From an uncultured Erysipelotrichaceae bacterium (GTDB lineage: Bacteria > Bacillota_I > Bacilli_A > RFN20 > CAG-826), in assembly GCA_902803375.1 (NCBI GenBank), contig CADCPN010000008.1, forward strand, positions 1-39,294: 39,294 nucleotides of DNA. Reading direction: 5' to 3'. Position 1 is the stretch's first letter, and each line of letters starts with the position of its first letter. The translations under genes and the position numbers were made by a program. Below, one piece after another: positions 1 to 39,294 of this stretch. Below the pieces are notes generated by a model that was not told the origin of the DNA, searched no databases, and saw only the letters and a program-made list of their open reading frames with translations.

Positions 1-85
1 GCATCCATTCTAAGGCAACGGGGGCCTATGTCGGACTAAACGCGGGTCGCGCCTAAAAACTTGCATTTAGTTTGTCAGCTGGCGG

Positions 86-127
86 AATATGGGCGAAACA
101 TCACGTCTCGTCCATATTTTTCTTTTT
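86..127 (+). terminator. Rho-independent terminator of an upstream gene
   Basis: An 11-bp stem (86-96 with 108-118, one G-T pair, 11-nt loop) is followed by a T-rich run to 127. It should end transcription of a plus-strand gene whose body lies left of the window. One frame stays open from base 3 and stops at 54-56; it could be the tail of that gene, but 17 codons are too few to identify it. Confidence 0.8.
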
Positions 128-150
128 CGAAACCTTTTCGCGCGTATAAT
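122..150 (+). promoter_or_regulatory. Promoter of the glycosyltransferase-obg operon, with spacer palindrome
   Basis: A perfect TATAAT lies at 145-150. The -35 position (122-127, CTTTTT) is poor and overlaps the T-run of the preceding terminator. The spacer contains the inverted repeat CGAAA-CCT-TTTCG at 128-140, centred 11 bp before the first base of the -10 box. The same geometry is seen at hisS and tkt. Confidence 0.65.
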
Positions 151-194
151 GAACACGCGTAGAAAGTTTTCACATATCCCCCGACGTATTGCTT

Positions 195-950
195 ATGAAG
201 GTTTCGATCATCATCCCGTTAAAGAACCAGACCGATAAGGTCCTATATAACATCGAGCACAAGATCATGCCTTATTTCAATAAGACCGGTCTTACCTATG
301 ACATCATCCTCTCCCCCAATGGCTCTGATCCAAAGGAAAACGAGAGGCTAGTCAAGGAATGCTCTGAACTTAGCGCCGCCATCAAAGTCCTGCCCCTTCA
401 GAAAAAAGGGGCCAAAGGCTTAGGCGTTAGAAAAGGAATAGAAGCAAGCTCAGCCGATTACGATTTGATAATGGACGCCGACCTAGCCACCGATTTAAGC
501 GCATTTGATGATATACAGCCCGCGCTAGGAGAGTATGATGCCTTCGTCGCCGATAGAGACATGGCTGGCAGCGACGCCAACCATGGCCATCTTATCCGCC
601 GCCTTGCCCATAGGATTTCTCGCGATCTTGTGAGAAGGAAGTTCCATCTTAAGGACATCCACGACACCCAGTGTGGATTCAAGTGCTACCGCGATTCCGT
701 CGCCAAGCTCATGGTCAAGCATCAAAGGCTTGATGGCATCGCTTATGACGTAGAACACGCCTACTTCCTGACGCTTAACGGCTTTAAGATCAAATCCGTA
801 CCCGTCAAATGGAACAACGACAAAGACACCAGCATCCCGTTTTTTAGCGCTAGCAGCGAGTTCGCTGGCGATCTCCGCGACATCAAGAAACACACGCAAG
901 ACTACTTGCTAACCATAGAAGAAAAGGAGAGCTCCCATGTTAATCGATAG
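195..950 (+). CDS. Family 2 glycosyltransferase (polyprenyl-phosphate glycosyltransferase-like)
   Basis: This is a GT-A fold family 2 glycosyltransferase of about 251 residues. It opens with the typical strand VSIIIPLKN. The metal/nucleotide-sugar motif DADLATD sits near residues 93-99, and later segments (DTQCGFKCY, then a YDVEH-like acceptor region) match the dolichyl/undecaprenyl-phosphate glucosyl- or mannosyltransferase subgroup. It probably moves a sugar from a nucleotide donor to a lipid phosphate at the inner membrane face, but no C-terminal membrane segment is visible. The start is ATG at 195; an in-frame TTG at 189 is possible. Neither has a clear Shine-Dalgarno site. Its last 14 bases overlap the start of obg, so the two are one transcription unit. 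Donor and acceptor cannot be told from sequence. Confidence 0.8.
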   Translation: MKVSIIIPLKNQTDKVLYNIEHKIMPYFNKTGLTYDIILSPNGSDPKENERLVKECSELSAAIKVLPLQKKGAKGLGVRKGIEASSADYDLIMDADLATDLSAFDDIQPALGEYDAFVADRDMAGSDANHGHLIRRLAHRISRDLVRRKFHLKDIHDTQCGFKCYRDSVAKLMVKHQRLDGIAYDVEHAYFLTLNGFKIKSVPVKWNNDKDTSIPFFSASSEFAGDLRDIKKHTQDYLLTIEEKESSHVNR

Positions 951-2217
951 AGCCATATTGGAAGTTAGATCCGGAAAAGGTGGAGATGGCGCCATCTCCT
1001 TCCATCGAGAAAAGAACGTCCCAAAGGGCGGGCCAGATGGCGGCAACGGCGGAAAAGGCGGAAGCATCTTCCTCACCGCTAGACGCGATGTGAACACCCT
1101 TCTTGCTTACCGTCATTCCAAAGTCATCAAGGCCGAGGATGGCGAAAAGGGCGATAAGAGGCTTCGCGCGGGCCATAATGCTGAAGACGTGACCGCGATC
1201 GTTCCGGTCGGAACCGTCGTCACCGATGAGGCCACCGGCGAAGTCTTAGCAGACCTAAGCCACGAAGGCGACACCGTCATGGTCGCCAAAGGCGGCAGGG
1301 GAGGAAGGGGCAACGCCTCCTTCAAATCCTCCCGCAACCGTCTCCCAAAGATTGCAGGAAACGGCTATCCTGGTGAGCAGAAGCGACTCATCCTTGAGCT
1401 TAAGCTTCTCGCCGATGCCGGTTTAATCGGCTTCCCCAGCGTTGGCAAATCCACCCTTCTCAACATCGTCTCCAAAGCCAATGTCGAGACGGCGGATTAC
1501 CCCTTCACCACCCTTGTTCCGAATCTAGGCGTCGTCACCCTCGATGATGGCTACACCCAGTTCGTCTTGGCCGATATGCCGGGGCTTATCGAAGGCGCCC
1601 ATGAAGGCAAAGGATTGGGCATCACCTTCCTCCGCCACATCGAAAGATGCCGCGTCCTCATCCACATGGTCTCCATGTCCGGTGAGCGCGATGCCTATGA
1701 TGATTACCTTAAGATCAACGAGGAGCTTAAGGAATATGGTGCCGACCTCGATAAGCGTCCGCAGATCGTCGTCGCAACCAAGATGGACGAAGAAGGAGCA
1801 GAGGAGAGAAAAGCCGAATTCGATAAGAAGCTAGGCTTTGAATCCATCGGCATCTCCGCCCTCACCGATCAAAACGTCTCCCTTCTTATGAAGAAGACCT
1901 ATGAGCTTATTCAGAAGACCCCTGCCTTCGAGCTATATAAGAAGGAAGAGATCAATCCAGGCGTCAAAGTCTACGATGCGCATGAAAAAGCCAAGGAGAC
2001 CTTCTACCTTGAGCGTCCTTCGGAGCATCTATTCATCATCAAGGGCGAAGAGGTCATCAAGAAGTACCACCTCATCAACCTTAGCTACGACTCTGGCATC
2101 GCCGCCCTCATCAACTATCTCGATGATTTGGGAATCAACGAGGCCCTTGCCAAGAAAGGCGCCGTCGATGGCGATACCGTCCGAATCGAAGATTTCGAGT
2201 TCGAATATACCGCTTAA
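937..2217 (+). CDS. obgE: Obg family GTPase ObgE/CgtA
   Basis: Obg is an essential GTPase that acts in 50S ribosome assembly and stress signalling. The protein has all three expected parts: a glycine-rich Obg fold (residues 1-158, with GGPDGGNGGKGG), the G domain with P-loop GFPSVGKST at 165-173, DMPG near 213 and TKMD near 281, and a C-terminal OCT domain (about 345-426). The length of 426 residues is normal. The start at 937 has AAGGAGA 6 nt upstream and lies inside the end of the glycosyltransferase gene. In many Firmicutes obg follows rplU-rpmA; here a glycosyltransferase takes that place. Confidence 0.97.
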   Translation: MLIDRAILEVRSGKGGDGAISFHREKNVPKGGPDGGNGGKGGSIFLTARRDVNTLLAYRHSKVIKAEDGEKGDKRLRAGHNAEDVTAIVPVGTVVTDEATGEVLADLSHEGDTVMVAKGGRGGRGNASFKSSRNRLPKIAGNGYPGEQKRLILELKLLADAGLIGFPSVGKSTLLNIVSKANVETADYPFTTLVPNLGVVTLDDGYTQFVLADMPGLIEGAHEGKGLGITFLRHIERCRVLIHMVSMSGERDAYDDYLKINEELKEYGADLDKRPQIVVATKMDEEGAEERKAEFDKKLGFESIGISALTDQNVSLLMKKTYELIQKTPAFELYKKEEINPGVKVYDAHEKAKETFYLERPSEHLFIIKGEEVIKKYHLINLSYDSGIAALINYLDDLGINEALAKKGAVDGDTVRIEDFEFEYTA

Positions 2218-2231
2218 GCCTCCAATTACCT

Positions 2232-2237
2232 TATAAT
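2232..2237 (+). promoter_or_regulatory. -10 box giving a probably leaderless transcript
   Basis: A perfect TATAAT lies after the obg stop and only 7 nt before the ATG of the small ORF at 2245. Transcription would start at or next to that ATG. No convincing -35 element is seen. It may also feed ruvA-ruvB. Confidence 0.5.
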
Positions 2238-2244
2238 TAAGGCC

Positions 2245-2337
2245 ATGAAGAAAGAAGTGGCGCTGCCGTTAATACTCTCGCTAGTAGCCTCGGCCTCGCT
2301 ATTGCTCCTCGTCATGGCCTTTTTTCTGAACTATTAA
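2245..2337 (+). CDS. Small hydrophobic membrane peptide (30 aa)
   Basis: This 30-codon ORF fills the obg-ruvA gap. The product starts MKKE and is then almost entirely hydrophobic (LPLILSLVASAS, LLLLVMAFFL), ending NY: one predicted transmembrane helix with a positive N-terminus, expected to stay cytoplasmic. It is preceded at 7 nt by TATAAT, has no real Shine-Dalgarno sequence, and stops 4 nt before the ruvA ATG. It could be a real small membrane protein, or a translated leader that couples to ruvA, which also lacks a ribosome binding site. I do not recognise a family. Confidence 0.5.
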   Translation: MKKEVALPLILSLVASASLLLLVMAFFLNY

Positions 2338-2341
2338 CTCT

Positions 2342-2905
2342 ATGATTTACTCCGTCACAGGCAAAATCGTCGACCGCAATAAGGATTCGGTCGCCGTCGA
2401 TATCGGCAATATCGCTTATGAGCTTTTGGTCTCTAGACCCGCCGAGTTCATGTTGGGGGAAGAGGTGACCTTATACACCTATGAGGTCCTCACCCAGGAT
2501 GACCATTACCTCGTTGGCTTCTCCACGAAATTGGAGAAGTCTGCCTTCGCCTCGCTAATCTCCGTCAAAGGCGTCGGCCCGAAGACCGCGATCAATGCGC
2601 TCAGCAAGACCAACCCCGATGAGCTATTCGCCGCCATCAGCGCCAATAACACCGCTTATCTAAAGAAGCTCCCAGGCATTGGGCCAAAAGCGGCCGCGCA
2701 GATCATCCTTGATCTTAAGGGCAAGCTCGTATCAAGCGATGCCAAGGGCAACCCCAATATGTATGATGACGTCAAGCAGGCTCTAAAATCGCTTGGCTTC
2801 AAGGTCAAGGATATCGATAACGCCCTATCCTCCATCAATGAACCTGACCTTTCTAGCGAAGAGGTCCTTCGCCTTGCCCTAAAGGCCTTGAGGAAGAATG
2901 GATGA
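2342..2905 (+). CDS. ruvA: Holliday junction branch migration protein RuvA
   Basis: RuvA binds Holliday junctions as a tetramer and loads the RuvB motor. The 187-residue protein has the N-terminal OB-like domain ([13 protein letters not shown]), two helix-hairpin-helix motifs ([11 protein letters not shown] near 79 and [12 protein letters not shown] near 113), and a flexible linker to the C-terminal RuvB-binding three-helix domain. The start is the ATG at 2342, 4 nt after a small ORF; no Shine-Dalgarno is visible, so coupling to that ORF is possible. The stop overlaps the ruvB start by 4 nt (ATGA), giving a tight ruvAB operon. Confidence 0.97.
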
Positions 2906-3906
2906 GTCGCCTCCTAGACGCCAAGCGGGAAGAAGAGGATCTTTCCAGCGAAGTTTCCCTTCGCCCGCAGAAGCTAGATGAATACATCGGCCAAGCCGAG
3001 ATGAAGAGAAATCTGAAAGTCTTCATCGGCGCGGCGAAAAAGCGTAATGAACCGCTAGATCACGTCCTTCTTTATGGGCCTCCAGGATTAGGCAAAACAA
3101 CGATGGCCTATGTCATTGCCAACGAAATGGGCGGCAAGATCAAGTTAGTGAACGGCCCAAGCCTAGAAAAGCCAGGCGACCTCGCAGCGATTTTAAGCGA
3201 ACTGGAGGAGGGGGATGTCCTCTTCATCGATGAAATCCACCGCATGCCCCGCGTGGTTGAAGAAGTCCTTTATAGCGCCATGGAGGACTTTAACCTCAAT
3301 ATCCTTGTTAACCAAGGCGGAGCAAGCCATGTCCTTTCTTTGCCTCTTCCGCCATTTACCCTCGTTGGCGCAACAACCAGAGCTGGCGATTTAAGCGCTC
3401 CGCTACGGGCAAGATTTGGCATCAGCCTCAAAATTGATTTCTATTCCCATGATGAGCTGGTGCAGATTATCGAGCGCACCTCCCGCGTCTTCTCGACGCC
3501 GATCGACGAGAAAGCCGCTGGCCTCATCGCCGATAGGAGCAGAGGCACCCCGCGTATCGCCAACCGCATCTATAAGCGCGTCCGCGACTTCGCTACCTAT
3601 GAAGGAAAAGAGCGGATCACCCTTGGCTCGTCTATCGATGCCCTCGATGCCCTAAAGATTGACTCCTTAGGCCTAGATGACGTCGATCTGAAGTATCTTC
3701 TCACCCTGATTGAACGTTTCCATGGCGGTCCGGCAGGACTAGAGACCATCGCTAGCGCCATCGGCGAAGAAGACGCCAACCTTGAGGATGTCTATGAGCC
3801 ATATCTGCTCATGATAGGCATGATCGACAAGACCCCGCGTGGCCGCGTTGCCACCGAAAAGGCCTACAAACACCTCAAGAAGTCCCACCAAGACAGCTTA
3901 TTTTGA
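2902..3906 (+). CDS. ruvB: Holliday junction branch migration ATPase RuvB
   Basis: RuvB is the hexameric AAA+ motor that, with RuvA, moves Holliday junctions. Visible parts are the N-terminal segment [12 protein letters not shown], Walker [10 protein letters not shown] (near residue 60), Walker B FIDEIHR, sensor region [19 protein letters not shown], and a C-terminal winged-helix domain ending in [12 protein letters not shown]. The length of 334 residues is typical. It overlaps ruvA by 4 nt. No terminator follows; the next element is the secDF promoter. Confidence 0.98.
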
Positions 3907-3929
3907 AAAAATAGAGCGTTAGTAGCCTG

Positions 3930-3958
3930 TTGTCATGCATACTCTATAAGAGTATTCT
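3930..3958 (+). promoter_or_regulatory. secDF promoter with 17-bp palindrome
   Basis: TTGTCA (3930-3935) and TATTCT (3953-3958) are 17 bp apart. The spacer and the start of the -10 box are covered by the inverted repeat ATACTCT-ATA-AGAGTAT (3939-3955). A weaker alternative -10, TATTAC at 3958-3963, would put the palindrome centre 11 bp upstream, as at hisS and tkt. The palindrome is not followed by a T-run, so it does not look like a terminator of ruvB. Confidence 0.6.
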
Positions 3959-4019
3959 ATTACGCGGTTACTCGAATTTTACTATTTCGCGTCCTCATCC
4001 ATTTTTTAAGGAGAAATCC

Positions 4020-6866
4020 ATGCGTCGATTCTTAAGTTACGTACTTCTAAGCGCCTACGTTTTAGCCGGCGTTGCGGTTGCCGCAAGCCCAGTCATCAAA
4101 GCCGCTGACGCCGACCTCGCCTATTCCTCTGGCAAAACCCTCTACTTCAAAGCCTCCAAGCTCGATGAGGGTTCCCTCACCGGCAACTATGGCGATGAAG
4201 AAGGCAATTTCCTCGGAGAGTCCGATGCCGATGCCTCTGGCAAGCACGCCATCGAATACCTCGCCGAAACCGTCCGCGGCCGCCTAGATAACTGGGGCGT
4301 TTCCGAATACGCCGTCCGCACCCAGGGCTACGACACCATCGCCGTCGATGTTCGCGCCCCTGGCAATTCCAGCGCCACCTATACCTACCTAGAGTCCTAT
4401 CTCGCCTTCTCTGGCCAGAATTACGAGCTAGACGCCTCCAACATCACCTATAACGATTATCCGGACTCCGACTTATGGAAGGAGATGCTCGATGATCAGA
4501 CCGCCCGCATCGAAGAGATCGAAATGGGCACCGGCGTCCAGGTCCCGGTCGTCGTCATGCCGCTGAAGGAAGGCGAGAAGTACCAGACCGCCTTCCGCGA
4601 CTTGCTTAAATATTGCGAAGACAACACCTCCGAAGCCGAAAAGGATGAAGAGGGCAATGAAACTTCCCCTGCTAAAACCACAAGCGTCGTCATCTGGGCC
4701 AACCGCGCCGATACCGATTCCTACGATAACGCCGAAAAAGACCCTAACGTCGGCAGTCACGTCCTCGCAACCGTCGCCCCGGATAACGCCAAATGGATGT
4801 CCTCTTCCGATAAAGAGAAGACCAACGAGTCCGAGCAGACTTGGCAACTACAGATCGTCCCGAACTCCAGCGCCTTCAATTCCGATGGCCAGTATGATGC
4901 CTCCAAATCCACGCTCGCCTATGAAGCGGCCGTGTATCTGCGCAACATGCTCAATGCCGAAAAGCTAAGCTACACCTTCTCCGGCACCACCAATAACTAT
5001 TTCCTCTCCTATACCTATTCCCGCACCATCGAGGCCAGCGTCGAACCTCTCCTCACCCTTGGCAACTGGTTCACCTATCCCGCCATGGGCAAGACCATGA
5101 TCGCTTTGCTCGTGAGCCTGCTCCTCCTTGCCGTCGGACTCGCCTTATTCGAGAAAGTCGGAGCCCTCGCAGGCTTAGCCTCCGTCACCCTCTCCGTCTT
5201 CTCCGCCTATGCCGTCTTCGTCGCCTTTGGCGTCCAGTTCAATATTGCCGCTTTGCTCGGAATGCTAGGAACCGCCCTAGTCGCCTTGTTCGGCTATCTC
5301 TTCTATTCTTCTAGGCTAAAAGACCAGCTTTATCAGGGCCGCACCCTTAAGAAAGCCAACTCCGAAGCTGCCAAAAGCTCCCTTTGGCCGACCATCGATG
5401 CTGGCGTGGTCACCATCATACTCGGCGTCTTCGTCTATATCTTCGCCGGCGACCTTGCATCTAAGGCTGGCACCATGCTTGTCCTTGGCGGCTTCTTCGC
5501 GACCCTCGTCAACCTCCTCCTCACTCGCATCTTGTTCTGGTTCCTCTGCAACGACGATGGCATGCAGGGCAAATTCCCGCGCCGGCTTGGCGTAAATGCC
5601 GACAAGATCCCTGATCTATTAAAAGAAGAGAAGCAGTCCTACTTTGGTCCTTACCACGAGAAGGATTTCTCCAAAGGCAAACTGCCGGTACTCATCGTTA
5701 CTTGCCTATTCATCCTCGCTGGCATCGGCTCCATGATCGGATTCGGCGTCACCAACTCCGGCAACGTCTATAACGATGCCGCTTCTAGGCAAAATAGCAC
5801 CGTGTTGCGCATCGACGTCAAGTCCACCGACTCAACGATGATCACCGGCACCTCCGCCGCCAACGACTTCAACAACATCTCCGCTCTTCAGGGCGAAGGC
5901 AACTTCCTCCAGTCCGTCAAGATCGATGATGTCGTGCTCGAGAAGATGATCGCCGATGACGGCATCACCCTCTCCGAGACCCCGAAGACTGTCTATAAGA
6001 CCCCGGAATCCGGCGACGGCACCAGCGAATACTGGTTCTATTACGAAATCCCCTTCAAAGACTACGTCGATCCCAACGTCTCTCACAAAGTCTCCCTCTA
6101 TGAGGAATCGACTTGGAGCGACGTCACCACTAGCGACACTAAGTCGCTAAGCGATGCCATCTCCAACCACATCCAGGATTCCTTCATCCCCGAAGAAAGC
6201 GACTTCAAGGCCAATATCGCCGTCACTATCCCAGAAGTTTCCCAACCCTATCTTGGCAAAGTTGCACTAGGCCTAGGCGTTGGATTAGCCGTCGCGGCCC
6301 TATACATGGTCATCCGTTTCCGTCCGGGCAAAGGCCTTGCCGCCAGTATCCTTGCTGCTGCCGCCGCCTATAGCACCACCGCATTCTTCGTCTTCACCCG
6401 CCTTCCGGTCACCCCTGTCGTGGCCATTGGCTCGCTGATCTCCGCCATCCTCGTCTTCCTTGGATTCGAGTTCATCCTTGCTTCCAGCAAAGACGTCGAA
6501 AAGGAGAACAAGGACAAAGAGAAGTCTTCTCTTGAAGTTAAGATTGAGGCGCTATATGAGGCGACTAAGCGCGAAGCCGGCAACATCATGCTGTTCTCTC
6601 TCATCGCCGCCTACCTCGCCCTCATCTTCTTCGCCTTTGGTCCTAACGTCTACGCGATGCCTTACCTCAACGTTCTTCTTGGCGTACTCTTCGCCGTCGC
6701 ATTCGCCCTTACCTTGCTTCCTTGGTGCAGCGCTTTGCTTATGAAGCTATTCTCCAAGATCAAGTTCAAGCCGCTAAAGAGAAAGAAGAAGGCTAAGACC
6801 GGCCAAATCATGAAGAAGAAGGGGTCCGAGGCAGAAGAAGCGATCTTCATCGGCATCAACGACTAA
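4020..6866 (+). CDS. secDF: SecDF-type protein export membrane protein (divergent)
   Basis: The 948-residue product has the topology of a fused SecDF (RND family), which aids Sec-dependent export from the outer face: one N-terminal membrane anchor, a large extracytoplasmic domain (about 25-350), a membrane cluster (about 357-540), another anchor near 560, a second outer domain (about 585-745) and a second membrane cluster (about 745-910), then a basic cytoplasmic tail. The position between ruvB and recJ fits secDF in Firmicutes. The start is the ATG at 4020 with AAGGAGA at 4008-4014; the longer frame from 3930 runs through the promoter. The usual SecD VDANVLI-like and SecF NDTIVV-like motifs are not recognisable, so the family call rests on topology, size and context. 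Confidence 0.82.
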   Translation: MRRFLSYVLLSAYVLAGVAVAASPVIKAADADLAYSSGKTLYFKASKLDEGSLTGNYGDEEGNFLGESDADASGKHAIEYLAETVRGRLDNWGVSEYAVRTQGYDTIAVDVRAPGNSSATYTYLESYLAFSGQNYELDASNITYNDYPDSDLWKEMLDDQTARIEEIEMGTGVQVPVVVMPLKEGEKYQTAFRDLLKYCEDNTSEAEKDEEGNETSPAKTTSVVIWANRADTDSYDNAEKDPNVGSHVLATVAPDNAKWMSSSDKEKTNESEQTWQLQIVPNSSAFNSDGQYDASKSTLAYEAAVYLRNMLNAEKLSYTFSGTTNNYFLSYTYSRTIEASVEPLLTLGNWFTYPAMGKTMIALLVSLLLLAVGLALFEKVGALAGLASVTLSVFSAYAVFVAFGVQFNIAALLGMLGTALVALFGYLFYSSRLKDQLYQGRTLKKANSEAAKSSLWPTIDAGVVTIILGVFVYIFAGDLASKAGTMLVLGGFFATLVNLLLTRILFWFLCNDDGMQGKFPRRLGVNADKIPDLLKEEKQSYFGPYHEKDFSKGKLPVLIVTCLFILAGIGSMIGFGVTNSGNVYNDAASRQNSTVLRIDVKSTDSTMITGTSAANDFNNISALQGEGNFLQSVKIDDVVLEKMIADDGITLSETPKTVYKTPESGDGTSEYWFYYEIPFKDYVDPNVSHKVSLYEESTWSDVTTSDTKSLSDAISNHIQDSFIPEESDFKANIAVTIPEVSQPYLGKVALGLGVGLAVAALYMVIRFRPGKGLAASILAAAAAYSTTAFFVFTRLPVTPVVAIGSLISAILVFLGFEFILASSKDVEKENKDKEKSSLEVKIEALYEATKREAGNIMLFSLIAAYLALIFFAFGPNVYAMPYLNVLLGVLFAVAFALTLLPWCSALLMKLFSKIKFKPLKRKKKAKTGQIMKKKGSEAEEAIFIGIND

Positions 6867-6888
6867 AAAATCAATTCGAGCTATAACT

Positions 6889-8439
6889 ATGGAAGAACTC
6901 CTAAAAAGACTTCAAAAACATTATGGCTTAAGCGAAGAGGACCTCGCAGTTTACCTGCGGGAGCCCTCTTTTGCTTATGTGCCAACCATTGAGGGGTATG
7001 ATGCAACGAAATCGGCGCTTCGCCGCATCAAAGACGCCCTTTTATCCAGAGAGAGAATCCTCATCTATGGCGACTATGATACCGATGGCATCATGGCCAC
7101 TTCCATCTTGGTGAGAAGCTTCCATCTGCTGCGCCGCAACGTAAGTTTCTTCATTCCTTCCCGCTATAAGGATGGCTATGGGCTGAGTATGGAAAACGCC
7201 AAAAAGATCGCCGATAGCGGCTATAAGCTCCTCATCTGCGTCGATAATGGCATTGCTTCCGTCGACGAGATCTCGTATCTGCTTTCTCGCGGGGTCAATA
7301 CCATCGTCATCGATCACCATGAGCCTTTGGCTAGCTTGCCCCCCGCCACCGCGATCATCCACGATGACACCCTTCATTATGGCGTCTGCCCGGTTTCGGC
7401 AGGCTACCTATCCTTCCTTTTCTCGATTTGCCTTCTAGGCAGAGTCGATGACTACCTTCTCACCCTAGGCGCCATCTCCACGATTTCGGATATGATGCCT
7501 CTAAAAGGGCATAACAGGGAGATCGTCCGCCTTGCCTTGCGCAACATCAAGGCCAATAACTATCCGGAAATCTCCTATCTATGCGATAAATCCCGCATCG
7601 ATGAGAAGACCATCTCGATGGAGATCATCCCGAAGATCAACGCGGTCGGAAGGATGGAGCTTGAGCATAAGACCAATCGCCTCGTCCATTATTTTAGCGA
7701 TCTAGAAAACACTAGGAAAAGCGAGATCGCAGACTGGATGAATACGGTCAATAACGCCAGAAAAGAAGCGACGAAGGCCGCTTTCGATAAGTTGGAGATC
7801 AATCCGGTCGACGCCGGCATCTGCGTCGTCGGCAATTTGCCTGAGGGGCTCAATGGCCTTCTCGCCAATAAGCTTCTTAACGCCTACCATAAGCCAACCG
7901 TCGTCTTCTCCCCTTCTATCGCCGATCCTAGCGTCTATACGGGCTCTTTGCGTTCTTCTGAGGGCTTTAACGTCATGAAGGCCCTCGATGCGCTCTCCCC
8001 TTATGTCGTCAAAGGAGGAGGACACGCCTTTGCGGGAGGCGTTTCCATCAAGAAGAAGGACTTCCCCGCCTTTAAGGAGGAATTCCTTCGCGATGCCTTA
8101 GAATTCAAGATGGAGAAGAAAGAGAAGGACCTTATCCCGCTTTCGCTAAGCGAGGTGAACCTAGATTCCTTCCGCATCATCCGCTCCCTCGCCCCCTATG
8201 GCATGGAATTCGAGGAGCCGGAGTTCTTGATCGAGAATTTGCCCACCGATTCCTTCCAATATACCCGCGACTCTCGCTTCCTTAGCTCACCGCTAGGCTA
8301 TGGCTGCAAGCTCCTAAGCTTCAGCTTTGGCAAAAAAGACGTCAATAAGCCCAGGATGTCGCTGGTCGGAAAGTTTTGCTTAAGCGAATATAAAGGCAAG
8401 GCGAGCCTAGATTTCGTCTGCGCCCCCAAAGAAGAATAG
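6889..8439 (+). CDS. recJ: Single-stranded-DNA-specific exonuclease RecJ
   Basis: RecJ degrades single-stranded DNA 5' to 3' in recombination and repair. The DHH catalytic signature is complete: DYDTDG near residue 64, a CVDNGI segment near 118, and IDHHEP near 142. The DHHA1 domain follows with GGGHAFAGGV near 378. At 516 residues it is shorter than Bacillus RecJ and close to the minimal core, but motif order is normal. The gene starts 22 nt after secDF, without a clear Shine-Dalgarno, and probably shares its transcript. recJ followed by rel is the usual Firmicutes order, although apt is absent here. Confidence 0.93.
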   Translation: MEELLKRLQKHYGLSEEDLAVYLREPSFAYVPTIEGYDATKSALRRIKDALLSRERILIYGDYDTDGIMATSILVRSFHLLRRNVSFFIPSRYKDGYGLSMENAKKIADSGYKLLICVDNGIASVDEISYLLSRGVNTIVIDHHEPLASLPPATAIIHDDTLHYGVCPVSAGYLSFLFSICLLGRVDDYLLTLGAISTISDMMPLKGHNREIVRLALRNIKANNYPEISYLCDKSRIDEKTISMEIIPKINAVGRMELEHKTNRLVHYFSDLENTRKSEIADWMNTVNNARKEATKAAFDKLEINPVDAGICVVGNLPEGLNGLLANKLLNAYHKPTVVFSPSIADPSVYTGSLRSSEGFNVMKALDALSPYVVKGGGHAFAGGVSIKKKDFPAFKEEFLRDALEFKMEKKEKDLIPLSLSEVNLDSFRIIRSLAPYGMEFEEPEFLIENLPTDSFQYTRDSRFLSSPLGYGCKLLSFSFGKKDVNKPRMSLVGKFCLSEYKGKASLDFVCAPKEE

Positions 8440-8463
8440 ATTTAAATTCGCTTTGGCGTATCA

Positions 8464-8492
8464 TTGCACTAGGGTACGCACGCGCGTACATG
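8464..8492 (+). promoter_or_regulatory. Candidate rel promoter with palindrome
   Basis: TTGCAC (8464-8469) and a weak TACATG (8487-8492) are 17 bp apart. The inverted repeat GTACGC-ACGC-GCGTAC at 8474-8489 lies in the spacer and enters the -10 box. There is no T-run after it, so it is not a recJ terminator. The position relative to the -10 resembles that at secDF. Confidence 0.4.
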
Positions 8493-8520
8493 ACTTTCAT
8501 CATATAGGAGGGGTACCACT

Positions 8521-10767
8521 ATGTCGAACAACCCAAAACCTGCCGTCGATCCGCATCTTCCGCCCAATGGCGGCTATCCGATGCACACTTTCGACGACCT
8601 CAAATCCCTTTATTTCACCTATATCACCGATCCAAAGGACAGGAAGATGATCGAGGAGGCGTATCAGCTCGCCGCCTTAAAGCATAAAGGCCAGTTTCGC
8701 AAATCCGGCGAGGCCTATATCCATCACCCGATCGAAGTCGCCTATATCTGCGCGCAGCTGCATACCGGCCCGGCTACCATCGCCGCGGCTTTGCTTCATG
8801 ACGTCGTCGAGGATACCGACGTCACCATCGAGGAAATCACCAAGCAATTCGGCGAAGACGTCGGCCTCATCGTCGATTCGCTGACCAAGATCCAGCGCAT
8901 GAAGCTTAGCCACAAGACGGCCGAGGACTTCGAAGCCGAAGACCATAAGAAGATCTTCTTGGGCATGGCCCGCGACGTCCGCGTCATCATCGTCAAGCTC
9001 GCCGACCGCCTCCATAACCTCCGCACCCTCGACTCTTTGTCTCCCGAAAGGCAGCACGCCCTTTCCAAAGAGACCCTTGAGGTCTTCACGCCCATCGCCC
9101 ACCGCCTTGGCATCTATTCCATCCAAAGCGAGCTCGAAGACCTTTCGCTGAAGTACCTTGAGCCTGAGAAGTACAACAAGATCAAAACTCTCGTAGACAC
9201 GAAGTTTGAAAACACCAAAGCCTCTTTGGAATCCTTCAAAAAGCGCGTGGCCGACATCATGCTGGAGCACAATATCCCCTGCAGGATGGAGTCTCGCGTC
9301 AAGAGCAAGTACTCAATCTATAAGAAGATGTACCAAAAAGGCAAGGATTTCGATGAGATCTATGACGTTTTGGCGATCCGCATCATCACCAAAACCGTCA
9401 TCAATTGCTATGAGATCCTCGGCATCATCCATTCGACCTATACCCCGATCCCTGGCCGCTTCAAAGACTATATCGCAATGCCGAAGCCCAACATGTACCA
9501 GTCCCTCCATACCTCGGTGCTCTCAGGAGATGGCCAGACCTATGAGGTGCAGATCCGCACGGAGGAGATGGACTCCGTCGCCGAAGTCGGCGTCGCGGCC
9601 CACTGGTCCTATAAAGAAGGCACCAACTATAACGCGAAAGCCGAGCAGCAGGAAATCGAGAACCAGCTCCATTGGTTCCGCGACTTCGTCAATATGTCGG
9701 GCGAAGCCAAAGACGACGCCAAGGAATACATGAAGGACCTTAGCAACGATATCTTCGGCGCCAACGTCTATGTTTTCACCCCGATGGGCAGAGTCATTGA
9801 TCTCCCTGCTGGGGCAACTACCCTTGATTTCGCCTATAAGATCCACACCAAGGTCGGCGATAGCGCAACCGGCGCGGTCGTTAACGGCATCGGCGTCCCG
9901 CTAAGCACCGTCTTAAAGACGGGGGATGTCTGCGAAATCCGCACCTCCAAGAACGCCTATCCTAACGATTCCTGGCTCAACATCGCCAAAACGAGCTCCG
10001 CCCAGAGCCACATCCGCCGCGCTTTGCAAAAACGCGACGCCGAAATGATGAAGGATGAGAAGATCCGCCAGGGCAAAGCCTCGATGATGGATAGCTTCCG
10101 CAATAGCGCGGGAATGAGCGAAGAAGAAGCGCTCTCTTTCCTCACCTCCAAGCTTAACGAGCTCAAGCAGGAATACCACGTCGATAGCCTGGATGACCTC
10201 TTCGTGGCATGCAGTGGCAAAAACCCAACCCCCAGCGCGGTCATGGAGTTCCTCGGCGTCAAGAAGAAGCTATCCTTTGACCTAAGCAAAGTGACCAAAA
10301 GCGCCAAAGTAACGATCGACAATAATCCGGTCGAGGTCGCCGGCGGCGTCTCTGGCCTCGCCATCAGCCTCTCTAAGTGCTGCACCCCGATTCCAGGCGA
10401 TCCGATCGTCGGCTATATCACCAAAGGCAAGGGCATCACCATCCACCGCGCCTCTTGCCCCAATATCGCTAACGAAAGCAAGCGCCTCATCGATGTTAAA
10501 TGGAAGAGCGAACTCGGAAATCAGACTTATCCCGTCGATATCGAGATCTACGCCAACGATAGGGCTAACCTCCTTGCCGAGGTCCTGCAGGTCTTCGCCG
10601 CCAAAGGCGTCAGCGTCTCTGACTTAAAGGCACACCTCGTCAGCGAGACCATGAACGACGTCATCACGATGACCGTCGCCGTCAATTCCTATAAAGCCCT
10701 AAGCGACTGCTTTGCAGACCTGCTTGGCATCAAGGGAATCTATTCGGTCAACCGCGTCATACATTGA
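8521..10767 (+). CDS. relA: Bifunctional (p)ppGpp synthetase/hydrolase Rel
   Basis: This 748-residue long RSH enzyme makes and degrades the alarmone (p)ppGpp. The hydrolase HD domain is intact (YIHHPIEVA, LLHDVVEDT, VKLADRLHNLRT). The synthetase domain has KYSIYKKM, YDVLAIRI and EVQIRTEEMD. A TGS domain (VYVFTPMGRVIDLPAGAT, about 415-470), a cysteine-containing region (SKCCTPIPGDPI near 620) and a C-terminal ACT domain follow. It should therefore be bifunctional. The start at 8521 has a strong site (AGGAGG near 8507). It lies between recJ and hisS as in Bacillus, without dtd. It ends in TGA, which supports the standard code. Confidence 0.96.
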   Translation: MSNNPKPAVDPHLPPNGGYPMHTFDDLKSLYFTYITDPKDRKMIEEAYQLAALKHKGQFRKSGEAYIHHPIEVAYICAQLHTGPATIAAALLHDVVEDTDVTIEEITKQFGEDVGLIVDSLTKIQRMKLSHKTAEDFEAEDHKKIFLGMARDVRVIIVKLADRLHNLRTLDSLSPERQHALSKETLEVFTPIAHRLGIYSIQSELEDLSLKYLEPEKYNKIKTLVDTKFENTKASLESFKKRVADIMLEHNIPCRMESRVKSKYSIYKKMYQKGKDFDEIYDVLAIRIITKTVINCYEILGIIHSTYTPIPGRFKDYIAMPKPNMYQSLHTSVLSGDGQTYEVQIRTEEMDSVAEVGVAAHWSYKEGTNYNAKAEQQEIENQLHWFRDFVNMSGEAKDDAKEYMKDLSNDIFGANVYVFTPMGRVIDLPAGATTLDFAYKIHTKVGDSATGAVVNGIGVPLSTVLKTGDVCEIRTSKNAYPNDSWLNIAKTSSAQSHIRRALQKRDAEMMKDEKIRQGKASMMDSFRNSAGMSEEEALSFLTSKLNELKQEYHVDSLDDLFVACSGKNPTPSAVMEFLGVKKKLSFDLSKVTKSAKVTIDNNPVEVAGGVSGLAISLSKCCTPIPGDPIVGYITKGKGITIHRASCPNIANESKRLIDVKWKSELGNQTYPVDIEIYANDRANLLAEVLQVFAAKGVSVSDLKAHLVSETMNDVITMTVAVNSYKALSDCFADLLGIKGIYSVNRVIH

Positions 10768-10778
10768 CGAGCGAACAA

Positions 10779-10807
10779 TTGAACTACCCTATGGGTAAGC
10801 CTATAAT
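10779..10807 (+). promoter_or_regulatory. hisS-aspS promoter with 13-bp spacer palindrome
   Basis: TTGAAC (10779-10784) and TATAAT (10802-10807) are exactly 17 bp apart, the best promoter in the window. Directly after the -35 box lies TACCC-TAT-GGGTA (10785-10797), centred 11 bp before the -10 box. The leader is only about 20 nt, so there is no room for the T-box riboswitch often found before hisS in Firmicutes. Confidence 0.85.
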
Positions 10808-10833
10808 TTACCAGCAATTGAAAGGAAATCACT

Positions 10834-12150
10834 ATGCCAGTTTTCGCAGTTAAGGGAACCCACGACCTCTTTGGGGAAGAGGCTTCCTGCTACGCCTATA
10901 TCGAAAACGTCTTCAAGGCCGTTTGCGAGCTCTATGGCTATAAGCCCATCGAGACCCCCGTCCTTGAATACACCGAAGTCTTCGACCGCGCGACCGGCGA
11001 GAGCAGCGACGTCGTCAGGAAGGAAATGTACACCTTCCTCGACAAAGGCTCCCGCAGCGTCACGTTGCGCCCTGAAGGCACAGCCGGAGTCATCCGCTCC
11101 ATCGTTGAGAAGAAGCTCTACGCCACCGTTGACCTGCCGCTAAAGACCTATTACGTCGGCCCGGTCTTCCGCTATGAAAGACCGCAGCTAGGCCGCTATC
11201 GCCAATTCATCCAGGCTGGGGTCGAAGCCGTCGGCGTCGACTCACCTAGGCTGGATGCCGAGACCATCATCCTCGCGATGAGGGTATTGGGCATGCTTGG
11301 CTTTGACAAGCTTAAGGTCAAGGTCAACACCCTTGGCGACCAGGCTTCTAGAGCCGCCTACAAGGAAGCTCTTAAATCCTATTTCTCCGAGCACATCGAT
11401 GATATGTGCGAGGATTGCCACGAGCGTCTCCGCCTCAATCCGATGAGGATCCTCGACTGCAAAGTTGAAGAAGACCAGAAGATTGTCGCTGGCGCTCCCA
11501 AGATGAAGGATTACCTCTCGCAGGAAGCAGAGAAGCGTTTCTATGAGACTCTAAGCATCCTCAACGACCTCAACGTCGACTACGAAATCGACGATACCCT
11601 CGTCCGCGGCCTTGATTACTACGGCCACATCGTCTTCGAGGTCCATGCGCAATCGGATACCGGCGCCGATTATGGCGCCCTCCTTGGCGGCGGCCATTAC
11701 GATGGCATGCTCAATATGTTCGGCGGCCCGAAGGATAACGATTCCGGCGTTGGCTTCGCCATGGGCGTTGAGCGTATCTACTCCCTGATGAGGGATAACA
11801 ACATGCTCAACGATATCGAGACCGGATTAGACATCTACGCCATGCCCCTAGGCGAAGACGTTAGAGATGACCTCTTCCACATCGTCGAGGAAATCCGCAC
11901 CCTCGGCTATAGCGTCGAGATCCCCTTCACCTCCCTTAAGATGAGCTCCATGTTCAAGCGTGCCGAGCGCGCTAAGGCCAAATTCGCCCTTATCTGTGGC
12001 AGTGAGGAGCTTGAGCGCGGCGTAGTCCAACTAAAGAACCTCGCCACCAAGGAGCAAGTCGAAGCCAGCATCGAGACCCTCGATGCCACCCTCGATGAAC
12101 TCTTCGGGGAAGAGCAAGAAGAACACCATCACCATAATCATGAGGAATAA
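10834..12150 (+). CDS. hisS: Histidyl-tRNA synthetase
   Basis: HisRS charges tRNA-His. The class II core is clear: motif 2 around YYVGPVFRYERPQLGRYRQF, the histidine-binding VRGLDYY segment, motif 3 with GVGFAMGVERI, and a C-terminal anticodon-binding domain (about 330-420). AAAGGA stands 8 nt before the ATG. The C-terminus is odd: after the normal end of the domain come acidic residues and the run HHHHNHEE, so five of the last eight residues are histidine. The aspS start lies 6 nt after the stop. hisS-aspS is a standard Firmicutes pair. Confidence 0.97.
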   Translation: MPVFAVKGTHDLFGEEASCYAYIENVFKAVCELYGYKPIETPVLEYTEVFDRATGESSDVVRKEMYTFLDKGSRSVTLRPEGTAGVIRSIVEKKLYATVDLPLKTYYVGPVFRYERPQLGRYRQFIQAGVEAVGVDSPRLDAETIILAMRVLGMLGFDKLKVKVNTLGDQASRAAYKEALKSYFSEHIDDMCEDCHERLRLNPMRILDCKVEEDQKIVAGAPKMKDYLSQEAEKRFYETLSILNDLNVDYEIDDTLVRGLDYYGHIVFEVHAQSDTGADYGALLGGGHYDGMLNMFGGPKDNDSGVGFAMGVERIYSLMRDNNMLNDIETGLDIYAMPLGEDVRDDLFHIVEEIRTLGYSVEIPFTSLKMSSMFKRAERAKAKFALICGSEELERGVVQLKNLATKEQVEASIETLDATLDELFGEEQEEHHHHNHEE

Positions 12151-12156
12151 ATTCCA

Positions 12157-13893
12157 ATGGAAAGAACTGATTACAACGGAAATCTGCGCCTGAAGGACGC
12201 AGGAAGAGAAGTCGTCCTTGATGGCTGGGTTGCCAACAGAAGAAACCTTGGCTCCCTCCTATTCATCGACCTTCGTGACTCCACTGGCATCATCCAGCTC
12301 GTCACCGACCACCCCGATGACTTCCCTGACGTGAGAAACGAATACGTCATCGAAGCTAGAGGCCACGTCCGCGCCAAGGAAGTTCCGAATAAGAACCTCC
12401 CTACTGGCGAAGTCGAAGTCGTCCTCACCTCCATCAAGGTCTTCAACAAGGCGGAGACCACTCCGTTCATCATCGCCGATAAGACCGATGCCCTCGAAGA
12501 TACCCGCCTCACCTATCGCTACCTCGATATCCGCCGCCCCTATATCCTTAACAAGCTGAAGACCCGCGCCCTCATCGTCAGAGACTGGCACGAATACTTC
12601 GACTCCCATGATTTCCTCGAAGTGGAGACCCCAGCCCTTAACCGCTCTTCCCCAGAAGGCGCGAAGGAGTACTTGGTACCTAGCCGCGTCCACCACGGAT
12701 GCTTCTATGCCCTTCCGCAGTCCCCGCAGCTTTGGAAACAGCTGCTTATGATCGGCGGCGTCGAAAGATATTACCAAGTCGCCAGATGTTTCCGCGATGA
12801 GGACCTCCGCGCGGATAGGCAGCCCGAATTCACCCAGCTCGACGAAGAAGTCTCCTTCATGGACATGGATCAGATCCTCGCCCTCAACGAAGGATTCCTC
12901 GCCAAAATCTTCAAGGATACCGTCGGCGTCGACATCCAATTGCCACTTCGCCGCATCCCGTTCTGGGAGGCGATGGATGTCTATGGCTCCGATAAGCCGG
13001 ACACCCGCTATGGCCTAACCCTCAAGGATATGATGCCGCTAGTTGGCGACATCGAATTCAAGGGATTTGAAGGCGCTTCCTATATCAAGGGCATCGTTAT
13101 CCCAGGCCAAGGAAAGGAAACCTCCCGCAAAGTTTTGGACAATCTCCAGCTTGAAGCCAGGAAATTCAACCTCAAAGGCGTTCTCTCGCTCAAGGTAGAA
13201 GAGGGCAAGCTAGCGGGCTCCTTTGGCAAATTCGTCGATGAAGCCCACGCCGCCAAGATTATCGAAGCCCTTGGCCTACAAGAAGATGACCTCGTCCTCT
13301 TCGCTTCCTCTTCCGATAGAAGAAACATCGACTTCGGCATGGGCGCTCTCCGCACCTTGTACGCCAAAAAGCTCGGCCTTATCAAGCCGAATACCTATGA
13401 CCTTCTTTGGGTCGTCGACTTCCCGATGTTCGATCCGGTTGAAGGAGAGCCGGGCAAGTACGTCGCTGAGCACCATCCCTTCACCCGTCCCCGCGACGAG
13501 GACCTCCCTCTTCTAGACACCAAACCAGAAGAAGTTCTCGCCTATGCCTATGACATCGTCATCAACGGCTACGAAGCCGGCGGCGGAACCATGCGCATCT
13601 ATGACCACGACACCCAGTGGAAGATCTTCAAGCTCCTTGGCCTCAGCGATGAGCAAGTCGCCGCGAAGTTTGGCTGGTTCATCGATGCCTTCAAATACGG
13701 CGCGCCTCCCCATGGCGGCATCGCCTTCGGTCTTGACCGCCTGACCATGATTCTTACCGGCACCGACAACATCCGCGATGTTGAGGCCTTCCCGAAGAAC
13801 CTCCAGGCCGTCGACCCAATGAGCCATGCCCCGGCCTTCGTCGATGATAGTCAGCTCGACATCCTCGACATCAAAATCGACGAAGAGAAGTAG
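12157..13893 (+). CDS. aspS: Aspartyl-tRNA synthetase
   Basis: This is a bacterial-type AspRS of 578 residues. It has the N-terminal OB-fold anticodon domain (GWVANRRNLGSLLFIDLRD), class II motif 2 (RCFRDEDLRADRQPEF), the bacterial GAD insertion (about 280-420), and motif 3 (GIAFGLDRLTMIL near 525). PQSPQLWKQLL is the usual aspartate-site neighbourhood. A GAGGA site lies inside the end of hisS, so translation may be coupled to the histidine-rich tail of that gene. No terminator follows; the tkt promoter begins within 5 nt. Confidence 0.97.
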   Translation: MERTDYNGNLRLKDAGREVVLDGWVANRRNLGSLLFIDLRDSTGIIQLVTDHPDDFPDVRNEYVIEARGHVRAKEVPNKNLPTGEVEVVLTSIKVFNKAETTPFIIADKTDALEDTRLTYRYLDIRRPYILNKLKTRALIVRDWHEYFDSHDFLEVETPALNRSSPEGAKEYLVPSRVHHGCFYALPQSPQLWKQLLMIGGVERYYQVARCFRDEDLRADRQPEFTQLDEEVSFMDMDQILALNEGFLAKIFKDTVGVDIQLPLRRIPFWEAMDVYGSDKPDTRYGLTLKDMMPLVGDIEFKGFEGASYIKGIVIPGQGKETSRKVLDNLQLEARKFNLKGVLSLKVEEGKLAGSFGKFVDEAHAAKIIEALGLQEDDLVLFASSSDRRNIDFGMGALRTLYAKKLGLIKPNTYDLLWVVDFPMFDPVEGEPGKYVAEHHPFTRPRDEDLPLLDTKPEEVLAYAYDIVINGYEAGGGTMRIYDHDTQWKIFKLLGLSDEQVAAKFGWFIDAFKYGAPPHGGIAFGLDRLTMILTGTDNIRDVEAFPKNLQAVDPMSHAPAFVDDSQLDILDIKIDEEK

Positions 13894-13896
13894 GCA

Positions 13897-13925
13897 TTGT
13901 TTATCCTTAAAGGATAACATATACT
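13897..13925 (+). promoter_or_regulatory. tkt promoter with 17-bp spacer palindrome
   Basis: TTGTTT (13897-13902) and TATACT (13920-13925) are 17 bp apart. The inverted repeat TTATCCTT-A-AAGGATAA spans 13901-13917, with its centre at 13909, 11 bp before the -10 box. This is the same spacing as at hisS and the glycosyltransferase, although the sequences differ. Confidence 0.75.
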
Positions 13926-13961
13926 AATTTGTCACCAACTCATTACTAATAGGAGCAACAA

Positions 13962-15953
13962 ATGGAAAGAGTTACTGAAATCAAAGCTAGGGAAAAGCTT
14001 GCCGTTGCCGCCATCCGCAGCATGGTCATCGATGTGACCAACAATGCGAATTCTGGCCACCCGGGCATGGCGCTAGACGCCACCCCGGCCCTTTACGCGC
14101 TTTACCGCGACCACCTCGTCGCCGATCCCGAGCATCCTTATTGGATCAACCGCGACCGCTTCGTCCTCTCCGCGGGGCATTGCAGCGCCCTTCTTTACTC
14201 TATGCTCCACGTCGCGGGGTATAAAATCAGCATCGAAGACCTCCATTCCTTCCGCCAAGTCGGCTCTAAGACCCCTGGCCATCCTGAATTTGGGATGACC
14301 GAGGGCGTCGATGCCACCTCCGGCCCGCTAGGGCAAGGCATCGCCCAGGCCGTCGGCATGGCCATCGCCGAGAAGAACATCTCCGCGACCTACCCCGATG
14401 GCGCCAAGGTCATGAACCATTACACCTATTGCCTCTGCGGCGATGGATGTTTGCAGGAAGGCGTCTCTCAAGAGGCCATCTCCCTCGCCGGTCACCTCCG
14501 CCTCAACAAATTGATCCTCATCTATGATGAAAACGGCGCGACCCTCGACGGTCCGACCTCCGATTCCTTCACCGAGAACGTCAAGCTGCGCTTCATGGCC
14601 TCTGAGTGGAACGTCATCGAGGTCAAAGACGGCGATTCCGTCGATGCCGTCTCCAAAGCCATCGAGAAGGCTAAGAAGTCCATTTGCTTCCCGACCCTCA
14701 TCCTCATGCACACCACCATCGGCATCGGCTCTAAGCACGCCGGCGACCATGTCACCCACGGCGCCCCGCTAGGCAAGGAAGATGGCGAATTCGCCAAGAA
14801 GTCCTATGGATATGACTATCCGGAATTCACCATTCCCGCGGAAGTCTATGAAGAGATGAGAAACACCTTCGCCGCGCGTGGCAAAAAAGCTTACGCCGCC
14901 TACGAAGATGCCCTCTCCGAATACGAATCCTTCCATCCGGACGAATTTAAGCGCCTAGTCGACGCCTTCGACCGCAACGTCGAGAAGTACCTCCCGGAAA
15001 GAGTCGAATACTCTAAGGATTACAAGAAGGCGACCCGTATCACCAGCGGCGAATACATCACCCGCATGGTCAATAGCATCCCCTTCACCCTCGGCGGCTC
15101 CGCCGACGTCGCCGGCTCCACCAAGACCAGCGTCAAAGGCGTCGCCATGTTCTCCGCCGAACACCCCGAAGGACGCGATATGCATTATGGCATCCGCGAA
15201 TTCGAGATGGCTTCCGCGATGAACGGAGAGCTTCTCCATGGCGGGCTCGTCTCCTATGCCGCGGCCTTCCTTATCTTCTCCGACTACCTTAAGCCGGCGA
15301 TCAGAATGTCTGCCCTAGAGCATCTCCCCGCCATCTATATCTTTACTCATGACACCATCGCGCTAGGCGAAGATGGCCCGACCCATCAGCCAATCGAGCA
15401 GCTTGCAATGCTTCGCTCCATCCCTGGCAACGTCGTCTGGCGCCCGGCCGACCCTAAAGAGGTCGAAGCCGCCTATGAGTTCGCGCTCATGAGGAAAGAT
15501 GGCCCAACTTGCCTAGTCCTCACCCGCCAGAGCGTCCCGACCTTAGATAACACCGATGTCGACAAGGCGAAATTTGGCGCCTACAAGGTCTTCACCCCGA
15601 ACGGTCCCGCAATCGGCCAAGTCATCGCCACCGGCAGCGAAGTGAGCCTTGCGATCGACTCCGCCAGGATTCTAGAATCCCGTGGCATCTTCGTCGAAGT
15701 CGTCTCGATGCCGTCGATGGAACTCTTCAGAAAGCAGGATAAGGAGTATCGGAATTCCATCCTTCACTTCCCCTATAGCAAGAGGATCTCCCTGGAGATG
15801 CTATCCACCTTCGGCTGGGGCGAATTCGCCGGCCATTGCATCGGGATTGACCGCTTTGGCGAGTCTGGGAAAGGCAATGAGGTCATGGAGCAGCTAGGCT
15901 TCTCCGTCGATGACGTCGCCCTAAAGATTGCAGGCGCTCTCAAAGGCGAATAA
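13962..15953 (+). CDS. tkt: Transketolase
   Basis: Transketolase moves two-carbon units in the pentose phosphate pathway with thiamine diphosphate. The 663-residue protein has the N-terminal NSGHPGMALDATP segment, TPGHPEFGMTEGVDATSGPLGQG, the cofactor motif GDGCLQEGVSQE followed by DENG, and the second domain with FTHDTIALGEDGPTHQP near residue 460. All are canonical. TAGGAG stands 7 nt before the ATG. Its gene ends 9 nt before the Asp23 gene, and the two appear cotranscribed to the terminator at 16290. Together with deoB and dxs it connects pentose phosphates to nucleosides and isoprenoids. Confidence 0.97.
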   Translation: MERVTEIKAREKLAVAAIRSMVIDVTNNANSGHPGMALDATPALYALYRDHLVADPEHPYWINRDRFVLSAGHCSALLYSMLHVAGYKISIEDLHSFRQVGSKTPGHPEFGMTEGVDATSGPLGQGIAQAVGMAIAEKNISATYPDGAKVMNHYTYCLCGDGCLQEGVSQEAISLAGHLRLNKLILIYDENGATLDGPTSDSFTENVKLRFMASEWNVIEVKDGDSVDAVSKAIEKAKKSICFPTLILMHTTIGIGSKHAGDHVTHGAPLGKEDGEFAKKSYGYDYPEFTIPAEVYEEMRNTFAARGKKAYAAYEDALSEYESFHPDEFKRLVDAFDRNVEKYLPERVEYSKDYKKATRITSGEYITRMVNSIPFTLGGSADVAGSTKTSVKGVAMFSAEHPEGRDMHYGIREFEMASAMNGELLHGGLVSYAAAFLIFSDYLKPAIRMSALEHLPAIYIFTHDTIALGEDGPTHQPIEQLAMLRSIPGNVVWRPADPKEVEAAYEFALMRKDGPTCLVLTRQSVPTLDNTDVDKAKFGAYKVFTPNGPAIGQVIATGSEVSLAIDSARILESRGIFVEVVSMPSMELFRKQDKEYRNSILHFPYSKRISLEMLSTFGWGEFAGHCIGIDRFGESGKGNEVMEQLGFSVDDVALKIAGALKGE

Positions 15954-15962
15954 AATACGCTT

Positions 15963-16301
15963 ATGAGCAACGGCTACTACGTAACGATCAACAACTATTC
16001 CCGCCTTGGCACGATGGGCATCTCCCGCCGCGTCATCGAAGGCATTGCTAACCGTGCGGTCAATGGCGTCTCCGGCGCCAGCGTCCGCAAGAAGAAGGCG
16101 ATCTTCCAGGCTTCCCAAGGCGCCAAGGTCATCCTCTCCCGCACCGGCAAGGTCACGATCGGGGTCGAGGTCAGCATCGCCAAAGGGGTCAATGTCGAGG
16201 AAGTCTGCCTGGATATCCAGCAGGCGATCGCCAACGACATCGAGCTCTCCTGCGACACCGTCCCCTACGATATCAAGGTCAAAGTTGTCAAAGTCGGCTA
16301 A
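15963..16301 (+). CDS. Asp23/Gls24 family envelope stress protein (YqhY-like)
   Basis: This 112-residue protein belongs to the Asp23 family: YYVTINNYSRLGTMGISRRVIEGIA at the N-terminus, then a VTIGVEVSIAKGVNVEEV beta-strand/helix segment and VPYDIKVKVVKV at the end. In Bacillus the relative yqhY stands immediately before nusB and is linked to acetyl-CoA carboxylase control; here too it precedes nusB, but a terminator overlapping its last codons separates them. No clear ribosome binding site is seen, which suggests coupling to tkt. The exact role in this organism is not evident from sequence. Confidence 0.88.
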   Translation: MSNGYYVTINNYSRLGTMGISRRVIEGIANRAVNGVSGASVRKKKAIFQASQGAKVILSRTGKVTIGVEVSIAKGVNVEEVCLDIQQAIANDIELSCDTVPYDIKVKVVKVG

Positions 16302-16316
16302 CCACCGACTTTTTTT
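16290..16316 (+). terminator. Terminator of tkt-asp23
   Basis: AAAGTCGG (16290-16297) pairs with CCGACTTT (16305-16312) across a 7-nt loop, and a T-run continues to 16316. The 5' arm lies within the last codons of the Asp23 gene. Confidence 0.9.
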
Positions 16317-16365
16317 ATGGCGATGAACGCAGCGACAAAGCTATTGGAGAAACAGCACAAAACGT

Positions 16366-16394
16366 TTCACTTTGCTTTATAGAGGTGCTATCCT
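16366..16394 (+). promoter_or_regulatory. Candidate nusB promoter
   Basis: TTCACT (16366-16371), or TTTCAC one base upstream, and TATCCT (16389-16394) have 17-18 bp spacing and lie 17 nt before the nusB ATG. No palindrome centred in the spacer is seen here. Confidence 0.45.
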
Positions 16395-16411
16395 ACTCAG
16401 GCTAAAAAGAA

Positions 16412-16894
16412 ATGGTTCTAAAAAATATGGAAAACGAAGATGAAATCGGATTTGGCGGGGGCAATGACTCCCGCAACAGCCTCCAGAAAGCGGCGATGAC
16501 CGCGATCTACGATGTTTTAACCTGCATCGATATGAAGGAGGACATCAACGTCGAGAACATCGTCTCCGCTCTCCTTGACGCCCCTTACGAAGAGTGCGAC
16601 TACTTCGTCAAAGCCGCCGTCGTCTTGTCCATCCGCGACATGGATAAGATCGTCTCTAAATATAACGCCAACATGAATAAGTGGACCTTCGACCGCCTCA
16701 ACCGCGTCGAGCAGGCCATATTGCTATTAAGCTACGTTCATTTCTATTACATCGAGCCCGATGTCCAAAAAGGCGTCGTCATCGATATCGCGGTCAAGCT
16801 TGCCAAGCTCTATCTCGGCGATAAGGACTACAAGTTCGTCAACGCCATCCTCGATCACGTATTGCTCAGGGAAGAAAGCAAAGATGAGGAGTGA
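16412..16894 (+). CDS. nusB: Transcription antitermination factor NusB
   Basis: NusB is the all-helical factor that with NusE supports antitermination on rRNA operons. The 160-residue frame has the typical features: KAAMTAIYDVLTC helix, DYFVKAAVVLSI, a central NKWTFDRLNRVEQAILLLSYVHF region, and the IDIAVKLAKLYLGDKDYKFVNAILD ending. ATG 16412 is used; an in-frame ATG at 16427 is possible and would give a start closer to other NusB proteins. The 3' end overlaps xseA by 11 nt. The order asp23-nusB-xseA-xseB-dxs matches Bacillus with folD and ispA missing. Confidence 0.92.
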   Translation: MVLKNMENEDEIGFGGGNDSRNSLQKAAMTAIYDVLTCIDMKEDINVENIVSALLDAPYEECDYFVKAAVVLSIRDMDKIVSKYNANMNKWTFDRLNRVEQAILLLSYVHFYYIEPDVQKGVVIDIAVKLAKLYLGDKDYKFVNAILDHVLLREESKDEE

Positions 16895-18098
16895 GCAATC
16901 CTCTTCCATCTATAGCGTATCCTCCCTAAACGCAGCCATCAAAGCAAGCCTAGAGAGCAATCCGCAGTTTTCTTCTATCAACCTGCGCGCAGAGATAAGC
17001 AACTTCAAAATCTATCCAAGTGGCCATTGCTATTTCACCCTGAAAGACGATAAAAGCGTGCTTTCGGCGGTGATGTGGGCATCGGAGGCCGCTTTTCTTC
17101 GCTTCAGCCCAAAGAATGGAGACGAAGTTCTCTGCAAAGGAAGGATCTCGGTCTATCCCCCTCGCGGCTCCTATCAGTTCGTCGCCTCCAGGATGGAGCT
17201 TGCCGGGGAAGGAAATGAGCTAGCGAAGCTTCGGGCTTTGGCATTAAAGCTAAAAGCAGAAGGGCTTTTCGAGCAATCCAGGAAGCGCCCGATTCCCGCT
17301 TATCCGCATCTAATCGGGGTTATTGCCGGCAAAGGCAGCGCCGGCATGAAGGACATCGTCCACAACATCAGCCTCCGTTACCAAAACGTCACGCTTTACC
17401 TTTTCCCCTCCTTGGTCCAGGGCGAAGGCGCCCCAAAAGCCCTTCTAGAAGCCCTAAATAATGCGATCAGCCACAAAGTCGATACCCTCATCATCGGCAG
17501 AGGCGGCGGCAGTAGCGAAGACCTGGGCGCGTTTAACGATGAAACCCTAGTAAGGGCGGTGGCCGCTTGCCCAATCCCGGTCATCTCCGCGGTCGGGCAC
17601 GAAGTGGATACGACCCTCATCGACCTCGTCGCCGATAAGCGCGTCTCCACGCCGACGGCCGCCGCGGTTTTGGCCGTCCCTGACTCCAATGAGCTCCTTA
17701 TGGCCCTAGACGACTATGGCAATCGCCTATATTCCTGCATTTCAGGCGATTTGGCGCGAATGAAGGAGAAGGTCGCGTTACTAAGTAACCGCAGCTTTTT
17801 CATCAATCCCAAAGCCATTTACGCGGATAAGATCGATAACCTCGAAAAATTGTCTAAGCGCTTTGATCTGGCGATGGCCTCGCAGCTTAACACCAAGAAG
17901 ACCCAAGCAGCCTATGTGGAAGGCAAGCTTGCCTCCCTTAATCCCTATAGCATCTTGAATAGGGGCTATGCGATCTCCACCGACGAAACAGGCAAGGTCG
18001 TAGCGTCCATAAAAGACATAAAGACGGGAAGTAAAGTCAAAACCCGCCTCAACGATGGTATAATCGAATCCACCGTCACCGACATCAAGGAGAGCTAG
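16884..18098 (+). CDS. xseA: Exodeoxyribonuclease VII large subunit
   Basis: XseA is the catalytic subunit of exonuclease VII, which digests single-stranded DNA. The N-terminal OB domain contains RAEISNFKIYPSGHCYFTLKD; the catalytic core holds GRGGGSSEDLGAFND and AVGHEVDTTLIDLVADKR followed by STPTAAA; a long helical region and NRGYAIST end the protein. The frame is open from 16761, but the protein should start at ATG 16884 (MRSEQSSS, 404 residues), because the earlier part lies inside nusB in another frame and is low complexity. xseB begins 2 nt after its stop. Confidence 0.94.
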   Translation: MRSEQSSSIYSVSSLNAAIKASLESNPQFSSINLRAEISNFKIYPSGHCYFTLKDDKSVLSAVMWASEAAFLRFSPKNGDEVLCKGRISVYPPRGSYQFVASRMELAGEGNELAKLRALALKLKAEGLFEQSRKRPIPAYPHLIGVIAGKGSAGMKDIVHNISLRYQNVTLYLFPSLVQGEGAPKALLEALNNAISHKVDTLIIGRGGGSSEDLGAFNDETLVRAVAACPIPVISAVGHEVDTTLIDLVADKRVSTPTAAAVLAVPDSNELLMALDDYGNRLYSCISGDLARMKEKVALLSNRSFFINPKAIYADKIDNLEKLSKRFDLAMASQLNTKKTQAAYVEGKLASLNPYSILNRGYAISTDETGKVVASIKDIKTGSKVKTRLNDGIIESTVTDIKES

Positions 18099-18100
18099 CC

Positions 18101-18298
18101 ATGGCAGAGAAGAAGACATTCGAAGAGCGCATCGCCCGCCTCAATGAGATCATTGCCAAGATTGAAGGAGAAGTCCTTCCCCTTGAGCAGTCTCTCGCCC
18201 TTTATGAAGAAGGGCAAACCCTCATCAAAGAGCTCCAAACCGAGCTGAAAGAGGCGGAGATCAAGATTGAGGAGATTGCCGGAAACAATAAAGACTAA
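18101..18298 (+). CDS. xseB: Exodeoxyribonuclease VII small subunit
   Basis: XseB is the small helical subunit that binds the XseA extension. The 65-residue product has the signature FEERIARLNEIIAKIE, then LPLEQSLALYEEG and a closing helix. AAGGAGA lies in the end of xseA just before the ATG. In Bacillus ispA follows; here the next gene is dxs, 42 nt downstream. Confidence 0.94.
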   Translation: MAEKKTFEERIARLNEIIAKIEGEVLPLEQSLALYEEGQTLIKELQTELKEAEIKIEEIAGNNKD

Positions 18299-18305
18299 AG
18301 TATAT

Positions 18306-18334
18306 TTTTAGTTTTTATTTAGTAGTTTTATAGT
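18306..18334 (+). promoter_or_regulatory. Candidate leaderless promoter of dxs
   Basis: TATAGT at 18329-18334 is followed by only 6 nt before the dxs ATG, so transcription would start at the codon itself. The -35 position holds only a weak TTTTAG (18306-18311) in an AT-rich stretch. dxs has no Shine-Dalgarno sequence, which agrees with a leaderless message. Confidence 0.5.
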
Positions 18335-18340
18335 TAAAAA

Positions 18341-20248
18341 ATGTCCCATCACATCGAAAGAATTAATATTTCAGAGATAAAAGACCCAAAGTTCCTTTTG
18401 ACTATGGATTATCCTTCTCTTCGCGTCTTGTGTGAGGATATCCGCGCCGAAATCATCTCCAAGGTCTCCACCTATGGCGGCCATCTCTCGCCAAACCTTG
18501 GAACCGTTGAGCTGACCGTGGCCCTCCATCGCGTCTTCGACTTCTCCAAGGACAAGCTTATCTTCGATGTCGGCCATCAGTCCTATACCCATAAAATCCT
18601 TACCGGCAGAAGCCTAGACCATCTTAATGAGCCTGGGCATACGCAGGGGTTCCAAAAGATTAAGGAATCCATTTATGACCCATATGAGGCCGGGCATTCC
18701 TCCAATAGCATCTCCGCGGCGGAAGCCTTTGCCCTGGCCCGGGATGCGAAAAAGGAAAATTACGATGTCGTCGCAGTTATCGGCGATTCCTCTATCTCCA
18801 ATGGCCTTGCGTTTGAAGGCTTGAATGACCTTGCTGCGCGCAATACCAAAGTCATCGTCGTCCTTAACGACAACGGCATGAGCATCGGCAAGTCCGTTGG
18901 CGGATTCGGCAAGTTCTTCAGAAAGATCTCCACTGGACGCGCCTATACCTCTTTCAAAAAAGGATACCGCAAAGCCCTTTATAAAAACGCCTTTGGCCGC
19001 AAGCTCTATTCTTTCTCCTACGGCCTAAAGCAGGCGATGAAGAGGATCCTCGTCCCCATCAACGTCTTCGATAACCTTGGCTATACCTATATCGGTCCGA
19101 TCGACGGCCACAACATCGCTAGCGTCGAAAAGGCGTTGAAGAAAGCCAAAAACGCGACCAAATCTGTTATTTTGCACGTTCATACCACCAAAGGCAGAGG
19201 CTATCCCTATGCCGAGCACGATAATACCGGCTACTGGCATGGCGTCACCCCCTTCGACCCAAAGACCGGAGCTCCGCTTAACGTTCACCCAGGACTAGTC
19301 TCCTGGAGCCATTATTTCTCCGATTTGACCTGCTCGAAGATGAAGGAGCACGAGAATGCCTGGCTTATCGTCCCCGCCACCATGAAAGGCTCAGGATTAG
19401 AGAAGCCTTTCGCCTTCTATAAGGATAGATGCCTAGATGTCGGCATCGCCGAAGAGCATGCCCTTACGATGGCAGGGGCTCTCTCCCTTAATGGAATTCA
19501 TCCGATCGTGTCTATCTATTCTACCTTCCTTCAGCGTGCCTACGATGAACTTAGCCATGACTGCGCAAGGCTATCCGCCAATATGACCGTCCTTATCGAA
19601 AGGGCAGGGCTAGTCGGCAGCAACGGCGATACCCATCAAGGCATCTATGACGTGGCCTTCCTAAAGTCCATCCCTGGCATTATCGTGACGATGCCATCCA
19701 GCAAAAAGATCGCCCATAGCCTTTATAACCAGTCATTCGAGGACAAAGGCATCTATTGCATCCGCCTTCCTAGAGAAATGGTCATTGAGAATGAGGCCGA
19801 TAATCCCGAAGAGATCCCCTTCCTAAAGATGAGGAGACAAAACCTCTGCAAAGAGAAGAAGATCGCCGTTGTCGCCGTTGGCCCGATGGTTGGCAAAATC
19901 TCAGAGCTAATCAAAAGCAAAGGGTTGCAGGCTGAGGTTTATGACCCCATCTATCTAAACCCGATTTCTTCCGATGCAGTCGCGCCTTTGCTAGATTACG
20001 GCAAAGTCCTTATCTATGACGCCTACGGCATCAAAGAAGGCTTCGCCGATAGTTTGCTCGTGAAGCTATATGAGGAAGGCTATAAAGGCAAAGTCCTTAT
20101 CCGCGCCATCCCCAACGCCTTCGTCGGCGCCGATTCCGTCTCTAACCAACGCGCGCAGTTCGGCTTAAATCCGGATCAGATCGCCGAGCTAATCGACGCC
20201 GAACTTCGTCCCTCCGCCAAGGCAAAGGAAGCAAAGGCAGAGAAGTAA
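18341..20248 (+). CDS. dxs: 1-deoxy-D-xylulose-5-phosphate synthase
   Basis: DXS joins pyruvate and glyceraldehyde 3-phosphate in the first step of the MEP isoprenoid pathway. The 635-residue protein aligns by eye along its length: GGHLSPNLGTVELTVALH, FDVGHQSYTHKILTGR, AGHSSNSISAAEAFA, GYTYIGPIDGHN, DVGIAEEHALTMA, STFLQRAYDELSHD and RAGLVGSNGDTHQG. The cofactor motif, usually GDG, reads GDSSISNG (near 148), with the downstream Asn kept in LNDNGMS. That change is unusual, but the rest looks functional. The last 10-15 residues are lysine/alanine-rich. It lies alone after xseB without ispA. Confidence 0.93.
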   Translation: MSHHIERINISEIKDPKFLLTMDYPSLRVLCEDIRAEIISKVSTYGGHLSPNLGTVELTVALHRVFDFSKDKLIFDVGHQSYTHKILTGRSLDHLNEPGHTQGFQKIKESIYDPYEAGHSSNSISAAEAFALARDAKKENYDVVAVIGDSSISNGLAFEGLNDLAARNTKVIVVLNDNGMSIGKSVGGFGKFFRKISTGRAYTSFKKGYRKALYKNAFGRKLYSFSYGLKQAMKRILVPINVFDNLGYTYIGPIDGHNIASVEKALKKAKNATKSVILHVHTTKGRGYPYAEHDNTGYWHGVTPFDPKTGAPLNVHPGLVSWSHYFSDLTCSKMKEHENAWLIVPATMKGSGLEKPFAFYKDRCLDVGIAEEHALTMAGALSLNGIHPIVSIYSTFLQRAYDELSHDCARLSANMTVLIERAGLVGSNGDTHQGIYDVAFLKSIPGIIVTMPSSKKIAHSLYNQSFEDKGIYCIRLPREMVIENEADNPEEIPFLKMRRQNLCKEKKIAVVAVGPMVGKISELIKSKGLQAEVYDPIYLNPISSDAVAPLLDYGKVLIYDAYGIKEGFADSLLVKLYEEGYKGKVLIRAIPNAFVGADSVSNQRAQFGLNPDQIAELIDAELRPSAKAKEAKAEK

Positions 20249-20261
20249 GTCTCTTCAGTCC

Positions 20262-20287
20262 TAGTTAGGCATCTAGCTAAGATTTTT
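20262..20287 (+). terminator. Weak candidate terminator of dxs
   Basis: TAGTTAG (20262-20268) and CTAGCTA (20273-20279) form a 7-bp stem with one G-T pair and a 4-nt loop, followed by AGATTTTT. The stem is AT-rich and the first T comes after a 3-nt gap, so it may be inefficient. Confidence 0.45.
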
Positions 20288-20573
20288 AAATCCAAAAAAC
20301 GGGCATCATGCCATTAATCCATTTATTCGTCTCGATGATATCGGAGGTTTTATGGTTTTTGTTTGTAGCAGGAGCCTTCATTTCCCGATGTTTCTTATCC
20401 CCTTTCCAAGAAAGAAGAAGGCAGCGCAGAAGCGGCATTAAGAAGATGACGAACCTTTTCCTTCGATGATTGTGCCTCCTTCAAGACTTTTAACCTTCTT
20501 TGATAGACAATGCTTACCAAAGGAAAAGGAGGCTAAAGTTTCCTTTTCCCATGCCGCTATTTCCCCTGCTTAC
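20288..20573 (+). other. Gap between dxs and dinB with two overlapping small ORFs
   Basis: No conventional gene fits. Two short plus-strand frames exist. One runs from ATG 20308 to the stop at 20469 (53 aa, a hydrophobic helix LWFLFVAGAFI followed by an arginine-rich tail) but has no ribosome binding site. The other runs from ATG 20352 to 20441 (29 aa, ending in a lysine-rich tail) and has GGAGG at 20343-20347, 4 nt upstream. They share bases in different frames, so at most one is likely real. The right part holds the alternative hairpins listed separately. Confidence 0.3.
20474..20549 (+). repeat. Two overlapping, mutually exclusive inverted repeats
   Basis: GCCTCCTT (20474-20481) pairs with AAGGAGGC (20526-20533). 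GGAAAAGGA (20522-20530) pairs with TCCTTTTCC (20541-20549) across a 10-nt loop. The two stems share 20526-20530 and cannot form together. No T-run follows. They lie upstream of the dinB promoter, so they would only act as RNA in a transcript entering from dxs or on the other strand. Confidence 0.6.
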
Positions 20574-20602
20574 TTAACATAACGGAAGAGGCGATTTACA
20601 AT
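20574..20602 (+). promoter_or_regulatory. dinB promoter, probably leaderless
   Basis: TTAACA (20574-20579) and TACAAT (20597-20602) are 17 bp apart. The dinB ATG is 6 nt after the -10 box, where transcription would begin. No Shine-Dalgarno and no spacer palindrome are present. I see no LexA-type operator. Confidence 0.7.
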
Positions 20603-20608
20603 ACTCTC

Positions 20609-21802
20609 ATGGCAAGAATCATCGCGCACATCGATTTAAACGCCTTCTTTGTCACCTGCGAGCAGATTCGCGATCCCTCCCTTATCGGCAAGCCGATCCT
20701 CATCGGCCACGAAGGGCGTTCGGGCATCGTCTCGACTTGCTCTTATGAGGCAAGGGCTTTAGGCTGCCATTCTGGCCAGCCGATGTTTCAGGCGACCAAG
20801 CTGGCGCCTAACGCGATCATCATCCATGGCGATTACCAATATTACCAAGTCATGAGCAATTCCTTCTTTTCCTATATAAGAAGGTTCACCAAATACGTAG
20901 AGGCGGCGTCCATAGATGAATGCTATTGCGATTTCACCCATATCGTGAAGCAGACCAAAGACCTGGTCACCTTTTTCCATGACCTCCAGTTTGGCCTATT
21001 GAAGGAAATGGGGCTTAAATGCTCGATTGGCGTCTCCACGAGCAAATGGATGGCCAAGATGGGCAGCGACCTAAAGAAGCCGATGGGCTTGACTTTCGTG
21101 AAAAGAAGCAACCTCGATTCAACCCTTTATCCTTTGCCAATCGAATCCTTTTGGGGCATCGGCAAGAAAACCGCGCCGGAACTAAGGAAGATGGGCATCA
21201 ACACGATTGGGGACTTGGCAAAAGCCACCGAGAGGGATGACGCGGCCCTAATCAGGATGCTAGGCAAGTTCTATCCCACCGTCAAAGAATGGGTTCATGG
21301 CTACGGCAGCGACCATATCGATATGACGCCTTTTGACCCAAAATCCATCGGCAACTCCGAAACTTTAATGCACGATTGCGATTCCTTTATCGAGATCGAA
21401 TCGACGCTCAAGTCTCTCGCCAAAGAAGTCTCCGATAGGGCCAAAAGCCAGCATAAGGCCGGCTCCACGATCACCTTAACCGTCAAGGATACCGTCGAAG
21501 GATTCCATCTCCACACCAAAGCGGTGACCCTAGAATACCCAACCTCAGACTTCGAGGTCATCTTCTCCTCGGCCAAAGAGTTATACCGGACCTCCTATGA
21601 AGGCAAATTCCCAATCCGTCTCGTCGGCATCACCTTATCCAAACTAGTTAACCCAGCGAGGCAAATAGTTCAGATGAACCTATGGAATTATGAAGAGTAT
21701 GAGGAATCGGATAAGACGAAGCTTCTTATCGCAAGACTTAACCGCAAGATGAGGACCCCGATGCTAAAACGTGCGCGCGACGCCAAGAAAAAGGAGGAAT
21801 AG
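20609..21802 (+). CDS. dinB: Y-family DNA polymerase IV (DinB)
   Basis: DinB is an error-prone translesion DNA polymerase. The palm carboxylates are present in HIDLNAFFVTCEQ (first Asp) and ASIDECYCDF (Asp-Glu pair). The finger motif CSYEARALGC, the helix-hairpin-helix GIGKKTAPELRKMGI (near 185) and the little-finger domain (about 240-350) follow. The length is 397 residues. The start at 20609 fits the promoter, which ends 6 nt upstream. xerD follows after 2 nt and has its Shine-Dalgarno (AAGGAGG) inside the end of dinB, so the two form an operon. Confidence 0.95.
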   Translation: MARIIAHIDLNAFFVTCEQIRDPSLIGKPILIGHEGRSGIVSTCSYEARALGCHSGQPMFQATKLAPNAIIIHGDYQYYQVMSNSFFSYIRRFTKYVEAASIDECYCDFTHIVKQTKDLVTFFHDLQFGLLKEMGLKCSIGVSTSKWMAKMGSDLKKPMGLTFVKRSNLDSTLYPLPIESFWGIGKKTAPELRKMGINTIGDLAKATERDDAALIRMLGKFYPTVKEWVHGYGSDHIDMTPFDPKSIGNSETLMHDCDSFIEIESTLKSLAKEVSDRAKSQHKAGSTITLTVKDTVEGFHLHTKAVTLEYPTSDFEVIFSSAKELYRTSYEGKFPIRLVGITLSKLVNPARQIVQMNLWNYEEYEESDKTKLLIARLNRKMRTPMLKRARDAKKKEE

Positions 21803-21804
21803 CC

Positions 21805-22689
21805 ATGGAGATCTACGCCGCCATCCATAACTATTTCACCTTTCTTGCCAGCGAAAGGGGATTATCGAATAACTCGATGCAGTCCTATAAGGAAGACCTT
21901 GAGATCTTTCTTCGCACCTTCCCAGGAAAAAAAGATACCAATGACCTCTCTCCTAGCGACTTAGAGGAGTTTGCGATTGCCCAGGGCGAGGAGTTTCGAA
22001 GCTCTTCGACGATCTCCAGAAGGCTTTCTTGCCTCTATAACTTCTTTCGCTTCCTATGCTCAGAAGGCCTAATGGCCGGAATCGGAGAGAAGATAGAGCG
22101 CCCCAAGCAAGGAAAGCACCTTCCTACCGTCATCTCTTTCGAGGAGGTCGAAGCCTTATTGGAGCAGCCGGACATCGAGAAAGAGTCGGGTTTGCGCGAT
22201 AAGGCGATGCTAGAGGTGATGTACGCCTCAGGGCTTCGCGTCTCTGAGCTTGTTGCCTTAAAGCTAAGCGAAGTGAGCATGAGCGAGCAGCTGATCACCG
22301 TCAAAAAGGGCAAAGGGGCGAAGCAACGCACCGTTCCTATCTCCCCCTATGCCTTAGAATACCTATCAAAATATATTGATGGCCCTAGGAAAAAGAACAA
22401 AGGTCACCGCAAAGTCGAGATCTTCCTCAATCTAAAAGGGGAGCCGATCTCAAGGATCTATTTCTTCCAGCAAGTGAAGAAATACGCCGCCTCCGCCGGC
22501 ATAGAGAAGCCAATCAGCCCCCATACGCTGCGCCATTGCTTCGCGACTCACTTATTGGAAAATGGCGCCAGCTTGAAAGCGGTCTCGGAAATGCTAGGCC
22601 ACGCCCATCTAGAGACCACCGAAATATACACGCATGTCTCAAGCAAGCGCATCATGAGCGCTTATTCTAGGTATCTAGGGAGCAATTAG
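21805..22689 (+). CDS. xerD: Tyrosine recombinase XerD
   Basis: XerD/XerC family recombinases resolve chromosome dimers at dif. The 294-residue protein has the N-terminal SAM-like domain (YFTFLASERGLSNNSMQSYKEDLEIF) and the catalytic domain with Arg in ASGLRVSELVAL, Lys in KKGKGAKQRTVP, HTLRHCFATHLL, LGHAHLETTEIYTHV and the terminal tyrosine segment. The neighbour deoB matches the Bacillus xerD-drm order, which supports XerD rather than an element integrase. No dif-like site is evident in the window. Confidence 0.92.
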   Translation: MEIYAAIHNYFTFLASERGLSNNSMQSYKEDLEIFLRTFPGKKDTNDLSPSDLEEFAIAQGEEFRSSSTISRRLSCLYNFFRFLCSEGLMAGIGEKIERPKQGKHLPTVISFEEVEALLEQPDIEKESGLRDKAMLEVMYASGLRVSELVALKLSEVSMSEQLITVKKGKGAKQRTVPISPYALEYLSKYIDGPRKKNKGHRKVEIFLNLKGEPISRIYFFQQVKKYAASAGIEKPISPHTLRHCFATHLLENGASLKAVSEMLGHAHLETTEIYTHVSSKRIMSAYSRYLGSN

Positions 22690-22691
22690 GA

Positions 22692-22697
22692 TATAAT
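22692..22697 (+). promoter_or_regulatory. Candidate -10 box for deoB
   Basis: A perfect TATAAT starts 3 bases after the xerD stop. No good -35 is seen. The leader to the deoB ATG would be about 50 nt and contains a 12-bp perfect palindrome, TCTATATATAGA (22730-22741), just before the ribosome binding site AAAGGA. Confidence 0.5.
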
Positions 22698-22753
22698 CAC
22701 CTGCTGCAAAAAACGGCTGCCAAAACTTATCTATATATAGAAAGGATAAAAGA

Positions 22754-23965
22754 ATGGAACAACCGAAGAAATTCAAAAGGATCTTCCTGCTCGTCGCAGA
22801 CTCCGCGGGCATTGGCGAAGAGCCCGATGCCGACAAATTTAACGATGTCGGAAGCAATACCTGGGCCCATGCTGCCGAAAGCATCGGCGGCTTAAACGTC
22901 CCAAACATGGAAGCGATGGGCATCGGCGAGCTTGATGACATCCTAGGCGTCAAGAAGGTCAGCGACCATCCTCACGCCTATTGTTTGCGCTCTCGCGAGA
23001 GAAGCAACGGCAAAGACACGATGACCGGGCACTGGGAGATGATGGGCATCAATACCGCTAAGCCCTTCCAGACCTTCACCGACACCGGCTTCCCCAAAGC
23101 CCTCATCGATGAGCTAGAAGAGAAGACCGGGCATAAGATCATCGGCAATTATTCCTCTTCCGGCACCGAGATCTTGAAGGTCCTAGGCGAAGAGCAGATG
23201 AGGGAAAATTCCCTTATCGTCTATACTTCTAGCGATAGCGTCCTCCAGATTGCCGCCCATGAAGGCGTCACGGGCCTAGATGAGCTATATCGCTGCTGCG
23301 AAATCGCCAGAGAGATCTGCATGAGGCCAGAATACCTTGTGGGCCGCGTCATCGCGCGTCCATTTGTGGGAACCTGCGCCGAGGACTTTAAGCGCGTCGG
23401 CGCTCACCGCCATGACTACACCGTCTCGCCTACCGGCATCACCGCCCTCGATATCCTAAAAAGCAACGGCTACATGGTCTCCGCCGTTGGCAAGATCAAC
23501 GACATCTTCAATGGCGTCGGCATCACCAAGACCATCCATACAGCCACCAACGAAGAGGGCATGGACGAGGCCATCCGTCAGCTAAAAGAAGAGAGCTGGA
23601 CCGGCCTATGCTTCGTCAACCTCGTCGAATTCGACTCCGAGTTCGGCCATAGAAGAAACGCCCCGGGCTACGCGGCTTGCCTAGAAGCCCTCGATAAGAG
23701 AGTTGGCGAATTCACCAAAGCGATGAAGGAAGATGACCTCCTTATCATCACCGCCGACCATGGCAACGATCCTACTTTCCACGGCACCGACCACACCAGG
23801 GAAAAGGTCCCGGTACTCATGTATTCGCCTTCCTTCAAAAACGGCAGATGCCTGCCTGAGGCCTCTACCTTCGCGGTCATGGGCGATAGCATCCTTTATA
23901 ACTTCAACCTCAAGAAGGATCCCTCGATGCTAGGCGGGGTCATCTCCGAGATCTTCGAAGACTAA
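22754..23965 (+). CDS. deoB: Phosphopentomutase
   Basis: DeoB interconverts (deoxy)ribose 1- and 5-phosphate in nucleoside salvage; it is a two-metal enzyme of the alkaline phosphatase superfamily. Evidence: DSAGIGEEPDADKFNDVGSNTW near the N-terminus with the metal-binding Asp, KDTMTGHWEMMG with the phospho-acceptor Thr, and the C-terminal metal ligands in TADHGNDPTFHGTDHTRE. The length of 403 residues is normal. AAAGGA lies about 8 nt upstream of the ATG. A strong terminator follows, so this is the end of the dinB-xerD-deoB block. Confidence 0.97.
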   Translation: MEQPKKFKRIFLLVADSAGIGEEPDADKFNDVGSNTWAHAAESIGGLNVPNMEAMGIGELDDILGVKKVSDHPHAYCLRSRERSNGKDTMTGHWEMMGINTAKPFQTFTDTGFPKALIDELEEKTGHKIIGNYSSSGTEILKVLGEEQMRENSLIVYTSSDSVLQIAAHEGVTGLDELYRCCEIAREICMRPEYLVGRVIARPFVGTCAEDFKRVGAHRHDYTVSPTGITALDILKSNGYMVSAVGKINDIFNGVGITKTIHTATNEEGMDEAIRQLKEESWTGLCFVNLVEFDSEFGHRRNAPGYAACLEALDKRVGEFTKAMKEDDLLIITADHGNDPTFHGTDHTREKVPVLMYSPSFKNGRCLPEASTFAVMGDSILYNFNLKKDPSMLGGVISEIFED

Positions 23966-23974
23966 GCTCTATTG

Positions 23975-24005
23975 GCCTCCAAGCCAAAAACTTGGAGGCT
24001 TTTTG
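23975..24005 (+). terminator. Terminator of deoB
   Basis: GCCTCCAAG (23975-23983) pairs perfectly with CTTGGAGGC (23991-23999) over a 7-nt loop and is followed by TTTTT. This is a strong intrinsic terminator. Confidence 0.95.
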
Positions 24006-24070
24006 CTGCCGTCAAAACAAGAAAAAATAAGTAAAGTGATATTTCGACGTATTTTTACCATAAGGGAGGA

Positions 24071-24118
24071 AATAAACGGGGTTTATTACGTGCATGTCGG
24101 ATGATTTTGCCCGATAAT
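24071..24118 (+). promoter_or_regulatory. Promoter region of the ABC importer with a 17-bp palindrome
   Basis: GATAAT at 24113-24118 is a plausible -10 box; the -35 position holds GTGCAT, which is poor. Upstream lies the perfect inverted repeat AATAAAC-GGG-GTTTATT (24071-24087), roughly 40-55 bp before the predicted start. It looks like an operator or activator site. The remaining bases between the deoB terminator and the gene show no riboswitch I recognise. Confidence 0.5.
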
Positions 24119-24156
24119 ACACGCGATACCGATTTTTTAGGGAAGGTAATAAGAAC

Positions 24157-25206
24157 ATGAAAAAGAATCTCATCCTCGCATTCTCCTGCATGATGCTGCT
24201 CTCCTCTTGCGGGGGGCAGCCCTCTAGTTCCGAAGCCCCGCTCTCGGAGGATGCCTCTAGCGTAGCTACCGAAAGCTCCTCCGCCTCGGAGGCCTACGAC
24301 TTCAAATGGGTCACCCCAACAGGCGCCCCGACCCTTGCTTTCTATGATGAAGGGAATAACGATAACTGGGTTAGCGCCAGCAATCCTGCCGAAGTCGTCG
24401 TCCCAAGCTTCGCGGCCAATTCTTACGACGCCATCGTCTTTGACGGCGTCTCTGGCCTCAACCTCATGACCAAAAACGCCAAAGCCGCCAACTATAAGCT
24501 AGCCCGCTGGATCAATAACCTTGGCTTCTACGTCGTTTCCTTAAAACACACCAAGGAAGAGCTCACCTCTTGGAATCCCTCCTGGACCATCGATGCCTTC
24601 GTAAAGACCGGCAACTGCGCCAGAGTCCTTATGGATCTAGCCAAGAATTCCTGGAACTATGGCGATATCTCCTCCCAAACCACCTTTGAAACCGGCTTAG
24701 ACGCGGTCGTCAGCAACGTCCCGACCAATGGCTATGACTTCTTTGTACTCGCCGATCCCGCCTACACCACCCTTAAAGGCAAATTAGGCGATAAGCTCCA
24801 CGATATCTATAATCTCAATGAAGAATGGGCCCATTACCATAACGGCATGGCTATCCCCTCTGCCGGACTATTCGTCAACGCGGCCAAATATGAAGCCCAT
24901 ACCGCAGCCTATACCGAATTCCTCAATAAGACCGATGATAGGCTAACCGCCCTAGTCGAGCAGCCCCAAAAAGCCGCCGATGCCCTAAAGGAATACGCCA
25001 AAGACGCCCGCCACGTCTCTAGCGACGGCACCCTCATCAAATTCGGCTTCGCCTCGACGATGGCCGAAAAGCTCCCGGTTTTGCAGAAAACCAACAAGTT
25101 TGGCTTCCTAAAGAAGGGCGCGGTCGCTGATAACAAAGCCGTTGCCAATGAATTCAGCAAGGCTCTTGGCGGCAAGGAGTTCGCATCCTCAATGTTTTTA
25201 GCCTAA
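24157..25206 (+). CDS. ABC transporter substrate-binding lipoprotein (SsuA/TauA/NMT1-like)
   Basis: This 349-residue protein has a lipoprotein signal peptide: MKKN, a hydrophobic stretch, and the lipobox LLSSC with Cys at residue 18, followed by a long Ser/Glu/Ala-rich linker. The mature part (about 50-349) has features of periplasmic-binding-fold type II proteins for small organic solutes (TPTGAPTLAFYDEG at the start, a DAIVFDGVSGLNLM strand, then SAGLFVNAAKY). GGGAAGG stands 10 nt before the ATG. The permease follows 9 nt after its stop. The substrate cannot be named; thiamine precursors, sulfonates or nitrate-like ligands are all handled by this clan. The expected ATPase gene is not in the window. 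Confidence 0.8.
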   Translation: MKKNLILAFSCMMLLSSCGGQPSSSEAPLSEDASSVATESSSASEAYDFKWVTPTGAPTLAFYDEGNNDNWVSASNPAEVVVPSFAANSYDAIVFDGVSGLNLMTKNAKAANYKLARWINNLGFYVVSLKHTKEELTSWNPSWTIDAFVKTGNCARVLMDLAKNSWNYGDISSQTTFETGLDAVVSNVPTNGYDFFVLADPAYTTLKGKLGDKLHDIYNLNEEWAHYHNGMAIPSAGLFVNAAKYEAHTAAYTEFLNKTDDRLTALVEQPQKAADALKEYAKDARHVSSDGTLIKFGFASTMAEKLPVLQKTNKFGFLKKGAVADNKAVANEFSKALGGKEFASSMFLA

Positions 25207-25215
25207 AATAGCTTC

Positions 25216-26025
25216 ATGAAAAACAGAAAGAAACGAGGAACATTCCTTTGGGCGCTTAGCCTTGCTGGGCTAGCAACCTTGATCGGGGTCTGGTATCTCG
25301 TTTCTTTTCTTTTGCGCCAGCAAGGCAATCAGATGATTCCTTTGCCTCATGAAACGGTTGGATTAACGGCATCCTTATTATTCGGGGAATATGCCGCGTC
25401 CACGTGGATGGCGATAGGATGGACCTTGTTAAGGGTAATCATAGGTATCAGTATTTCTTTCCTGATAGGAGGGATATTAGGAATCCTAGCAGGATTATTC
25501 AAGCCGATACGAAAATTCCTAAATCCTCTGGCCGCGGTAAGCCGAACGATTCCCACCGTTGCCGTCGTATTGGTCTTGATATCGATCATCATGGGCGCAG
25601 GGCAGCATAAATGGTTGCCTTGGGTTCCTGTAGCGTTGACCTTCGTCGTTGCCTTCCCATTGTTCTATGAATCTTTCGCCTCGGGCATGGAGGCTGAGCC
25701 GCAAGAAGAAATCGATGCCTTAAGCCTAGAAGGGGCTAAACGCAGCCTCCAGGCAATCATACACGTTTATCTCCCTGATGCTTGGCCATTCATTGAGCTA
25801 AGCTTGGTGCAGAGCATTGGCATGGCGGTAAAGGTCTCCATCATGAGCGAAGTCTTAACCGCGACTAGCGCAGGCATGTCTGGAATCGGAACGATGATTA
25901 TCCTCTCTAGGCATAACGATGGCGGTCTAGAAACCATTCCAGCCTATTCGTTAATCGCCTTAGGCCTGATGATCATCATCGATATCCCGTTCTGGATCCT
26001 TAAAAAGAAAAAGAATGAACAATAA
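25216..26025 (+). CDS. ABC transporter permease (SsuC/TauC/ThiX-like)
   Basis: This is an integral membrane permease of 269 residues with about six helices. Its cytoplasmic EAA-type loop, which contacts the ATPase, is visible as EEIDALSLEGAKRSLQAIIH followed by VYLPDAWPFI (about 172-200). A family-typical N-terminal helix and the LLRVIIGISISFLIGGILGILAGL segment match the BPD_transp_1 domain of the nitrate/sulfonate/taurine class. It pairs with the lipoprotein upstream. Since no ATPase gene adjoins, the importer must borrow an ATPase from elsewhere, or that gene has been lost. A terminator overlaps its stop codon. Confidence 0.85.
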   Translation: MKNRKKRGTFLWALSLAGLATLIGVWYLVSFLLRQQGNQMIPLPHETVGLTASLLFGEYAASTWMAIGWTLLRVIIGISISFLIGGILGILAGLFKPIRKFLNPLAAVSRTIPTVAVVLVLISIIMGAGQHKWLPWVPVALTFVVAFPLFYESFASGMEAEPQEEIDALSLEGAKRSLQAIIHVYLPDAWPFIELSLVQSIGMAVKVSIMSEVLTATSAGMSGIGTMIILSRHNDGGLETIPAYSLIALGLMIIIDIPFWILKKKKNEQ

Positions 26026-26070
26026 AGGCTCTTGGAGGAAAAACTCTAAGGGCCTTTATTTGTCTTTTTA
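26024..26070 (+). terminator. Terminator of the ABC importer operon
   Basis: A 14-bp stem with two G-T pairs (5' arm from 26024, 3' arm ending 26057, 6-nt loop GAAAAA) is followed by a T-rich stretch (ATTTGTCTTTTT). The 5' arm begins within the stop codon of the permease. Confidence 0.85.
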
Positions 26071-26667
26071 ATTTCAAAAGCAAATCTTCAGGCAAAGTTA
26101 TCGATAATTAACAAACTCGGCAAATAAAAGGCATTCGCCCAATGAAGGCAAAAAGAAGAAGGGATTGTCAAAAGAAAAATGGAAATTAAAAGTGTTCGGT
26201 TTCCACAAAATTGGCAATATCTAAGTTCTTGAATTGACCGAAAAGCAAAAAGATTATTTAGCAAAATAACCAATGCCAGAGATTATGGGTTTTAAAAGCG
26301 AAAGAGAGTTTTCGTAAAAATACTTCAAAAAGACAAAATGTGCTCAAATATCGATAAATGGAATTTTTGAAACGACTTTGTTTAAGGAATTTAAAATAGA
26401 TTGTCTTGCCAACGTAAAAAAGCCAGATTTTGCAAGAGAATTATTACAACGCGAAAAGCTATGTCGGAAACGAAATAGTTACTATAAGAAATCAAGGAAA
26501 ATGGAATCGGTTTTAGCACTTAGTAAATTTTTAGTAGTTTATACGCAAATGCAGCGAAAAGACTAAATTTCAAATAATAAGCAAGAAACATGATTAAAAA
26601 TATGGCTTCACTGCTATAATATTTCATTTTTTCTTAACATAATGGACATTATGCGAAGTTAAATGTA
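26071..26667 (+). other. AT-rich island with a decayed-looking ORF
   Basis: About 600 bp of clearly more AT-rich DNA than its neighbours lies between two converging operons. In one plus frame, ATG 26273 opens a frame that meets one TAA at 26315 and then stays open to the stop ending at 26566. The later part encodes a lysine-rich peptide (VKKPDFARELLQREKLC near 26410). Codon use is AT-biased, unlike other genes here, and no ribosome binding site is seen. I do not recognise the peptide; a remnant of acquired DNA is the most likely reading. Confidence 0.4.
26615..26653 (+). promoter_or_regulatory. Orphan -10 box followed by a palindrome
   Basis: TATAAT at 26615-26620 has no gene downstream on its strand. 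It is followed by CATAAT-GGAC-ATTATG (26638-26653), a 6-bp-arm inverted repeat about 11 nt after the predicted start. It could drive a short RNA antisense to the end of the rsfS message, or be a chance match in AT-rich DNA. Confidence 0.3.
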
Positions 26668-26724
26668 TAAAAGAAAAACAGGTTTTTGGAGTTACTAAAC
26701 ATTTTTAGAACTTCTCGAACCTGT
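26668..26724 (-). terminator. Terminator of the yqeG-rsfS operon
   Basis: On the minus strand ACAGGTT (26724-26718) pairs with AACCTGT (26684-26678), and TTTTTCTTTT follows. The loop is long (33 nt) but can fold into a smaller hairpin. It lies just after rsfS. Confidence 0.7.
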
Positions 26725-26746
26725 AATTTGGAAACTGCAGTAGAGC

Positions 26747-27121
26747 TTATTCCGCTTCTTCTTCGCTCTTCTCAGAAGATTTGCGGGTCTTCGATTCAAG
26801 CTTTTCGATAAGAGCATCAAGCGCGATTTCTTTTCTAGTGACATCTAGGAATAGGTGGACGATGACTTCCCCGCCCTGGATGATCATCCAGCCGGAATCC
26901 GGTTCTCCTTCTTTCACTGAGACGTTGATGCCGGCTTTCTCGAATTCGTCTTCTAGGTGCTCGGACATGGCGTTAAGTTGACGTGGGTTCATGCAGGTTG
27001 CAAGGACGTAGTAGGTTGCAAACGGGGTGTGGTCGGCAACGTAGAGTTCCTTGATGTCTTCTGCTTTGTGCTCGTCTAGGGTTTTGACTGCTACTTCTAG
27101 TTCTTTGAGTTTGTTTTCCAT
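26747..27121 (-). CDS. rsfS: Ribosomal silencing factor RsfS
   Basis: RsfS binds ribosomal protein uL14 and blocks subunit joining in starvation. The 124-residue protein has the typical pattern: AVKTLDEHKAEDIKELYV, FATYYVLATCMNPRQLNAMSEHLED, and the conserved GWMIIQGGEVIVHLFLDVTRKEIA (usually DSGWVLLDYGDVVVHIF). Here the middle reads MIIQGGEV, a small variation. A charged C-terminal tail rich in Lys/Glu extends it. AAAGGAGAG stands about 7 nt before the ATG, across the end of the preceding gene. It is the last gene of its operon. Confidence 0.92.
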   Translation of the reverse strand: MENKLKELEVAVKTLDEHKAEDIKELYVADHTPFATYYVLATCMNPRQLNAMSEHLEDEFEKAGINVSVKEGEPDSGWMIIQGGEVIVHLFLDVTRKEIALDALIEKLESKTRKSSEKSEEEAE

Positions 27122-27125
27122 ATTT

Positions 27126-28247
27126 TTATCTCTCCTTTTTGCGTGAAAGTGCCTTTCTTAGATATAAGTCGAACGCTTCTTGGGTCAACGGATTATCCAC
27201 TTTATAGCCTCGGCTTTCAAGAAATTCACGGTTTTCCTTCAATACCTTTTGGAATCCCAGATAATAATTCTTGATGCACCCTTTGATCAATTTAGAGGAA
27301 TCATATCCTCTTGTCGGCTCTATTTTGTCGCTGGCGTAAATGATCTTCTCAAGCGGCCCCATATGGGCGCGGCCAGTCGCGTGGAATTTAATCGCGTTAA
27401 GGATCTCAGGATCCTCGATCCCGAACACTTCTGCTGCTATCTTGCTGCCTAAGAATTCGTGATACGTCCATTCCGGGAAGGATAGATATTCGGGGAAGCA
27501 TTCCTTCATCTTCTTCCTGGCTTCGTCCTTAGGGAGGTCTTTGGCGCAGTCATGGAGAATTCCGGCGATGTAGGCCCGCTGATAGTCTTCCACCTTATTG
27601 TTGATGGCCACGGAGAAGGCGAGGTTTGCCACCGAGATGCTATGAAGCAGGCGATGGGTCGACATCATCTCCGATAAGGTCTTTACGTAATAGAGCTTAT
27701 GCTGCTCGATATATGTCCTTACGGATAGCGGCACATCGATGCAGCGGCAGCTTCTGATTGCGGAGCTGCTGGTAAAGGAGTTAAAGGTCACCGGAAGCCT
27801 CTGCATATGGAACTTCTCGATGTTGTTATCGTCTAACTCTAAGCCAGCCCTAGGAATGAATAGGGGCGTAGCCAATCTAGAGAGCTCTTCGGCATCCTTC
27901 CACTTATGGAAGGCATTGACCTCGTCTGCCCCGATAAGAAAGAAAAGGCGCGCCTTCTTATACTTGGAGGCGAAATACTTTACCGTATCGATCGAATAAT
28001 TCGTCTTTGCCTTGGAGTTATATTCAAATAAGTCCAAGGAAAAGTTAGGCGAGCCCGATTCTTTTAAGGCAAGGCGAAGCATCGCAAGGCGGTCTTCGGC
28101 CGTGGTGGCGGGATCTTTCCATCTTGGGGATTTGGCGGGAACGAAAACGACCTCTGCATTCAAAAGCAAGGCTGCCTGCCTTGCCATTTCCAGATGCGCA
28201 TTATGCACAGGGTCAAAAGAACCCCCAAAGATGACGAGATTCCGCAT
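27126..28247 (-). CDS. nadD: NadD-YqeK fusion: nicotinate mononucleotide adenylyltransferase plus HD hydrolase
   Basis: This single 373-residue protein joins two enzymes that are separate neighbours in Bacillus. Residues 1 to about 190 are NadD, which adenylates nicotinate mononucleotide in NAD synthesis: GGSFDPVHNAHLEMA (the HxGH-like nucleotide motif reads HNAH), FLIGADEVNAFHKWKD and FTSSSAIRS. From about 195 the YqeK-type HD domain follows: HRLLHSISVANLA, AGILHDCAKDLP and HEFLGSKIAAEVF, expected to hydrolyse diadenosine tetraphosphate. All metal ligands I look for are there. AAGGAAG precedes the start; 7 nt separate it from yhbY and 4 nt from rsfS. Confidence 0.93.
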   Translation of the reverse strand: MRNLVIFGGSFDPVHNAHLEMARQAALLLNAEVVFVPAKSPRWKDPATTAEDRLAMLRLALKESGSPNFSLDLFEYNSKAKTNYSIDTVKYFASKYKKARLFFLIGADEVNAFHKWKDAEELSRLATPLFIPRAGLELDDNNIEKFHMQRLPVTFNSFTSSSAIRSCRCIDVPLSVRTYIEQHKLYYVKTLSEMMSTHRLLHSISVANLAFSVAINNKVEDYQRAYIAGILHDCAKDLPKDEARKKMKECFPEYLSFPEWTYHEFLGSKIAAEVFGIEDPEILNAIKFHATGRAHMGPLEKIIYASDKIEPTRGYDSSKLIKGCIKNYYLGFQKVLKENREFLESRGYKVDNPLTQEAFDLYLRKALSRKKER

Positions 28248-28254
28248 TTCTTCC

Positions 28255-28545
28255 TTACTTAAGAATGATCTTCTTGTTCTTCTTGGATTCGCGGTAGAGA
28301 ACGATGACTCTGCCGATAACCTGGACGAGCTCGGCGCCGACTTTCTCTGCGATGATCGGAGCGATGTCCTTGGCTTTCATGGTGGCGTTCTGGTTGAGGC
28401 CTACCTTGATGAGCTCATGGGCTTCCAAGGCCTTATCGATGACCTCGTAGAAGCCCTCATCAGGCTCGGCCTTGCCGAGGAGGTAGCGCTTGTCAATCGG
28501 GTTGGCCAAGCCTTTTAGATATCTTTTCTGAGCGGGAGTAAGCAT
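28255..28545 (-). CDS. yhbY: YhbY family ribosome assembly RNA-binding protein
   Basis: YhbY is a single CRM domain protein that associates with pre-50S particles. The 96-residue product starts LTPAQKRYLKGLANPID, continues with DKALEAHELIKVGLNQNAT, and ends with VQVIGRVIVLYRESKKNKK, which is the standard CRM layout. The usual loop GxxG is weak in this copy. It lies between yqeH and nadD as in other Firmicutes, although aroE is absent. The spacing of AAGGAAA to the ATG (about 13 nt) is long. Confidence 0.92.
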   Translation of the reverse strand: MLTPAQKRYLKGLANPIDKRYLLGKAEPDEGFYEVIDKALEAHELIKVGLNQNATMKAKDIAPIIAEKVGAELVQVIGRVIVLYRESKKNKKIILK

Positions 28546-28569
28546 AGTTTTTGTAATTTTCCTTAATCT

Positions 28570-29712
28570 TTATTTTATTTTCGCGCGTGAAGTATAAATG
28601 GAAACGCCTTTGGGCACAATAACGCGGAATGTCTGAGATTTGCCCTCGAAGGCAAACCAGCCGAGTCCCTCGATGCCGATATCGCGGGCCCCTTTCTCTT
28701 CGACGACGATATCGAAGGCATCGAAATCGCTTCTATCCTTCAAGTTGATGCCAGCGGGCTTCAAGTCGCCTTTCTCCAATCCTTTGAAGAAGATCGGCGA
28801 GAGCTTCTCCGCCTGTTTCTTCTTTAGGGTTAAGCCATCTGCGCCATAGAACTTGACCGCGGTCCTCTCGCCTTTGAGCAGCTCAAAGATCGCAAGGCCG
28901 CCGATGGCGACGGCATCTTTCTCGATGAAGGAAAGCAACCTTGCCTTCACAGGCGTAGAAGGATAAGCCACGCGTAAATTGGCGCTATCCATTCTGGAAG
29001 TGACGGAGTTATCGGTCGGGATACCCGGGGTGTCATACATCATCGAGCTATTGTCCAGCGGGATCTGCATGACGCGAAGATCGGTGCCTGGATAATTGGA
29101 AAGGGAGATCTCCTGGGAGGAAGAATTCTTGTAGGAGCGTAGATACGCGTTAAGGAAGAAGGTTTTTCCTGCGCCGGCAGCACCGATGATATAGACATCG
29201 TGCCTTCTTCTGCGCTCTTCGATCATCTTGGCGATCTCCAAGACATCGGAGTTGCTGGAAAGAGTCGTCAAAACAACGTCTTCCGGGTTGGCATAGATGC
29301 CAGAGGCGCGGAAGCGATGGGCGAAATAGATCTTAAGGGTCTCGTCTTTGACAGACTTCGGAAGAAGGTCCCTCTTATTGGCGATAACCAGAATTGGCAG
29401 GCCTTGGATGGTCTCGGCGACTTCCTTGACGAAGCTAGCCTCGAAGGAGAAGGCATCGATGACATAGACGATAAGGGCATCGCTAGCCTGCGCGTCTTCT
29501 AGCATCGAAAGATAGCCTTCCTCAAGGCTAGGCTGCGTTGGCGTAAGGCTATAGGATTGCTCGGTATAGCACTTGTCGCAGAAATAGACTTCGCCGACGC
29601 GATGCTCTTGATTCAAAACCTCGGGTTTGATGTAGCCCTCGGCATCCTTATCCTCGCTTTGAAGGATTGCTCCGCAGCTATAGCAGCGGCGTACCATGCT
29701 CATTTCGCTCAT
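28570..29712 (-). CDS. yqeH: Ribosome biogenesis GTPase YqeH
   Basis: YqeH is a circularly permuted GTPase needed for 30S assembly. The protein (380 aa) has an N-terminal zinc finger (CYSCGAIL ... FCDKCYTEQ), then the permuted order G4 (ANKRDLLPKS near 110), G5, G1 (GAAGAGKTFFLNAYL near 178) and G3 (YDTPGIPTD near 225), followed by a C-terminal TRAP-like RNA-binding domain. AGGAGGA stands 10 nt before the ATG. Two further in-frame ATGs lie within the first six codons. It follows yqeG by 6 nt. Confidence 0.96.
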   Translation of the reverse strand: MSEMSMVRRCYSCGAILQSEDKDAEGYIKPEVLNQEHRVGEVYFCDKCYTEQSYSLTPTQPSLEEGYLSMLEDAQASDALIVYVIDAFSFEASFVKEVAETIQGLPILVIANKRDLLPKSVKDETLKIYFAHRFRASGIYANPEDVVLTTLSSNSDVLEIAKMIEERRRRHDVYIIGAAGAGKTFFLNAYLRSYKNSSSQEISLSNYPGTDLRVMQIPLDNSSMMYDTPGIPTDNSVTSRMDSANLRVAYPSTPVKARLLSFIEKDAVAIGGLAIFELLKGERTAVKFYGADGLTLKKKQAEKLSPIFFKGLEKGDLKPAGINLKDRSDFDAFDIVVEEKGARDIGIEGLGWFAFEGKSQTFRVIVPKGVSIYTSRAKIK

Positions 29713-29718
29713 AGGGAT

Positions 29719-30249
29719 TCATTCCTCCTGACAATTGATATCTTTTAGTAGGCCCAACCTCCGCATCTTCTCTCTTTTGGGCTTATCGAAGCGGCGGTTC
29801 CATCTCGTCCAGGGCGGTTCGATGGATTCATCAAGAGGCTCGGTCAAGACCGTGCGGATCTTTGCGCGGTTGCCGGCTTTGATGTCGGTCTGGATCTGAT
29901 CGCCGACTAGAATCACCTCATCTTCGGAGTAGCCAAGCTGCTTTATTACCTTCTTTAGGCGGAAGGAAAGCGGCTTAAGCATCCAACATCTGGCCTTGAT
30001 GCCTAGTTCGTTAGCGTAGGCATTAACCCTGCCTCCTTTGTTATTGGAGACGATGATGAGATCGATATTGGCCTCCTCTAGCCTTTTCTTTAAGGCAAAG
30101 GCATTCTTCGTCGGGGCATCGATATGGTAAGGGTCTAGCGTATTGTCTAAGTCGACGAGGACGCATTTGACGCCAAGACGAAGCAAAGTCGAAGTTTCAA
30201 TATCGTAGATGGAGCGGCAATAGCCGAAGGGGATAACGGATTTCCTCAT
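29719..30249 (-). CDS. yqeG: YqeG family HAD-type phosphatase
   Basis: YqeG is a HAD superfamily phosphatase (IIIA subfamily) whose gene heads the yqeG-yqeH cluster in Firmicutes. HAD motif I is VLVDLDNTLDPY near residue 34, motif II is IIVSNNKG near 65, and the motif III/IV region is VILVGDQIQTDIKAGNRAKI near 115. The length of 176 residues is typical. Its substrate is not established; a role beside ribosome assembly genes is inference from context. The ATG follows a -10 box by only 6 nt and lacks a Shine-Dalgarno, so its message is probably leaderless. Confidence 0.93.
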   Translation of the reverse strand: MRKSVIPFGYCRSIYDIETSTLLRLGVKCVLVDLDNTLDPYHIDAPTKNAFALKKRLEEANIDLIIVSNNKGGRVNAYANELGIKARCWMLKPLSFRLKKVIKQLGYSEDEVILVGDQIQTDIKAGNRAKIRTVLTEPLDESIEPPWTRWNRRFDKPKREKMRRLGLLKDINCQEE

Positions 30250-30255
30250 AGCCCC

Positions 30256-30261
30256 ATTTTA
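30256..30261 (-). promoter_or_regulatory. -10 box of the yqeG operon, probably leaderless
   Basis: On the minus strand TAAAAT is separated from the yqeG ATG by 6 nt. No good -35 element is seen at the usual distance. The spacing equals that at dinB and dxs. Confidence 0.45.
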
Positions 30262-30389
30262 TGCCTAATGGTGTAAATAAAAAGGACATGGCATCGTTTT
30301 CCTATAGTTCTTTAGCGCCATCTTCCCTCTTTTTTAACGATTTTGGAGTCTAAAAGGCATCAAAGGAGAAATAAGGGGGCGATAAAGAG

Positions 30390-30395
30390 TAGAAT
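30390..30395 (+). promoter_or_regulatory. -10 box of the DUF1848 gene
   Basis: TAGAAT stands 9 nt before the ATG; a transcript would carry a leader of only two or three bases. No Shine-Dalgarno is present between. The -35 is unclear. Confidence 0.4.
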
Positions 30396-30404
30396 GCATC
30401 CGTC

Positions 30405-31337
30405 ATGATCATCAACGTTGGCCAAAGAACCGATATCCCCGCCTTCTATTCAAGGTGGTTCTATAACCGCGTGAAGGAAGGCTACGTCTATGTCCGCAAC
30501 CCCTTCTACCCGAAGCTTGTCACCAAATACGTCCTCGACCCCAAAACCGTGGATATCCTTTGCTTCTGCACCAAAAATCCCGCCCCAATGCTAGATAGGC
30601 TAGAGGAAATAAAGGCTTTCCGGCAGTTTTGGTATGTCTCCATTACCCCCTATGGCAAAGATATCGAAGCCAATGTTCCTGATAAACACGCGGTCATCGA
30701 ATCGTTTAAGGCCTTATCGCGCCTAAACGGCAATAAAGCCACAGCCTGGCGTTATGACCCAATCCTCATCAACGATAGATACACCATCTCCTATCACCTG
30801 CGGGCATTTGAAGCCATCTGCAAGGAATTAGAAGGATATACGCGCCTATGTGTCTTCTCCTTCATTCAGCTTTATGAGAAGACCAAGAAGAACTTCCCCT
30901 CGGCCAGGAAAGTAAGCAAGCAAGAAAAGGAAACGCTAATCAAAGCCATGGCGGAGATTGCCTCTAAATATGGCATCCGTCTGCTTTCCTGCCACGACGA
31001 AGACCCCGTGTTAGAACAATATGGGGTCGATACCAAAGGCTGTTTCCGGAAAGAAATCCTTGAGGAGGCTTTGGGCATCAAGCTTGATATCCCTCCTTCC
31101 AAAAGCTTTGCTAGAGAAGGCTGCAAGTGCCTATTAAGCCACGACATCGGCGAATATAACTCCTGCCTCCATGAATGCATCTATTGCTATGCAACCTATG
31201 ATGCTCAGGTGGCCAAAGCTAACGCCAAACGTCATGATGAGACCTCTCCTATCCTCCTAGGCAAGTTAGAGAAAGATGACATCCTAAAGGACTGCAAAGA
31301 GGGCAGTTGGCTAAGCAAACAGCTCTCGCTTTTCTAG
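30405..31337 (+). CDS. DUF1848 family protein (cysteine-rich, possibly Fe-S binding)
   Basis: This 310-residue protein matches the DUF1848 family: INVGQRTDIPAFYSRWF at the start, YVYVRNPFYPK, and ILCFCTKNPAPML near residue 52. It then shows a TIM-barrel-like alternation (YVSITPYGKDIE, TAWRYDPILIND, LCVFSFIQLYEK, LLSCHDEDP). Near 255-275 is the cysteine cluster CKCLLSHDIGEYNSCLHEC followed by IYCYA, which could bind an iron-sulfur cluster. The family has distant similarity to radical SAM/spore photoproduct lyase-like proteins, but no function is proved. The gene is monocistronic: its own short promoter on the left and a terminator on the right. Confidence 0.85.
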   Translation: MIINVGQRTDIPAFYSRWFYNRVKEGYVYVRNPFYPKLVTKYVLDPKTVDILCFCTKNPAPMLDRLEEIKAFRQFWYVSITPYGKDIEANVPDKHAVIESFKALSRLNGNKATAWRYDPILINDRYTISYHLRAFEAICKELEGYTRLCVFSFIQLYEKTKKNFPSARKVSKQEKETLIKAMAEIASKYGIRLLSCHDEDPVLEQYGVDTKGCFRKEILEEALGIKLDIPPSKSFAREGCKCLLSHDIGEYNSCLHECIYCYATYDAQVAKANAKRHDETSPILLGKLEKDDILKDCKEGSWLSKQLSLF

Positions 31338-31392
31338 AGAAAAACCTCTTTGTATTCCCTTAATTCGCAAAGAAGAAAATCACGTCATTTCC

Positions 31393-31424
31393 AAGGTGCG
31401 AAAAAGACATTTGCACCTTTTTTA
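31393..31424 (+). terminator. Terminator of the DUF1848 gene
   Basis: AAGGTGC (31393-31399) pairs with GCACCTT (31413-31419), and T residues follow. The stem may extend by three A-T pairs past a bulged G. Confidence 0.85.
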
Positions 31425-31587
31425 TTATCCAAGTCTAAGACATCTGAAACCGGACAGTAATGCAAGAAGAGCCTAGAAGAAGAGGCAACGCTATCGATAA
31501 AGGCGAGTTTCTAAAAGGATAACGGCAGATTCCCTTAATTAGAAAAATAGTAAAACACGCATAGAATTCTCATTTGAAAGATTTAAG
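31425..31587. other. Gene-free gap
   Basis: I see no gene, RNA or strong structure here. The only oddity is ATTCCCTTAATT at 31529-31540, which also occurs at 31354-31365 just after the DUF1848 stop. Confidence 0.5.
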
Positions 31588-31616
31588 AAAAACCCTAGAG
31601 ATAGCCTAGGGTTTTT
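31588..31616 (-). terminator. Bidirectional terminator after parC
   Basis: AAAAACCCTAG (31588-31598) and CTAGGGTTTTT (31606-31616) form a perfect 11-bp stem with a 7-nt loop. Read on the minus strand the stem ends in T residues and terminates parE-parC; the plus strand also has T residues, so it can serve both directions. Confidence 0.9.
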
Positions 31617-31677
31617 GATTACTTATAAACTACTAATTTGTTACTTCTTACCTACAAGTGATTTTGAAGAGATTTCT

Positions 31678-34341
31678 TTAGAAGTCATCGTCTCCGAAGA
31701 TGGAGATCTGCTCGAATTTCTCAGTCGGTTTATCCTCGTCTCCTTCAACCGTGATGGTTTCGGAAGCGATGGAATCACTGCTTCTAGAAGCAACTTCTTC
31801 TTCAGCAGGAACCTCGACGAGAGGCGGAGCAATGGCGATTGTGTTTTCGTCAATCAAATCGGAATCCATCTTAGCGATTGCGGCAATGGTGGTTCCCTTT
31901 GGGAGCTCTCTTCCCTCGCACTTGGCGTACTTGTCCATCGGGGTGAGATTGAGGTCGGGGAAGGTGATGTCGGCATAGCTGCCATCATCAAGGGTTGCCT
32001 TGAAAGATAGCGGCGCTTCTCTTCCATTTACCCTAGCGGCGAAGACAAGCTCCTGCGGCTCCTTCTTGAAGGACTTGAAGATGACCGTGGATTTGGAAAG
32101 GCGGCTGCCGAGCTCGATGTTATTGGTGGAGAATACGCGGGTGACGCCAAGCTTAGTAACAAGCAAAATCTTGTCGTTCTCCTCTGGATGGAGAGTGACC
32201 ATGGCCGCGATGGTCTTGCCGCGGAAACTCGCGGCTTTGACGCCGGCGGAGCTAGTCGAGGAGAGGGAGATCTCGTTCTCGTTATAGAGGCAAGCAAGGC
32301 AGTTCTCGTCTTTTCCTCCCGCTCCAGAGAAAAGGAGGATGTTATCGTTGCCAGAGGTGATTGCCGCGTCGATCAGCTCGTCCTCACCAAGGATTCTCAT
32401 CGCCCTGATAGGACGGGAATATCTGACGACGGGGAAAGCGCTGAGGCGGGTTCTCTTGATCTGCCCGTCCCTGGAGACCAAGACGACGTTGAGGTCGTCG
32501 CGGAAGGTGCGGACGGCGAAGGCTTTGACGATCTTCTCATCGGCCGGGAGGCTGATGATGTAGTTGGCGTGGAAGCCTTCATTGAGCCACTTTACCTCTT
32601 TCATTAGGTGAACCGGGACATAGAGGTAATTGCCCTTATTGGTAAACATAAGGAGGCAATCGGTGGTAAGGCACTGGCCAGAATAGACGAGGGTGTCGCC
32701 ATCTTTGACGCCAGGGAGGGCGCCGTTATGGCCGTTGCTTCCTTTATAAGAGGCCATGGAGCAGCGTTTGATGTAGCCGTCACGGGTGACGGTGACCATG
32801 CAGTCCTCGCTGGCGATGAGGTCTCTTTTATCGACGGAGCGTAGGTCGGTGTTCTCCTCTTCGATCTTGGTGCGGCGTGGCGTGCCATAGGTCTTGGAGA
32901 TGAGTCGAAGGTCAGAGATAATGACCTTATTGAGGACCTCTTCGGAAGAGAGGATCTCATTCAGGCGCGCGATGTCCTTATTTAAGGCATCGCGTTCATC
33001 AAGATAGGTCTGGACATCGGTATGGGACAGCTTATATAGCGGCATCATGACGATGGCTTCGGACTGATTCTCGGTGAAGCCAAGCTCTTTCTGGAGATTG
33101 AGCTTGGAATCGGATTTGTCGAGGCTGCGTCTAATGATGGCGATGACCTCGGAGATGATGGAGGCGGCTTTGATTAAGCCCTCAACGATCTCAAGTCTCG
33201 CCTTATCCTTCTTTAATTCGTAGTTAGAGCGCCTAACGATGACATCCTTCTGGTGGGCGATATAGGTGTCGCAATAGGTAAGGAGGTCAAGGGTGGTTGG
33301 GCGGCCATCGACGATGGCGACCATATTGGCGCTATAGCTGGTGCGCATCTGGGTCTTGCCCATCAAATAGGCAAGGATGGCTTCCGGTTTGAAGTTCGGC
33401 TTCAAGTCAATCGCGATTCTGACGCCGTTCTTATCGGTTTCATCGCGGACTTCGTCGATGCCGTCGATCGCTTTGTCATGGCGGATCTTATCGATCGCGA
33501 AGACGAGCTGGGATTTGACGACGCCATAGGGGACTTCGGTGATGATGATCTCTGTCACGCCATCATTCTCTTCGATATGATAGGCGGCCTGGACGTCGAT
33601 TCTGCCGCGCCCGGTGAGGTAGATATCCTGCAAGCCCTGGGACTGGTAGATGACTCCGCCGGTGGGGAAGTCAGGCCCTGGGACGAAGCGCATCAGCGTC
33701 TCAATGGGGCAAGAGGGATGCTGAATCCTATAGATGACGGCATCGATGACCTCGCCTAGGTTATGGGGCGGGATCTCGGTGGCAAGGCCAACCGCGATGC
33801 CTTTGGCGCCGTTGACGAGCAAATTCGGGAAACGGGAGGGAAGAACGGTCGGCTCAAACTCCGTATCGTCGAAGGTAAGGCCCATATCGACGGTATCCTT
33901 ATCGATATCGCGGACGAGCTCATTGGAGATGGCGGCGAGCCTGGCTTCGGTGTAACGGTAGGCGGCTGGGCCATCGCCATCCATGGAGCCGTTGTTGCCC
34001 TGGAAGTCGATTAAAGGCACGCGCACGTTCCAATCCTGGGACATGCGGACAAGGGCATCATAGATAGAAGAGTCGCCATGGGGGTGATATTTGCCCATGA
34101 CTTCACCGACGATGTGCGCGCACTTCTTAGTGGGGTGATCGATGGTGTTGTTGGTCTTATACATCGCATAGATGATGCGGCGCTGGACCGGTTTCATGCC
34201 GTCTCTGGCGTCGGGGATGGCACGGTCTTGGATGACGTCTTTGGCATAGATGTCAAAGCGATCGCCCATAAGCTCGTCCATCGCACTGTGGACGATGTTC
34301 TCAACGACCTGCTCAGCGGGGGCCACTTTTTTCTTGCTCAT
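31678..34341 (-). CDS. parC: DNA topoisomerase IV subunit A
   Basis: ParC is the DNA-breaking subunit of topoisomerase IV, which unlinks daughter chromosomes. The 887-residue protein has the winged-helix core with [27 protein letters not shown] (quinolone-region Ser91 and Asp95 as in sensitive enzymes) and the catalytic Tyr130 in AYRYTEARL. The C-terminal beta-pinwheel lacks the GyrA box QRRGGKG and has the ParC-like stretch [13 protein letters not shown], so ParC is chosen over GyrA. The C-terminus ends in an acidic tail. Its start overlaps the parE stop by 4 nt. A strong terminator follows. Confidence 0.94.
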
Positions 34342-36371
34342 TTCTTGACCTCCTTGATAAAGGTATCGACGGTATCGAAGTTGATGTTCTCCTCAATCCA
34401 TTCTCTGCGCAGCGAGGCATCGTTGCCCATTAAGACGCTGATGCGCTTTTCAACGACGAGAGGATCGTCGATCCGCACCTGCAAAAGCTGGCGGGTGGCC
34501 TTATTCATGGTGGTCATCGCGAGCTGGTCGGCGTTCATTTCGCCAAGGCCTTTGTAGCGGTTGATGCCATAGCCGGGGCCAATCTTGGCCTTAGCCGCCT
34601 CAAGATCTTGGTCATTCCAGGCGTAGATGAACTTATGGGAGGGATCGCTCTTCTTGTAGACCCTATATAGCGGCGGGTTGGCCAAATAGACCATGCCGTT
34701 GGTGATAAGGGGCTTCATGTAGTTATAGAAGAAGGTCAGCAAAAGGATCTGGATGTGGGCGCCGTCGGTATCGGCATCGGTCATGATGATGATCTTGCCA
34801 TAGTGGCTATCTTCGACATCGAAATCCGCGCCGACGCCTGCGCCGATGGTCTGGATGATGGTTGAGAATTCAACGTTCTGCAGCATTCTCTCCATTGTGA
34901 CGGAGTCGGTGTTCAGCGGCTTGCCACGCAGCGGCAAGATCGCCTGATGGAGACGGTCGCGTCCGGTTTTGGCGGAGCCGCCTGCAGAATCGCCCTCAAC
35001 GATGAACAGCTCGTTGTTCTTGTAGTCCTTAGACTGGGCGGCGGCTAGCTTATCGGAGATGATGGCATCGACTTTCTTTGTCTTGCCACTCCTCGCCTGC
35101 TCTTTCGCTTTTCTCGCGGCGTCACGGGCATTTTTGGAAGCCTGGCACTTATGGATTAGGTCGATGGCGAAATCCTTATGCTCAGCTAAGAAGTAAATGA
35201 GGTTCTTATAGACGAAGTCAGCGACAAGGGAGGAAGCCTCAGGGGTTCCTAACTTGCCTTTGGTCTGGCCTTCGTATTCGAGCTTATCTTCAGGGACCTT
35301 GACGGCGATGACCGCGGTCAAGCCTTCGCGGATATCGGCGCCATCGAGCTTTTGGTTCTCTTTGATGACCCCAGCGGTGATGGCCCAGTCATTGACGGCC
35401 TTGGTGATGCCGGTGCGCAAACCGGTCTCATGGGTACCGCCATCATGGGTGCGGACGCTATTGGCATAGGAATAGATGTTCTCGTTGTAATCTTTCTGGC
35501 ACCATTGCATGGCGACTTCCATCTGGATGGCGTTATCGTCGTCTTCAAAATGGAGGACCTCGCCGATCTTTTCCTTGTTGGAGGTTAGGATCTGGACGTA
35601 TTCCTGAAGGCCGTTCTCATAATAGAACTCATGTGTCTGCTTATTGCGCTCATCGCTTAGGTAGAAATGGACGCCCTTCAAAAGGAAGGCTTCCTCCTGA
35701 AGGTGGTTATAGATGGTGTCCCATTTGAATTCGGTGGTGGTGAAAATGGTGGCATCAGGCTTAAAACGGACGGTGGTGCCGTGCTTTTTGGTGGTGCCGA
35801 TCACCTCAAGCGGGGTGACCAGGTGTCCGCCGTTTTCCCAGCGGATATGGTAAATATGGCCCTGGCGATAGACGGTGACGTCGATCCACTCAGAAAGGGC
35901 GTTGGTGACGGTCGCGCCGACGCCATGAAGGCCCGCGGAGGTGGAGTAGGCCTTATCGGAGAACTTGCCGCCGGCATGGAGCTTCGTGTAAATAAGGACA
36001 ATCGCAGGGACGCCTGCGGCCTCATTCATATCGACCGGGACGCCACGTCCTTCGTCGCTAACTTCACAGCTGCCGTCTTTATGAAGGGTAACGAAAATCT
36101 TATTGCCGTAGCCGTTGACTGCCTCATCAACGCCATTATCGACAATCTCCCAGACGAGATGGTGCAAACCGGTCGAGTTGGACGAACCGATATACATGCC
36201 GGGGCGCTTTCTGACGCCCTCCATCTCAGAGAGCACTTCGATGCTGTTTCCGTTATAAGCCTCTTCGGCCTTCTCAATTCTTGCTGCGGTTTTGGAGTCT
36301 TCCTCAAAGGAAGAAGTCGCCTCGGCGGTGGCGGGCGAAAAATCTTGGATGTTGGTGTTATCGTTAGGCAT
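34338..36371 (-). CDS. parE: DNA topoisomerase IV subunit B
   Basis: ParE is the ATPase subunit of topoisomerase IV. In the 677-residue protein are the GHKL ATPase motifs (EGVRKRPGMYIGSS, VWEIVDNGVDEA, LHAGGKF, GLHGVGATVTNALS, QTKGKLG) and the TOPRIM domain (EGDSAGGSAKTGRDR, LPLRGKPLN, MTDADTDGAHIQ), followed by RYKGLGEMNADQL and MGNDASLRREWIEENI. By-eye comparison favours ParE over GyrB (HHLVWEIVDN, DERNKQTHEFYYENGL). About 40 extra polar residues precede the ATPase domain, so a later start is conceivable. It lies divergent from plsY, its usual partner. Confidence 0.94.
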   Translation of the reverse strand: MPNDNTNIQDFSPATAEATSSFEEDSKTAARIEKAEEAYNGNSIEVLSEMEGVRKRPGMYIGSSNSTGLHHLVWEIVDNGVDEAVNGYGNKIFVTLHKDGSCEVSDEGRGVPVDMNEAAGVPAIVLIYTKLHAGGKFSDKAYSTSAGLHGVGATVTNALSEWIDVTVYRQGHIYHIRWENGGHLVTPLEVIGTTKKHGTTVRFKPDATIFTTTEFKWDTIYNHLQEEAFLLKGVHFYLSDERNKQTHEFYYENGLQEYVQILTSNKEKIGEVLHFEDDDNAIQMEVAMQWCQKDYNENIYSYANSVRTHDGGTHETGLRTGITKAVNDWAITAGVIKENQKLDGADIREGLTAVIAVKVPEDKLEYEGQTKGKLGTPEASSLVADFVYKNLIYFLAEHKDFAIDLIHKCQASKNARDAARKAKEQARSGKTKKVDAIISDKLAAAQSKDYKNNELFIVEGDSAGGSAKTGRDRLHQAILPLRGKPLNTDSVTMERMLQNVEFSTIIQTIGAGVGADFDVEDSHYGKIIIMTDADTDGAHIQILLLTFFYNYMKPLITNGMVYLANPPLYRVYKKSDPSHKFIYAWNDQDLEAAKAKIGPGYGINRYKGLGEMNADQLAMTTMNKATRQLLQVRIDDPLVVEKRISVLMGNDASLRREWIEENINFDTVDTFIKEVKK

Positions 36372-36381
36372 AGCTGAAAAT

Positions 36382-36406
36382 CAGTCTTTTAGACTGGTGT
36401 ATTATA
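36382..36406 (-). promoter_or_regulatory. parE promoter with palindrome at the start site
   Basis: On the minus strand TATAAT occupies 36406-36401. The -35 is weak. The inverted repeat CAGTCT-TTT-AGACTG (36382-36396, written on the plus strand) covers the predicted transcription start, a place typical for a repressor site. A second small repeat, CTGA-AAA-TCAG (36374-36384), abuts it. Confidence 0.6.
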
Positions 36407-36433
36407 ACGCTATCCCTCTTTGAAAATAAACAC

Positions 36434-36460
36434 TTGACCCTTAAAATATCCCCGTATTGA
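36434..36460 (+). promoter_or_regulatory. Candidate plsY promoter
   Basis: TTGACC (36434-36439) and TATTGA (36455-36460) are only 15 bp apart, which is short. GGTCA at 36461-36465 mirrors TGACC in the -35 box. The plsY ATG is 9 nt after the -10 box and has no Shine-Dalgarno. Confidence 0.4.
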
Positions 36461-36469
36461 GGTCACTTT

Positions 36470-37210
36470 ATGCATATTTACTTTGTAAATATCATCGTCG
36501 GACTCCTGTCGGTGATATTTGGCTACCTCCTCGGAGCCATTCCAACCGGGGTCGTCATCGGAAAGGCCTTCTTCCATAAAGACCCGCGAGACTATTTCTC
36601 CCACAATTCGGGCGGAACCAACTCTGGGAGAGTCCTAGGTAAGAAGATCGGCGTTCTCGTTATCGTCCTAGACGCGGTCAAAGCCATCATTGCCCTATAT
36701 GGGGTTTGGGCAATCTTGATGTTCACCCCGCTTAGGGAATACACCCTTTGGTCCAATGGCTATGATGCCGCTCCCCTCTATTACTGGGCGGCCGGACTTG
36801 CCGCCGCCATCGGTCACTGCTATCCGATCTACATCGGTTTCAAAGGCGGAAAAGCCGTTTCTTGCTTCGTCGGAATTTCTGCATGGGTTTCCTGGCTTGA
36901 GTTCCTTGTCTGCTTCGCTTCCTTCTTTGGTTTCCTCTTCAAGAAGAAGATGGTCTCCTTGGGCTCCATGGTCATGGCGATCGTCGGAAGCCTCACCATG
37001 TGGGTCCTCGCGATCGTTCGTGCGACCACCGGATGGAACGTCAATGTCTTCGCCTGGGACTTCGGACAGTCCCCCGTCACCTTCCCAGTCCTTGGCTTCG
37101 AAGCTGCGGTTACCCTTACCATCGTCGCTATCCTAATCATCGCAAGGCATAGGGCCAACATTAAGCGCCTCAAGGAAGGCACCGAAAGCAAAGTTACCTG
37201 GATAAAGTAA
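36470..37210 (+). CDS. plsY: Acyl-phosphate:glycerol-3-phosphate acyltransferase PlsY
   Basis: PlsY makes lysophosphatidic acid from acyl-phosphate at the membrane, the first step of phospholipid synthesis. The 246-residue membrane protein has motif 1 (GYLLGAIPTGVVIGK, then SHNSGGTNSGRVLG), motif 2 (AAIGHCYPIYIGFKGGKAV) and a closing segment ILIIARHRANIKRL. Around six helices are visible. It is 40-50 residues longer than most PlsY because of extra sequence between helices near 80-105 and 175-200. In Firmicutes plsY usually neighbours parE; here they are divergent. A terminator follows 31 nt after the stop. Confidence 0.93.
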   Translation: MHIYFVNIIVGLLSVIFGYLLGAIPTGVVIGKAFFHKDPRDYFSHNSGGTNSGRVLGKKIGVLVIVLDAVKAIIALYGVWAILMFTPLREYTLWSNGYDAAPLYYWAAGLAAAIGHCYPIYIGFKGGKAVSCFVGISAWVSWLEFLVCFASFFGFLFKKKMVSLGSMVMAIVGSLTMWVLAIVRATTGWNVNVFAWDFGQSPVTFPVLGFEAAVTLTIVAILIIARHRANIKRLKEGTESKVTWIK

Positions 37211-37241
37211 TTAATTAGTTGTTTTTTAGGAAATAAACACT

Positions 37242-37284
37242 AGTTGTGGAAAACTCATAAAAGCTCTCCACAACTTTTATTTTT
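37242..37284 (+). terminator. Terminator of plsY
   Basis: AGTTGTGGA (37242-37250) and TCCACAACT (37267-37275) form a perfect 9-bp stem followed by TTTATTTTT. The TGTGGAAAA part resembles a DnaA box, but the stem plus T-run explains it better. Confidence 0.85.
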
Positions 37285-37392
37285 ATTCGACAATACCTTT
37301 GTTTTAGATTGACAAATTTTTTAAAAGTATCGATTTTTACGTTGACGAACCTAAATTTTCAAAAACGCAAATTTTAAAGAAATCGAAACTCT
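37285..37392. other. AT-rich gap with unused promoter-like repeats
   Basis: A perfect TTGACA (37309-37314) and a near copy TTGACG (37343-37348) occur 34 bp apart, each followed by T- and A-rich tracts. Neither has a convincing -10 box at the proper distance and no gene starts downstream on this strand. Confidence 0.35.
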
Positions 37393-37479
37393 CTAGCAGC
37401 CTCTTAGAGCCACTTCTGCTGTTTCTTCGATAAAATACTCAAACCGATAATCGCGGCCTCTAGAAGAGCCTATTCTCAT
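37393..37479 (-). CDS. Possible 28-aa peptide in a structured intergenic region
   Basis: On the minus strand an ATG (37479-37477) opens a 28-codon frame ending at TAG. It begins MRIGSSRGRDYRFEYF and ends AEVALRGC, a charged soluble-looking peptide with no family I know. GGAAGG stands about 6 nt before the ATG, a good ribosome binding site, and codon use is like that of neighbouring genes. It follows a hairpin-rich stretch that would be its leader. It could also be a gene remnant or chance; nothing else supports expression. Confidence 0.3.
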   Translation of the reverse strand: MRIGSSRGRDYRFEYFIEETAEVALRGC

Positions 37480-37496
37480 AGCTGTCCTTCCTCTGC

Positions 37497-37562
37497 CCTT
37501 TAGGCGCTTGTCCCTAGGGTTAGCTAAAGGTAGATGAGCCCGGGCTCAAAGGCATATGCCTT
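37497..37562. repeat. Cluster of inverted repeats, including two abutting perfect palindromes
   Basis: CCTTTAG (37497-37503) pairs with CTAAAGG (37524-37530) around an inner palindrome CCCTAGGG (37512-37519). Then TGAGCCCGGGCTCA (37535-37548) is directly followed by AAGGCATATGCCTT (37549-37562), each a perfect 14-bp palindrome without spacer. This density is far above the rest of the window. It may be a structured RNA leader (minus strand), protein binding sites, or a recombination-related element. Confidence 0.7.
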
Positions 37563-37569
37563 ATGTGTC

Positions 37570-37603
37570 AAAGGAAAAGCCTCGCCCTAGATAGAACGAG
37601 GTT
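37570..37603 (-). terminator. Terminator behind the fakA fragment
   Basis: On the minus strand AACCTCG (37603-37597) pairs with CGAGGCT (37584-37578, one G-T pair), and TTTTCCTTT follows. It lies 18 bases after the last fakA stop codon, where a fakA terminator is expected. Confidence 0.65.
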
Positions 37604-37620
37604 AATATCTCTTCTACTGC

Positions 37621-38280
37621 TTATTCAATCGCAAAGATATAAGGGTAGACCTTTTGGTTGCCTTGGATCTCAATGAAGTCCACCATCTTAAAATTGGAGG
37701 CAATGTAATCACGCAATTCCGCTTTATCAGTTTCCGTGGTTTCCTCGCCTTAGAAGACGGTGATGGCACTCTTCTCTCCCATTTCTATGATGGAGGCGAA
37801 CAACGCGATTGTCGCATCCATCAAAGTCGGCTTGGCGCATTTGACTTCGCCGCCCTGGATTCCGATATAGTCGCCAGAATGAACTTCCACTCCGTTGTTA
37901 TGGGAATCTCTTACCGCGGTAGATATTTCCGCACAGATGAGGTTATTTAGAGAATCCTCAATACAGGAGAGATTATCTTCCAGTGAGCCATTTTCTAAGT
38001 CTAATAGGCCAAGGGCGCTATAGCATTCGACGACGGATTTCGATTTTACGACGGTGACTTTGGCACCTTCATAGGTCATGCTAGCCTGCTCCGCGGTAAG
38101 AATCACGTTGCCGTTATTGGGGAAGACGATGATATTCTCTGCCGAGACTTCCTCAAAAGCCCTTAGGAAGTCTTTCGCGGAGGGATTCATGGTCTGGCCG
38201 CCGACGGTGACGTCGGCGCCTTAATCCTTGAAGAGCTTTGCAATCTAAGGGGAGGGCGCAACCGCGACGGTTACGATCTT
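37621..38280 (-). pseudogene. fakA: Broken 3' fragment of fakA (DAK2/YloV family fatty acid kinase)
   Basis: The minus-strand frame from about 38280 to 37621 encodes the C-terminal third of FakA, the ATP-binding partner that phosphorylates fatty acids held by FakB. Landmarks are VTVAVAPS, then IAKLFKD, then GADVTVGGQTMNPSAKDFL, IIVFPNNGNVIL, STAVRDSHNNGVEVHSGDYI, ITVF, and the closing KVYPYIFAIE. In-frame stops interrupt it: TAG at 38247-38245, TAA at 38223-38221 (where Leu is expected) and TAA at 37752-37750 (where Tyr is expected). No insertion or deletion shifts the frame. The first two thirds of the gene are absent; the fragment ends at the palindrome at 38279. A middle part (38190-37750) remains as a 146-codon open frame. 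Confidence 0.85.
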
Positions 38281-38308
38281 TTTGTGTGACGGACGCGTCA
38301 CACAAAAA
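38279..38308. repeat. Perfect 13-bp-arm inverted repeat at the edge of the fakA fragment
   Basis: TTTTTGTGTGACG (38279-38291) is repeated inverted at 38296-38308 with a 4-nt centre. It is perfect over 26 bases. On neither strand is it followed by a T-run beyond its own arms, so it is not a plain terminator. It marks exactly where fakA homology stops and overlaps the T-run of the efp-yneF terminator. Confidence 0.85.
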
Positions 38309-38332
38309 GCAGGAATCTTTCGACTCCTGCTT
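38304..38332 (-). terminator. Terminator of efp-yneF
   Basis: On the minus strand AAGCAGGA (38332-38325) pairs with TCCTGCTT (38314-38307) across a 10-nt loop and continues into T residues to 38304. Confidence 0.85.
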
Positions 38333-38362
38333 GTGTTTTTCTTTGATGGAAGAGTCACTCGA

Positions 38363-38599
38363 TTATAGGGAGCTATTCTTCTTCATTGCATTCATGGTTG
38401 CGCGGATCTGAGCTTCCGTCGGCTTGCGGCCCATGGAACGATACATCGCGCGGATCTGATCTTCGGTGATCGGGGGATTATCCTGAAGCTGCTTCTTAAT
38501 CAAGTATCTGGCTCCGAAGAAACCTGCAACCGCACCGAGGATGAGGGCGGCCATGACTAGTCCGAACCAGCCACCATCCCAACCGAAGAAGGTGAGCAT
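38363..38599 (-). CDS. yneF: YneF family (UPF0154) small membrane protein
   Basis: This 78-residue protein matches UPF0154/YneF, a Firmicutes and Mollicutes family of unknown function. After a short start (MLTFFGWDGGWFG) come one membrane helix (LVMAALILGAVAGFFGARYLI), basic residues, and the family tail: QLQDNPPITEDQIRAMY, SMGRKPTEAQIRATMNAMKK. The N-terminus is somewhat longer than usual and tryptophan-rich. It starts 1 nt after the efp stop without a ribosome binding site, so translation is probably coupled to efp. A terminator follows. Confidence 0.88.
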   Translation of the reverse strand: MLTFFGWDGGWFGLVMAALILGAVAGFFGARYLIKKQLQDNPPITEDQIRAMYRSMGRKPTEAQIRATMNAMKKNSSL

Positions 38600-38600
38600 A

Positions 38601-39161
38601 TTAGGCTCTGCCGTCGTACTTGCCGGTGGTGGTGTCGACGGAAACCTTGTCGCCCTGGTTGATGAAGAGCGGGACGCGGATGGTGAGGCCGGTCTCTAGC
38701 TTGGCATCTTTGCTGCCGCCATTGGAAACGGTGTCGCCACGGACGCCCGGTTCGCACTCAACAACGGTGAGGGCAACCTTGGAAGGAAGCTGGATGCCGA
38801 GGATCTCGTCTTCGTACATGACGATGGTGACTTCAGCATTCGGAGCAAGATAGGGGATCTCGTTCTGGAGGGCCTGCTTGCCGATTTCGACCTGCTCATA
38901 GGTCTTGCCATCCATGAAGGCAAGGGTCTCGCCGGCGTCGTAAAGGTAATTCATGACCTTCTTGTCGACGTGGACATCCTCAACGCCATAGCCGGAGTTA
39001 CGGGCAAGTTCGGTGATGGCGCCAGTGCGCATATTCTTGACCTTGACCTTGGCGACCATCTTTCTCATAGCGGTCTTGTTGAGAAGGATGTCGAGGCAGA
39101 GATAGAGGTTGCCTTCGTCAACGAAATAGTTGCCGGGGCGGACTTCAGTAACGTTAATCAT
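38601..39161 (-). CDS. efp: Translation elongation factor P with atypical loop
   Basis: EF-P rescues ribosomes stalled at polyproline by reaching the peptidyl-transferase centre. The 186-residue protein has the KOW-like N-domain, then two OB domains (VMNYLYDAGETLAFMD; LPSKVALTVVECEPGVRGDT; GLTIRVPLFINQGDKVSVDT). It aligns without gaps with Bacillus EF-P at the N-terminus, which makes the loop clear: where Bacillus has KPGKGAA (29-35, with modified Lys32), this protein has KTAMRKM, so Met stands at 32 and the Pro-Gly pair is gone. AAGGAGA lies about 6 nt before the ATG. yneF follows in the same operon. Confidence 0.95.
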   Translation of the reverse strand: MINVTEVRPGNYFVDEGNLYLCLDILLNKTAMRKMVAKVKVKNMRTGAITELARNSGYGVEDVHVDKKVMNYLYDAGETLAFMDGKTYEQVEIGKQALQNEIPYLAPNAEVTIVMYEDEILGIQLPSKVALTVVECEPGVRGDTVSNGGSKDAKLETGLTIRVPLFINQGDKVSVDTTTGKYDGRA

Positions 39162-39207
39162 TCTGATTCTCCTTAGATTAATAAAAATGTTCTGTCAAAA
39201 TAGACCT

Positions 39208-39244
39208 TTGTATTATATACAAGTCGTTCGGCTCTTCAAAGAGC
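39208..39244 (-). promoter_or_regulatory. efp promoter with two palindromes
   Basis: On the minus strand TTGAAG (39239-39234) and TATAAT (39217-39212) are 16 bp apart, a good promoter. The -10 box lies inside TTGTAT-TAT-ATACAA (39208-39222) and the -35 box inside GCTCTT-CA-AAGAGC (39231-39244). The leader to the efp ATG is about 45 nt. Confidence 0.75.
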
Positions 39245-39294
39245 GAAGTTATAGGCCCGTTTTTGGGATTTGTTAGTTATCAGCTGATGTGAGA

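Follow-up and report, generated by a model that had tools for sequence, protein, structure and literature searches.

The window (by which we mean the whole 39,294-nucleotide stretch analysed here) ends with efp, a minus-strand gene for an elongation factor P (EF-P) of the methionine-tip type. It is a complete open reading frame of 186 residues (38601..39161, minus strand), and a Shine-Dalgarno sequence, AAGGAG, can be read 7 bases ahead of its ATG (39169-39174, minus strand). The encoded protein carries the EFP_N, EFP and Elong-fact-P_C domains in that order, each above its Pfam cut-off; its AlphaFold model (mean pLDDT 86) has the L-shaped fold of three beta-barrels, and the best PDB matches of that model are themselves EF-Ps (6s8z, TM 0.91; 1ueb; 4v6a). 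In the model the tip loop sits between strands E18-28 and E36-43. The seven codons of this beta3-beta4 loop (39057..39077, minus strand) encode K29-T-A-M-R-K-M35, and a gap-free alignment places K29, T30, A31, M32, R33, K34 and M35 opposite the canonical KPGKGAA of Bacillus. The Met32 codon (39066..39068, minus strand) stands where B. subtilis has its modified Lys32, a position that we aligned across 170 EF-Ps. The tip thus shows neither KPGK with Lys32 nor the arginine of the rhamnosylated type, but KTAM with Met32, and the original prediction, that the PGK and the modifiable lysine are missing from this EF-P, is borne out here and clade-wide. A second, canonical EF-P, which would have spoken against that view, was sought in the same genome (1.67 Mb, 64 contigs, 88.5% complete) with two Pfam models, and only one EF-P was found, leaving slight room for a second copy that was missed; EF-P is likewise single in complete relatives (e.g., G005, 100%). 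No match to the protein was found in the viral contigs searched. Close to efp, a 146-residue open reading frame (37750-38190, minus strand) matches only positions 346-487 of the 530-residue YloV (DAK2 fusion) profile and is possibly a split or frameshifted gene.

The frequency of the methionine tip was taken from 50 EF-P genes of the genus, family and order, a sample that was not selected for the tip. KTAM is present in 46 of them (KTAMRKM in 33, KTAMAKM in 6, KTAMRQM in 5, KTAMRRM in 1 and KTAMRGM in 1), so the tip is not a matter of chance; the rest consist of one KSARGQM and three KPGKGAA. In the genus and family (30 genes), all eight residues from N28 to M35 are fixed, and synonymous variation is seen at the codons for Lys, Thr, Ala and Arg. 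The methionine tip is therefore fixed clade-wide under purifying selection, which answers the question raised beforehand of whether TAMRKM-type tips extend to related organisms. A DNA pattern scan of genome contigs, which selects for NKTAM and hence shows spread and not frequency, returned 118 matches, 112 of them EF-P, and among named genomes the KTAM tip turned up in Mycoplasma amphoriforme as well as in Holdemania filiformis and Dielma fastidiosa, besides a large number of uncultured Bacilli and Erysipelotrichaceae. The six matches that did not prove to be EF-P (which include Flavobacterium, Winogradskyella, Patescibacteria and Bacteroidia records) were discarded, as was a match in one genome of the phylum sample (G083) that is not EF-P. 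Candidatus Alloenteromonas pullicola, which belongs to the window's genus, has an EF-P 86% identical to the window's (L116, in genome G255, the coordinates of which agree with those of G013, a genome of the same genus). Within the phylum sample, methionine tips occur in families f1, f2, f3, f8, f25 and f29, those of f29 being mostly KTAMREG or KTAMRGG. The methionine-tip subfamily thus extends to Erysipelotrichales-type organisms and some mycoplasmas. In a signature set of 139 methionine-tip sequences (137 with the loop aligned), which was chosen partly by the NKTAM pattern itself, N28, K29, T30, A31 and M32 are invariant and M35 nearly so; P9, F13, I25 and D75 are further marks of the type. 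K29, the GDT region of domain III and the C-terminal Y182 and R185 are common to methionine- and lysine-tip EF-Ps. A contig labelled as a Staphylococcus epidermidis metagenome-assembled genome (L079) also holds an EF-P with a methionine tip, which shares 53% identity with that of the window; this bin is probably mislabelled or contaminated.

YnbB is required for the 5-aminopentanol modification in B. subtilis, and PF06838, which we take to be the YnbB family and for which B. subtilis was positive as a control, served as our marker because the YmfI profile cannot tell YmfI and FabG-like SDRs apart. The YmfI profile was accordingly rejected as a marker on its own. That the window holds no modification enzyme had been remarked from the start, and for EpmA and PF06838/YnbB this absence extends to the genome level. 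A PF06838 gene was absent from 20 of 20 methionine-only genomes, the window's own (G000) included (two gave weak matches to other PLP enzymes). EpmA was above its cut-off in none of the 20, with positive controls; the sub-cut-off matches are read, from the lengths of their open reading frames, as class II aminoacyl-tRNA synthetases. The proposed search for YmfI, EpmA and EarP homologues was thus clear for EpmA and less so for the other two: scanned with the YmfI profile, the window's own genome gives as its best match a gluconate 5-dehydrogenase (454.9 bits against a cut-off of 369), and the EarP profile, which found nothing in the 20 methionine-only genomes, was equally silent in the control genomes. 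No SDR gene adjoins the window's efp.

The original prediction had also named PGKG at this place in related genomes as evidence that would tell against it. Such tips do occur, in a minority: ten genomes of the methionine/arginine side (G044, G046, G085, G112, G130, G138, G144, G151, G158 and G225) hold a KPGKGAA EF-P as an extra gene with modification-type neighbours of its own, and one genome (G056) has a canonical KPGKGAA EF-P alone. In 11 of 11 cases the canonical efp is followed on its own strand by an SDR gene, at distances from overlapping to about 50 bases, with a PF06838 gene no more than a few kilobases off, its orientation differing from case to case (cassette loci L376-L378, L392-L394, L049-L051, L195 and L197). 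The cassette SDRs that were measured score about 150-180 bits against the YmfI profile, below its cut-off, and FabG profiles score better; position and homology suggest that they are YmfI-like. What the present analysis adds is the strict division of genomes into those with the methionine type alone and those with a canonical efp-SDR-PF06838 cluster, and the cassette points to genes that accompany a lysine-tip EF-P. Directly upstream of the cassette in G044 are HepT-like and MntA-like toxin-antitoxin genes (L051:4612-5533, minus strand).

EF-P activity is usually explained by a modified lysine or arginine that reaches the peptidyl-transferase centre. We conclude that the methionine tip is a real, clade-wide, catalogued but uncharacterised variant of EF-P. 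The most likely overall reading, to which we assign a probability of about 0.6, is that the window encodes a bona fide EF-P belonging to a subfamily with methionine tips, passed on vertically and fixed among these uncultured gut Bacilli, that it is most likely unmodified, and that it still serves the Pro-Pro-Pro of ValS. By analogy with the general EF-P mechanism, the protein would dock, as EF-Ps in general do, at the E site of a stalled ribosome, the beta3-beta4 loop would be pushed to the peptidyl-transferase centre, and the methionine would stand in for a post-translationally extended lysine or arginine. We infer in this way that the tip is unmodified, that the protein acts at polyproline stalls, and what part is played by Met32 and R33/K34, whose contacts would follow the same general mechanism.

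The chance that the tip reflects a sequencing or assembly error, or a gene in decay, is negligible: although the assembly is fragmented and incomplete, the same tip recurs in the 46 order-level genes of independent genomes with synonymous codon changes, and both the reading frame and the fold are intact. One could also envision a tip that is modified elsewhere, at Arg33, at Lys34 or at Met32 itself through some further enzyme, the first two of which had been put forward as alternative sites. At least one positive residue is indeed present at positions 33 and 34 in every methionine-tip sequence seen (RK, RQ, RR, RG, RE, AK or GK), and both positions are invariant within the window's genus and the nearest family members. 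However, neither is conserved clade-wide, which disfavours both as sites: position 33 carries either Arg or Ala (one partial match has Gly), with Ala in 16 of the 137 aligned tips, and position 34 may be Lys, Gln, Arg, Gly or Glu, with Gln, Gly or Glu in many. Together with the lack of a PF06838 gene and of any EpmA match above cut-off in methionine-only genomes, the lack of an SDR gene beside the window's efp and the gluconate dehydrogenase as the best YmfI-profile match, this makes modification elsewhere unlikely.

Alternatively, the methionine-tip EF-P may have a reduced or different role, for example at a subset of stalls, with polyproline left to YebC and ABCF proteins or simply avoided; we consider this quite unlikely, though several observations lean towards it. 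All 15 genomes tested have YebC and most of them an ABCF, and some relatives retain an extra canonical EF-P. Pro-Pro counts, made on partial genome samples with open reading frames called by a simple script, gave observed/expected ratios of 0.42-0.55 in four of five methionine-only samples as compared to 0.71-0.82 in three lysine-tip samples; in the sample of the window's own genome the ratio was 0.52, with no Pro-Pro-Pro against 5.4 expected. Such depletion could mean a weak EF-P, and YebC and ABCF might handle Pro-Pro-Pro in its place; both points count against the preferred reading of a working, unmodified EF-P. The count of polyproline motifs that had been recommended thus agrees with avoidance in most methionine-only samples but not throughout. 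The fifth, G194, has a ratio of 0.78 and 16 Pro-Pro-Pro motifs, some of them in Pfam-supported genes (DnaG, an Eco57I methylase) and several in other open reading frames that may be spurious. Nor does depletion track the tip cleanly, because G144, which has both a methionine and a lysine EF-P, is equally depleted (0.50); as a correlate of the methionine tip, with these two genomes out of line, depletion is suggestive only. Against a reduced role stands also the ValS motif PPPNVTG, which is kept in 14 of 15 methionine-tip genomes (the exception, M. amphoriforme, reads APPNLTG), including two methionine-only genomes without an ABCF match (G115 and G167), and K29 and the GDT motif of domain III are likewise kept. 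On sequence grounds, the proline data would fit an EF-P that is functional but perhaps weaker. A methionine-tip lineage that needs the Pro-Pro-Pro of ValS is a natural test of how much EF-P depends on modification, and the cultured members H. filiformis and D. fastidiosa make such an EF-P testable.

Methionine tips have been counted in two previous surveys (Volkwein 2019, PMC6544042; Sieber 2024, PMC11611912), in the first of which a methionine tip is never found with a proline two residues before it (0%), and the window's EF-P, with a methionine tip and no proline at -2, has the same combination. These surveys count the variant only; added here are the signature, the lineage spread, the copy number and the link to modification genes. 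Our literature search found no functional study of a methionine-tip EF-P and no paper that names KTAM together with elongation factor P. Precedents for EF-P action without known modification do exist: Mollicutes have no known EF-P modification enzymes and no EpmA, EpmB or EpmC homologues, and EF-P is nonetheless essential in M. genitalium and M. pneumoniae (PMC4014445), and E. coli EfpL is active with an unmodified arginine tip (PMC11611912). EfpL (YeiP) is, like the window's protein, of EF-P type, but its loop is extended, with arginine at the tip, and it mostly coexists with a modified lysine EF-P, whereas the window's protein has the standard seven-residue loop with methionine and its type is usually the sole EF-P. 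The EF-Ps of B. subtilis and Staphylococcus aureus, which are 5-aminopentanolylated at Lys32, share with it the family, the three-domain fold, the seven-residue loop, K29, GDT and the C-terminal Y/R; they differ in having KPGKGAA in place of KTAMRKM, with its lack of a lysine at 32, and the window's genome contains neither a PF06838/YnbB gene nor a YmfI-grade SDR. The arginine-type EF-P of Pseudomonas, rhamnosylated by EarP, is similar in its non-lysine tip and in lacking a proline at position 30, and differs in having Arg for Met; EarP itself gave no match here, with a silent control.

A tree of 60 EF-Ps, built with the loop columns removed and rooted for drawing only, splits with support 99/90 into a KPGK-related side, which includes two KSARSAA tips, and a side with KTAR, KTGR, KQGR and KTAM. 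Arginine and methionine tips have interchanged, with at least three label changes for methionine. Lysine has been proposed as the ancestral EF-P tip (PMC6544042), but with the root placed for drawing, the tree does not establish that tips went from lysine through arginine to methionine. On the lysine side, the canonical EF-Ps that come with the cassette cluster together with good support and are therefore not reversions of the methionine type. A wider picture, which we offer tentatively and at slightly less than even odds, would be a modification-free NK[TS]A[MR] branch that serves as the sole EF-P in many Bacilli and some mycoplasmas, with methionine replacing the modified lysine, while its relatives would, on repeated occasions, have possessed a separate efp-SDR-ynbB cassette in which a lysine EF-P is joined by modification-type genes of its own. 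Arginine tips appear among EF-Ps otherwise of the methionine type, as KTARSAM in G245 and G130 and as KSARGQM in G046 (L382, L387 and L046), and of these genomes G130 and G046 contain the canonical cassette as well. Arginine tips are also carried by Mycoplasma-like families, most of them with in-frame TGA (code 4), as KTGRQQG, KQGRGQA and KTGRAQG (L172, L173, L184 and L391).
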